Of a DNA stretch of 64,000 nt, positions 1 through 64,000 are shown in pieces. The stretch covers positions 310,001 to 374,000 of the forward strand of contig JARKIF010000040.1 in NCBI GenBank assembly GCA_029378245.1, in the 5' to 3' direction. The position numbers and the translations under genes were made by a program. This stretch comes from Roridomyces roridus. Lineage: Eukaryota; Basidiomycota; Agaricomycetes; Agaricales; Mycenaceae. The notes below the pieces were generated by a model. The model made no database searches. It was not told the origin of the DNA and saw nothing but the letters and a program-made list of their open reading frames with translations. How positions within the stretch are numbered: position 1 is the first letter of the stretch; each line of letters opens with the position of its first letter.

Positions 1-325
1 GCCCGTGACGGGCACGGCCGTCGTTTTGACGGGGATACAACGGGGACGGTCCGTCGCTCGACGGCCGTCGTCGCGTGACCAAAAATCATTCAGCAGTGTG
101 CAAGTTTAGATGTCAAAATGTGCCCAACTGTACCATAAGTAAGGTGCATACCTGCATCAGAGTGTCCGCCTAAAGCTGAGGCAGTTATGCCTCGTTTTAG
201 GCGTCCGTCGGCCCGTCGCCGGCCGTTGTTGACGGAAACGGCCGTCGAAATCACCAGTGAAATGCCAACGGAACGGGTCGGCTTACCCGTCGACGGGAGC
301 CGTACAACCGGCGCGACGGGCACGG
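1..325. repeat. CCGTC/GACGG-rich repetitive end, probably a non-coding mobile element
   Basis: The stretch is crowded with CCGTC and GACGG words on both strands. The 12-mer GACGGGCACGGC occurs near position 7 and again near 317. It stops where a recognisable F-box/LRR coding segment begins (about 326), so it probably marks an element that has replaced or interrupted that gene. Its left end lies outside the window, so neither termini nor target duplication can be defined. No protein was recognised. Confidence 0.35.
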
Positions 326-697
326 CGTCCAGCCCTAGTCACGATTCGCAGTCTGCTCGCACTCGCACAGTACTGTCCGCGCCTCCGCCAAATCCGACTT
401 GATTTCGATGCATCCTCCGTTCCCGAGCACCCTGCTAACGCTCACCGCCGTGAGACTTTCCGTCAACCAAATGTCCGGTGGTTGGACGTCTCACATTCGC
501 CCATTTCCTCTGCCGTAGATGTCGCGCGCTATCTGGCCGCGCTATTCCCCAAACTCAGTATGATGCATAGTGCAAAGCAGGACTGGCCACGCAATCACCC
601 CGATAATACTGCTCGGGTTCTCGTCGAGATTGGGTATGCGGATTTATGGTGGCGAGTGCCGAGTTTGCTTCGTGTGTTCCAAATAATTGAGCAGTGA
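326..697 (+). pseudogene. F-box/LRR protein, C-terminal fragment
   Basis: About 120 codons end at a TGA at 695-697. The reading includes LLALAQYCPRLRQIRLDFD followed by a WLDVSHSPI strand and an ARYLAALFPKL helix. This is the pattern of the last leucine-rich repeats of basidiomycete F-box proteins, which act as substrate adaptors of SCF ubiquitin ligases. No start codon, F-box or upstream repeats are present. Coding similarity begins abruptly at the edge of the CCGTC-rich repeat. I infer an F-box gene truncated at its 5' side. The assignment is from residue pattern only. Confidence 0.5.
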
Positions 698-934
698 GTG
701 GATTCATTCGTGCTCGGCGATTGGCGCGGCTTACATGTGGTTAAGGGAGGAGGATACGCCATCAGACTCTTCCTCAGTGGATTCGACGGGATAGCACACC
801 ACCGGTCAAGCAGAATTGGTTGCATGGCCATTCTTCAGTTCCCGATAGATTACTCGTTCCACAATAGACATAAATGCATGGGTTTGAAATGTCTTTGAAA
901 TTGAAATCTAACGCCGACTCTCCGTCGAATTCGT

Positions 935-2312
935 TCACCACCGCTCATAATCGAGCCCCCCATGCAGCCCAGTGATAATCCTAAAATAATCAGGCTCCTT
1001 GTCTGGTGTTATGTACCCGAGACGGATGAAAAGGTCCACGAGCACTGTCAGCAAGCAATTATCAGTACATCGTCGACTCCGGGGAACGGCGATGGATTAT
1101 GGGGACGCACCGATAGCGCAGTTGGGTTTAAACCGCCCAGCGCGGAGTGCTGTGTCGATTTGCGATTTCTGCATGAGCTAAGGAAGGCACAGTTATCGTT
1201 CGTGAGATGAGGTGAGTGAGGAGATGCTTACCTCGAAGAATTCTACTTCGCCGTCCAGTACTTCGGGCTTGAAGGGCAGGGAGGAAGGGTCGGCGGTGGG
1301 AGGGATGCGGAAGTCGTACATGTATCTGCGGTACTTGGTTCAAGATTCAAAGGCGGAAGGTTGACACGCACTCGATTTCGGGCTGCAGCCATCCTTGGTC
1401 TGTTCTAAATCCAAAGTGAAGTGAAAATCGCGCAGCAAATAGCGAGTTGATTCATACCTGAAGAGATAACTAACACACCCGACGGGGCGCAGATGGCGTC
1501 GGCAGAGCACCTCGTCGAGTTTGGCTTCCTCTCCGCACTCCTTGATCAACGCGTCGAGCATAGAGATCCCACTCGGTATGCCACCTGCTACTGTATTGTC
1601 TAGAAAGCCCGGCCACCTAGGGAAATAAATGAATGAACGGACGATAGAAAAAGGAACCGTCCACGCACTGAGATTTCGTCATCGCTCTTGTAGGTATCCA
1701 CATCCTCAAACCCTTCTTACCGTTAGAGGTCTCGTACTCTTGATACATGTTCATGTTGACGCTGTACGTGACAATCCCGAACAGCGCACACGCAGCGCGT
1801 TCCATTTCGAAGGCGAAATTCAGAAGCTCGGAGTCGGGATTGTTGACTTTTGGGTAATCGTGCACCCCGAATGGATCACGATAGACAGCGTACAGCTCGT
1901 CCCGCCACTTTTTCGCCCCGATGATGGATGGGAACAGCCCCGCCCGACTCCACCGCTCGCACATCTCGCGCATGAGGGCGCTGCGGGCCGAGTGCGTGTC
2001 GATGGAGGGCGCGAAGCTGATTCGTGTGGATTCGGTGCCGGTGGTGGATATCCCATGCCAGGGCGCGGGTTGGCCCTTGATGCCGGCGGCTTCGTTCTCC
2101 GCTGCGAGAATACGGACGATTTGAGGCCGAAGAAGACCGATGATGGGGCTCGTCGGGTCGTCAGAAAGGCAGAGGGCGACGAGTTCCTCCGCGTCAAAGT
2201 CGGTTGGTATGGGCGAGGGGTGTTGGATGCGTGTGTTGTTACAGGCGTTGACTAGATCTAGGTAGGACAATTTCTGATCTTGCCGCGCGGGGATGACCAG
2301 TGGAGAGTGCAT
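935..2312 (-). CDS. Nudix hydrolase with N-terminal DUF4743 (thiamine-diphosphate-type pyrophosphohydrolase)
   Basis: A complete spliced gene. The first exon carries the DUF4743 hallmarks (LSYLDLVNACNN, a GLFPSIIGAKKWRDELY segment, YRDPFGVHDYP, FAFEMERAACALFGIVTYSV). The second exon (from 1616 down) reads FLDNTVAGGIPSGIS and then a Nudix helix whose core is KECGEEAKL, followed by GCVSYLFR. Later exons give GWLQPEIEYMYDF, an LDGEVEFFE block, RAGRFKPNCAI and finally LVDLFIRLGYITP with a stop at 935-937. Introns include 1617-1668 (GTGCGT...CTAG). The family contains yeast YJR142W and plant NUDT20/24; some members hydrolyse damaged oxo/oxy-thiamine diphosphate. ATG 2312 has a good context (ACCACCATG); an in-frame ATG at 2360 is the alternative start. 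All expected blocks are present, so it looks functional. Confidence 0.85.
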
Positions 2313-3525
2313 GGTGGTAGGAAGAGAGAGAGATTGATCCGATCGTTTCGGCCGAGACATGGAGGGTGAGTGATGTGCTTGCGCAGTTTTATGTCTTCCA
2401 GAGATACACAACGTGTCGAACACGTATGCGCAGTGCCGTCAATCTTGGTTTCTCTAAGGGGTCTTATTTTTACACTTCACGGGGCGCGGAGCTCGAGTCA
2501 TGGTGGTGTGAGAGCAAGAATCGTGCCCATCGCTGGCAGCAAAATGTTGCGTTGGTTGAAGGTGTTTGCAAGCTGCGGTAAGGTGATTTCACCAAGGAAG
2601 TGAGGCCGCACTGAAGCAGCCCCTTGTCGGTTCTACCTGAGTCCGTCACAAGAAATGTAATTTCGTTCATTTTCGATGATACCAATGTCCTCTGGAGAAA
2701 TCTGCTCTCAATGGTTAATCCAAATCCTCCCTTGATGTTTTGAAAAGTACGCACTCCATCGCACCGAAATGCGGGAATCCTGAAGCGGGAAATACCTCTC
2801 ACAGCTCTCTACAAGCACAGGCGTCGGGACGCGCACATTCATCTCGACGATCCAGAGACGCGGGAACTCGGCCTGCACATCGAAAAGCATACGCCCAAGG
2901 GCCGTGAGCACGGTAAAGGCGTTATCCTGCGCACGCATCGTTAAACGGAGGGTCCGAATCTGAGCCCGAGCACTGGATGAAAGAAAAACAACTTTAGTAA
3001 CATATAGATACAAAATCTTTTTGAGCCCGCTCTGGCCCTGGTACAGTGACGTGCCGGGGTCGGAGTATCGGGCTGATAGGTATAGAGTCCATGAATTTAG
3101 TGCGTTGAATTATTTTCCCACTCATCTCCGTCCGCCTTATCACGGATACGATGATAATTCAAAGAGAAAGATATCTAGAGACTGTGTTCGCCATCTACAA
3201 TTGAAGGATGTAGAGAACTAGAAGCCACACAGACCAAGGGAAACACACGTGCCGATGAGTGCCAATTGAAAGTAGATGAGGAGCATCCCGCCAAGGGAAG
3301 GTCGAGCCAATTCCGCCTCGTCGGGTTGGTTGGATTGAAACACGCCCGTTGAATCTGCTGGATTACGCTTAGATCACCGATCGGTTCAACCTAGTCAACG
3401 CACCGTCCTCGACCGACTCAGTTCCCTGTTCAACGACCGCACCCGTGTCATCGGTCGCACTATCCACCACCTCGATCGAAGTGTTAGATTTATTCTCCTT
3501 TCTCGAATGGCGCACTGATATCTCA
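2313..3525. other. Intergenic, with one possible decayed coding fragment
   Basis: No confident gene. A minus-strand reading at 2708-3013 includes TVLTALGRMLFDVQAEFPRL and LWIVEMNVRVPTPVLVE, which looks like protein rather than random translation and might be a piece of another F-box-type or hypothetical gene. There is no convincing start or splice structure. I see nothing else between 3014 and 3525. Confidence 0.3.
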
Positions 3526-4576
3526 TGTCAGATACATCAGCATTGGTGAACCGGAACTTACAATATGCGTGCAACTCCTCCTTTTCGCAAGAGATCTCAC
3601 ACAGCGGATATCCCAAATCCCTCGCCACGTCCAGCGTTTCCGGGTCATACCCTTTTGACGTGTAAAATTCCCACATCCCGGCATACAAGTCGTCTGCCCA
3701 ATAAAATCCACGTATCTTGATATCCAGCTCAAAGTTCGGGAATCCCATCTGCTTGGCTTCTTCCGGTGTGAGACCTTCCGTGCCTGTTGGATCGAGGGAC
3801 CAGTATGCGTGGCAGTTGGGCACTTGGTCCCACCGATGACTTGCGGACTGACCATATTTAGGGAGAAGAAGACTCGCGATAAATGCGACGCGTCATATTT
3901 TTGACGAATGTACTTCCAGGGGACAAGATCTAAACGCAGATATGGATCACGATTCACGGAAAGTCAAGGTGGTTGCAAGGTGGAGGAAACACACCATCAT
4001 GAAAAATGAGGGCGTGAATCCCACCGCTGCTTGCGATACCGTAAAGATGCAATAAATTCGGGTGTCTGTTGCATCATGGTGTTCAGCCCTGTCCTTGGGG
4101 AGAGAAATTGTGACACGTGACGTACCGAATAAGTATTGCCATAACATGTGACTTCTTTCTTCAATTGCTACGGGGAAGGTATGCTGGTCAACCAGGGTAC
4201 GAGAGATGGGCGATGTGGGTACCTCTTCTGCGCCCGGCCCAGTGATAACAGCCGCCGTTAATGGCGACTGCAACCCAACGACCTCCGCCGAGTACATCCG
4301 GCGCACAAAATTCCGAGGTTTGCGCGCATGAACAACTCTCGAGGTAGAGGCTGGACGACAGCAGATCTCATGATCGAGGATGAGATTCCCAAGCGGAATC
4401 GTCTGAAAGTCTTGCGGGTGCCACAATCGGTGAACAAATATATGCGCGACGGGCAGAGCCACTACGTACTGGATGTCTCGTTCGGAGGTGGGTGATTGAT
4501 GTTTGTGAAGTTTCCTCCGGTAATGACAAAGTCCTTCGCGTGGGCGAAGACGGCACTGGGGGAGCTGGAATGTCAC
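3526..4576 (-). pseudogene. Decayed member of an Agaricomycete protein-kinase-like family
   Basis: Two blocks recall a family expanded in mushroom genomes. The upstream block (4130-4420) has AEVVGLQSPLTAAVITGPGA, which corresponds to the kinase N-lobe-like stretch usually followed by an HPNI motif, but here that continuation is garbled. The downstream block (3540-3830) reads YWSLDPTGTEGLTPEEAKQM, then FELDIKIRGFYWADDLYAGM and DPETLDVARDLGYPL. The two blocks lie in different frames with no clean splice set joining them. The central region that should carry the rest of the kinase-like fold is absent. I infer a pseudogene; family recognition is from memory of the motif order and is moderately secure. 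Confidence 0.45.
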
Positions 4577-5051
4577 ATCATGTGTCGTGGCTGTGTGCGA
4601 TTGTTCGACTGTACGATAGGCTCTCTTACCTCCCAGAAGATTTCACTCCCCCGTCATGTGGCCCTTGGGAGCGGTTCCTTGATGTAGCTTCCGAGTCGTC
4701 CATGGATGTAGTCAAGATGTAGTGGTAAGAAGCAGAGATGCGAGGCGCTCAAGGCAGTGCTCGGTGATACGGTTGATGCCGAGATGCTTGCACAGCTTCC
4801 TGGACCCCGAGATGATCCGGCCCACAAACCTGGACTCATCGGCATTGATCGGCCGAGGACTTTGCATTGTCCGTGTGTTATCTTTGAACACGCCATGCAG
4901 GCCGTGAAAGCGGAAGTTGTGGAGAAGGACATCCGACTCCGAGAAGTGTGGAGACGGTAGACCACGCAGACGCAACCAGGAGTTCGCATCCCATGGCATT
5001 CGGGAGCTATATCTCAATTTACAAGAATTCGGAGACATACATACAGTGCAA
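4577..5051. other. Intergenic, possible short coding relic
   Basis: Downstream of the P450 at 5052. A minus-strand reading near 4760-4960 (NFRFHGLHGVFKDNTRTM, then ESRFVGRIISGSRKL) looks protein-like, but has no start, stop context or recognisable family. Otherwise nothing is seen. Confidence 0.2.
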
Positions 5052-7265
5052 CTAGTCGTCTCGCGCTCTGTGCCTCTTGACAATCAAAGGCAGACTGGAG
5101 CCCTTATCAAGCCCGCCTACAACGGGACGCATCAGCCCGAGGATACTTGGGATGATTTCCTCCTTTGCCACTGCGGGCTCGAATTCGAACGCACGGAGAA
5201 GTACGAAGAGAAGAGCTTTGATCCTGTCGACATGTCAATTTTGATCTTGGTATATACCATAGAGTAGAACAACGCACTCGACGAGGGAGAAACGGAACCC
5301 AATGCCTGCAAGGGTGTCACATCATTGCCTGGGAATCAGTAGAGGACGTACAATGGTGCGGCCCAGCGAAAAACGTCATCAGATGCGCCCACACTCCCGG
5401 GACCGAATTCGTCGTCTCGGGAATTCGGTCCCAGCGTTCAGGTCTAAACACCTTGGCATCAGCACCCCAAATCTCCTCGCTCGTGTTCACAGCGAGGATT
5501 GGGATGGACATGATTTGTCCTTTGGGTATGCTGGTCATGGATGGTTTCAGTTGAAGTCGGGAACTCATGGCCGCCGAATGAGGGACTCACGGTAAGCTCT
5601 CATGTTCTCTTCCCTCCCTGTCGATGTACGGAGTCGAAAGTGGCAACACATCGTCCCGGACGGCCTGACGTTGAATGGACGGTACAGGCGAGTGAACGCG
5701 CATCGTCTCTCGAACGACACTCTCCAAATAAGGCAACGAGTTGAGCTCGTCCATCGACGGATTATCTGTCGCCAGTGTGAAGAGTTCGTCCCGCAATTTA
5801 GTCTGCACTCCTGGGTTCAAAGAGAGCGCGTGCAAAGCCCAGGTCACGGCGGAGCTCGAAGTTTCGTGGCCGGCAAAGAGGAAGGTGGGGATTTCTGTCC
5901 AAGAGTGAAGTCAACTTGTGAAGTGAAGGACGAAGACGAATACGGCGTACGTGCGATGACTTCATGTTCCGTCAACCGTTGGCTCTCCGGCACATCCGGG
6001 GAGAGATTGGCTTTGAGAAGCACAGACAACAGATCTCGTTTCCCGCCCAGTGCCGTTTGCCCGTCTTCTTTCATCGCAGCCAGATTCCTCTCAACGATCT
6101 TCTTCCCAATCGAAAGCATCTTCTCCCTCGCTCTGTCTCGCACGCCAGCCCCAGGAATTGGCTGTCAATACCCCGTGAATACTGAGTGGACGTCCATACC
6201 ACACCAAAGAAAACATAACGCACCAAATGCCTAAGAATCCTAACCCGCGACTGTGCTTGCATAATAAACATCAACCTGTGAGACCTCGGGGAATGGAACA
6301 GCTCAGTGAGCGCCTCGTCCAACTCGTCAGGGCTCCCGCCTTCATCAAGCGTGTTGAAGTGGTGGTTAAACCCTGCCTCGCCAATGATGTCTAACGCGGC
6401 ACGCCGGAGCCACGAGCACACGTCGATTCTTGTGGTGCGATCTGTACCCTGAGCGGAATCGATTTGACGGGCCCAGATGTCGCGAACCTTGGCATGGGAA
6501 TGAACTCAGCTTCGAACAAGTTAGGCAGTAAGGGAAACGCACCTGGATAGACTTTTCCACGAATACTTCCATTAAGAGTCTGATTTGCGCGGTTCCAAAG
6601 GCCGGGTTCTGTTCCGCCAGGTCATACACGGATTCTATTCAGGAGGAGGATCCAAACTGACCAAAAGGCGTCTCTATATCATGATATAAGCCACGTCCGA
6701 GTCCCGTCTCGTCACTCACCTGCTGCTGATGTGGACCCAACTCGACAGATACGAGACCTTTACCCAACAACTGCTCGGTCCCCACGTTCCCGAACGCCTT
6801 CATGTAGACGTGGGGATTTGCAAAGATATGGCTCAAAGCCTTGAGGTCTTGGGTCTCCAATTCGCTGATCTACGCCGGACAGAGTCAGCGGGATGCGGGC
6901 AGTGATGACTTGAAACTAACGCTAAACAGGCCTCTGGCATCGCAAGTCAGTGTGTTGTAATGTGCCTGAGACGAGCCGAAACCCACCGAAATCTCGAAGT
7001 GTCCCCCCAAACTCTTTGCGCCAGTTCGCAATGGTCGCAGTACTCTATGGAATGAGGTTGGCCAGGTCAGATATGGGATCACGAAAGAGAAGAACCCCAC
7101 CATCTCCTTGGAGTTGCCGAAAACGATGCTCGAATTGCTGGGTCCCGCTACGAATCGCAAGGGGGAGGTAAGCTCGTGGTAGAGAAAGTGCAAAGCATGG
7201 AAGATGGTGTAACCCAGAAGGGTCAGTGCGATTGGCAGGAGGAGCTGCACAAGAAGCACGATCAT
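5052..7265 (-). CDS. Cytochrome P450 (copy A), possibly frameshifted
   Basis: A heme-thiolate monooxygenase, ER-anchored by an N-terminal hydrophobic helix ([19 protein letters not shown]) followed by a proline/glycine hinge ([13 protein letters not shown]). Further exons give the I-helix oxygen-binding motif ([11 protein letters not shown]), the K-helix ExxR in VVRETMRVH, the FRPERW segment and the heme loop FFAGPHHC, continuing across an intron to IGFRFSLVE. The C-terminus ends RHRARDD with a stop at 5052-5054. The heme-loop residue usually Arg is His, which the motif permits. Two oddities: exon 2 reads in frame with the next exon only if the C6 run at 7003-7008 (G6 on the coding strand) had a different length, and the RRIM block present in copy B is not found. 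It may therefore be a young pseudogene. Copies B, C and D are clearly the same subfamily. Confidence 0.7.
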
Positions 7266-7559
7266 AGCGCTGTTGGAGGATAGACGTAGCTGGAGGTATT
7301 TATGTGGAGTGCGTGGAAGGGTCTCCCACGTTGTGTGTCAGGGTGTTCAAGTCAGACGGGCCGTAGAAGGGCTCCTCTGGGAGGGTGGGTGCGGAAAATT
7401 TGGATGCTAAACATATCAACTTCGCATCTTGCGGCGGTGAAGACTCCGGGTGAGAAACGGATGCGCTAAATTTGTCATTCTACAGCTGTTCTGGCAAAAT
7501 CAGCTTGCATCTCCACTCGAAATCCCGACATACCTTGTCTCTACTCCTGACAGTACGGT

Positions 7560-8540
7560 TTGGGAATCAGAGGAATCGTCGAGCGTCGTTTGTCAGACAC
7601 GCGCAACACCAGATTCTGGATGAGACCCGAGGCTCTGGAACCACGCCCGGGGCAGAAATCGCCTGATCGAATTCAAACGTGCGGAGCAGCGTCAAGAGTA
7701 AAGCCTTAATCCTGCGTTGAAGCCGTGAGTCCGGAGGAAAAAAAAACGTGCGTGTACGTACTCGACTTTTGTCTAGCACGTCGAAAGCATGTTGAAATCC
7801 TCGGTCCAGTTAGTTTGAACGCTGAGAATCGTGGTAAGCGACTCGCCGGCTGGCCCGATCCCATCCAATGTCATGCATCTCATGCCGTCGATGAGGTCAA
7901 TTTGGACACCGCTTTCTTCCAGCCAGATATCGCGAAGCTGGAAACAAGTCCGTATCGATTTATCCTTAGACGCTGTGATGAATACACACACCTGATTAGC
8001 CTTCCTTACGAACACTTCCGTCACCAATCGAATGGCTCCAAAGGCTGGGTTCTGAGAGCAAGGCAGTGAGAGCGAGGATATTTTGAACGTACCACGACTT
8101 GCCATGACCCGTCTCTGGCGATTGGCGTATGAGTTCGCGAATTGTACGCGTGAATGGTACTCACTTGACGTTTATGATTATCCATTTCCGCGTACAGAAC
8201 ACTTAGGAAGCTGTTATCCGACTCCGTGGCTGAACATAGTGGAAAATTCATCGTTGCCCCACAGGCGCTTCTGCACTTCCGGAGTGACGGGTAAACTCCG
8301 GTAGATCGTATTGTCGTTTCAGATGTGACTCAGAGCTTTGAAGAGAACTTAGTAATACGCTGAGCACTCCCCGAATTCGAAATGTATGCCCGAACTGTGT
8401 ACACCATCGAGTGGCCAACTGCAAGCCGTTCTATCCCAGGCGAAAGGGTGAGTGGAGATTCGGATGCACAATGGAGGACGTAGCAGCATCCCTCTGAAGT
8501 TCCCGAGGAAGAGACTGGGATTTGGTGGACCGTGGTGAGA
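7560..8540 (-). pseudogene. Cytochrome P450 relic (copy C), internally deleted
   Basis: Fragments in the correct order on the minus strand: a hinge segment GPPNPSLFLGNFRGM (about 8500), NPAFG plus the helix around EVFVRKANQ (about 8000-8050), LRDIWLEES (about 7930), then RIKALLLTLLRTFEFD (about 7715), which is the post-heme C-terminus. The I-helix AGxET, the ExxR helix, the PERW segment and the heme-binding cysteine loop are all missing between 7735 and 7880. It cannot encode an active enzyme. It lies directly upstream of copy A in the same orientation, so it is probably the remains of a tandem duplicate. Confidence 0.65.
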
Positions 8541-9057
8541 AAAGCTCGCAGCTGGGGAACCGCGCGGCGTGCGATCTGGATGATGATCACATATGTGGGC
8601 AACAACCCAGGATGAGACACGCCTCGAAAGATCGCGGATGAGTGGCACAGGAAGCTGACTGCAGCAAGAGCGGCCGGAGTTAATGCGGGCGACGATGCAT
8701 GCATGCGAGCAAGCAAGCAGGTCACCAGGTGCAAAGCAGGAAGGGGATGATGAGAGTTGATGACAAGAGCCGTACCACGTGGACTGTGTGATGCACGAGC
8801 AAGCAAATTATCGGCAATCACGGCATCAATTTTCTCTCCGTTACACCACCGATGCCACCACCGACGCCCTCTCATTGTAGGCGCCCGCTTTACTCAGACA
8901 CCGTTGGTTCCGTGCGTGAACGACTGGTTGGCGTCTGGTACTCATCGAATCGAAGAATCAGATTTCTGACGGCGTGCTGCGCACAGGCGCTGGGGTACTT
9001 ACTCACATGCTACATCAGGGACACAGCACCTCTACTCCCACTCTCATGCTATAGCCT
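8541..9057. other. Intergenic
   Basis: Lies between the divergent P450 relic and the gene starting at 9058. It may contain the remains of the relic's N-terminal membrane helix (about 8560-8640). No gene, promoter motif or repeat could be supported. Confidence 0.3.
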
Positions 9058-10798
9058 ATGACCGCTCTCGATCGTTCGCTAGCCGGATCCTCTCAGCTCT
9101 CCCTCTCTTCTGGCATAGCTTCAAGCGCATATGAATCCACATCAGGGTCCTCGGAAAGTGCTGTCCCGGGCCCGGGCGCTCTCACCGGCAAAGCGATTAA
9201 GGCACTAGGCAGAGTCACCATCCGGAGCATCGACCACTTCGTCATCGCCCGCCAGCTTTCGCTCATTTCAAATCAATTTCCTCTCGTGGACGAGAAGGCC
9301 GCTTGTGGGAAGGATGTTTGCGAGCTTTACGCGCAGCTGCTCGAGTTCTCCAGGTGCGATATTCACCCAGCACTCACCGTTCCTTCAAATCTGACCAACA
9401 TCTTCCAGAGTCGGACTATACCGACCGGAGATCAACAGCAAGGCTCTCGGACTGCTGTTGCAACAAATAGGCTTAGGCGAGACGCAGTTCCTGATACGAG
9501 CACTCTGTCGCTGGGATGCACTCGAGCTTCGCTTTTTCATATCGGAGAGTCTATATCATTTGGCGGCATTATGGTACATCTGTTGCCGGTTTTATCCACC
9601 CACAGACTCACGAGCGATAGGGATCCATGGCTTTCGTTCACCAAGATGCTACTTTCTCCCTTGGTCTCTGTTTACGCCGGATCGCCAACCCCACCCCTCG
9701 AGTCTATTTATCCGTTCCTGCTGTTTCTATCAAGACTCATCAGAACACGGAGCTCTGTGTGCCGTGTAGTGCTCGACGCAGGCGTCTTGGACCGACTGCT
9801 TCTGCTGCGAAAACTCCACGGTCTCAACAAGTCGGAGATTCACGAGGAACTAAACGACAAGGAGACCTCTGATCTCCGTGCGCGCAGGCGAGTCCTTGCA
9901 GCGAGCAACGCAGTACTTTTGGACATATTGGCTTACCCCGAATACCACCCGTTCATTCGGAATCATCCTATTCACTCGACCTGGGTGGCACCTACGGTTC
10001 CTGTCGGTGGGCACATTGCTTCCTTCAGCTCACGCGAGAGCGCCTTATTTCTCAACCACGAGAGGGATATTCCTCACGAAGACTCATCGTTGTACTTGAC
10101 TCTTGATTTGTGAGTGCCTTTTCTTCCGACCGCCAGTGATTGACGAATGATCAACGTTCAGTCCAGCACTTGTGAAAATCAGCTGTATTTCTCACATTCC
10201 GACTGAGGTATTTCTACAGTCACTCGTCTTCACAGTGGACTTCGACCAAGCTCTGCGCGTATTTTTACTGCGCAAACCTTACAATGACAAGGTCGCGTTA
10301 CTCTCCCGCCTCATCGAATACATGCTTGAGAGCAGGTGAGCAGCCAAAGTCTGTTTCCTTCGTCTCCCTTTTACTAAACTACATGCAATATCCAGCTCGG
10401 CCTCGTCATCCTCCGAGTTCCCCACCCGCCGGCACCGGGCAGATACGCTCCGCCAACGCTACCGGCTCCTCTTCTTCCTCCGTCTAATTGCAGCCGTGTC
10501 TTGGGGCCCAAGCAACCGCGCGGCCCTCCTCGACGCCGGTGTCATTCCGTTCCTCGTGCATATCTTGCGCACCGAGGTTCCCGATAGCTACACCACCATG
10601 GTCTCTCCCTCTCATCACGACGGAGATCAGAAATGGAGCTCCCATGGTATCCCGGCTGTCATTCGCGAGCAGGGGGCCGACGGGCTGTCACTCGCGCATC
10701 TGCTCAGCGGTCCCCTAGCTAGGGCGTCGAGGTTGGTGGGGCTGATTTCCGGTGCGTTCGGGGCTTTGTTTCCTGAAGGGCCTCGGGTTGTGGGATGA
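9058..10798 (+). CDS. Conserved hypothetical protein with armadillo-like helices
   Basis: A spliced gene of about 510 residues whose exon phases join cleanly. Exon 1 ends ELYAQLLEFSR, then comes an intron ending CTTCCAG at about 9407. The next exon gives GLYRPEINSKALGLLLQQIG. Later exons read RLIRTRSSVCRVVLDAGVL and a DILAYPEYHPFIR block; after 10112 the protein continues VKISCISHIPTEVFLQSL, then FPTRRHRADTLRQRYRLLF, LLDAGVIPFLVHILRT and a stop at 10796-10798. The two copies of a V/L-LDAGV-L/I-P-L pattern about 200 residues apart resemble armadillo-type helices, which bind other proteins. One junction near 9573-9614 is uncertain because the best acceptor would be an atypical GAG. No enzymatic motif was seen and I do not recognise the family. 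Confidence 0.6.
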
Positions 10799-11388
10799 GA
10801 ATTAAATATGTACGGCTTGCATATACCCCGCGTAATATCGCGTATACCCTGGATTCTGTTGATTTACATTCTGAACCAGTGAAGATCGGTGCGAAATTCG
10901 AATCGCCCCGTAGAGCACTTTGTTGAAAACGCGGGTGGAAAGATCACTTGAAGCGGTAACCGTTGTTCTCAGCCGTGCTCAATTATGGCAGACAGATTGC
11001 TGCCGTTCTCGACCTCAAGATTGATCGGAATCGCTTTCGAGTTCGCCGTTTGTTCAAGTTCCGCCAATGGGTGTCAGTCGATCCCGGCCTCGCCGATACT
11101 GTGGCGTAAGGGTACAACAACGCTGAAACGGAAGTAAATGCCGTCAACAGGTCTTCGCTATTGAACGCCTTTGTACTGAGCTGACATGCATGGATACTTA
11201 CGACACACCGTTGTCTCGCCACCTCAACCCCGATGTCCGAGACTCCATTACTCCCGCCGCCGCATTGTAATTTGTCTGCATGAGGAACAAGAGTTGGCAC
11301 GGAGTTCATTCAACTCCCACATGCCATGGAGGTATTAAGTAGTGTTGAGCGACTTCTCACGTCCGTCCTTCACACCCTTTCATCGCCC
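10799..11388. other. Intergenic, upstream of the NLR gene
   Basis: About 590 bases between convergently ordered plus-strand genes. No convincing coding exon, TATA element or repeat is visible. Confidence 0.4.
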
Positions 11389-14300
11389 ATGTTCTCCAAC
11401 GGCACTCAAACTCAAATCCGGGGAGGAACATTCTATTCTGCTAGCGGAAATATCCATATTCAACACAACCACCACTCACCGATCACGACGCTCCCCTCGC
11501 ATGCGACACCCGGACGCTGTTCAATTGATTGGAACACTGAGGAACGGAGGAGGTTAACCTATGGCCCTGGTACGTTCTCCGACTGTGCATTTCTCATCAC
11601 TCGACATCTGATTTGGCGCAGTATCTTCCCAATCCACGGCTGATTACTCGCCACCTCGGCTGCGCGATACCTCTCAGCCGCACCGATATCTGCCGTCCTC
11701 AGCGGCCCCGGAAGGCGTTTTCGGACATACACCCTCCACTCACAACCGTGATACTCCATTCAACTCGAACTATGTTCCCCCGAGAGACGGCCAGGATCAA
11801 CACGGAGGTCATCGCACCACGATTCACAGTGGTGGGACGTACATAAATGGGAACGTGCATCACCATTTCCCTGGAAAGTCAGGTGCGTATCTTGCATTTT
11901 CGCTGGGATTTAGGCTGACGTTGTGCAGGTTTCGATACATTGCACGAGGCGGCTCAAACGGCTGCACTACACGACGACGCTGAAAGTCGTCCGTCATGCG
12001 ACACCAAAACGCGTCGAGAATTGTTGGATCAACTGGAACTTTGGTGTCTTCGGGGAAGATGGGAGGAGAACGCCGACTCGGAGGAAGAGGATTCTCGAAT
12101 GGATACAGACTCCGCCGCCGAACCGAATATCCTCTGGCTGTACGGTCCCGCCGGTGCCGGGAAAACCGCCATCATGACGTCCCTGGCGCAGCGGCTGAGA
12201 GACAAGAACCGACTCGGGGGCACCTTCTTCTTCCGACGCAACCACCACAGCAAAGGGATCAGCGACGCGCGCACCTTGTTCACCACCCTGGCCCTCCAGC
12301 TCGCAATCAACGTCCCCGAGCTCAAGGTGCCTATATCCCTCGCTGTGGAGAAGGATCCCACGATCGTCACCAGATCCATGGAACTCCAGCTGCGCCACCT
12401 CGTAGTGGAGCCTTCTCGTGACTTGGATGACCCTTCATGGACGTTCCTCATCGACGGTCTGGATGAATGCGCCGGGGAGGGAAGCCAAGAGGAAGTTTTG
12501 CGCCTCATTGGCGAGTTCATCCCGCGGTTCCACCCGCTGCGATTCGTCATTGCGAGTCGACCCGAGATACAAATCCGCACGGCGCTGGAACAGCCTGCAT
12601 GGCGCGGGGCATATCGCGCGTACAACCTGCTGCCCGCGACGCAGGAGGTGAAAACGTACCTCTACAGCGCATTCGCACGAATACGACAGGACTGGTCGTC
12701 TCGCTATCAAGACGTCGAGTTCCCGGACCCATGGCCCAGCGTCGAGGACATCGAGCACCTCGTCTGGAAATCATCCGGGTATTTCATCTATGCCAACACC
12801 ATCGTCAAATACGTGGGCGACATCAGTTCCTCCCACTGGCCTGCAGAGCTCCTCAGCATCATCATCAACGACTCCAGCTCAAAGCACGCACCATATTCCC
12901 CTTTGGATCAGCTCTACTTTGATATCCTGCGAGCCACTCCCCGTCCTCGCCACGAGCGCCTGATCGACATTCTGCGCGTCGTGTGCTATTTTGACATGAC
13001 CCCGTCCCAGATCGAGAATATCCTCCAAGCTCGGAAGGGCGATGTAGCGCTCTCGTTATCGGGTTTTCGCTCGTTGATCGACTGGCCCGAGCACGGTACC
13101 GAAGGAACGGTCGAGGCGCATCATGCTACGTTTCCTGATTTTCTCTGCGATGAAGCGAGGTCGGCCGAATTCTTCGTCGGTCATCCGGGCGATTTGCAAC
13201 ATCTGGCATGCTTGATCATCGAGGAACTGGGGTACAGGTATCAAGACAAGGCGAAGAATCGCAGCGATTTGTTTGGGTTCGAGTAAGTGGCTTTGTCCAA
13301 GTTGCAAGTATGTTACTCACGTTTTGGTATGCAGCCACGACACCATGAAGGGCCTTGGCTACCTGCTGAGTAAAATACAAGTGGACGACGATGAGATTGG
13401 TCGACGGCTAGCGCAGATAAATCCAGACTTTATACTTTGTCTCCTCCGATGGAGCGACAAAGACCAAGGTCCGTTAATGGATGTGCGTTCCCGTCCCGGC
13501 TTTGAGGTTGCGGCCTAAAACAATTTCAGTGGGTTGAAAAACACGCGAAAGGATTATACAATCAGTGGCAGAACTACAAGACCATGGCCATGTACCCCAC
13601 ACAGACGTCCGGGTCGAATGAACCCCCATCCTCAGTGGTCGTCGAAGTGATGCTCCAAATCGACGAATGCCCAGTAATCCTCCGTATCCTCAGGTGCACT
13701 CTCCTCCTCCACGACCTCGACATCGTCAGCACGCGATTCCTGTGGGGTCTGTCCTGGGAAGAGCTGCACACCGCAATGGTTCGCCTTCTGCCCATAATCA
13801 ACATAGCCAAGAAACACAAGTTCAATTGGCGGGGATTGATAACGGAGGTGCTTGACCGAAGAATGCAGACCGATACGTGGCTGGGAGAAACGTCCTGGGA
13901 CCTGGCCGTCGGTTGCATGGAGCTCCGCCACTCGATTGATAGCGGGTTTGTTCCAAATGTCTGGTAAGCAGCGAGCGATACGTACGATGGCTATACGACT
14001 CACCTCGATACACAGGACGGACGACATTCAAGATTACGGTCGTTTCATCCGAGGATGTCCACCAGATCTGAGGTTACTCGAGATGCTTCGAGCGTTTGAG
14101 CCACCAAACTACGGCAAGGACACGGAATCTCGTCACGACCATGAGTGTTATGATATTCTCACGTGGCTGGAGGTGCGTCGGCCGTCGTCGTGTTCGAACT
14201 TGCTTGACAGATTATCGGTTCCTTGCAGATGTTCCCCTACCCTCCGGAAGACCAAATTCGCCGCTGGACACAAATTTTTGCGGAAGAGTGCAAGAGACTC

Positions 14301-14429
14301 GGTGCCTTGGGACTGGGACCGGTCGGTGATTTTGAAGAACGATGGAACAGATGGCAAAGGAGGCTGGATCTATCCAAGAGATGGAAATACAGGGAGGCAA
14401 GAAGGTGGTGGGACTCGGAGCGTAGATAA
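11389..14429 (+). CDS. NACHT-domain NLR-like STAND NTPase
   Basis: A complete spliced gene of about 900 residues with six introns (for example 11570-11621); all phases join without stops. The N-terminus (MFSNGTQTQIRGGTFYSASG) is the short Gly/Asn-rich start typical of basidiomycete NLRs, and a related patch, SGGTYINGNVHHHF, recurs about 90 residues later just before FDTLHEAAQ. The NACHT core follows: Walker A GPAGAGKTAIM (about residue 220), Walker B FLIDGLDEC (about 318) and a VIASRPEIQIR sensor strand. A winged-helix-like region ends near residue 600. The C-terminal 300 residues are helical, with no WD40, ankyrin or TPR repeats, so the usual ligand-sensing array is absent or unrecognised. 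Fungal NLRs mediate non-self recognition and regulated cell death; this role is inferred. The start is chosen at 11389 because the conserved motif begins there; an in-frame ATG exists at 11326. Confidence 0.85.
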
Positions 14430-15453
14430 TAGGCAGCCTATAAATTCGGGAATAAACTCGAGCTTCATCCAACGAAGCTCATACCTATCACGCCGAAGAT
14501 CGGCCGAGACAGGGAATTCAGACGAACGGACTCGAAGGAGGAGAGGAGGAGGACCACGAGAAAAATTGGGCCACATGGACCCGAAATCCATTAATTGAAA
14601 GTAGATGTATGAAGAACGCATTGACTCCCCAACCGAGCCCGCGGCAGGCCCATAGGTCTTGGCCATTTCGGTGTCGAGAACGAAGGACCACGATGTTGGC
14701 TATGTTCACTGAGTCGGGAGTCGGGAGAATGAAGAGGGTACACGCACCTGGAAGCCGTTGCCAGCCCTTCGCCTTGGCTGCGGCCGCGCCAGAACCTCAG
14801 TGCGAGTGCGCAGTTGGCGAAGTTTCGTATGTTAACGGAGGGAAGGATTCCTCCCGGTGTCGAGGGGGAGCCGGGGGAGCAGGCGGCGTCGACCCGGATG
14901 GTGCGTGAGCTGTGCGACGGCGGTAACATGAATTTGGTCGCATTTGGAAAGGGACGCACCTGACGACCAGCCCCTTCGCGCGTGCACCGCATTTCCTCTT
15001 TTCGGGGTGGGGCGGGGTTTGTGGCTTTCGTCTTGGACTTGGAAGGGGAGGGGAAAAGCATAGGAGAAGAGGTGGTCGGGGAGGTGAGTCGGGTTAGATT
15101 CCAGCCCGTCTTGGTCTTAATCGTCGCTGTTGTCCTGCGTCTTCGCGGTTTGCTTGGCCTGGGTGAGAGTGACTGCCTGCGGGGGTCGTTGTCCGAATCC
15201 GAGTCCGAGCCGTCAGAGGGCGTGGGCGGGTGGAAGGGACATCGTCGTTCGGTGGTGAAAGTGAAAACTGATGCCGTGATTGCCGGCGCTTTGCTTGTTT
15301 GTTCCAGTCTCCACCGGTTCGCGGAGTATGATGGAAGGCTCGACGGATTCAGGACGCCTCTTTCTTCCGTACCGTGTACGGATCGTACCACCGCCATCGT
15401 CTTCCCTCTGCACTACACACCAGCTTTCTTGCCTTCAACTTCCATTCACACGA
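14430..15453. other. Intergenic, with a weak Ser/Pro-rich open reading on the minus strand
   Basis: A minus-strand open reading (14591-15397) is rich in Ser, Pro and Arg and lacks domain signatures. A donor-like GTGCGT follows near 14960. It could be a poorly conserved gene or chance, and I do not call it. A hairpin, GAGCTTCATCCAACGAAGCTC apart from its outer base, lies near 14459-14479. Confidence 0.25.
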
Positions 15454-15950
15454 CTATGGGCGACTCTCGTTCTACAGTATCTGACTTCCGACGAAATATA
15501 GTCTTTCATCGTCCGGTAAGTGGCCTCGGTGTTTGACTAGTACTGCTACATCCTTCACGGCTTGTAGCCACTTTGAATTTGATTCTTCACATCTTGAGCG
15601 CTGAAAATACATATTTACAGTCGTGCGTCGCAGTTCAGACGCGTCAAACTAGTCTCTGTAACCGTCAAACAACTCACCGACGTTGCTCCTTTGGAGTTCT
15701 TCCTAGATGGAACCCAAACGGATGCAAAGCCCGCGTTCGCACGTGCCAATTGGTTTTCCATGGCAGACCAGTAGTGGTCTGGAGCGTGCAGATGATGACG
15801 GTGGATGATGGAGGCGCGTCGCCCTTGGAACATACACAATACAGGTCTGGTCATGTACGCCGGCTAAGAAGGCAGACGCGATTCCTGTTGCTGCTGCGTT
15901 CAAGACTGAGCTCCCCGGACCCCGCGAACCTTCACGGTGACGCGACCCGT
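15454..15950 (+). pseudogene. Decayed hypothetical protein (possible C2-like domain)
   Basis: A short first exon (ATG 15454, reading MGDSRSTVSDFRRNIVFHRP) ends in a GTAAGT donor. After an AG near 15619 a coherent reading gives FRRVKLVSVTVKQLTDVA, PLEFFLDGTQTDAKPAF and ARANWFSMADQ before a TAG. A further coherent piece in a different frame (about 15865-15945) reads KKADAIPVAAAFKTELPG. The beta-strand spacing of the first piece resembles the start of a C2 domain, but that is a weak guess. Stops and frame changes between the pieces indicate a pseudogene. Confidence 0.4.
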
Positions 15951-17284
15951 GGTTTACCCAGCTCCCAATCGCGTCAGAGCGCCGTTTGCCCAAGGCCAAT
16001 ACGTGCGTGAAGCTGAAATTTATTCCTTCATCAGCTGAGTCTTGAGTTCTCAACCCGCGTCAAACAGAAAGTTCCCGCCGCCAGGGGTCAGTCATTCAGC
16101 GATGTTACTAGCGTGCGTCTGTCCTTCTTCGATTTCTACATCCTAAGTTGAACTTCCAAACTCCATCTTTCAACTCGCGCAGGCTCGCCTCCCTTCGTCT
16201 CATGCATGGATCTCAGCGTGGGCGCCACTTGGGAAGGTTCGTTGCGTAGGCCGCCGTACTTTCATAAACAAGATGAATCTGTTTTGCGCTGCATTCAAGG
16301 GCGTATACAAGGTGTACAGCTATAGCAAAATGCATCGGCACAATCGGCTGAGTGAGCCGCAGCTGATGCGAATCAACCTATAAGCGAGCGGCTGTCGGGT
16401 CAAATTGCCAAAACGGTTAAGCGACGTCCATCACATCAGCTTGTGTTAGACCTTCCATATATAGCCGACCTGTGATCCTGTCACACAAGGCATCAAGTGT
16501 CGTATTCTACTCGTTCAGACGCGTCGTTCTTCTATGGCTAGGAATACATTCCAATTCATGACAAATGTGTTCTCTGGTATCCCAGATTTCCCCTCACGCG
16601 TAGAATCTTTGTCATTAGCTCAGGAGACCTGCGAAAATAATCGAAGTAATTCCCAGTGATTTTGCTACGCTTTCAACCCGGAAGGGTCCAGACACGAGGG
16701 AATGACATATGGAGGACCCATGTATTGTTTTAGAACACAAATTACATGCCTCCACTGGCGGGATATCTTCCATCAATGGCTGCAGCCTTTGTTTACATGT
16801 TGTTTACACTCACTCAAAGCACTACGTGTGAGCCCAAAATTCACAAAACCTTGGATTCAGGCCTTTTGAATGAAGGTAATTCATTCCAACAAGTCCCCGG
16901 AGTCTAGGATAGTGAGAGGAACACCGAATCGTGCAGTCGTGACAATGTGTCACAGTGTGTTATTTCCGTGACATGTGGTCAGATCACAGGTTGCCTATAC
17001 GAAGTGCACCAGATCTCATGGCGGTGATCCCGCTGCTGATTTTGTATCAAAATCTGCCTCGGATCATGTCACCGGCAGCCATAAGATCTGGAGCCGAGAT
17101 TACTCTGTACGTACCCTAGCATCACCAGGATGCCCACCACAAAAATTAACGTACTGGTGCAGGAGACGAAAGGTTCAAACTCGAGTCGAACGAGGTCGTA
17201 CATAACCGGTGGAGCGACTGCTTCTTCAGAGGTGTCTAGCCATCAGTTGAAGAATTCGTTGAATGCTTTTTTCGAATGCAGGGC
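15951..17284. other. Non-coding stretch
   Basis: About 1.3 kb without a supportable gene, RNA or repeat. Composition is slightly AT-rich relative to neighbouring genes. Confidence 0.4.
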
Positions 17285-18615
17285 TTGTGTATGGCAGATA
17301 TATTGTGCAAAAAGTTTTTGCAACTTCAACTCAAAATACAACTACAACTTTGGTTTTTTCAACTACAACTTTGGCTTTTTCAACTACAACTTTGGTATTT
17401 ACATTTACAACTTTCGTTTTTTGACTTGACAACCACAACTTTCTGACTGCAACCTCACTTTTTTGCCCTGCAACTTTTATTCCAGCCAGCACAACTCTCA
17501 TCTTGCTGACCTGCAACCCCTGAGCAGCATCAATCCTGATCACCGGTAGAGTGATTGATGCAGTGATGGGAATCTCTGGAGTCAATGACTCCGCCGGAAG
17601 GTTGTCCGGTGGACAGAATATGGTTGGAAAAGTGATTCAGAACCAAGCCAGGTACTTTCTGTGACTCTGAGTCCACACAGCGCTCAGCGTTCAGGCGTGA
17701 AGAGGCGCATCAATATTTGATGGCTTGGTTGAAAACAGAATATCATAACAAGAACATCTATTCTAGGCCCAACGGATTGAGTGCTTAAGCGTTTGCACGG
17801 GTCTCTTGGCCGGATTCGCCGGATTACCCAATCATTGAAGGAGATAAGTACCTTCTGTTTCAAGATTCCTTGTACAAAAAATGTTAAATTTGAACACAGT
17901 CGAAGCGACTCGAGACCTTGTGGAAATGCCTTCCAGTGTCCGATTGGCAATAGAAGCCAGCTTGAATGAAGGGACCGAGTCAGATAATATTCCGCTTTTT
18001 GCAAACAACCCAGACAAGCCATTGGATTTCCTTTTTTGACGGCACATCATATGTCTCGTTTGGGCAGCCAAGTCATTCAATTGTTCTGTGAGACAAGTCT
18101 GGTACAGTGGAGCCATACGAGGCGCACGGTCATGGCTTCTGCACAAGCTTATTCCTCCTTTGGTGTCCTCTGCATCTGCAGTGTCTGCCGACATACCTAA
18201 ATGGACCAGAACATTGGAACTCCAGATTATTTAACTGCCCAGTGTCCGACTCTGCGGGCTTATGCATCCACTGGTCTGAGATAGAGGTATGCGATTGATA
18301 TCTGCCAGGCCGCCAGGAATCTACTTATTGGGCAGAGCGGCCCTATCTATATCCGGAATGATTCTCGCAGTCTATGGGTTGAATTTAATGGAGTTGCTGG
18401 AGAGACATTGAGAAGCTGTGGCCTGGGAGCCTAAGTTGCCGTTCAAAAAAACTGAGTTGCACGAAAGACAGTTGCAAGTTGTATTCCTGCCAGTCGAAGT
18501 TGTATTGTTGCCAGTCGAAGTTGTATTCTGAAAAGTTGAAGTTGTCGGTCAAAAGAGTCAAAAAATTGACAAGTTGTCGAAAAAACTTTTTGCACACTAT
18601 ATCGCCCATACTTGT
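17285..18615. mobile_element. Non-autonomous TIR element, STATGG family, member 1
   Basis: The element body is 17289-18611. Its ends are inverted copies starting GTATGG: left GTATGGCAGATATATTGTGC, right (reverse complement) GTATGGGCGATATAGTGTGC; both continue into CAAAAAGTTTTT. The 4 bp TTGT flanks both sides (17285-17288 and 18612-18615) as a target duplication. Inside the left end, ACAACTTTGG-type units repeat about every 21 bp (17340-17430); inside the right end a related inverted series repeats AGTTGTATT (18475-18545). The interior encodes nothing recognisable, so it depends on a transposase elsewhere. A relative lies at 50,484-51,112. Confidence 0.65.
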
Positions 18616-18973
18616 GCAGGGCGGTTTCAAAGTGTATGACATACTTCCACGTATTCGAAGCGCCCGGAGGCGTCTACCGCAGAGATCAACAACGTTCTCA
18701 CGGTTGATCTTGGACTGTTGACTGTACGGTGTGAGCACTACGTTGTGCGTCAATCGAGACTGATGAGTTCAGATGACTCACTTTGGTTTTAACCAGCAAA
18801 AAGTGCTTCAGAGTTCAGACCGTTGGTAACTTGTGAACTGCCAAGCCAATGCCAAGTAATTCAGTGTCTCGTAGTTGGCAACGCGAATCTCCCATCAGAT
18901 GATGTATCAGGAACGAGGCGCCTTGTTTTTTTCTCCCTCTCCGTCTCCCTCCGTCTCCCTGCTAACCGCCAAA
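18616..18973. other. Upstream region of the chitin deacetylase gene
   Basis: About 360 bases between the mobile element and the deacetylase start. A CT-rich tract (18927-18960) precedes the ATG, a common feature of well-expressed fungal promoters. No TATA element was seen. Confidence 0.35.
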
Positions 18974-20632
18974 ATGCTGGCCACCGTCGCTCTTTTGCTC
19001 CTCCCCCTCGCTCACGCTCATATCCCTACACACAACCACGGCCACTCATCGCGGCACGCTCTCCCAGACCACTGGGCTCAGCCTCGCGATCACGCCGTCC
19101 ACTCCCTCTTCGCACGGGCAGACATTCCTGCTGTCGGTACAGACGGTAAGCCACCTCTCCTTCATTCATCCTTTCTCTCAAGCTTATCGCCGTAGCATGG
19201 ACCGCTGCTCTGCCGCCCTTCACCCCCGACGGCTCGCACACGCCCGACACGACCAAACTACCTCAGGCCTGGGTCGATGCTTACAACGCCGCCAAGTCCG
19301 CGGGCAAGATACCCAACGTTCCTCTTAGCACTGCCGCGGGTGTGTATCCCAACAACGCAGACCCCATGTCCGCGGATATCTGCTCGTCCTACATCGGGTG
19401 CCGCGCACCCGAAGATCACTTTAACGTCCCCGACGGCACTTTGGCGCTCAACTTTGATGATGGACCGACGGTGCGTTTGGCTACCCTCCGTTCTTTTCTT
19501 CCTGCTGAACAAGTATGTCAGGATGTGACCGGCGAACTCCTCGACTTCCTCAAGACCAACAACGAAATTGCGACGCACTTTGTCATCGGGTACAGTATCC
19601 AGCAAAATATGTCTGCGTGGCAGATGCTTCTTGACTCCGGCCACGACCTCGCTTGCCACACGTACGTCCGGCGCTAAAGTTTTCCATGCGCTACAATGAA
19701 TATTGATTGATTGATAGATGGTCTCACCCACAGCTCACCATGCTCAGCGATATGGACATCGTCTCTGAGCTGGGATGGAGCATGAACGTCATCTACCTCT
19801 CGACGAACGGTCGGGTGCCGCGGTGCGTTCCTTCTTCTCTCCCTCGTTCCATTACGCAACTAAATACCGCAAACGAAAACAGCTTCTGGCGCCCACCGAC
19901 CGGTGACGCCGACAACCGCGTGCGGGCGATCGCCAAGTACGTCTTTGGGATGGAGATGATGGTCTGGAACCAGGATACCGAAGATTGGTCTTTGACGGAT
20001 GCCACGCCGCTGACGACCCAGGATAAGATCACCCAGCAGATGAACCAGTGGTTGAATGGTGCGTTCGTTGCCTTCGTTTATTTTCCCTCTTCGAATCCAG
20101 ATTTCGTTGACGCAACGCCGATTCGACAGGCCCCAAATCCCCCGGCCTCATGATCCTGGAGCATGAACTCTCCGAACTCTCCGTCGGCTCTTTCAAAGCA
20201 GCGTATCCGCTCATGAAGTCTGCGGGATGGAACATTGGCTCTGCCGCCCGCCTGACCAACACTCAAGGCGCCTACCGGAATGCGGATGGTCCGAGTGGTG
20301 ACGTCAAGGCTGCCAACCTCAACGACTTTGCGGGTACTGGACCGAGTGCGGCGGCGCAGGCTAGTGCAGCGCCCTCTGGGTCTGCGCCCTCTGGGTCTAC
20401 GCCCTCTGGGTCTGCGCCTGCATCCGGGCCGGCGTCGGTATCGGGGTCTAGCAAGTCGACAGCCTCCGTCTCGGGTGGTTCAGACTCCGTCAAGACCACT
20501 CCCTCGCCCGCGGGCTCTGGGTCGTCCTCCGCCGAGTCGGGTTCGCCTACGAGCGGTGCCCTGTCCCTGAGGACTTCGAGTTTGTTGTTGGCTGCTGGGG
20601 TGGGTGCGGTTGGTGTTGTCGCTTTGTTGTGA
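18974..20632 (+). CDS. GPI-anchored chitin deacetylase (carbohydrate esterase family 4)
   Basis: De-N-acetylates chitin to chitosan at the cell wall. The protein is about 455 residues from six exons with GTRNGT/CAG introns. Signal peptide: MLATVALLLLPLAHAH. CE4 motifs in order: NFDDGPT (motif 1, metal and catalytic Asp), HTWSHPQL (motif 2, the HxxxH metal ligands, split by an intron), FWRPPTGDAD (motif 3), NQDTEDW (motif 4) and LEHELS (motif 5). All catalytic positions are present. A Ser/Gly/Pro-rich stalk with PSGSA-type repeats (20365-20420) leads to a hydrophobic tail ending GVGAVGVVALL, the layout of a GPI-attachment signal. It looks functional. Confidence 0.92.
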
Positions 20633-22116
20633 TTGCCGTTGGACTTTCTGGAGGGATCTGTACATATTACTTACTGGGTTTTTGGATACGTAGATGAGAC
20701 ATGCGATTTCGCGTGCACTGCCAGTTCCGACTTGTGAGAGTGCCATCGGCCTTGTGGGTCGAAAAGTCCGTATGATTCTAGTGCTGCCGGAAGCTGGAGT
20801 TAGCTCTACCCGGAGGAAGGCTCTACGTGATGGAGTTACCATATCTGGCACCTCAGCTCAGCTCAACTTGAAGGTAGCTCCGTTGCCATCACCGAATAGA
20901 TTATCCACATGAGGAGCCAACACCGGAGCCTGACAAGGCCTGTTGTCAATGCCAAAATGCCGGCGCTGCCGCCCAGTTGGCTGGTGTTTGGCTGGTGTCC
21001 CGCCGCAAGATGTTTTCCGGCCCTAGAATTCCTTCCCTCTCAACATTTTGTGATCTATCTGCAGGAAATACATTGCTGCTCTTCTAGTGAAATTTCTTGG
21101 GCCTGAAACCGCAGAGAAAGGTGGCACGAAACCACTCCAGAGCGTGTGAGAAAGCCAATACCCAAAACAGGACGCTAGCTCGAGGCACCTCGAGTTGATG
21201 CTCCATCAACTCGAGCTGCGTGAAGCTGGGTTCGCGTATCAACTCGAGGTCAGCTCGACCTCAGCTCCCGGCAGCACTATATGATTCCCTTCCATCTGGA
21301 TCAAGGACTCGAGCACAATTCCAAGCCTTCATCCAACGAATCAATTCAAAAAGTTGGTGAATATACATACCCTCCGTCCGAGTCGAACGGTGTACAGAGT
21401 CAGGGACTGGTGGCCTAACCGCCGCGAGCAGGTGCATCGCCAGGGGCGTGCCTACTCTTCTTTTTTGACAAGTCGATTGAGCACCCAGTTGGAAGCTGGA
21501 ACGGGGGATTCACTTTGAGGAATAGATTCAACACTGGGAACGAATCGGCTCCAAGTCGGAGGACCGCGAGACATTTGTCCGGGGTGGGGTTACCTCCGCC
21601 GAATGCAACCCACAAGGCACCGGATGGCATGCGGTGGTGGCTGATCTGGTGGCTCTTTTCGTGCATCGGAGCTGCCCAAAGGAAGTCAATTCGCTGCCTT
21701 TCGACCTGAAACAGAGTCCCAATTTCTCCCAAATCTATACACACCCATAACCGACGCATCTTGAGGCCTAAAAGTCGATACTACGGCGTATTTTTGCTCT
21801 CCCTGGGCCGTCTGTCTCTCTGTGCTTGGTGAGAGTGGTAGGAGGCACAGAATACGATTCAATTCACCATTTTGACAAGATAAATCCAGCCACCAGAAAG
21901 CCACCAACCAGCGTAGCCACCCGCTACCGCATGCCATCCGAGCCACCTGGGTGGCTCACCGCAACGTCTCTAATGAAGTAGGCGTCGTACGGCGTGGTCT
22001 CACCGGATCATGCTGCCGCACGTCGGCGCTGGTGGCGGCAACTCATTTATTGGTCGGGACTCGGGAATACCTTCGCGGCATCGGAGAAGCGATCCTACGT
22101 CACAGCCAAAAATTGC
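20633..22116. other. Non-coding stretch
   Basis: About 1.5 kb with no supportable gene. It contains a perfect 27-bp palindromic hairpin at 21189-21215 and several further CTCGAG words. Open readings here lack protein-like composition. Confidence 0.35.
21189..21215. repeat. Perfect 12-bp-stem hairpin
   Basis: CTCGAGTTGATG, the 3-base loop CTC, then the exact inverse CATCAACTCGAG. Further CTCGAG or AACTCGAG words lie on both sides (21179-21255). It is not followed by a T run and is not adjacent to a gene, so its function is unknown. Confidence 0.6.
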
Positions 22117-22977
22117 CTAAATTACAATTAGAATCTGATCAGCGAGTCTGGATCCGGCACGAGTATGGCAACATGTGGAAATGGGCGCTTGTGTATAAAT
22201 TGCGATGTACATAGTGGAGGCCTCGTTGTACGAACTCCAGGCGGACTCCCTCGCTTGATTCAGATTAGCCTCCAGAAACTTGCACTGCCAGCATACATCA
22301 CATGCGTTTACGGCCAAAGTTAGACGCTGATTCGTCGATGAGCGCCTGCACATATTCAGTTGGAGTGATGATAGCCCACCTGAAAGATCTGCGAGAGCGC
22401 GGGAGTTCCGGTGAAAGCGGGTTCTTCTCCTCTCCCAGCTCGTGTTCACTTTCGAGCAGCACCTAGCCACTGAATCAGTATATATTCGCTCGACAACGAC
22501 ATCGGCACTCACCTGGATGGCCGTTCGAATATTCTTGACATCAAGCACACAGGCTTGAATACGCCTCCTCATCAGCCAGTATTTCCTCCACGTCAACCTG
22601 TCCGTCTCCAACAACCGGCATTTCCAGATCAAAGCCGCTTGTCTGACTCTGGTGCAACATATCAGCGTAAGTACAGGCAAGGAGGAATGAATCCAACCCA
22701 CTTACTCCAGAAGCCTCACACCCAACTCCGCGAGGCCTACTTGAACCTCACGCGTGCACAAGGGTTGAACTTCGTGGATAGTCTCTTCGGCATGTCGGAT
22801 ACTTTCCCGGAGTGCGAGGAGCTGGTTCGAGGGACGTTGGAAATGGGTGACGAGAACGGTGAGGAAGATGATGGTGATTGCCACTAGGGTGTAGCGCAGC
22901 ATGTGGTGAGGGATCAAGGCCAGGGCGCCCAAGAGAATCGAAGCGAGCTCGGAGATGGAGGGATAGCGCATTTGCAA
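22117..22977 (-). CDS. Small membrane-anchored coiled-coil hypothetical protein
   Basis: Exon 1 encodes a start (MQMRYPSISELASILL), a hydrophobic segment (LRYTLVAITIIFLTVLVTHF) and a helical stretch with spaced Leu/Ile (LALRESIRHAEETI). Exon 2 gives CRLLETDRLTWRKYWL and VLDVKNIRTAIQ; after an intron ending GGCTAG the frame continues LLESEHELGEEKNPL. The last exon is less certain. The layout of an N-terminal membrane helix plus a cytosolic coiled coil resembles a small Agaricomycete family of unknown function, often found near NLR or transposon-rich regions; that association is from memory. Its upstream side carries the TGATCA cluster. Confidence 0.5.
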
Positions 22978-23040
22978 AAGAGGTATGACTGGGGACCACT
23001 CGACTGAGGAACATTATAAGGGGAACGTCTGAACAGCTCT

Positions 23041-23213
23041 TGATCACTGGCAGCCCATGCGATTGAGCATTGATCAAAGGCCGGGCCCCGGCTCACTCTT
23101 GATCACTTCGGCGCCTAGATACGGGCTCCACCGGAGTCATTAATTGATCAGTCCTTGATCGCAGATCACTGATCAATGCGTTATTGATCAGCTGATCACA
23201 TACTCCGTGATCA
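23041..23213. promoter_or_regulatory. Cluster of eight TGATCA palindromes
   Basis: Perfect TGATCA hexamers start at 23041, 23071, 23100, 23145, 23170, 23185, 23193 and 23208, that is eight in 173 bases. The block lies 64-236 bases upstream of the minus-strand membrane-protein gene that starts at 22977. The density and promoter position suggest binding sites for a dimeric regulator; the factor is unknown. Confidence 0.5.
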
Positions 23214-23872
23214 AATGGTACGGACGGATCGAACGGCATCTGCAGTAAGCCCAGACCTCCTTCGGAATTGCTGCTAGCACCCTCATGGACGTTCTGCGTA
23301 TCCAAGGACATTCGCGCCGATATACGAGTGTTGTGGTTCGATTCCAACCCAACCATATCCGGAGGTATTTCGTATGTCTTTTTTTTCCACATTTGCCCCG
23401 CGAGCCTTAATTGTAACAACCAAATAGCTGCGGGTCCGTCAGTGCCATCCTCTGATAATTTCGACTACTTGCCCGTTCGATTCGGCGCAGCAGACATCTG
23501 TAAAAGGTGCATGTTCATTTTTCAGACTTTCCCTCTGGACTGTTCGTAGCGTCACGACATGGAGCTGTAGCATACAACTGCTCCTGCGTCGAGATGGATC
23601 GGAGTCCTAGGTTACTGCCGACACCGGCGACGCCGGCGACATCGTCAGTCTTCCCACTGGGTACGCTCCCTCGTGCTCTGTAACCTGTTCGATTGAGTTC
23701 ATACATTGCTCTTGCGCGTCGTTTCACCTTTTGCTAAATTGGCTGCCTGAGTTCCAAATCGATTTTGCTCACCGATATTAGGATCGGTAGAAATTAGCCA
23801 ATGGATAGACGACGCTGGTGCTCACGCTAGACGCAAGCTGGAGGCAATCTTCGAGAAGCCATGGAAATCACT

Positions 23873-24240
23873 TTACGAGAAAACGTCGGCAATTGATCGG
23901 AACGTCGGAAGCACAGCGTTCCCGACGAGTCGGGCTATGCGCATCGAAGTGTCACACCGTCGCCGGATGATATAATGAGTCCCAGTGTCCACCGAACCAT
24001 GGAGGACCTAAGAAAAACTTGACTGCAATCTGCGGTGTGACTCATTACCCGTACCCGCGTGTAATCGTAGAGCATGTTTTACGAGAAAGGGTCGGCAACT
24101 GATCGGAAACACAGGATTCCCGATGAGTCGGGCTGTGCCCATCGAAATGTCGTGCCTGGGACAAGGTAAGCCCAAGCCCACCCACGCCATGGGGGATCTA
24201 AGAAAATGAATCAACTGCAGTCTGCGGTTTGACTTATGCA
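23873..24240. repeat. Two-unit imperfect tandem duplication, period about 205 bp
   Basis: Unit 1 begins TTTACGAGAAAACGTCGGCA, unit 2 (from 24078) begins TTTTACGAGAAAGGGTCGGC. Both continue with TGATCGGAA, TTCCCGA-GAGTCGGGCT, CATCGAA-TGTC and end with ATCTAAGAAAA or CCTAAGAAAAA, GCA-TCTGCGGT and TGACT-AT. Divergence is about a quarter of positions. No coding potential was seen. Confidence 0.55.
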
Positions 24241-24858
24241 AACATATTATCCGCCGGTAATGGCTACCCATTAAGTACCAGTTGGATGAGTGGCTGTACC
24301 CCCCGTGGGACTTGGATGGGATGCCGAGTTGGATGGGATTCGGCACCCAGCCAATTTGGTTGTTGGCTGGACCAGGGGGCGGGATGGGTGTGAGTTCGGG
24401 CATCGGGGAAGTGCGGGTGGCTTTCTGGGCGGGTTTCGGGCTGGGGAGCGGGAAGGTGTCGGGTTGAGGCAGCGGGAGAGGGTGTTAGGAAAAAAATGTC
24501 AGAAATACCTGAAAAAAATGGGAGGACCTGCAGACTGCTTCTGTGATGATTGTTTGGGGTTTTTTTTTTCTGATCCGAACACCGGCTGGCGCGAAAAACG
24601 CAAAATACTCGACCAAATGGGTGTATATTGAGTTTTCTAGAGTAAATCGCTGATATCTCAGCAACCACTGAACCGTTTTGGACGAGGGTGGGACCGTTGG
24701 AAAGCCACGATCCAGCGCTACCTTTGCACGGCATCAGATCATCAGACCGGGCATCTCGGAGAATTCGAAAATATTCAAAATATTTAATAAAATCGCAATC
24801 AGAGCCGGGATGGCGCCGGCATCTGTTCGGCAGCTTTCTGGTGACTTTTGCTTGAATT

Positions 24859-24898
24859 CCCTAGGGTTTAACCCTAATCTAGGGTTAGGGTTAAGCCC
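24859..24898. repeat. Interstitial telomere-like repeats, head-to-head
   Basis: CCCTAGGGTTTAACCCTAA is followed by TCTAGGGTTAGGGTTAAGCC: TTAGGG units on one side and CCCTAA units on the other within 40 bp. Fungal telomeres are commonly TTAGGG. The patch is too short and imperfect to be a telomere. Confidence 0.45.
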
Positions 24899-25261
24899 TC
24901 CAACCTCGGCGTCCCGCCGCGCCTCTCTGCCGCTTAACCTAACAGGCTCCCATCATAGTTCGGAACGTTGGAGGGCTTGACTTCTCTGGTCCCCGAAAGC
25001 CATGTGCCATATCTTGCTTCACAACAAGCTACAGGTCTTCGACTTGTGTGCTCACCAACCAATCACCACCAACCCACATTGAAACGTGTGACAGTCCTAC
25101 TCATTTCCCCAGTTGAAATCCACTTCCCTGTTACACGGTTACCATTAGAGAGCTTGCGCAGAAGCCATACGAGCCACGTAATGGCTTTTTGGCCGTGCGC
25201 GTCATCTGGCTCCACTCTGCTAAACTTGGCTCATGGAGCCATTGTGTTATGTCCCGTTCCA

Positions 25262-25313
25262 ACACCAACTCCGGTACTTCAACTCCGGTACTCAACTCCG
25301 GTACTCAACTCTG
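25262..25313 (+). repeat. Short tandem repeat, ACTCCGGTACT units
   Basis: Four successive units of roughly 13 bp (CAACTCCGGTACT variants; the last reads CTCTGGT). It is not in a recognised gene. Confidence 0.55.
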
Positions 25314-25541
25314 GTCAGACGTCGGGATGCCTCCCGACGTAGTAGCGCATCACGCGCTCCCCGGTTCCATCCTGGTACTTGGGTTTTCACGCGATGAAGG
25401 TATCTGAGCGTTTCCCAACCGGACTTGGTATTCATCAGGATATCCACTTGACCATTCCGTGCGGACTTAATCAGCTTATATCCACATAGCCGTATAAGTC
25501 CGTTTCCATTACTGATCTGTGGTAATGACATATATCTCTAC

Positions 25542-25925
25542 TTACTCGTATATAAGACTTTCCTTATCTGTATTCAACCTTAGTTGATAATTGACGTTCT
25601 TGACTACTCGTCTTGGCTGGTTCCTACTCCTTCCCTTCCTATGAGTGCACAGCGGTCGAATCCATTCAAACAAACGTACCTCTGCTTTGATGAAAGAATC
25701 GATGCTGCGAGGCTTGCCGTTCTTCTTGAGCACGTCTGGAGTCGCACTGAGGTCCAGCAAATAAACAGCCTCTTCATGCGGAATAGACCAGGTGCGAGAC
25801 GCAGTGGTCACCGTTTCCAGATGGTGGACATAAAGCTCGCGCGTAACTTTAATCGGTGGGCGTCCCACTTTGATTTTTCCCTTGCCCTTCTTCGGGCGGG
25901 GAGCGGCTATAAATCATGGGATCAA
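25542..25925 (-). CDS. Hypothetical basic protein, internal/terminal exons
   Basis: The exon upstream of a GTACGT donor near 25679 reads FIAAPRPKKGKGKIKVGRPP and then YVHHLETVTTASRTW and LDLSATPDVLKKNGK. The basic PRPKKGKGKIKVGRPP patch contains a GRP core like an AT-hook, which could bind the DNA minor groove, although one such core proves little. The upstream exon boundary is an AG at about 25918, and no start codon was located. Family unknown; possibly a fragment. Confidence 0.35.
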
Positions 25926-26098
25926 CGAAAATGCATGAGTTGTCAGGAACTGGGTTTATTTGCATCGGTTCGTATTGTATGTATCCGTATACTTGATGTA
26001 CAGCCTACGTATGATATGAATCAGTCCTTCTATATTCCTGACTTCCACGTCCCCTGTCGCACTATTGTCCATTTGCGCACTCGAGTGTCTCCTCAATC

Positions 26099-27114
26099 CT
26101 GAGCCTCGTTGGCTCTAGCAGCCACCTCTGGCATGCATTTTCTGACATGAGTGTGATCAGAGTTGAACGTACATGGCTCGGGCGTGGATGCCGACTGGGT
26201 TGTATCTGAGATGTGCGGAGCAGGAGGTGTGTCATCAAGTCCAGACAGCATCGAAGCAGGCCAAGGAGAGGGAGCCCGAGGCAGAGGTGGCGCAAAAGAC
26301 GATGCACGAGAGGATTTGTTTGTTCTGCCCCGCGACACGGCTCGAGATGGAACAGGAGAGCTGGCACGAGACGAGTGAGCGGAGTCAGGAGTGTAAGCCC
26401 AGCGAGAGTGCCAAGACTCGACACTATGCGCAGAGACGGAGCGAGAGGGTGGCGGCGATTGGCGGGGGCTGGAGTAGCTGCTGCGCGACATGGTCCTGGA
26501 CCGAGGAGGACTACCGATTGAGGAGGGCGTGGGATTGCGCGCAGGACTGTGTTCGACTCGATCGAGGGTGCGCCCGCGTTCAACTTGCTCGCGCATGATG
26601 CACATCCAGGTATTGAACGGGCCCGGAGAGATCCAATTCCCGTGACTAGCGAGTTCGAAAAAAGGGTGCGACAAGTACGCCGGACCAACAACCTCGAATA
26701 GCATTGTGTGAAACAAACGAAGATGTAGCAGAGAACATGTTCCCGATACGCCCGAAGCTCTCTGATAGTCGCATAAGCAACTCCGAAATGCAAGATTTGG
26801 GGTTGCGTTGGGTCGTAATCGTTGTACAGGCCGTACCCACGTGGCGTCATCCATGCTGGCGCATTCTCGAGAGAGAAGAAGGGAGAATTGGTTGGATTTC
26901 CCAACGCCGCGGGGAACATCTGGAAATTGTGGTAAAGATTCAAGTTGTAATCTAAATCCGAAGGACGTGGACTCACGGTGGACCGATATTCAACAACCTC
27001 CGCCGCCGTGAAGTCAGCGGCGTCATCCCATAGCTGAGAATCTGTGGAAGAAGACTTCAATAATATTGGACAGAAGTGTTCAAGTGAAAGGTCACCAGTT
27101 GCAACGATATTCAT
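26099..27114 (-). pseudogene. Hypothetical Agaricomycete protein, split by a frameshift
   Basis: The N-terminal half from ATG 27114 reads in one frame (AEVVEYRSTVSPRPSDLDYN, then ENAPAWMTPRGYGLYNDYD and REHVLCYIFVCFTQ). The continuation MLFEVVGPAYLSHPFFELAS and WISPGPFNTWMCIMREQVE lies in another frame, through a Ser/Arg/Pro-rich tail to a stop at about 26096. The switch happens within about 15 bases near 26,695-26,710, too close for an intron, so a single-base indel (mutation or assembly error) is likely. The well-ordered first half and low-complexity tail suggest a regulatory or scaffold protein, but I do not recognise a domain. Confidence 0.5.
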
Positions 27115-28012
27115 CTAGTCTGCTTATCGGGAGGGTTTGTGGAGAAATGAGGGGTGAGCTGTGTGTCAGATATTGGCTGGTTTTATACTCTGAGGCCTCG
27201 GACATGGCTGAATACGGAAAAGATTGAGCCATAGGGTAGATTTTCATGTGGGTTGAGCCAAGACCAGATAAGATGACACGAGTTCTCGCTTTCGAGCCTG
27301 AATCAGGGCGCAGAAAAGATTATCTTCAAGCAGAGGCTGCAACGAGGCGCAACGAGGCAATGCCGCGCATACGGTTTGATGCAATCCAGTCCATCCGGGG
27401 CATTGCTCTCACAAAAGTGGTAGGTGGGGTGTCCAGAAAGAGGAGCATTATCCGCACGGCGGGTCTGATGCAAGCAAGGAACGTTCCATTGCAGGTCGAT
27501 GGTGGTTGCGATAAGAGATTAAGGACGACACGTGGCCTTGGGCGGATCAGATTTTTGTCAGAACCTGGTTTGGCGCCCAGTTCCCCACCATTTCCTCGTT
27601 TCCTTGTAGGGACAGTTTTCTAAGCCTAACAACTATGATCGCAGTGTTTCTGTTGATGAAATATAAGGGATGAGGGTTCTATCTACTATGACATCTTCAT
27701 TTTCGGCGTTCAAACTTCACGGTCCCGCATTTGGAGGGTCACGCGATACGCATCAAATGCGGATCACGGCTGTCAGTTTGCCGCTCACCCGCCGAGCTAG
27801 ACCAAACAAAACTCGAGTCCCACTATGATGACACCGGATGGGCCCGAATCCCACCCAGTGGGACTCGCCAATCAAAAATGGGACTGGGCGCTCGCTAAGC
27901 GAGTCCCAGTCCCACCGTTCTTGTTACTCCTCGGTGATCTCCTGAGCTTTCTCCTTTTGACCACCACCTGCACACCGACACCCCGACAAGCTTCCTCAAA
28001 CGTTCGCTCATC
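27115..28012. other. Intergenic
   Basis: About 900 bases between the divergent hypothetical gene and the SAP fragment. No gene or repeat could be supported. Confidence 0.35.
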
Positions 28013-28457
28013 ATGCCTCCATTCGCATCCATCGACGTCTCGTTCGAGAAGCCTCTCTCGTCCATGCGTTCGGCCGAACTCTCCGAGGCCTGTGCCCACT
28101 TTGGTCTTGAGCCAGGGGGCCTGGTCAAGGAGCTTCGTCAACGGCTTTCTACCCACCTCCAGAACAACTTGTACCTCATCGCAAATCCCGCCTATCGTGG
28201 CATGTTCACTGCGGCTCAGGGCAAGCAACACGACGAGGACAACGCGGATCAGGATGCCCCATCACCGCTGCGCACCAACTCCTTACACCGCTCTTTCACG
28301 CGATGCTTCACACTCGGCCGAGCTACGCACTCGGATTGGCTGGTATTCGGGGTCAAAACGTCAACGGCAATCTTTCGTTGCCCTTGCCAGCTTCTCGGGC
28401 TCTCAGTTCAAAGCCGCTCCGGCCTTGTCCGGACAAATTGCTTCTATAGACTCCGCC
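28013..28457 (+). pseudogene. SAP-domain protein, N-terminal fragment
   Basis: ATG 28013 starts MPPFASIDVSFEKPLSS, then the SAP helix-turn-helix: RSAELSEACAHFGLEPGG followed by LVKELRQRLSTHL. SAP modules bind AT-rich or scaffold-attachment DNA. The following acidic stretch ends after about residue 85 and the reading then loses protein character. It runs directly into the TATA element of P450 B. I infer a 3'-truncated gene, possibly from a repeated family or a mobile element. Confidence 0.5.
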
Positions 28458-28463
28458 TATAAA
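28458..28463 (+). promoter_or_regulatory. TATA element of P450 B
   Basis: TATAAA, 38 bases before the ATG at 28501. Confidence 0.55.
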
Positions 28464-28500
28464 TGGTACCACCCCAGTTCAAGATATCCTCATCTCTCAG

Positions 28501-30785
28501 ATGATCCTCCACACCCTTTTCCTTGCTGCATTCACCCCTTTCTTCTACGCGCTCTTCCGCTGCGTGTGCCTTCTCCACCGCGAGCTCACCTCGCCTTTGC
28601 GACATGTCTCAGGCCCTCGTAGCCCCAGTCTTCTATTTGGGAACTTCAAGGATGTAATGGTACGAAACCACTCCTTACATGGGTGGAGGCCCTCACTTGG
28701 ACTGCATCAAGGCCGACTTTGATTTGCCCTCCAAATGGCGTGCCCAATTCGGTCGAACGTTCCGATTCCGAGGTCTCTTCAGCGTGCGTGTAACGAGGTT
28801 CACTTCATCAGCTTTTCACTGGCATACTTACAGGTCAGCGAACTGCATACGTCTGATCTCAAAGCCTTGCATCACGTCCTCAATGACAGCATCGTTTACC
28901 GCAAGGCTCCGTTCCAACGCGAGTCTGTAAGGCGCTTACTGGGTGATGGTGTGTCTGCTGCTTCCAGCCTGATTAATCAACGGCAACGGATGTGGCAATT
29001 ACAGGTGTAACCAATATGGAGCTGGACGACCATAAACGACAGGTGAGTGGGGAATAATTCCGCCAACGATTGGCTGATTTGACAGAGGCGCATTATGGCG
29101 AGTCCCTCCTCGATCTCACATGTTGTCGAGGTCAAGTCGATCACTTTGGTACGGTCCTTGGTGTTTAGAATCCTGCATTCGGCCCAGCACGAATCCGACT
29201 CCTGACGCCCATTTTCCTCGAGAAAGCTCTCAAGGTGCGCACATCACTTCTTACTTAACGGGTAATTGAATGTTGCATGGAGCTACGAGACATCTGGGCC
29301 GCTAGCCTCGTCTCCGACTCCGAGTCCAAGCGGAACATTGACGTCATGGACGGTGTGCGGCGGATGACGCTCGATGTCATCGGTGAGGCAGGTTTCCATT
29401 ATCAATTCAACGCACTGGAACACAAATCAAATGAGCTCGCCGAGACATTTACGCAGCTCATGCATTCTCCGAATGCACAAAAATATCAAGCAGTAAGGAT
29501 TGCCCAGGGGATGGTACCGATTTTGCGATTTCTGGTACATCTGTTCATTCTATTCGCTTGACTCGGTCCGTAATGCCTGACCACTAGCCCCTTCCCGGCT
29601 CTCACATCGTCGCCCGAGCACGCATCGTGATGGATTCAATCGGAGGACAGATCGTCGCAGACAGTAAGGCCTCGTTGTTGGAGACTGAGACTGGGACAGC
29701 ACACCGGGATCTCATTTCCGTGCTCCTCAACGCCAACCTTCGGAAGGATGTACCGCAGAGTCAGAGGATGAAAGATTCGGAGGTTGTCGCACGTGAGTCT
29801 CCCTCCAAGTATGAGCATCGACCTGACCTGCAATTGTAGAGATACCTGCGATTTTCCTCGCCGGACACGAGACGAGTAGCTCAGCAATCGCATGGGCACT
29901 CCATGAGCTCACCGTCCACCCCGAAATGCAAATCAAATTGCGTGACGAGGTTTTGAAAGTATCCTCCGAGACACCGACTATGGACGAGGTCAATTCTTTG
30001 CACTACCTGGAGTGTTTCGGTGAGTCTGACTTTCTAGCTCCCCCGATATTGACTCATGAGGGTACGGGTAGTGAGGGAAACGATGCGCCTGCATGCTCCC
30101 GCGGTCTTCACCACGCGGATGGCCATGAAGGATGACCTTCTACCTCTTTCGAGCCCATACACCGACAGGCGTGGCAACGCGCATGAGAGTCTACGGTCAG
30201 CGGCCGGTCTTTCGTCTTGGCCGAACATTTGATTCCAATCCGCTCAGCATCCCCGCCGGCCAAATCATCCATATCCCTATTTTGGCTGTGAACACAGACA
30301 AAGAAACTTGGGGTGATGATGCGTTGGAGTTTCGGTGAGTGTTTTATCTTGTATTGCCAAGCCGCTCTCAAGATCCACTTTGCCTGCAGACCCGAGCGGT
30401 GGGACGATCTACCCGAGGCTGTGAGCGCCTTACCTGGCGTGTGGGCGAATCTGTTGACGTTTTACGCCGGAGCGCACACCTGTAAGAGCTCATGATTCAT
30501 CATGACGCGTGGACGGGCTAACTGAATGCAGGTATCGGATTCCGCTTTGCAATCGTCGAGTACGGACCCTTGCTCATCTAATATTTCAAAAATTCGACTT
30601 GATTTATTGGCAGAGTCAAGGTCTTGTTGTTCACTCTACTCCGCGCATTCGAGTTTGCTCCGGCCGTGCCAACAGGCGGAGTCGTCCCTAAACTTGCGGG
30701 TGTGCTCCAGCGGCCTAGTCTGCTTCTTCCCGATAAGAAGGGTGCAGCGCTGCCCATGGTGGTTAGACCGTACGACCGAAACTAG
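28501..30785 (+). CDS. Cytochrome P450 (copy B), apparently intact
   Basis: An ER-anchored monooxygenase assembled from about a dozen exons, all phases joining. The N-terminal anchor (LHTLFLAAFTPFFYALF) is followed by SPLRHVSGPRSPSLLFGNF, then WRAQFGRTFRFRGLFS, LGDGVTNMELDDHKRQ, NPAFGPARIRLLTPIF, the I-helix [14 protein letters not shown], the K-helix VRETMRLH, RPERWDDLPE, the heme loop FYAGAHTCIGFRF (split by a GTAAGA intron inside the Cys codon) and a C-terminus ending VVRPYDRN. Heme Cys, ExxR and AGxET are all present. One intron (29098-29168) appears to use a GC donor (GCGAGT...TTTAG) between RRIM and NPAFG. Substrate unknown. Same subfamily as copies A, C and D. Confidence 0.82.
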
Positions 30786-30953
30786 TAGTGCTTGTACTGG
30801 CCTTGCGTTCAAACTAACCTGTTGTGGGCTGGACTTTCTACTTTCCGAGGTGCCGCCCAAGTGCCACCGCTCCACTAACGATTTCCAGGTCAGATTTCGA
30901 ATTCCTCGCTAGAGCCGAGAAGCACTGAATCGGAGCTTGTGCGGTCGACGTGC

Positions 30954-30961
30954 TATATAAG
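30954..30961 (+). promoter_or_regulatory. TATA element of P450 fragment D
   Basis: TATATAAG, about 45 bases before the ATG at 31006. The promoter of the truncated copy seems preserved. Confidence 0.45.
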
Positions 30962-31005
30962 CCCGCACCGAGCCATCCAGATGTACGCATTTATCCTTCG
31001 CCGGT

Positions 31006-31128
31006 ATGATTTTGCGTACCCTTCTCCTCCTCATCATTCCCCTCCTGTGCTACAGCCTGTGTCGTCCCGTACAGTGGCTCTACCGCGAACTTACTTCACC
31101 GTTGCGCCATTTGCCTGGGCCACGCAAC
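31006..31128 (+). pseudogene. Cytochrome P450 N-terminal fragment (copy D)
   Basis: 41 codons: a hydrophobic anchor (MILRTLLLLIIPLLCYSL) and the hinge ELTSPLRHLPGPRN, matching copy B. The reading hits a TAG formed exactly at the TA where the 31131-31892 element is inserted. No later P450 exons follow on the other side, so the remainder was lost or moved. Confidence 0.75.
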
Positions 31129-31130
31129 TA

Positions 31131-31892
31131 GTGATGCCGATGTTCGGTTCAGAACCGATCCGAACATGTGCGAACCCCGAACCGAACCCGCGGTGCGGTT
31201 CGATGGGAGGGGCTGAACCTGCACCGGACCTGAGGTGCGGTTCAGGGTTCAAAGAATCTGAGGAATTTTGAACCTGTGCGCACCGGTGCGAACCTGTCCG
31301 AACCCGTGCCCGGATCGGTCGATTCTGATCACCAAGATGCAACTTTCCATGCTTCGGCTCCAGTCGCGGGGGATTTTGGGTAACATCAGCATCATCTGGC
31401 GTTGATAGTACACACTGAAGCCATGCTATTCCATGCTCGGCAGGTTCGGCAGCATCTGATTGGAACAAACATTATTTGATGGAGGTATCGGCAGCAGCAA
31501 ACGGTGACATGCGAAATCAATGCAAACTACTAAACAACCTTGTTCATGTTCATCATATGAAGCTCTTCTTGAATAGAACCCCGAGACCAACGTGATACAG
31601 CAATTCTGGGGTCAATACAAGGTCAATGTTGGCTACATTCACTTTCCAATTGAACCATGCTGCCACTCTGTTGACATTAAGCTTCGAACAGTTGATTTTT
31701 GTGGGCTCATGGGGAGGGAAAAAATTAGGTTCGAACCTCAGCCAACCTGTTCGAACCCCAGACCGAACCTGCCGCGCACCGAACCCCAGGTGCGGTCCGA
31801 GGTTCGGAGATTTTGCCGAACCGAACCGTGGGTGCGGTTCGGGGTTCGAAAAATTTGGCCCCGGACCGAACATAACCGGACCGCGGCAACAC
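31131..31892. mobile_element. 762-bp MITE with subterminal GAACC inverted arrays, TA target duplication
   Basis: Ends are inverted (left GTGATGCCG, right reverse complement GTGTTGCCG) and TA flanks both sides (31129-31130, 31893-31894), as for Tc1/mariner-type transposition. About 180 bp at each end are filled with GAACC/GGTTC words in opposite orientation, so the ends can fold back on each other; the middle (31340-31730) is unrelated and non-coding. It interrupts P450 copy D. Confidence 0.6.
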
Positions 31893-33909
31893 TACAGTAT
31901 GGGCGATATACTGTAAAATAATTACTATGACAAGGCGTGCCTGCGCTTCGCTCCGGCAGTCAAATTTTGCACTGGTCACGTTGTTGTATTTACACAATGC
32001 CGAGAATCTCAAATCTCAGATATTAAGATGCATGGAGTCAAGGGTCATTATAAGCTATGTACGGCGAAGTTTGTAGTAGATGAATGAAAAGACTGAGAAA
32101 CACTCGCAGGCCTTGCCAACGGCGGAATGATCCACATAAGCGATCAGCACAATTCCCGGGTCGATATGCCGGTGCCGGCGGCCCAAACTACAGATGCTAA
32201 TTGAATTGGAACTGTGGTGCACAGGCATTCAGGTTGCGCTCAATTTCAATGTGGCCAGGAGGATACTTACCGCTGGCCGCCAACTACTGCCTCAGAATTG
32301 GAGGGAGGCTCCTGAGCATCGGATTTTGACGAGAATGGCGGCGCGTACGTCCGCTGAGTATTTGGCCGAGTTCCCGCACAGAGACGGGGCTTCAGAGTCG
32401 GGGAACTTGCAGTGTTGACCTCATCCCGACGTTCAAACTTCAAATTAGCATGTTTGGTTCAATAAAGCGGTAGATACCGCACCAGATTCAGACGATCCAG
32501 CGTCGTCTATGGTGCACATTAAATCACAGATCGCTTGGTTCACATTTCACTTGATGGGGAGGGAGGGTCTTGGGGGTGTCTACAATCTTGAGGAGATTGA
32601 AGGCCGTAGGCTGCCCAGAGGCTCCCAGACAGTAGCCTGTAGGTTGCGAGGGAGAACGACCCTTGCTACTTGATATGCAGGTTTCGCTGTGGACGAACGA
32701 CGGGGCCAGGCAGGGAGAAATGAAACCACAGATCTTGAAGCGACGGCACAGTTGACGGTGATTCTTGAAGATTGCTGAATGACAAATTGTGGAGAGGGTG
32801 AATGGGTAAATGGAGTGAGGTTAAGGCAAGCCGTCCGGTGTTCTCAATTTTGCTTGTTGTAGTAGGCAAGCAGCGAGGATCAAAGGGAAGAAGAGAACGC
32901 GCAATTTGGTGTTGAAGGGCGAGGCCCCAAGCAATGAGTAAGAACAAATTACGCCGAGGAAACGACGGAGGGAGGGGAAAGAATGATTCCAGTGCGGACA
33001 GAACAAAGCCAAGTATATATTCAGCTGCGCCGAAGGGACGCGCGTCTCGGTTTTCGAGGCTGTTGAACCGGCGGAACTGCGATCTGCCAAGCAAAGCTGT
33101 AGAGCTTCTCAGATTTCTGATTAACGCACCTATGCAGCTCCCGGCAGGCATACGTGGCCTGAAGCCGGCGGCACATGGTCTGAGAAGCTGTTGAGTCCCG
33201 GCTTTCAATGGGAAAAAATGAACATCAATCTCGAGGGAGACCATTGGCTGCTGGGCTAGATGGGAGAGGACTAGTATGCAATGAGTGTTGCACAAATGGG
33301 GACAGATCTGCAGAAGAATCAAAGATGGAGCCATAATCTTAAAGAACGGATAAAATTACTTCCCTTTCAGAGTGCAGGCTCTGGGTCGCATTTCAATTGT
33401 AATTCGGTGTTTGGATCCCATCTTGGGGGGTCGCGTCTTGGATAACATCTGCAGGATATTCACTCCTTTTCAAAAAGAGTCTTCGTGATTCTGCCGATGT
33501 GCCGATAATGTTGGCAGTGATGCGATACTGATAGGCTAAGTATTCCGAACTTGTTGGAATGCTTACTTTCTCTGTCTCGCACCTAATGCCCAACCACTTT
33601 GGAAGTTGATATGATGCTTCCCTGAGTCTTTTAAGAAAATTCATACATGGCAGAGCATCAAATCTGGCAGTGCAAGCCAACTGAATATTTTGATCTGCCA
33701 TTTATCTTTTGAACCGAACCTCTGCACCATCAAATCTGCCGATACTCAATCAATCGGCATTCTAGCTAACGGCACTACACCACACCATGGAGGTTGAAAT
33801 CCGGGGAGTTGTTGGAACCAAGTTGAAACCGTAAGAAATGTTGTACTCCAAACGTAGACCAACCTGGAGTTGTGCTTGAAACCCGGGTTACCATATGCAC
33901 ATGCCATCC
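31893..33909. repeat. STATGG-family element, damaged copy, and shared 545-bp core
   Basis: GTATGGGCGATATACTGT starts at 31897 and continues AAAATAATTACTATGAC, the terminal sequence of the family at 50,484. No matching right end is found downstream. The block 33364-33909 is a near-identical copy of 50528-51073 (a handful of differences), including a 102-codon minus-strand open reading (33393-33701) that is the same in both copies. Between 31930 and 33360 nothing is recognisable. I read this as a truncated or rearranged member. Confidence 0.5.
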
Positions 33910-34892
33910 CTATGTGGGACGAAGATTCCGGCCAAATTTGGAAAAGGACAGACCAGGACAGACCCCATGGCCCATGCATGCGTGCTTCTTGAAGCCTTCT
34001 TCGGGTCTGTATCGTATTTGAATTTGCAGAAGTGAACCAGAGAATCAGAACCGCAGCCTCCGTGCGTTGTAATTGCCAGCGTAAGATTAGAATGCAGAGA
34101 GTGAGGCAATGGTGGATGCGGAGCCTGGAGCGAAGCGGTGACTAGCCGGGACTCGGGAGACGCCGCCCCTGGCGTCTGAGTCTCACGGGAGGCGGGAGTG
34201 TCAGGAGCGTGGGTAGAGCGGCCTACGCCAGAAAGAGTACCAGCTACGAGTCCGACCAGCCTTGCTGGTAATTGTGGTGGAAGCACCAGAGCAAAAGCGG
34301 TGACGGCACTGACGCTGACAAATCGTGACAAAGATCCAAAAGGCGGTCGCAAACAAATCAACGACGCTTCGTCCTGACGACCGTCATGTCTGAATCAGAT
34401 CCATAGCGGTGCAAGCACCGTCCCCCTACTTACTCTTGCTTGACTCTTGTTAAGTTGTTGTTTGATTCACTTCAATTTGATGGCCGTCCGCTTTCACCCT
34501 GCCGAACTGCGGCTGCCGCTGCCGGTAGGTCTGCATGCGGTGTCGGAACACGGGTTGATCATGATCTGCTGGTGTCGGAACATCGGGTCATCGTGCACAA
34601 ATTTCAATTGATGGCGTGAGTTTTACAGGCCATCAGACCATTCAGCCACAGAACCCTCCTCTTGACAGAGTAGGGGACAGCCAGAAAAAAAGCCAAGTCC
34701 CACTCGATGCAAAGCATCGCATCCGTACGTAGGTACGTATGCCGAGATTAAAAGGGGTGTGTGAGGAGATCAGCTAGAAATCTATCTAATCTCCTGTGGT
34801 CACTAGGTATTATATGTACGAATTGAATCCCATAAATCCCCGCCGTCGTTGTAAAGAGAGTCCGTCCGTAGCATCCCAGAAAGAAAGAAAAC
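33910..34892. other. Intergenic
   Basis: About 1 kb downstream of the glycoprotein gene. A weak minus-strand reading near 33990-34360 has no recognisable domain. A TACGTAGGTACGTA near-palindrome lies around 34726. No other feature. Confidence 0.35.
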
Positions 34893-36653
34893 TTAGAGCG
34901 CAAACACAGCAACGAAACCAGCAACGACCGCAGCGCCGGAAACGCCCCACGCAGCAGCAGCACCGCTGGAGCCGCTAGCGCTAGGAGACGCCGCTGCGCC
35001 CGAACCAGAAGACGAGCCGGAGGAGGGCTTGGTGGATGCGACGGGGGTGGAGGCTTTGGCAGAGGTGGCGGCGCCAGCAGGGATAGATCCAGAGCCAGAG
35101 CCAGAGCCGGAGCCGGAGGCGGAGGCGGAGGCGGAGGCGCTTCCAGAGGGAGTGGCGGAGGCCGAGGCTGGCGCTGAGGCTAGAGAGGGTAGGTCAGTAT
35201 GAGTCAGGGCGGATGAGAGATGATAGACAAAGAATAGGGGCAGTAGGAGGGGCGAGGGGAGGCAGGCAATGGAGACATGACCAGGCACGGGGAGTGACAA
35301 TACAGGCATGCTGCCCATCACGACGCCTCCTCCTCGGTTGCCTCCGCTCTCTTTCAAGAAACGACAAAGAAGGAATCACTCACCACCGCTAATCGTCGCA
35401 CCCGCCGCAAACAGGTCCGCACTCTGGTACGTGATGCAGCTGCTCGTAGGAGCGGGAGTGGCCGTGTACGGCAGGTTGTCGTAGTCGATGGGCGAGGCCT
35501 CAGGGGGCTGGGTGTACACCGAGGTGACGCCGTTGACGACGTAGGTACCGACGGGGATCATGTCGTCGCCCTTGCACTGTAGGGAAGGAAGAGTGTCAGT
35601 GTCGGAGGTAAGGGAAGGAGATTAGTACTCACGAACTCAAAGGTACCCTCCTGAGCGGTGTTGGGGGCATTGTAGTCACAGCCGAGACGGTCGTAGATGT
35701 TGTTGCAGAGACCAGCGGGGTTCTTGCCGGTCATGTCGCAGACCTTGCCGCAGAAGGCATTGTTGCCGATGAAGCTGGGGAGGGTGGTCAGCGACAGTAC
35801 GGAGACGGAGATAGGGAGATAGGCCAAGCGGAGAGAATGTGCGCCCGTATGCTTATCGGCAAGGGCCGAGTCGTCGGCCTCGCAACGGCCCGAACCGAAG
35901 CAAAACGGAAAACGGACAATCGACTCACAAGCTCCAGCGCTGGACCTGCGCAAAGGTGTTGTTGTCGCCGTTGCTGCTGGGGAAAGAGTTGGAGTAAACG
36001 AGACCGCCCATAGGGTTACCCTCGCCGTCCTGTCCTCCCGAGTCGAGCTCACCACCGTCCGTACCACCGACATTCAGCAAAGCCTGGTTGATAGTACCGG
36101 CGACCTGGATGTAGGACTGGGTCTGGACGAATTGCAGACCAGTGACAGCGCCAGCAGGGATGATACGGGTACCGTGGCCGGCCTTCGAGCACCAAGCAAC
36201 GACGTCGCCCTCGGCTTCGGAGATGCTGGCAGTGAAGCGGGTCAGGGACGGAAAGACAGGAGAGGGGCGTGGGCGTACGGAGTGTTGGGAGGAGCGGGCG
36301 CCCATAGACACCAATCTGTCAAGAAGCGTCAGAATTCTGACAGTCTCAGACAAGAACAAGGTACGGACCGTCGATGTGGTTGACGTACATCGTCTGGCAG
36401 AGCGATTCCTGGTTTTCGGTGGTGGAGTTGCACTGGTTGTACCCGCTTTGGAAGCCACGGGGGTCATCGGTATCGGTCATGACTTGGTATGGCTGTCTTG
36501 GCAGTTAGCTTTTCGACGCCAGCTGGCACAGAGGAGACGCACGATCTGGTCATGGGGCACGACCTTCTGGTTGAGAGGGTCCTTGGAGAAGTAGTCGGCG
36601 CGGGCGACGGAGGAGAGCGCGAGGATGGAAAGCAAAAGAGTGGATCCGGACAT
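34893..36653 (-). CDS. Secreted macrophage-activating-glycoprotein-like protein, GPI-type tail
   Basis: Signal peptide LLLSILALSSVARADYF at the start (ATG at 36653). Exons then give RGFQSGYNQCNSTTENQES, CQTMYVNHIDDWCLWAP, VVAWCSKAGHGTRIIPAGAV, GGELDSGGQDGEGNPMGGL, VYSNSFPSSNGDNNTF, FIGNNAFCGKVCDMTG, LCNNIYDRLGCDYNAP, and later YTQPPEASPIDYDNLPYTA. This order of cysteine-containing blocks is that of the basidiomycete 'macrophage activating glycoprotein' family, extracellular proteins of unknown biochemical role. A Ser/Gly/Ala repeat stalk (35000-35180) precedes a hydrophobic C-terminus ending AAVVAGFVAVFAL, consistent with a GPI signal. At least five introns. It looks intact. Confidence 0.85.
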
Positions 36654-37088
36654 GGCTGCCGTCGTGGTGGTGGGGAGAGAGAAAGAGGTGAGGAAAATGG
36701 TGTGACATCCCGGATCCGGCTTTGATTGACCGCGTAACCAGGAGCTTGGCGTGCGTACCTGATCTTTGTATTTGTATTATTTGAATTTCCCTCCGGCATC
36801 CATGCAGCAAACCTGAGACATGCGGTCGACAATGCCCTGAGCATCCCTCCTCTGATTCCATGAATTGTTCATTTTTTGCGGGGTCGCGATCACTTATTTA
36901 TAGCTCCGATCAGTCGCGTGGTTGCACAGCAGAGATCGCCGTGAGTTGCTATAACGGCCTTGAGAACGCCGTCGTGGGAATACTGGTTCTTTTCTCAAGA
37001 ATAGGCTTACGGGACCGGAGCCGCTGCAGTTAAAACTCGGACTTCAAGACGCACACAACACAGAAAAAAAGGTACCATTGATTCCTAC
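36654..37088. other. Upstream region of the glycoprotein gene
   Basis: Contains a CT/GA-rich patch (36660-36700) before the start codon, and the Pol III-type T8 run (on the minus strand, 37063-37070) downstream of the first tRNA-like sequence. No gene. Confidence 0.3.
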
Positions 37089-37181
37089 TCGGACGCTGGG
37101 AATCGAACCCAGATCTCCCAAAGGCACGGAAGTCCGAAACTCTGACAATCCTTGGATGTGCTGGCTATACACTACATCCCA
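37089..37181 (-). tRNA. tRNA-like sequence 1, probably degenerate
   Basis: The minus strand carries a perfect T-arm (CTGGG TTCGATT CCCAG) and a 3' acceptor strand CGTCCGA, but the 5' strand TGGGATG pairs with a mismatch. The D-region GTGTATAGCCAGCAC lacks the usual GG. About 30 extra bases sit in the anticodon region and could be an intron. A T8 run follows within 25 bases. Isotype not assigned; probably a pseudogene of the copy at 37572. Confidence 0.4.
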
Positions 37182-37571
37182 TTTCTTCAGACCAATTCCA
37201 ACTCCAGCCAATACCGGATCTCATACAAATCTCATATAGCACTTTCAGCTGAACGATGCGACGCAATTTCGGTGTGGCGGTAGTTCATGTGAAGTCTCGG
37301 GCTCGCTGCTGCATAGGTGCACAGTTGAAGGTCGAACTGTACATCGAGTCGTAGATTCATTCACAAGTAGTTTCGGAGGCGAGTGTAGCATCCATCAAAG
37401 GCGCGTAGCGTAGTTGAATCAGTGGCCTTAAGCTCCAAGAAAGAATTCAATGGGATGCCGCCAATTGGCCGCAATCCCATGGTTGTTGAGAGTAAAACCA
37501 CCGTGACGTCAATCAGCTTTCGCAGTGTAAGGAGAGAGAGAGAAAAAAATACCGCGTGTTGTCTACAAAAT
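37182..37571. other. Spacer between tRNA-like copies
   Basis: About 390 bases with no gene. A GAGA-rich run and an A7 run (37541-37548) correspond on the minus strand to the T-rich termination signal of the second tRNA-like copy. Confidence 0.35.
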
Positions 37572-37668
37572 TCGGACGCTGGGAATCGAACCCAGATCTC
37601 CCAAAGGCAAAGGCACGAAGTCCGAATCTATGAGAGTGCTTGGCGTGCTTGCTATACACTACGTCCGA
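37572..37668 (-). tRNA. tRNA-like gene 2, intron-containing, isotype unresolved
   Basis: A perfect 7-bp acceptor stem (TCGGACG/CGTCCGA), a D-stem GTGT/GCAC, an anticodon stem best read as CCAAG/TTTGG, variable loop GAGAT and a perfect T-arm. The anticodon loop plus intron spans about 33 bases and the expected U33 is not in the standard place if CCAAG is the stem; CTC within CTCTCA is one anticodon candidate. The D-loop lacks GG. A T7 run follows on the minus strand (Pol III terminator). It could be a working tRNA with an unusual intron, or a pseudogene. Confidence 0.5.
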
Positions 37669-37689
37669 TTTCTTCTGTATCTGACCAAT

Positions 37690-38600
37690 TAGCACATCAG
37701 CGTCGAGGCCAGTCTCAAGAAACTGCGCAAGACGTATATCGATATTCTGTACGTACATTGGTGGGATTGGGATACGGGTGTGGAGGAGGTAATGAACGGG
37801 CTGCATAACCTCGTCGTGCAGGGAAAGGTGTTTTACTTGGTGCGTGGTCCCATGGACTCGGACGATGTTTAAATCTTGGCTGATGAAGAATGGCAGGGCA
37901 TCTCGGACACCCCAGCATGGGTGGTCTCGCAGGCGAATCAGTACGCGCGCGATCACGGCAAGACGCCATTTGCTATTTCCCAGGGCGCTTGGAACGTCAT
38001 GGAACGCTCTTTCGAGCGCGAGATTATCCCAATGGATCGGGCTCACGGTATCGCCATCCCATCCAGCAGATCCAATAACTTACTCTGCTCAGGACTTGCG
38101 CTCGCGCCGTGGAACGTCGTCGGCGGTGGAAAGTTCCGCACCGATGCCGAGGAGGAACGACGTAGCACGACAGGAGAAAATGGGCGTACGATTCGAGGTC
38201 CTCAATGGGAGAGATCCGAGGACTAGAAAGGATGTCCGCTGCCCTTGAGAAGGTTGCTGGGGAAGTGGGGACAAATAGCATCACTGCTGGTGCATCCTTT
38301 GTTCACTCTCTTTGATAATCTTGCTGAACGACTTCAGTGGCGATCGCCTACGTGATGCAGAAGGTGCCCTACTGCTTCCCTATCGTTGGCGGTCGCAAGG
38401 TCGAGCACCTCAAGTCTCTCGAACCTCGAAGCCCTTGACATTTCGTTGTCGGCAGAACAGATGGCCTACCTCGAGAGTGTGACTCCATTGGACCCCCGGT
38501 TTCCCTGGCTCCTTTATTTTCCTGAATCTTTTCGTCGCTGCATAGACTGACGAGTTTCTCGCAGGGAGATGGAACCACAATTTCCGAAAACCAGCCGGAT
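37690..38600 (+). pseudogene. Aldo-keto reductase (AKR9/aryl-alcohol-dehydrogenase type), 5'-truncated copy
   Basis: Starts abruptly in the middle of the enzyme: [38 protein letters not shown], then after an intron [82 protein letters not shown] and a final GDG motif (about 38573). The N-terminal half, with the catalytic Asp/Tyr region and NADPH entry, is missing, and the frame breaks within KVEHL...LEALD near 38,405-38,435. It is nearly identical, introns included, to the opposite-strand gene at 47,103. The breakpoint lies about 20 bases from tRNA-like gene 2. Confidence 0.75.
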
Positions 38601-38749
38601 GAATCCAAAACACCCAGCTGGCTGCCTCTGGAAATGACGTCAGGATCCCCCAACAGCACTGTTATCAAATCAACGGCGTTGTATTCCATACCTCCGCGAA
38701 GAGGGACTTGGCAGACGACCCCTTTGAAAAACTGTACGGGCGCCGGACA

Positions 38750-38757
38750 TATAAATA
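38750..38757 (+). promoter_or_regulatory. TATA element near the PL20 gene
   Basis: TATAAATA lies only 10 bases before the GTG that stands where the start codon of the secreted lyase would be expected. That spacing is too short for a normal 5' leader, so it may be a chance match or a rearranged promoter. Confidence 0.3.
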
Positions 38758-38759
38758 CC

Positions 38760-39610
38760 GTGAGATCTTGGAGAGCCACCTCAACGACCCCCGTCCTCCT
38801 CGCCTTGCTCACGGCCCTCTGCGCTGCCATCCCAACTTCCGACTCTTTCGACAGCCCAGTACTCGGCCAAGTACCCCTCGCCCTCCCTTCCAACTCCTCT
38901 TTCACCCAAACGTTCGCGAACCGGGGTACCACCTCGGGCTGGGACTTCATCCTGAAGGAGCACCTCGGCACAGTCTCCCAGGTGACCAATGTGGTCTATG
39001 GCAACAGCGGTAGCGCCATCAAGATGACGCAAACTACGATGCCTCGTACACCGGGCGCTATCACTCCGAAGTGCAGCATTACCAAGGCTACCACCGCGGC
39101 CAGCAAGGTTTTTACGGCTTTGCCTTCCGTCTGCAGGAGGCGTGGCAATTCTCCCCGGCGCAATCGTACAATCTCGCGCAGTTCATCGCGGATTTCACCG
39201 ATACGGGGTGCGATGATTGGATGCCGTCGAGTATGGTGTGGATTATCGGCAACCAGCTTGCATCCCGCGTCAAGACCGGCTCCGTCTGCGATCAGTCGAT
39301 CACCGAGTACAAGAATCTCGCGACGGTCTCCGAGGGGAAGTGGCACAAGATCGTCATCCAGGCGAATTGGCAGAACGACGGGACGGGGTGGTACAAGATG
39401 TGGCTTGATGGGAAGAAGGTGCTGGAGAAGTATAACATCGACACGACGATTGACGACACGCGCGAGTTTCAGTTTCATCTGGGCTTGTATGCGAATGGGT
39501 GGCATGATGACGGTGAGATGAAAGGGACTCAGCCGTTCAGGCAGGTTTGGTATGACCAGATCGGCATGGGGAGCACGTTTGCCGATGCTGACCCTGACCA
39601 GTGGAGTTAG
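38760..39610 (+). pseudogene. Polysaccharide lyase family 20 (glucuronan lyase-like), frameshifted
   Basis: A signal-peptide-like segment (PVLLALLTALCAAIPTSD) is followed by FANRGTTSGWDFILKEHLG and SGSAIKMTQT. At about 39,031-39,036 the frame changes by one base. The rest then reads uninterrupted: HYQGYHRGQQGFYGFAFRL, NLAQFIADFTDTGCDDWMP, KWHKIVIQANWQNDGTGWY and QFHLGLYANGWHDDGEMKG to a stop at 39608-39610. The jelly-roll layout and motifs match PL20 endo-glucuronan lyases, which cleave beta-1,4-polyglucuronate by beta-elimination. No ATG stands at the signal peptide (GTG at 38760); the nearest in-frame ATG (38634) lies in AKR-derived sequence. One indel separates two otherwise well-kept halves, so it is a very young pseudogene or a sequence error. 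Confidence 0.65.
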
Positions 39611-39898
39611 ATATGGACTCGGCGACGTAGGACACTTTACTTAGTCGTAGTACTAGTAATAGGAATTCATCGGTTGGATTCTTGCCCGATGGATTACTGA
39701 ATCCCTCTTATACAAATTGAACGAGCACAAAATTCCAAGAAAAATCCACAAGGAAAGAAAAGGGTCTAACGTTCATTCCGTGCTCGCACAAGTCGAAGCA
39801 GACAGTGAAGAATCCACGGCGCGTACACGCTCCAGTACCGCAAGCCAGGCAGCTATAGCCTTCATCGTCGCTGCCCAACCATCAATTCTAGACACTCG

Positions 39899-41110
39899 TC
39901 AAGAAAGAAAAGAAGACGCACGCCGCCGATCCCACTCATGCTTCCAACAAGACTGTATCAACTCCCACATCTCATCGCTCAACTGTGGACTCTGTTCCAC
40001 CGACGGCCGCAGTGGTCGTCCCCGCGCCGAGACGACGTGCACGACGACGCTTGCAGGCCAGGTGAGCGAGGCAAAGGGTTGGGTGCGGGTGTGCATCTGC
40101 ATGCCGGATCGAGTCCACGACAGAGACAACAAAACAAGGACGCACCTGATAACCCAACATGCCAAACGAATAAACATCGCTCTCGCACGTAACGCCCATC
40201 CTTCCCTCGGGTGTGCGCCCACCATCTGCATCCCATGCCTCCTCTGGATCTCCACGCCCGCCTGTGCAAGGCCGCAAATTAACATCCATGATCTCAGGAG
40301 CTAACCATCTGGCGTCCTCCACGCCGCTAAAGGTCCACTCGGGGGGCTGTGGGATTTGAGCGATACCAATATCACAGAGCAACGCTGTGCCAGAGGGTGA
40401 GACGAATACGGTCGAGCCTTTGAGATCACCGTGTACGAGAGGTGGGGATTGGGTGTGTAGATGAAGGAGGGCTGAAGCGGTGCCTTGCATCTGGCGATTA
40501 ATTCAAGATCAAGAACAGGGACCGAAGACGAAGAAGTGATCGTACGAGACGCAAAATGTCCACAGTCGAATCTTCTGTGAGGGCTTGCATGACCGTACGT
40601 AGCTCGGGCACGACAAGCGCGGGGAGGCTCGAGATGTGCAACGCCACACCTAGAACGGGGGCGATGTTCGGGTGGTGAGAGACTCTCCGCCAAGAATCCA
40701 ACTCGCGGACGAGGCGCTGTGCCAGTGTGATTTAAGTTGCATCAAGTACACGGGATTCGCAGACTCACCTTGGTGAACACGACACGTGCCTTGTCATCGA
40801 GAAGGGCGGCGTGCCAACGCTTAATCACAACTCGCTGGCCGCGGTGGACAGCCCGGGAGAGAACGAGAGCGTGTCCCGAGCCGATCAACTCAACATCCGT
40901 GAATTCGTCTTCTGGGATCACGTATTCTGCACACTGTGCCACCAAATTTCGTGCCTTTCACGGACCATCAGCGCCCAGTTCTCCAGTTGTATAGAGACTC
41001 ACATTGGTAGGTTTAGCCCATTTGAAAGTCATATCCGACAGCGTGTTGAGGATATAGCACCAGCAGGCGAAAGAGATGAATGTGAGGAGAAAGTCGTAGC
41101 ACCGGAGCAT
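39899..41110 (-). CDS. Membrane-anchored TKL-type protein kinase
   Basis: ATG 41110 gives a short N-terminus with one membrane helix (FLLTFISFACWCYIL). After an intron comes DVELIGSGHALVLSRA (degenerate glycine loop), VVIKRW (ATP-anchoring Lys), HPNIAPVLGVALHI, the catalytic loop VHGDLKGSTVFV, CDIGIAQ (DFG replaced by DIG), RWLAPEI (APE motif) and SDVYSFGML. The last exon, after an intron ending CATGCAG, gives PFASLTWPASVVVHV and the stop at 39899-39901. The catalytic Asp is kept, but the HRDLKxxN Asn is replaced by Ser/Thr, so metal binding may be altered. The family is expanded in Agaricomycetes, with roles unknown. Five or so introns. Confidence 0.75.
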
Positions 41111-41904
41111 CCGTTATATGAACGGCTGCGCGAAGGTGTATTCCGCCTTGAGTCGTTGTTTTATTGCCGTATTCGGAAGCCTCGCGCGGTCAACGAGCCA
41201 CAGGCAACAGCAGTACGTGAAGGAAGGGCTGTGCGCACCGGCGTTTACTGTGTGATGGCGCTGGAGAATCGAGTCATTCCTGGATGCTGCCCTGCCTTTT
41301 ATTGCCTGAGCTGAGTGTTTATAGCAGCGGACGGAGCTATATCCTCCTATCAGCGCCACTGGACTAGTGCACGGAGAAGTTTCAGAGATGCGGGAAGACC
41401 GATCGGCGATGGGACGAGACGGGAGCGAGAAGGGAGCCTGAGTGTCGGCTGGGCTCTATCCGGGATGGATTCAGTCGAAGAGGGCTGTAGGCATGGTGGA
41501 ATCGACAGTACAGCATTCAGAATGAATGTCAGGAATTGGTCAGGAACAGGACGGAGGGCGATGCTGCCACGTAAGCCAGGTGCACTGCCTTGATGAGATA
41601 ATGATCGGTGATCAAGGGTGCGGCATCTCGGTACATTGACTCCCGATTCACACTTTTCGGCCGATTTAACTGATGGACGGCTCTTCCACGGCTCTTACAT
41701 GATTTGGTCGTAGGTCAGCTCACAGCCATAGGCTTCTTACACTGTATCGTCCCCTCATTATTTACTTGTAAAATGTTGCACTCAACCTTTTGAGCCCTTC
41801 AATCAGTGTCGAGGGGATCTGGAGCGGAACTCGCCGTCGCTGCGCAGTGGGGACAGGTTCATGATCATAACCCTAGGAGAGAGTAGGCGCAGAAGTGGGT
41901 GGCA
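41111..41904. other. Intergenic, upstream of the kinase gene
   Basis: About 800 bases with no supportable gene. It ends at the 5-bp target site of the Copia element. Confidence 0.4.
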
Positions 41905-41909
41905 CGCGT

Positions 41910-42189
41910 TGTAGAAAATAAAGATATATGTGTATGCACGGATGGGGGGTAAAGTTCTATTTTCAAAGTGCGAATACAGGCTTGCTTTTATACCTTTCTA
42001 GTAGCTAGGATACCGTAGATAGAGACCAAGAACACAGCCAAGTATCCCAGCAAACGAACAGCTTTGTGGCGTACGAGACGCGTTTCATCACTACGTTTGA
42101 TAGCTACGAGACGGTTGCATGCACTGCTCGGTGGCGTGCACTGCCCGTCTCTTCGCTCTGGTTTGCTTCATACCACGACGACTCCAACA
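41910..42189 (-). repeat. 3' LTR of the Copia element
   Basis: 280 bp, TG...CA ends, apparently identical to 46606-46885. Confidence 0.93.
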
Positions 42190-42196
42190 CTCCCCC

Positions 42197-45100
42197 TCAA
42201 ACCAGAATCAACCCCAACTTTCCAACCAAGGGTTTGAACTTGAAAGCGGCCAGCGCCTTCGTGAAAACGTCCGCCGTCATCTCAGCCGTTGGACAATAAA
42301 CAACCTCTAGAGTCCTCTTCTCGATCTGCTCCCGAATAAAATGGTAGCGTATGTCGATGTGTTTGGTGCGTGCATGGAATTGACCCAGTTCGGCGTGTGC
42401 AAGTGAAATCGCCGACTGGTTGTCGTTGTAGATGATGAACGGGAATTCGATGGACCCGAAAAGTTCGGCCATGAAATAACGGAACCAAATGGCCTCCTTC
42501 GCCGTGTAGGTGATGGCCACATATTCAGCCTCCGTCGTTGAAAGAGATACAATCTCCTGTTGTTTCGACGACCAAGAAACCACCGCTCCATTCAACACAA
42601 AGGCATAGCCTGAAACGGCCTTCCTGTTTTCCAACGACATTCCATCTGCATCCGCATAGATTTCCAAACCAAGTGTGGTGTCAGCCGTGCTGTAAACCAA
42701 CGCCAGCGTGCGTGTTCCTTTTAAGTATTGAAGTACGCGCTTTGCTGCATGCCAGTGTGGCAGTCCCGGGTTGTCGATAAAACGAGACAAGACGCAGACC
42801 GCAAATGCAAGGTCAGGTCGAGTTGCCGTAGCCAACCAGACTAATCCACCAATCAACTCGCGATATGGGATGCTCCGCATCGCCGATGCTGCCTTTGAAT
42901 CCACAGGGCACTGTTCACGAGTGAGTTGAACCGTGGGATCCAGCGGAACCGAAATTGGTTTACAATCCCCCATGTTGAACTTCTGCAGCAACGAGTCGAT
43001 GTACGTCGTCTGCGACAAAGCCAAGGTCCCCTTTTCCCGATTCCTCTTCACTTCCATTCCCAACAACCAACTGATTGAACCCAGCATTGTGATTTTAAAC
43101 ATCTCAGCAATCTCCCTCTGAACCTCGTCAATCAACGTAGGTGAGTTGCCGGTAATAGTGCTGTCATCAATGTGAATGGCAAGCAACGCGATGTGTTCGC
43201 CTCGAGTTACACGATAGACGGCATGGTCGGAGTGAAGTGGGTGGATCCCGAGCGTGGCGAGAGATGTCGTGAGCTTCTCGTACCACTTGCGGCTAGACTG
43301 CTTCAAGCCGTAAATCGTCCGCTGAAGCCGGATCACCTCCCCCGAGTTGCCGTTTGAGTAATACGGCGCCTGCTCCATGTAAATCTCCTCGTCCTCCGAA
43401 AACTCGCCGTTCAAGAATGCCGCCGAGAAATCAAACACCTTGATCTCCCAGTCGTAACGCGCGGCAATAGATAAAATTGTGCGCAGTGAGGACAGTTTGG
43501 CTGTGGGCGAGAATGTCTCGAAGTAATCCACGCCTGGAACCTGCGTGAAGCCCCGAGCGACGAGTCGAGCTTTGTATTTGTCGATCTCGCCGTTCGCCTT
43601 CCGCTTGATCCGTAACGCCCATTTGGAGCCGACGACATTCCGGCCATCAGGTCGGGTGACTAAGCCGTCACCAAACGTGCCTGTCCTTCTCATCGCTTCC
43701 ATCTCCACGTCCATCGCTGCCTTGAACTCTGGCCAATCTTCTCTCGTCATCGCTTCTTCGACCGTAGGTGAGTCTGATAGACTCCCCGTCCCTAGATATG
43801 CGAACTCCATCGCCACTTCCTCCAGGTACACGTCATCCGCCAACTCCGCTACGTGTGCGGCAGCCCGGCGCGTCCTGGTTCCCTCGATGATGTTTCTCGG
43901 GTCTATGGTGCTCGAAATATCCTTCGGAGCAACCTGTGTCGACTTCTCCGGTGTATTTGGAGGTGTGGAGAGCGGAGATTCGGGTGGGGTCGGGGTGGAA
44001 ATGGGATCGGCGGGCTTTTCAGGTGCGTGCTGGATGCTCCTTGCGTCTGCCTTCTTCTCAACTTCCTTCTCCCCCTCATTCAGCACCCTATACAGCTCGC
44101 CGCTTCGTCTCACATCCGGAAACTTGACGCTCCGCTCGACACGAATCGCCCGTGTATCCGGGTAATAAATACGATGCCCGTCGATACTATCTGGATCAAA
44201 TCCGAGCCATCGTCCCTCCCGCGATCTACCATCCAACTTGCCGCCGTCCTCGACGTGCACATCGACTTCGCAGCCCCATTCGTAAACGTGCCGCAAGTCT
44301 GGCTTTGTTCCGTGGAACGCCTCGTATGGCGTGCGACCGCCGAGTGCCCGTGTGGAAGTTCTGTTCTTCAACCACACGGCGTGCTTCAACGCTTCGCCCC
44401 ATAAATTCCTCGGCAATCCTGCCGCATGTAACATCGCTCGGACCTTCTCCAGGAACGTGCGATTTACTCGTTCGGACAGCCCGTTGTGTTCAGGTGTGTC
44501 GTGGACCGTATACTTGCGCCGGATACCTCTCCGTGCCAAGTAGCTATCGAATTCATGATTTTTGTATTCTCCACCGTTGTCCGAATGCAATATTTTGATT
44601 TTAATCCCGTGTTCCCGCTCCCATCTAGCATCGAGATTCTGAAATGCCTCGAGGGTCTCGTCCTTTGAGTGCATCAACACAATCACAGAGTATCGCGACG
44701 CCTCGTCCGTGAATGACGCGTAATACTGCTTGTGCTGCGGTGTTTTAACGGTCGCAGGTCCCCACAGATCCGTGTGCACCTCGTCCCCGACTTGTCCCGC
44801 CGGTTCACGTTCCTTCGCCCTTGAGATCGGCTTCCGCGTCATCTTGCCGTGCAAGCATGACTTGCAGTCCCCCGTGGAGGTGCCTGCCGTCTCATCCAAC
44901 TCAACTCCGCTGACCAAGCCATTCTTTACTAGCTTCTTCGCCGCCTCGACTGGGACGTGTCCCAACAACCGATGCAGCTCCTCCGGAGTTGCTATCAAAG
45001 GACCAACATCCGCAACATTCGCCTGAGCTATATACCCTCCGCTCTCGACTGAATACAACCCCTGCACCAGCGGTATCGTCCCGATCCGCCGACTCTTGTG

Positions 45101-46540
45101 GTCCAAAATACGGCATTCCTTGTCTCGAAACTGGACTGCGTAGCCGGCTCGCGCAATGCGCCCGATTGAAATCAACGTGACGCGCAGGTTGGGTACGTAG
45201 AGTACGTCCCTCAACAACACTCTCGTCTTACTCCCTCCATTTGGGACCTCCAGGTGCATATCACCCATCCCAACTGCGCTCAATCCCTTGTCGCCCGCGG
45301 CCATAATTTCCCGCGGCGCGAGGGTCTTGTAATTCATCAACCGATATCGCGACGGTGTCATATGTTGACTAGCGCCCGAATCATATATTTCCCGCTCTTT
45401 GGTCGGTGTGGTGGTGGTGACGTTGGCTGCGACGATGCACTCGTCGAAGGTGCGTGATTCTAAATCGTGATTTAATCCACTACCTCCCGGCTCGTCTTCG
45501 TTATCTGTCGTCGACGAGACCGGTGGAGCTGACACACTCTTGTAGCTTCCTTCCGCATCCCGCCTGTCATCTTCTTCGTCCATCTCATCGAATTCAACAT
45601 CGTCATCCAACTCTGGCACCGTGGCTATCCAAGCCGCGTCCAATTCATTGACGGTCTCGGCGATGTTCGCCCTGCCGTTCTTCCTCTGGTGAGGGCTTTG
45701 TCCTTCTCGTCCGCCGCCCTTCGCCCAGCACTCTTTCGCAATATGCCCCTTTTTATGGCAATTGTAACATTCCATTGTCTTCTTCGACTTCTTGCCGCCA
45801 TTCCCGTACCCGCCGTAGAATGCAGCTTCCTTTTCTCCCTTGCCCGTAGGCCGTGCCGCCTTGCGGTCGGCTTCATCACTAATGCCCTGCAGCACTGTGT
45901 CCGGGTCGAGAGTCTTTCCGAGTAGCGTCGCTGCACCTGTCAAAGCCGACAAGTACGTCTCGTAAGACGCCGGCAGTGAACCGAGCACGATCGCCACAAA
46001 GTTTTCATCGCCGGGATCAGCCTCCATCGCAACGAGGTCTGCCCGAATCGTCTGTAATTTATTTATATGCGTCTTTACATCGCCTCCCTCCGCACAACGC
46101 TCGTCTTGAAGTTTCCTCCGTAGATCAACCGTAACCATTTTAGATTTCTTCTCAAATTCCCCCTTCACCTTCTCCCACATCACCCTCGCCGTCCCGGCAC
46201 CCTTCACCTTCAGAAACAACGAATCAGGAATGACAGACGCAAGCCCCTGCTTCAGGATCGCTTGCTCCGACTTCCAAAATCTCCTGCGCGTCATATGCGC
46301 GCCCAACGCCGTTGTCTCCGCCGCTGTAGGGTTCTTGGGATCAACGACAGTGGGAGCCAATGGCTCCTCTGCCGTGCCCAACGGTCCGTCTTCGAAATGG
46401 TCACTAAGCCCGGCGGCGTCCACCGCGAATAGGAACCGATCACGAAAGAAGACCCAATTTGTGCCATCGGCCTTGCAACTCGGCAGCTTCGTGAAGTACT
46501 CACCGAGTTTGGCCGTTGACGAGAATGTGTTCGTCGACAT
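42197..46540 (-). CDS. Gag-Pol polyprotein of the Ty1/Copia element
   Basis: 1,447 residues in one frame. Gag-like region at residues 1-240; zinc knuckle [14 protein letters not shown] near 255; aspartic protease DSGASQHM near 390; integrase HHCC zinc region ending CKSCLHGK near 560; integrase core with HTDLWGP (about 590), [11 protein letters not shown] (about 653) and the later [10 protein letters not shown]. Reverse transcriptase: [14 protein letters not shown] (about 967), [12 protein letters not shown], the [14 protein letters not shown] block and IHIDDS in place of the YVDD box (about 1125). RNase H: YADADGM (about 1297) and STTEAEYVA. The order protease-integrase-RT-RNaseH is diagnostic of Copia. 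No stop or frameshift, so it is likely autonomous. Confidence 0.95.
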
Positions 46541-46605
46541 GGTGTGTGATGAATGAGGTGTATGTGTGTATTGAGTTCAGAGTTTCAGCGCGGGGGCCAA
46601 TAACC

Positions 46606-46885
46606 TGTAGAAAATAAAGATATATGTGTATGCACGGATGGGGGGTAAAGTTCTATTTTCAAAGTGCGAATACAGGCTTGCTTTTATACCTTTCTAGTAG
46701 CTAGGATACCGTAGATAGAGACCAAGAACACAGCCAAGTATCCCAGCAAACGAACAGCTTTGTGGCGTACGAGACGCGTTTCATCACTACGTTTGATAGC
46801 TACGAGACGGTTGCATGCACTGCTCGGTGGCGTGCACTGCCCGTCTCTTCGCTCTGGTTTGCTTCATACCACGACGACTCCAACA
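46606..46885 (-). repeat. 5' LTR of the Copia element
   Basis: 280 bp; as the upstream LTR of a minus-strand element it should contain the promoter. Confidence 0.93.
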
Positions 46886-46890
46886 CGCGT

Positions 46891-47102
46891 CTCCTCCAGG
46901 TCGCTGGGTTCATCAGCCAAAAACGAACATCTCCCGTTCGACTCGGGATCTGGGCATCGTCGGGTTCCTAGCCATTTTGTTAAACATTTTCTTCAGGAGG
47001 ACTCAAAGACACAGAGTTGAAACAGGCTTCTTGGAGACTAGGATGGTTGCGCGGTGTGTGCTCCGCTCAACTTGCACAGTATGTTGAAATGACTTTTGCC
47101 GT
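46891..47102. other. Spacer between Copia element and AKR gene
   Basis: Short interval with no feature apart from the flanking target duplication. Confidence 0.4.
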
Positions 47103-48612
47103 TCATGATTCAGGTGGCTTCCTGCCTCCGAAATAGTCCCCATAACGCAGCCGAATACATTTTATCTGATTTTTAACAGGCCGAATTGGCTCGAGCCACA
47201 GCGTCTTCTCGAAATTAGCCGCCGATGTCAGAAGAATACCACGCTTCGTTCCATCTCCCTGAGAGAGACCCGTGAGTATACGCCACGAGGATTCAGGCAA
47301 GAGTGGGGGAAACGAACAATGAGGTAGTTGGGGAAATTAGGGTCCAATGGAGTCACACTCTCGAGATATTCGATCTGCGCTTGTGACAACGAAATGTCCA
47401 GCGCTTCAAGATTGGAGAGAAGGTGCTCGACCTTGCGACCGCCGACGATAGGGAAGCAGTAGGGCACCTTCTGCAACACGTATGCAATTGCCACTGAAGA
47501 CGCTCAAATACAACCTCGTCAGGGAGCCGGGCACAGACGCACCCGCAGTGAGACTCGTCCCGACCTCGCCGGCGACCTTCTCAAGAGCAGCGGACATCCT
47601 TTTCTCTTCTTCAGTTCTCTCCCATTGTGGACCTGCCAGTGTGCGCCCGTTTTCTCCAGTCGTGCGACGTCGTTCCTCCTCGGCATCAGTGTGGAACCTT
47701 CCACCGCCGACTACGTTGAAGGGCGCGAGCGCAAGTCCTCATGGCAGCAGGTTATCATCAAATCACGAGCAGAGTAATCGCAACTGACCATGAGCCCGAG
47801 CCATTGGGATAATCTCGCGCTCGAAAGAGCGTTCCATGACGTTCCATGCGCCCTGATAAATAGCAAACGGCGTCTTGCCGTGATCGCGCGCGTACTGATT
47901 CGCCTGCGAGACCACCCATGCTGGGGTGTCCGAGATCTTCATCAGCCAAGATTTAAACATCGTCCGAGTCCATGGGACCACGCACCAGATACAGCACTTT
48001 ACCCTGCACGACGAGGTTATGCAGCCCATTCATCACTTCCTCGACACCGGTATCCCAATCCCACCAATGCACATACAGAATGTCAATATACGTCGTGCGC
48101 AGTTTCTTGAGGCTGGCTTCGACACTGATGTGCATCGATTTGACGTTGTTCCCTACGTACGTTACCTTCTTGGAGATGCTGTCGTCGCCGTGTTTGTAGT
48201 TCGTAGTGTACTGCCGGTTTGAGTGCGCAGTGAGTTGTGGTTCTAAATGAAGGAAAGGACGGCACCTTGGTAGCTATAACTATCTGGTCACGGATGCCCC
48301 GCTTCTCCGCCCATTCTCCGATCCACATTTCGGACACCTCGTCCTGGCTGCAAATAGATGATGGTCCGAAGCAATGGAGGAACGAAATCCGTACTAGCAG
48401 TTGGCTGTGTCAATAAAGTTCCCGCCTTTATCAAAGTAGGCGTCAAGCAATTCGAAACTCGACTCTTTGGACATCTCGCCGGCCAAGGCATTCCACCGAT
48501 CCCCAATGTTTCCAGCGCCTAGCTGAATGGGCGAGACATGGATTCCCGCCAACGGCGAAAGAGTTCTGTATATTCCGAGTTTACTCGGTGGAGCTGGCAC
48601 GTAGAGCGGCAT
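47103..48612 (-). CDS. Aldo-keto reductase, AKR9 / aryl-alcohol dehydrogenase type
   Basis: NADPH-dependent reductase of aryl aldehydes or ketones (AAD14/norsolorinate-reductase group). ATG 48612 begins [20 protein letters not shown], then [32 protein letters not shown] (catalytic Asp in FIDTA), [132 protein letters not shown] and the final exon [18 protein letters not shown]. All blocks are in order, with about six introns. It seems complete and is the likely source of the truncated inverted copy at 37,690-38,600. The extension after [11 protein letters not shown] is unusual compared with relatives, so the stop at 47103 may be a read-on. Confidence 0.82.
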
Positions 48613-50307
48613 TCTGAGCGGTATGGATAACGACTTGAAGGTGCGAGTCGCCTTTTAAGTTTTATGGCTGGTACCTACGCCGACCGAACGCCGCAAGGGA
48701 AGTCTAGAGTTGATCGAAATCAGCGGAGGTGCCGACGCCGGATACTTACACAGAACGTACATGTAATGGGGGATCGGAGAGGAGCATAAGACTGTCAAGA
48801 CAGGCTTGCGTGGCCATGATCCCGGCTGGCCGGTGGCCCTTGGCCGAAAGGGGCGGCCGTTGTGGGCTCGGCGCGCTCGCCTTCGAGGGGACCCATGTCT
48901 CGCATATGTAAGCACGAGCATGTGGAATTGCTCCGGTTCGGTTGGATTGAAGGATGGGACGACTGTCGAGGAAGAAGACAAAGATCGGTTGATTTATTTG
49001 CGACCCCTTGTTTGATCCGCTGACCACGATCTTTGTCAGCGTCACCCTCGTCTGCTCCGACGATTCGAGTCGGATTCGACTCTTCGCCCTTGGGATACGC
49101 CCTTCTCTGGCTCCCGCTTGAACTATAACTCAACCTCATCTGAGTCTCTGCTCTCTCACGTCCACGGAGCGCGGCAGAATCAATGTACAGTGACGGTGGG
49201 CCGAGATGCCATTTGGATGCCATTGGATGCCAATGGTGCCCTGGCGGCTGGCCAGTGGCATACCTATCCGGTGCTTCAGTCGTCCCAATCCCAATCACAC
49301 CGACGTCCGCACGGTTGAGCCACCCATGAATGCCTCTTTCTCCCATATGACACAGTGCCGCATGCGCGGCGCGCCACATCGGCCATCGCTTCGTTGCAAG
49401 TTTGCTCGCTGCCCAACCACCCAGCGCTCTGTCAAACATCCTTGGCTTGTGGACGGAAGTGGAGGATAGCCCTCGACTGAATCGAATGGAATACTTGTCC
49501 GTTTGAATTCCACTTGTCTCTCTGTGCGTGTACCGCATTCCCGTCGACTTTAGTCTTTCTAGACGCAGATTATCGGATCGCGCCGCACTTCATCCGAGTA
49601 TTCCGTTTAATGAACCGCTGCGAATACATCCTGGAACAATCTTTTCCACTGATTCTTCCGCGACATCTATGAGCCCTTAGGCCTTAGCATGCCCGACGGA
49701 CGCGGGTTGCTCGACTGCTGAGATCTAGAGAGTTGCCCTGCTCGCCTCGTAAGCACCTGACTTTTTACTCCTGGATTATGGATATGTACAGCTCACGGAT
49801 ATAAACAGAAAAATTGCAGAGGAGCCGTCGCTGGAGCCGGGCATGCCCAAATCACGCGACCGCCCTTGGTCTAGTTCTGGAAGCACCGACGCTCACTCTT
49901 CCAGTTCAAAGCCCTCTGAACGATGGTGGTTTTGATAGGGACGGCATTGGTGAGTTCTGTACTATCGCATACCTTCCCGAGTCCTATTTTCGGGTGCCAA
50001 CATGTTTCCCAAGTTCCAACTTGGCGAGTCTCATGTAGGTTTCCATTTCTGTGCGAATCTTTTTTATTTTTTTCTTGCGGTGACTGACGATTCGTAAGTG
50101 CCATTGAGAAGCCAAGGGGTAAAAAAAACTACTGGATCACTATAATCTGCCACCCGATCCGACTCGAACGACAGAGTACTGAGTAGTCTGCGATAAATTC
50201 ACATCGGATGTCACACCTCTCAGATCCAATCATAAGACACAATGAGCAAAGTTCAATTGACGACAAACATGGCAAGTTCCACGTAGTACGTGCAAATTCC
50301 TTGGTGA
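48613..50307. other. Intergenic, no supported gene
   Basis: About 1.7 kb. A minus-strand open reading (48795-49538) has no protein-family character. A local repeat of GATGCCA with inverted TGGCA words lies at 49205-49260. Nothing else could be supported. Confidence 0.35.
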
Positions 50308-51780
50308 CTACTGTTCGGGCGAAGTGGCATTCAACCCACACATAGCGAGGCAAGATTCCACGCCCAACGCAAGCTCAGGGGGAAGGTGGGCCCGCCATTC
50401 ATCAAGGTTGTCTCCGCCGATGGTCGTGGGGAATCCCAAAGCCGCGTTAATGACATCATCCGGGAGCATCCAGAAGTTGGTGGCTATGGGCGATATACTG
50501 TAAAATAATTACTACGATAACATCCCTTTCAGAGTGCAGGCTCTGGGTCGCATTTCAATTGTAATTCGGTGTTTGGATCCCATCTTGAGGGGTGGCGTCT
50601 TGGATAACATCTGCAGGATATTCACTCCTTTTCAAAAAGAGTCTTCGTGATTCTGCCGATGTGCCGATAATGTTGGCAGTGATGCGATACTGATAGGCTA
50701 AGTATTCCGAACTTGTTGGAATGCTTACTTTCTCTGTCTCACACCTAATGCCCAACCACTTTGGAAGTTGATATGATGCTTCCCTGAGTCTTTTAAGAAA
50801 ATTCATACATGGCAGAGCATCAAATCTGGCAGTGCAAGCCAACTGAATATTTTGATCTGCCATTTATCTTTTGAACCGAACCTCTGCACCATCAAATCTG
50901 CCGATACTCAATCAATCGGCATTCTAGCTAACGGCACTACACCACACCATGGAGGTTGAAATCCGGGGAGTTGTTGGAACCAAGTTGAAACCGTAAGAAA
51001 TGTTGTACTCCAAACGTCGACCAACCTGGAGTTGTGCTCGAAACCCGGGTTACCATATGCACATGCCATCCAAATGAGTCCCAATAATTATTTTACAGTA
51101 TATGTGCCATAGGTGGCAATGTCGCTGCGCCCTATAAATCAGACAAAGTTAGCGAATATTTTGTGCTAAGAAGATCTCTGACCTGGATCGTCGCTGCCCA
51201 ACGCGGCGACGAACGCTGCCGGAGAACAAGTGGGATTATACTGGTAGTGGATACTCCCCATCGGGAAAACCGTGCCCTGGAACGTGCCGAGCTGGGTCTC
51301 GATCTCGGTGTTGAACCCATTCTCCTGGACGAAGCCCGTGTAGAGGATACCCTCCACGACGGTGAGGACTTCGCTCGCCCGCGGGTGGCTGTGGGGAATG
51401 TTGATCCCGCAAGCTTTAATAAAGGATACACCAGCTGAAATGCCGAGGCCTTCGAGGATGGGGAACTCGTCGACGGTAGCGAGGAGGATGGACCCGCCAG
51501 GGCCGGGGACTTGGTTGTTGAAATCAAAGACGGTGAGCTGGCGGAGCTCATCGCCGGTGAGGAGCACGCCGTTGGGCTTGAGCAGTTGATCGAGGCGGTC
51601 GACCACGCTGGCTGCCGTCTTGAGCCCGGAGGCGATCTGGGGGGCGTTGGTGACCGTCGGGACTGGCGGCGGCTGGGGGATCGATGAAGAGGGAATCAAC
51701 GACGACGAGGCTGCAGGTGCGCCTCTCACCGAAGTGAAAGTTGCGAGGACTGCAGTGACGACGAAAGACTTGAACAACAT
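50308..51780 (-). pseudogene. Germin/spherulin-like secreted cupin, interrupted by a mobile element
   Basis: ATG 51780 gives a signal peptide (MLFKSFVVTAVLATFTSVRG), a Pro/Ser-rich stretch, VFDFNNQVPGPGGSILLATV, germin box 1 with metal ligands NIPHSHPRASEVLTVVEG and box 2 GTVFPMGSIHYQYN. An intron (about 51,130-51,182) follows AALGSDDPG. The next exon reads only six codons before the 50,484-51,112 element. On the far side the same frame resumes exactly: NFWMLPDDVINAALGFP, DNLDEWRAHLPPELALGVE, with a stop at 50308-50310. Removing the element and one GTGG repeat restores continuity. The family includes oxalate-oxidase-like and structural cupins of the extracellular matrix. The gene is probably inactive as drawn, since the element adds stops near its C-terminus. 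Confidence 0.8.
50484..51112. mobile_element. Non-autonomous TIR element, STATGG family, member 2 (629 bp)
   Basis: Inverted ends: left CTATGGGCGATATACTGT, right (reverse complement) CTATGGCACATATACTGT, both continuing AAAATAATTA. The 4-bp target duplication GTGG is at 50480-50483 and 51113-51116. The interior 50528-51073 is shared with 33364-33909. A 102-codon minus-strand open reading (50555-50863) is the only coding candidate and matches no transposase. It sits in an exon of the cupin gene. Confidence 0.75.
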
Positions 51781-51828
51781 GGTGCAGGAGCTACCGAATG
51801 CTGAGGTTCCTGAGGATTTCAGTGAGCA

Positions 51829-51835
51829 TTTTATA
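51829..51835 (-). promoter_or_regulatory. TATA element of the cupin gene
   Basis: TATAAAA on the minus strand, about 50 bases before the ATG at 51780. Confidence 0.5.
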
Positions 51836-52689
51836 CCCTGCCGCAAGGCCCGGAGCCGGTCGTTCGAACCAAAAGGATCTAGTCTAATTCGGTGAGCGCG
51901 GAGGCTAGCCCAGCATTCTCCCGGTACCCCGCACCCTCGTTGGGACATTGCCATTGTGGATGAATATTAGTGTCTTGGGAATCCCTGAAGATCTTTTGAA
52001 TGCGAGCAATGTGTGTGAGGGTTCGCGTTAGATACATTCAACTCCTTGTAATCGAATATCGAACGGAAGGTGAACGAACTCTTGACGCCTGTTGTCGCTA
52101 TTCTTGCTATCATCAATAGACCCCGAAAAAATGGAACACGTCTCATATGGAACCAGGAGACAATAATAGGCATGTACCGCGACCCGAAATACAACTTGAA
52201 GTCGACATAAATACTTCAAGAAGGCACAAAATTGGGTAGCAGCCTCGAGACTCGTGCCGCAGCCCCGGGAAACAAATATTCGGATCTCCGTAGTGAAGTG
52301 CTGCAGGTTCCTGAATACAGGTAGCTCAACTCTACTACTTCATTGCGGGCCGGAAGTCATGCTAACCTAGATTCACAACACCTCAATCCCTGCCGAGTGA
52401 GCGCCGTGAGCGCCCGAACTTGAAGATTGTGGTCGGACAACTGGCCAAAGGGCCGCTCAGTACATTCAAGTCGGACAACGCATGCAGTGCTGGACGGAGG
52501 ACTTGAGCCGCGATTATGCACCCCCGTATTCGGCGCTGGGTTTTACATGGTATTTTCGTTGCAAGAGAAGCAACCAACATTCTGTAGACAACATCCGTCG
52601 GAGCGGCGAGGGGACTCAACACAGTCAACAGTCAAGAGTATCCAACGCTCGTTCGAATACGCCATGGCAATCACTGCATTCCGCACCCG

Positions 52690-52850
52690 TGTAGGCAAGG
52701 CTGTGTGTAGCTGTGCCCACGTGTGCCTACCCCATTAGGCACACCATTTTGGGCTGTGCCTAGGTGAGTTCGTCGAAACTCTGCCTAGCTGTGCCTACCC
52801 TCTGCCTACACTGTGCCTACATCGGTCGGCACCCAAGTGCCAGCTGTGTC
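52690..52850 (+). repeat. TGTGCCTAC-rich repeat block
   Basis: Seven or so copies of GTGCCTA or CTGCCTA, plus inverted TAGGCAC and GGCAC words. A similar block lies at 55250-55300, and both are near the two arms of the direct repeat at 52320 and 55411. Confidence 0.5.
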
Positions 52851-52864
52851 TCCCTCTGGCCTCC

Positions 52865-53050
52865 TCATCCAACCTCCCCAACCGCCCGCGCCTCGACCAC
52901 CGAGCCATACTTAATGTCGCCTGTGTGAATCTTGAAAGTTAAGTAATTCATGATTTGCGTCGGCGCGAGCTGATCTTCGGCGTCCTCGTCGCGCTGCCAG
53001 AAAATGTTCTTGCTGTTGAGGTTCGGAGTATCGGAAGGTATCCCAGCCAT
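52865..53050 (-). pseudogene. Hypothetical protein, C-terminal fragment
   Basis: 61 codons beginning MAGIPSDTPNLNSKNIFWQR, then APTQIMNYLTFKIHTGDIKY and a stop at 52865. The composition is protein-like, but I do not recognise the family. The putative element at 53073-54189 begins just upstream, so any earlier exons may have been separated. No convincing continuation was found beyond it. Confidence 0.3.
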
Positions 53051-53072
53051 GAGGGTTGGACTAGTGGGGCCT

Positions 53073-54189
53073 CATCAGCAAAACTCAATCCATCTGGCGC
53101 ATCTGGCGAGATCTGGCACCATCTGATCCGTCTGGTTGACATGGCCAAAAATGTTTTGACAGAAATTCCTCTGTTTCAAGCCGTGGAATGGTTCTCTATG
53201 GTTCCGCACATCGAGAGTCATCCAATAGGTACTGGTGCTCGCTGCCTTGAAGTGGCTCGAAGCCACGGAGTTCTTAAAAACGACAAGTCCGAGCGCACGT
53301 GGTACGGAAGATCGGCATTTGATCAAAAATTGCGCCATTGTTGATCAAACGCCCGCAGCACCACTTGTCCTCTCCCTTCATCTTCCCGCTCCTCCTCTTC
53401 TCGTTGCCCCCCATCCTCACCCCCTTCCTCCCTTCCTATCCTTGTCTGTACGCTGGCGCAATCAAGTCTTTACCCGGCAAGTCTTCAAGCTCCTATGTCC
53501 CACAAGAACTGCATATCCTCGTGTTGCCCTCGACGTGCTTCAAGTGTCCTTACCTCAAGAGCTCATTCTCCTCTTAAGGCCTGCCTCAACCCATCGCTCT
53601 CTGTGCTGAAGCTGGTGTCCTCAACTCAAGACCTGCTCTCTTTGTGACTTGGAATATCGGGCGGTCTGTGGCGTGGCGGTCGTGTAGCTAGCGACGGATC
53701 CGGGATTCTCGACGGATGGTGCGTGACACCGCTCCAAAATCAATACTCTCGCTGACCTCTTTCTGCCTGTACGTTGTGCATCGACCCTGACACCCCCGGC
53801 GTTTCACACGCGCCCCTCGACCCCGAGCGTAGTGCGCGGCGGCATCTCCAGCCCTCCTTCCCTTGTCGTATCCGCCATCAGCTGTTGTCGCATCCGCCGG
53901 CATCGGGATGACTGCATGGCATCGACCGGGTATCTGTGTGGTTGATGGGTGACTGCTAACCTCGCTGGGCGTTGTTGCGTTGTTGCGTGCTCTGTACGCG
54001 ATAGCTCATTTTATCACACTGTACCGTATTTCACTAGAAATGTATTCTGGCGCCAGAAGTCATTCCTGGCGCCAGAAGTCATTCCTGGCGCCAGGCGTGT
54101 CATTATGCTACCAGATGTGATTCTGGCGATCTGGCGCGTCTGACCCATCTGCTGCCAGATGAGCCAGATCATTTCAGTTTTGCTGATGC
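53073..54189. mobile_element. Candidate TIR element with ATCTGGC-rich ends
   Basis: The left end CATCAGCAAAACTCAATCCA is matched by the reverse complement of the right end, CATCAGCAAAACTGAAATGA; both then continue ATCTGGC-CATCTGGC. About 35 bp are shared with some mismatches. No clear target duplication was found, so the exact limits are uncertain. The interior includes a three-unit 19-bp tandem repeat and no recognised gene. Confidence 0.4.
54047..54095 (+). repeat. 19-bp tandem repeat, CTGGCGCCAGAAGTCATTC
   Basis: Two full units and a partial third, each opening with the palindrome CTGGCGCCAG. Confidence 0.75.
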
Positions 54190-56460
54190 TGGCGAGGAGG
54201 TGACGACGAGCTGAAGAAAGCGGGATGTCGCCGAGTTCAGGTCGCCGTGATGGCTCCCATGGCAAGTCAGATGCATATCGAACGCATTTCTCATGTTCTG
54301 TCAACTCACCATGGCCTTGCTGGAGCCCGCCTTACACGTCGGGGGGCGCGTAGCATCTGGAAAATCCGGTCGTTCTAGCCGGGCCTAGGGAGAGCGGCTA
54401 TACCGCGTAGACGGGTACAAGGTAGGGCTCTACAGAGAAAGCCTGTTCTCCCTAGACTCGGTTAGAATCGGTTAGAACCGCGTATTGGCACCCGCTTAAC
54501 TCAAGCGAACCGCATTGGGAATATCTGATGGCCCCGTCGCAGCCATTGCTAGCTTCCCCGGGCCCCCGGCCATTGCTCGGCCATATTGTGGGTATTCATT
54601 TATGGGCTGCCTCGGCGCACGCTGCACAGAAGTACGTGGAAAGGAATGAGATTCAAATATGAAACACAGCTATTTATATACAAGGCACATAACAGACATA
54701 AAAAAATTCAAGACAGTCGAGCATGTCTTGCAGTCGTCGGCCACCGCGGAACTTGCACTAGGATTGGAGGGGAAGCCCGAAGAGTTGGCAAGGGGAAGCA
54801 AAGCATGGTATGTAGTGATTCTTGAAGGCGGTCTTGAACCTTGAACTTGAAGACAAAGCACCAGAAGACTCGGAGACAAGACGGAAGGGAGAGAGAGGGA
54901 GAGGCGAAGGGGATTTCGATGAAGGGCGTCGTCTTTATACCACGGCATCCATCTGGCGCCCGCTGTCTGATGGAGCTGATGGTTGCATATGAGCATGTCA
55001 GCCGCACTTCGGCAAGTAGTTGAGGTCATTCGCCAATCGTTTGCTGTCGTTCGGGACCAATTCACAGCATGGTTCTGTCGAACATCGTCGTAGGCGGCTC
55101 TATGCGCTCTACGTGCCATACGCGTACGTCAAATTTCTAGGTAGAACGGCCAGTTCTAGGGAACTAAAAGCAAGTTCCAGATGTACAACCACAGAACTGA
55201 GCCACGACTACGTAGGCACAGGTATACTCATGCAACTCAGCTGAGTTTATCTCAAGTGTGCCTACCTCTGCCTACACCACTAGGCAGACCCCGTGCCTAC
55301 CAGCCCTTGGAATGCAGTGAATGCGAGGATGAATTTGTGACCAACTTTTTTCGCTCTTCGCTCTTCGAATCGTTAGTTATGTAATCACAGCATGTCGTTG
55401 CATATGTGGAGGTAGCTCAGCTCTACTACTTCATTGGCCGGTCCGTGAATTCGTTCTGACCAGGGATTTACATCCAGGCTCCAAACCACTCGGTGTACAC
55501 GACTGCTGACCGACTCGGACTTGATCTCAGTCCAGACTCCACTTCAGAATTTCACAAACTCGAGGCTGGAGCATGGAATCGCTTTGTGATTAGGCTTTTA
55601 TCGATTCCGCATTCGTGTAAAACGGAGGAAGACGCACCTGGACATAGATCTTGGTTTGCTTTGAATCCAACAAAGCAGGACTTGTCTTCGAATGCAAACC
55701 TGCGCAAAGATCGGCAGTGGGTACCAAACCCTCGAGAAGATTTTGTTTCTTGCCCGTCGAGCCGCCAGGATCACGCAGCAAATAATCGGAAACAGTCGAT
55801 GGGAGAACGAATAACCGCTGGGGTCATAAAGCCTTTCACGGTACCTGAGCACTACATCACAAATATTCATGGCACTGAAATCTGAGTCCAGTGGCTCGGT
55901 CAAGCAACAGTCCAGTGAATATCTGGTGACCTGGTGACCTGGTCCTGGTCTTCGTTCGACTCGAGTCATGGATTTCAGCGGACGAGAGCGATTATTTTGC
56001 ATGATGGTGCAGAATACCGTATCCCGCAATGACAATGTTGCCTTGTTCAAGTTGGAGGTTGGAACTGAGTTGGAAGTCGGAAGAACTTTCTCGACCGGAT
56101 TTGATCTCGGCATTCAACGCACGATCGCGCTCTGGGCCGCCTTTGATGGTTGATCCTTACCATGTTTGATTGCCGAGGGGGATGTCTGTAATGACTCTGA
56201 AGGAGTGCATTCTCAGAAGTCCAAACTCCCGAATCAAAGCTCTCCAAAAGCTCTCTCAATCCTCCGACACAGATCGGCTAAGTCCGGACGGGTGAAATCG
56301 AAGCGGGTTGGACACCCATCACTGTGTTGATCATTCACGTGAATCACCGATCAGGAGCAAGACTTTTACTTAGCGACGGCAAAGCGACGGTCACTTTGCT
56401 TCCCTTCCTCTCCCGTCTTTACACCAAATTTACACCCTCCACTCTTTTACGGCCCGCGCG
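54190..56460. other. Non-coding stretch with one promoter-like block
   Basis: About 2.3 kb without a supported gene. On the minus strand a GGTATAAAGACG element (about 54935) is followed by a CT-rich leader and an ATG near 54810, which looks like the promoter of a well-expressed gene whose coding part (about 30 codons) is lost or frameshifted; the reading VADDCKTCSTVLNFF lies in another frame. The second arm of the GTAGCTCA direct repeat is at 55411. The minus-strand reading at 55598-56113 has no recognisable family. Confidence 0.3.
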
Positions 56461-57494
56461 ATGCACGCCTTCTCCCCCGTCGTTGGCGCACTCCTTGGAA
56501 TCTGTCAATGGGCAACTACCGTACGTGGACTCTTGTCGTCACCGACCTTCCGCGTATAACCTCATGCAGGTCCGGGCAGAGGCATGCGCCGACGCCTCCA
56601 AGGCAGTTCCTCTCTACCGCGACTTCAATGGGGGCATCGGTGACCACTTCTACACCGTGCGCTGACTGCCCTCCCTCCGCTTCCTTGCTTCCTGGCTCAC
56701 CTCTGTCGCGGTAGACCGACAAAGCAGAATACGACGCAGCCAATCAAGGGGGATACACAGCAGAGGGCGCCCGTCTCTCCGTCTTCTCCCAACAATACTC
56801 CGGTACCGTACGCTTCTTCCGGCTCTGGAACGGCGGGTTGGGCGACCACTTTTTCACCACCAACGCCACGGAGGCTGACTCTGCCGCGACGCACAACGGC
56901 TACGTCCACGAAGACGACAAGGCGCCGATGTGGATTTACCCGGATCAGCTGTGCGGCAGCGTACCGTTGTTCCGGATGTACAATAACGGCGCGTCGGATC
57001 ATTTTTATACCATCGACGCGGCGGAGAGGGACGACGCTGCTGCACATGGGTGGTCGTTTGAGTGGATTGCGGGCTATGTCTTCCCCGCTCCCGGCAGTGC
57101 TCAAATTAGCAGCAGCAGCAGCAGCACTGCCACCACCACCACCACAGCCAGTTCGGTCAAGAGCTCGACGACGCCGAGCACATCTGCGTCGACAGGCACC
57201 GTGACCTCGGCCACGCCATCCGGGACGAGCTCTGCGGCGCCTCAACCATCGAATCTCGCCGATACCGGTCCAGTGACCCCCGCAGCTACGACGGACCTCT
57301 CACCTTCCAACGCCGCTGATACGACGCCTACAGGGTGAGTCAAATTTTCGTCCTTTGTCGGAGTCGGATTATTCTCAATTTGGCCTCTCTCTAGGACGGC
57401 GCAGAACAATGGCGCACCATCTATGACCTCCCGACCGACCTCCTTTCTCGCTACACTCACGCTTCTCGGTGTTGTGTCTGGGTGGTGGGTCTGA
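56461..57494 (+). CDS. Secreted DUF5648-type repeat protein with GPI-type tail
   Basis: ATG 56461 gives a signal peptide (MHAFSPVVGALLGICQWA) split by an intron, then ACADASKAVPLYRDFNGG with IGDHFYT. After a second intron (GTGCGC...GGTAG) come TDKAEYDAANQGGYTAEG, VRFFRLWNGGLGDHFFTT, and CGSVPLFRMYNNGASDHFYT with AAERDDAAAHGWSFEWIAG. The repeated L-R/Y-x-x-x-DHFYT unit (three copies) is the DUF5648 signature, often found in secreted or lipase-linked proteins. A Ser/Thr-rich stalk leads through a last intron to LATLTLLGVVSGWWV and a stop at 57492-57494, consistent with a GPI signal. The enzymatic role is unknown. It seems intact. Confidence 0.8.
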
Positions 57495-57940
57495 TGCTGC
57501 CCATCTCGTTTCGATCTTACATATTACGTTTGGACTGGATTTATTTCCGCTCTACGCCGGATCTCTCAACTGAAAGCCTCCCGCGAATCCTAGCGACAAT
57601 CGGTGACCCAACAGTCTTTCGAGCACCGGGCCAATGAGCACCTGGTTCTACATCGCTGGAGCTCTCCCTATCCTTCCGTGTCTTCCATTCCTTTTTCTCA
57701 GACTCCGATGGGCGTACTAGCCGTGAAAAACCAAATCAGACGATCATTGAACAGTAATGTACATGGAGTTTTCAAAAACATCAAGAACTCCGCCAAATAT
57801 CCCTGTAGGTCTTCCGTGAGCGGTCGCGGGTTGTGTTGGTCGTGCATGCAAGACTCACCTCGGAAAAACACCATTCATTCATTCGAGCTGGAGGCTTGGG
57901 AGTTGTCTAGACATGCTGAGATACATGGGTTTAGCCTCAA
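57495..57940. other. Intergenic
   Basis: About 450 bases downstream of the DUF5648 gene. Nothing recognisable. Confidence 0.35.
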
Positions 57941-58490
57941 GGAGATCGAAAGAGGATGGGAGAAATGACGAACCGGCTGAGAATATTAATGGAAGACGCA
58001 GAAGCGATCAGTTTTGGTTGGGGGTGATGAAAGAATGCCGACTGACGCCGTTCGTAAGGGACTTCCCAGCCTAACCTCCTTGTGAGTAAACGATTCAACT
58101 TCATCAGATTGTATGAACTTACGTCTCTCTTGACCTGCACGGATTGGTGCCTTCAGGCAATCGAAAGACAATAGGAGGAATGACGACCCACCTGGGAATG
58201 GAAGACGCAGCATCAATCAGTTTTGGTTGGGAGTTAAGCAATGCCCACTAACGCCGGTAGGAGGATCCTGATCAATGCGATTCTGAGGTTTGAAGTTCGT
58301 AATGGACTTCCCGAGTGATTCCTGTAAGTAAATGATTCAACTTCATCAAAGTATATGGACTTACGTCTCTCTCAACCTGTGCAGGTTGCCTTCAGCCTCT
58401 CGAAAGAGAATGGGAGAAATGACGAGCCTGCTTAATGGACTTCCCGAGTGATCCCTGTCAGCAAAGGATTCATCTTTGTAGTGTGTGGAA
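57941..58490. repeat. Three degenerate tandem units with splice-donor-like motifs
   Basis: Units begin near 57945 (ATCGAAAGAGGATGGGAGAA), 58160 and 58395 (TCGAAAGAGAATGGGAGAA) and share AAATGACGA, GGACTTCCC, AATGATTCAACTTCATCA and ACTTACGTCTCTC. On the minus strand the last motif reads GAGAGACGTAAGT, a strong donor consensus, and is followed about 44 bases later by an acceptor-like TTACTTACAG in unit 2. This could be a duplicated exon-intron block of an RNA or decayed gene. No long reading frame was found. Confidence 0.5.
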
Positions 58491-59150
58491 CCTACTCTCG
58501 TGCTCTACGCGGGTTGGGTGTTTATTGACATATATATCAGGAGATAACTTACGCTCTGTATATGAGAGGATCATTATTCCAACGCTCGGCCGCGAGAATG
58601 CTTGAGAAACTCACAGACTAGGCAGCGATCAACAGTCGTGTCAAGAGTCCCCAGTACAAACGGGGATTACTCACGCACTGAGCGTGATAAGTAAGGTTGT
58701 ACAGTAGCAATGGAAGTAGATCACTCACGCTCTAATTGCCGGTCAGCGATTCAATCTGGTCAAACGGCAGAGTTCAAAACAGCAACGTACGTTCTGGGAC
58801 ACAGAAAGTCAGCTACCATCGTGAAAGGGAATGGAAGCAGCTTACAGGCTGTGGTATGGTTCAAACCTCAAGCTATGCTCATCGGACAGAGGAACAGAAA
58901 CAGCACGTACGTCCTGGCGTTGACGTCTCTCTATGAGTCCGCCAACCAGGCATGGGCAAGAACAACGCTCACCGTCTGTAGGAAGCCAAGTTCAACACGT
59001 CAATCTAAGCGCAGCTAGAAGTGCTCACACACTGGAAGGTTCAACTCAGCGAGAGCCGTTCAACGAGATGGGAACTTTCACGTACAAATTCGGGGGTAAC
59101 GACGGCCACCACCTCAGGATCGACCTGAATTTTTCAAAAACACGAATGAG
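58491..59150. other. Non-coding stretch downstream of the secreted-peptide gene
   Basis: Contains several minus-strand GTGAGT donor-like sites (for example near 58606, 58671, 58722), but no coherent coding exon. Confidence 0.3.
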
Positions 59151-59350
59151 TCAACGCTGAGAACCTTGGGGGATACCCACAGCGACAAGCGGCTCACGCG
59201 CGACGACCGCGACAACGTCCGACTCAACCTGAGCGAATATGATAAGCCTGGTTAGCGAGACTAGAGGTCAAGACTCACAGCGACCACAGGGCTGGCTGCG
59301 GCACCGGCGACGAGGGTGATGGCGGCGATGACAATCTTGAAAAGCTGCAT
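59151..59350 (-). CDS. Small secreted peptide precursor (49 residues)
   Basis: ATG 59350 encodes MQLFKIVIAAITLVAGAAAS and then PVVA at the end of exon 1: a textbook signal peptide (basic n-region after position 4, hydrophobic core, AAAS cleavage zone). A 50-bp intron (59229-59278, GTGAGT...CTCAG) joins in phase 0 to exon 2: VESDVVAVVAREPLVAVGIP and QGSQR, stop at 59151-59153. The mature peptide would be about 28 residues, with no cysteine, no CaaX motif and no dibasic site, so it is neither a mating-pheromone precursor nor a Cys-rich effector. The TATA element and clean intron argue that it is real. Function unknown. Confidence 0.6.
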
Positions 59351-59395
59351 ATCTGGAGGAGTGGGGGATGTAGAACAGGACGTACCGAGTTCCTG

Positions 59396-59404
59396 CTTTT
59401 TATA
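59396..59404 (-). promoter_or_regulatory. TATA element of the small secreted peptide gene
   Basis: TATAAAAAG on the minus strand, about 46 bases before the ATG. Confidence 0.5.
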
Positions 59405-59782
59405 AGTCAAACCCCGGCGATGAAGAGGTGAGGCTGGGGACATCATCATTGTTAACTGACAGGAAACGGATCCGGTTGGGCATCGGATGGGCGGTTACAA
59501 TTGCACGGAAACATTTCTGCCACCACATTCGGCATATGGCCGTGATTCCTCGTAGTTGGTTCCTGTTCAAGAGACGCATGTATTGGGATCAGCCGCATAA
59601 AGTACGCCATGCAAAGTGATGAACGGGGAATTCGCGCACCTGTGAAAACTCGCAGAATTGGTCGGTGGATCGTGAATCTGAGGCGATGTGTGCTGAATCA
59701 GTGGTGCGATCACGCCACAAACCCGATACATCAACCACGGGCTGTGGTTCATTTGGTGGCTGAATGATCGATCAGCTTTGAG
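59405..59782. other. Intergenic
   Basis: No gene. It ends at the TA target site of the helicase element. Confidence 0.35.
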
Positions 59783-59784
59783 TA

Positions 59785-60000
59785 GTCTCACCAGTCAGAC
59801 GGCTAAGTTCACCCTAAAAGGGAACCCGGCCTTAGCCGTCTGATCCAATTGTCGCCAAGATGGGTGACATAACCCTTCGGGCTTCTCGGGTAACGCTTTT
59901 GATAACGTAACCCGTAACGCTCTGCTGACGCGCCCACCACACCTCCTCCTACACGCTCGTCCCGCCGCCTCCCGCGCGTCCCTCGGCGCGGGGACCTCTC
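59785..60000 (+). repeat. Left 216-bp terminal inverted repeat
   Basis: The outer 60 bp fold as a hairpin: TCAGACGGCTAAG pairs with CTTAGCCGTCTGA, and the loop contains a second hairpin CCCT-AAA-AGGG. It differs from the right copy at one base in the CGTAACCCGTAA segment. Confidence 0.85.
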
Positions 60001-60049
60001 ATCGAACTCATTCATGTCAATACCTACTCAAAATACACATTTCTTGCGT

Positions 60050-60662
60050 CTACTGAGCTGGAATAACCACGGTCTCGGCCAGTACCTCTCTGAGCCTGTG
60101 ATCCAGCTCCTCATCCTCGTCAACATCTTCCTGCACCGTGAAATTGACCGGGGCCTGTTCCTCAATCAAAAATAACTCCTTCTCTGCCTCTAATTCAATT
60201 CTCTGCTGCTGGGGATCGACAGAAAGCTGGCGGTTGCGGAGTGAGAGACGATGCCGCGCTAGATGTTTGGCGTGTCCTCCGTTGGGCCCGGCAAGCTTGC
60301 TCAGACCGGCGCGATACAAATCTTTGACCTTCGTTTCGATTGCGGCATCCTGTGAGAAGTCGAAGACGGTGTTCGACGTCAAATGCGACAGCATTATTGC
60401 GACGTCTTTGTGTTGCTTGACGTGTGCATGGCGCTGAGTCTGGGATTGGATTCCCATTTCTTGGTACAGCTCGTCCTGGAAGCTCCTCGAGAGGGATATC
60501 CAAGAAACCATTCCCTTGGTCGGGGAAATCTTGAAGGTCCACCAGTTCACTGAGAGGAGAGCTGGCGCGCACTGAGCTAGATAGTTCCTCCTGGTCGAAG
60601 TAGAAGTCGACCCCCGGCAGGTACGTAATACCGTCCCTAGCTCGCAGAGAACGGGTGGTCAT
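60050..60662 (-). CDS. Companion protein of the helicase element, unknown function
   Basis: ATG 60662 starts MTTRSLRARDGITYLPGVDF, then FDQEELSSS in one frame. The continuation in a second frame reads SFQDELYQEMGIQ, HVKQHKDVAIMLSHLTSN, FDFSQDAAIETKVKDLYRAG, HAKHLARHRLSLRNRQLS and an acidic tail FTVQEDVDEDEELDHRLRE, stop at about 60050. The two frames could be joined by a short intron (a 43-bp candidate starting GTGCGC at about 60568 restores the phase), or one of them is frameshifted. The helical, highly charged nature suggests a DNA- or protein-binding partner. It sits 84 bp downstream of the helicase gene, same strand, inside the TIRs. I do not recognise the family. Confidence 0.5.
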
Positions 60663-60745
60663 GGCGGTCGAGGTAGAGATGGGAAGATAAGATCATGATG
60701 TGATAGTGCCGACTACTTACACAAAGTAGTAAGATTATTAAAATA

Positions 60746-62743
60746 TTAAAATTGAAGTATACTTTCATGCGGGCCCATATTTTTCCTGCATGCTGCATCC
60801 ATTTGCTGATCTAGTTTTGAATTTTGAACCGCCGTGCGAGGACGTTTGGGTACCGGTGTGGCCGGAGTTGCTTGCGGGCTGGGCCTTTTCCGCCCGTTCG
60901 GCACTGGGGTTCCCCAGGTCGGGTAGGAGGGCGGAGCAATAGCCAAGTACGCACCCCGCGCGAGCCGAAATAGGCCAGGTGCAACAACAGACCACTGAGA
61001 GACGGTGATGTGGTCATCCAAATCTTCGACCGACTGAATGTTGTGGATATTTTGTGCGACGTCAAGGAGAGCAGAGTCCGAAATGAAGTCCCGTGGACCG
61101 TAAGATGGATAGAGCCCACGCCACTCCTCTTTCCACGAGTCAAGCCTCCAATCCATGAGTCTCTGGTGTATATCGGCAACTTCATCATCCTCCAGGGGCG
61201 AGACCTTTTCAGCCGGAGCTGACCACGACTCCCATCGGAATTCACGTCCAGGAAGAAGCTGTGGATGGCATGTCGAGCAGCACAATGCATCCCTGGGAAG
61301 CGACTTGTCGCGCGGGGGGGTTTTCGAGGCCGGACTCAAAGATATCATCGCAGCACACGTTCGACGTCGCAGCCAGGGCGAGCTGCAGTACGTAGGGATC
61401 TTGAGACTGAAGGTCTGCATCAGACGCGTCCGCCTCTTTTGGGATCATGCTCGGCTCGAAGAGAAAATAAGTGGTGCTCCTCTCTCCACGCGCGCGTGCA
61501 CCCCGACCGGCTCGCTGTGCAGCCCGGACAAGACTGAGATCGCGCATTTTGTATTGCACGACACGTGCGACCCCAGGCATGTCGATGCCGGGCCCTATCT
61601 TCTCCGAGCCGAGCAGGAACACGACTTTGTGCGTGCGGAAGTCGGCTAGAGATTTTGAAGCATGCTCATCGCTCAGACCCGCGTGGAGAATATCCACGAA
61701 GTCTGTCGAGAGGTGCAAACTCGCCAACCGCTCTTGAAACCACCAAAACATGCTAGTGAGCATGTCACAGTCGTCGCAGTAAATGAGTGTTGGGAGCTGG
61801 CGTAGAGATGCAGGGGTAGAGCCATGGGGAAGGAGAAAGGCGAGGTCGAGGAAGGAGGTGAGTGGGTGTTCGATGCGGAGAATGACTGTGGAAAGTTCAG
61901 GACGGAAGTTGCCCAGATTGATGAGCTTGTAGTCTGCGCTCAAGCCGATTTCCGACATGAAGTGGGCACGGTAGGACTCGGGCAGGGTTGCGGAGAGCAA
62001 AACAAGTGGGACATCCATGCCAACAATGGGTCGAATCCGAAAGATGCGCTGGTAAGACGGGCGCCAGTCTCGAGACTCCTTGCCCAAATGTATCTCGTCC
62101 AGGAAGAGTGCCACGAGACGCTCCGAGAAGCCAGCCGTGTGAATGACTCTAGCGAACGTGGGAGACTCCAACATCTCCGGGCACACGTAGATGATTAGTC
62201 CCTCACAGCTCGCGGCGTATGCAAGCTGTGCGTCGGACCGATTTTCGGCGTAGAGAAAGATGGAATTCAATCCGAGGCGTTTGCTATTGAGACCGGGATT
62301 AAATCCAGAGCAGGGTATGTTAGGGGAACTCACACTGCGGCAGAACCTTCCAGTCCAAGAGAAGTATACGGTACGACAACGATGGCTACGGCCTTCTTGT
62401 GCACACGGAGCGGTAGACTGTAGACTTTGGATTTCCCGGAACCCGTTGGAGCGATGAGAACGGTGTCTCCGGCACGCGAAATGACACGGTTGGCGCACTC
62501 CCATTGGTGTGGACGTAGTGATTGGAATGCCGTGATTTCGCCGCTCTCCCGCGCGATGACATTCCATTGAGATTCCGTCAGGGGCTTGTGTGGTTTCAAT
62601 CTGCCAGCAGAGGGAACCGCAAATGCCGCCTGCTTGAGATGCCGTTGATTGAGCGCGTATGGAACGTAGTCCGGCGGGGGTGGCTTCCGAGTTTTATAGC
62701 CATTTCGATACACCGTTGAGGGTGTGTCAGTGGGAGCAGGCAT
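60746..62743 (-). pseudogene. RecQ-like DExH DNA helicase of the TIR element, frameshifted in the zinc-binding region
   Basis: ATP-dependent 3'-5' DNA unwinding is the family activity. Motifs in order: LRPHQWECANRVIS (motif 0), LIAPTGSGKSKVYSLPL (I), VVPYTSLGLEG (Ia), FLDEIHLGKESRDWRPSY (II, DEIH), VLLSATLP (III), TLIYCDDCDMLTSMFWW (IV), GSEKIGPGIDMPGVARVVQY (V) and RAAQRAGRGARARGE (VI). A 50-bp intron (62284-62333, GTGAGT...AATAG, branch-like CTAAC) splits the gene after motif Ia and keeps frame. Next comes the RecQ zinc region: VCCDDIFESGLENPP, then a G7 run (C7 on the coding strand) at 61314-61320, after which the expected CCSTCHPQLLPGREF lies in another frame. A one-base change in that run separates the ATPase core from the zinc and C-terminal parts (to 60746). 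RQC and HRDC domains are not evident. Confidence 0.8.
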
Positions 62744-62804
62744 ACGGTCGAATTAACGTGTATTTACACACAGGGAGTAGTGTAAACAGGTGAAAAAGAG
62801 TGTG

Positions 62805-63020
62805 GAGAGGTCCCCGCGCCGAGGGACGCGCGGGAGGCGGCGGGACGAGCGTGTAGGAGGAGGTGTGGTGGGCGCGTCAGCAGAGCGTTACAGGTTACGT
62901 TATCAAAAGCGTTACCCGAGAAGCCCGAAGGGTTATGTCACCCATCTTGGCGACAATTGGATCAGACGGCTAAGGCCGGGTTCCCTTTTAGGGTGAACTT
63001 AGCCGTCTGACTGGTGAGAC
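62805..63020 (-). repeat. Right 216-bp terminal inverted repeat
   Basis: Reverse complement of 59785-60000 with one difference (CGTAACCTGTAA). Each TIR also contains an outward open reading of about 65 codons, Arg/Gly-rich, with start codons just inside the unique region; coding is doubtful. Confidence 0.85.
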
Positions 63021-63022
63021 TA

Positions 63023-63336
63023 ACCTGGGGAAGTCTGAAGATGACGGTAAGAGGCGGGAGCAGTGCTGACGTGATGCGATCAGTGGCGAATCTGACATCC
63101 GTTTCAGCACCGGCACGGGCGGCTTGATCAACTTTTCAGTGCACATTCTCTTCTCATGGAATAATACCCTCCTGGTCACTGCATTTGCTTGTCCTCCCAC
63201 TCCTCTACCATTTGCAATCGCATCAAGTCGGTTGCAAGTCACTGGTGCCGTAGTCGGCAACAGCCGGTTTGCAAAAAGCCGGAACGCCATCAGACAACGA
63301 CGTGTCACGCTCCGCCGCTCTCTCTCCATCCACCTC
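63023..63336. other. Upstream region of the GH47 gene
   Basis: About 310 bases between the helicase element and the mannosidase start; the element is inserted close to this promoter. No TATA element was seen. Confidence 0.35.
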
Positions 63337-64000
63337 ATGCGACGCCGAACAATCCAGTTCCTCGCCCTCTTCTCCCTCCTCGCCGTCTCCGTCCACTTGG
63401 TGTGCCTCCACATCCCTTTGTCATTCTCCCACTGATAGCACCAGTGCTTCAATCACGGCGACTCTCTCTCGCTCGACTTTGACCAATTCGACTTGGACCC
63501 GGCACGATACCGGGATGACCAGCCTCCAGGCAACCCTGGGTTGGAGCTAGAAGACGACGAACGGGTTCCACAGCGGCAGCCGTCGAGGCCCTACAGGCCG
63601 AAGCAGCCTCCGCCTCGACCAATGCTGCCAGCAGATATACGCAAACGGGATGCGGTGGTGGATGCTTTTCTGGTACGTCCTTCATCTCCTTCCTCTTACA
63701 TTGGAAATTGACTCGGAGAAACGTGTAGCACGCCTGGTCTGCCTACGGTGCGCTCTCTCTTCGTCTGTCCACTCGCACCATGCTCTGACTGACGTGACTT
63801 GTGCAGAAAAGGATGCCATGGGCTTTGACGAGTATCACCCCATCTCACATCGGGGCTCGGACCTGGGCTATGGCGGTGGCATCGGGTATACCGTCGTCGA
63901 CGCCCTCGACACCATGATTCTCATGGACCTCAAAAACGAGTACGCGCGGGCGCGTAAATGGGTCGAGGAGGAACTATCCTTTGACCGGGGTGGGTATTTC
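63337..64000 (+). CDS. Class I alpha-1,2-mannosidase (GH47), ER type, 5' part
   Basis: Trims alpha-1,2-mannose from N-glycans in the ER/Golgi. ATG 63337 gives a type II membrane anchor (RTIQFLALFSLLAVSVHL). A 39-bp intron ends TGATAG before HQCFNHGDSLSLDFDQFD. A Pro/Arg-rich stem follows (PYRPKQPPPRPMLPADI), then RKRDAVVDAFL, an intron, HAWSAYE, an intron, and KDAMGFDEYHPISHRGSD, GYGGGIGYTVVDALDTMIL and KNEYARARKWVEEELSFD at the window edge. The HAWxxY...DALDT block is the conserved start of the GH47 barrel. The catalytic acids and calcium site lie beyond the window. Exon phases join cleanly. Confidence 0.85.

What the first reader, a model, noticed from the sequence alone, without database searches (positions are those of the whole stretch)
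59783..63022. A TIR/TA element that carries a RecQ-like helicase and a partner gene but no transposase
Seen: 216-bp inverted repeats with one mismatch, TA on both sides, two same-strand genes inside. Known: TA duplications mark Tc1/mariner-type insertion; fungal RecQ-like helicases are known from subtelomeres (telomere-linked helicases) and Helitrons carry unrelated Rep-Hel proteins. Inference: this is either a distinct element class mobilised in trans that uses its own helicase for replication or copy-number increase, or a helicase module captured by a mariner-type element. The long, nearly identical TIRs are unlike ordinary MITE ends.
Basis: partly seen in the sequence, partly recalled or inferred. 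Interest (0 to 1): 0.85.

Follow-up and report, generated by a model that had tools for sequence, protein, structure and literature searches.

The report
Defective helicase-carrying fungal cut-and-paste transposon
In the genome of the mushroom Roridomyces roridus this stretch is a crippled copy of a cut-and-paste jumping gene of a recently described helicase-carrying type (AcademH-like): it has kept most of its helicase gene but only the tail end of its transposase gene, so it is mostly an ordinary relic, with one useful by-product, a likely function for a protein domain listed as unknown.

Summary
The inverted repeats are real: 218 nt including TA, one mismatch. A TA/mariner element of a new class is not supported. 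The TA belongs to the terminus (5'-TAGTCTC). Of four pairs listed for matching ends, three have exact 9-bp target duplications outside the TA; the window copy has none. The contig is from Roridomyces roridus. The helicase is RecQ-like. Of 15 other helicase matches in this genome, 13 lie 0.6-3.5 kb from an opposite-strand DUF6589 (PF20231) gene; the other two carry a transposase piece. A DUF6589 model resembles P-element, Hermes and Transib transposases, moderately. The "partner gene" matches the region C-terminal to DUF6589 in 49 of 72 homologues. So this is a non-autonomous deletion derivative: transposase core lost, helicase mostly kept, with one change of frame. A published passage gives AcademH, a helicase-bearing type, 9-10 bp duplications, which fits; homology to an Academ transposase could not be tested. 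New member of a known kind; low interest.

The parts
59783..60000 (+). left terminal inverted repeat, begins TAGTCTCACCAG; no 9-bp target duplication outside
62805..63022 (-). right terminal inverted repeat, one mismatch to the left
59795..59842 (+). subterminal palindrome/hairpin (CAGACGGCTAAG ... CTTAGCCGTCTG), mirrored at about 62963-63010
   Evidence: -14.8 kcal/mol, 0 of 200 shuffles fold as well; a similar design in sister ends, by eye
62345..62743 (-). helicase, first exon with Walker A (APTGSGKS); 3' end approximate, a short intron probably follows
   Evidence: motif name recalled
61320..62310 (-). helicase core with DEIH, SATL and QRAGRGAR; limits approximate
60746..61282 (-). helicase C-terminal part, in another frame than the core; the frame changes between about 61282 and 61320 (mutation or assembly error, not told apart)
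   Evidence: P0002 residues 507-619 match 61282-60947
60050..60658 (-). so-called partner gene: remnant of the C-terminal tail of a DUF6589 transposase, no catalytic domain
60195..60692 (-). overlapping frame whose start (MTTRSLRARDG, about 60662) may be a first exon of the tail gene; only a weak resemblance to a transposase N-terminus
   Evidence: 6 of 1000 shuffles score as high
59617..59782 (.). 166-bp piece directly left of the element, repeated at C334 and (160 of 166 bp) C113; homology of the outer flank to C135 stops where it begins

Best explanation
A non-autonomous deletion derivative of an AcademH-like DNA transposon in Roridomyces roridus. Fuller relatives carry a DDE-type transposase (DUF6589) and a RecQ-like helicase on opposite strands; several have ends that begin TAGTCTC with a subterminal palindrome. 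The transposase presumably cuts at the ends and joins them with a 9-bp stagger; the helicase presumably unwinds DNA during excision, integration or gap repair (both inferred). In the window copy the transposase core is gone and its tail remains, the helicase is nearly complete but changes frame once, and the ends are intact, so movement would need a transposase from elsewhere (inferred). The missing duplication is put down to a rearrangement beside the left end (inferred).
Confidence: 0.8

Rival explanations
1. A MULE (Mutator-like) or other element with 9-bp duplications that captured a helicase gene (pack-type element).
For: 9-bp duplications and long TIRs also fit MULEs (recalled); a passage in PMC8290104 notes widespread putative non-autonomous MULE and Academ elements in Marasmius oreades.
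Against: Helicase and DUF6589 lie side by side at 13 of 15 other loci and the companion is a DUF6589 tail, so the helicase looks native to the family; the DUF6589 piece hits no other Pfam family. The genome was not searched with a MULE profile.
Confidence: 0.07
2. A distinct element class mobilised in trans that uses its own helicase for replication.
For: No transposase core inside; helicase mostly complete; ends nearly identical. L047 is a second element with both ends and a long helicase frame but only pieces of a transposase.
Against: No second copy of the window element seen; the transposase tail is still there; 13 relatives have DUF6589 beside them; the window helicase changes frame once.
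Confidence: 0.05
3. A helicase module captured by a Tc1/mariner element with TA duplication.
For: TA on both sides.
Against: Three of four terminus-selected pairs have 9-bp repeats outside the TA, and the TA is part of the ends compared.
Confidence: 0.01

Closest known systems
AcademH DNA transposons (Kojima 2020; paper not held, known here only from passages in papers that cite it and from recall)
   Same: Helicase-encoding DNA transposon in fungi; 9-bp target duplications in the family; TIRs; a DDE-type transposase beside the helicase in relatives.
   Different: This copy lacks the transposase core and a duplication; identity of DUF6589 with the Academ transposase is inferred, not tested.
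DUF6589 (Pfam PF20231) proteins of Agaricomycetes
   Same: The partner gene matches the part C-terminal to this domain.
   Different: The domain itself is missing from the window element.
Fungal telomere-linked RecQ helicases (recalled)
   Same: RecQ-like helicase domain.
   Different: Here between TIRs, about 101 kb from the nearer contig end, beside transposase sequence; no telomere-linked helicase was compared.

Membership tests
AcademH | superfamily II helicase gene inside the element | tested here: met
   one change of frame
AcademH | 9 or 10 bp target site duplication (PMC10045372 passage) | tested here: inconclusive
   met in 3 of 4 terminus-selected pairs, not in the window copy
AcademH | Academ DDE transposase | tested here: inconclusive
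   the window keeps only a tail; relatives have DUF6589 with a moderately DDE-like fold; no reference Academ sequence available
AcademH | terminal inverted repeats | tested here: met
Tc1/mariner | TA target duplication | tested here: not met
   in the related copies 9-bp repeats lie outside the constant TA
Helitron | no terminal inverted repeats; Rep-Hel protein (recalled) | tested here: not met
   long TIRs; Pfam hits of the five window frames were DEAD, Helicase_C and ResIII only
telomere-linked helicase | subtelomeric position | not testable with these tools
   contig fragment; about 101 kb from the nearer contig end
MULE | Mutator-type transposase | tested here: inconclusive
   none among Pfam hits of the pieces scanned; genome not searched with a MULE profile

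The most novel reading that the evidence does not exclude
Helicase-only derivatives are a recurrent, selected form: they keep the helicase and the ends, borrow the transposase in trans, and in the window copy the orphan tail protein, which lacks the catalytic domain, acts as a regulator or repressor of its own family, as truncated P-element proteins do (recalled). L047 is a second copy with intact ends, a 9-bp duplication, a long helicase frame and a gutted transposase.
Probability: 0.08. Interest if true: 0.5.

Novelty: new member of a known kind. Interest (0 to 1): 0.28.

Why it matters
The element itself is ordinary. Its relatives give two useful by-products: a likely function (DDE transposase of helicase-bearing transposons) for Pfam DUF6589, described there as a family of unknown function, and a recognisable terminus, TAGTCTC plus a subterminal palindrome: 623 matches to TAGTCTCN{4,8}CAGAC in this genome against 47 for the reversed control. 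Both could help annotate such elements and their short derivatives in mushrooms.

Tried and rejected
TA duplication: rejected on the flanks of related copies. The 16-kb inverted pair on C2 as the autonomous partner: its flanks do not match and its longest frame looks like part of a retroelement by eye (no family search was run on it); not counted as an element. Empty site: the joined flanks (274 nt) matched no place across the junction; the left part matched C334 and C113, the right part only the window's own place, and the 978-bp right flank had only two weak 73% matches elsewhere. A family of separate partner proteins: the database search with the companion, limited to proteins of 0.55-1.75 times its length, found nothing at E<=1e-3, while it matched DUF6589 proteins once these were at hand. 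Retained N-terminus of the transposase: weak, 6 of 1000 shuffles. NCBIfam RecQ models matched far below their cut-offs. Foldseek gave no row at E<=0.001. Papers, in the open-licence library only: DUF6589 in 0 papers; PF20231 in one unrelated paper; AcademH in 7 listed papers, some unrelated; Academ with XPG nuclease 0; other listings.

Rows chosen: one search looked only at the window, L029-L044 and L047-L062, at pairs of exact TAGTCTC and GAGACTA up to 12 kb apart inside one locus, and printed those with a repeat of 7 or more bases or terminus identity of at least 22 of 30. L035 and L044 were printed because of their 9-bp repeat and are not counted in 3 of 4. L036 has the same flanks as L035 as far as one search shows; L034, a like insertion, has one base different in the repeat by eye and was not printed. 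L037 to L040 show 9-bp repeats by eye, but their right ends do not read GAGACTA. Duplicates may inflate 13 of 15: the two C223 loci, C190/C482/C449 and C472/C468/C109 have like scores and gaps; pooled, 8 groups remain. Ten of 23 DUF6589 clusters have no helicase match near. The helicase list was seeded with the window helicase, so distant helicases can be missing. The structure alignment used 33 of the 72 homologues.

Full report
Observation. The window holds inverted repeats of 218 nt (59783-60000 and 62805-63022, TA included) with one C/T mismatch. Inside are minus-strand frames for a helicase and for a short second protein. The contig is from Roridomyces roridus (Mycenaceae): a 473-aa helicase record of that species, from a contig of 473,973 bases, the length of C335, is 100% identical over the aligned part.

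Ends and target site. Twenty places in the 90.8-Mb genome match the TIR (a lower bound). Two are the ends of the window copy; none of the other 18 reaches beyond base 105 of the 217-base query. Two short elements of 560 and 553 bp (L031, L032) share about 105 bp of TIR and are flanked by exact 9-bp repeats outside the TA. Counting only pairs listed for terminus identity in the loci held, 3 of 4 have such repeats (L031, L032, L047); the window copy does not. The TA is therefore read as the start of the element, not its duplication. Just left of the window copy lies a 166-bp piece repeated on C334 and, for 160 bp, on C113, and the outer flank's homology to C135 stops where it begins, which suggests a rearrangement there; the right flank has no close copy. 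The TIR has a subterminal palindrome that folds better than all of 200 shuffles.

Helicase. The core matches RecQ chains of the PDB (best E 1.2e-5) and RecQ models below their cut-offs. Against the Mycena helicase P0002 the window covers residues 49-619 in three pieces with short gaps; one junction fits a short intron, the other is a change of frame between about 61282 and 61320, either a mutation or an assembly error. In the genome there are 15 other helicase matches, the closest at 48 and 52 percent. L047 (C190) lies between TAGTCTCGGCAACCAGACCC ends with the 9-bp repeat GACTGACTG. L048 (C465) has the same right end; its left end is cut short.

Transposase. L048 and L047 carry, on the strand opposite to the helicase, a protein starting MAYPIRPHWGEM, related to other genomic pieces. 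A further piece of L048 matches C146:290033-290377 at 53 percent, and the DUF6589 match on C146 starts at 290468, in the same frame by arithmetic, with one stop inside the first match. The C146 piece held gives a DUF6589 match at E 3.4e-57. Thirteen of 15 non-window helicase matches lie 626 to 3,532 bp from a DUF6589 match, all on opposite strands, 7 convergent and 6 divergent; the window, L047 and L048 have none within 6 kb. Of 23 DUF6589 clusters, 13 have a helicase match near and 10 do not. Several loci are probably duplicates, leaving about 8 groups. Six of 15 helicase matches have a TAGTCTC end in the DNA held. On C109 a pair of ends brackets both genes; on C472 and C468 only one end was found at up to 2 mismatches.

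Partner gene. Its only other match in the genome is the C146 DUF6589 locus (37 percent, E 2.6e-19). The homology starts near where DUF6589 ends, and 49 of 72 DUF6589 homologues match it at E<=1e-3 in a BLAST of 120 proteins, none of 48 helicase homologues; in P0051 the match covers residues 481-586, beyond the last invariant residue D460. It is therefore a transposase remnant without the catalytic core. It is on the helicase's strand, unlike the 13 relatives, so the copy was rearranged or stems from an arrangement not seen.

Comparison. A passage in PMC10045372 states that AcademH makes 9 or 10 bp and AcademX 3 or 4 bp duplications; passages in PMC10799480 describe AcademH helicases in fungi; passages in PMC8290104 note putative non-autonomous Academ elements in Marasmius oreades; passages in PMC12210899 name Academ as a recently identified type. 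Kojima 2020 itself was not seen. The element works like, and most likely derives from, AcademH; formal membership stays open because no Academ transposase sequence was available and this copy lacks both a transposase core and a duplication.

Verdict. Observation right, mechanism largely wrong: a defective AcademH-like transposon. Shown: ends, 9-bp duplications in relatives, helicase, tail remnant, helicase-DUF6589 adjacency. Inferred: movement in trans, role of the helicase, DUF6589 as the active transposase, the superfamily name.

Noticed in passing
whole genome G000, pattern TAGTCTCN{4,8}CAGAC: 623 matches against 47 for the reversed pattern: a large population of elements sharing this terminus (only the first places were listed).
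   Followed up: partly
L034-L040, L044: Tiny insertions of about 50-67 bp made of little more than one element end, flanked by 9-bp repeats (one base different in L034), several with the same flanks on different contigs (partly by eye).
   Followed up: partly
Pfam PF20231 (DUF6589), 47 matches in G000: Domain of unknown function that looks like the DDE transposase of helicase-bearing transposons; 10 of 23 clusters lack a helicase match near.
   Followed up: partly
window about 55300-59616: Left outer flank has paralogous stretches of 72-82 percent identity on C135 and, in part, 76-85 percent on C334.
   Followed up: no
L030, C2 about 1194219-1197200: 994-aa open frame that looks like part of a retroelement, by eye only.
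   Followed up: no
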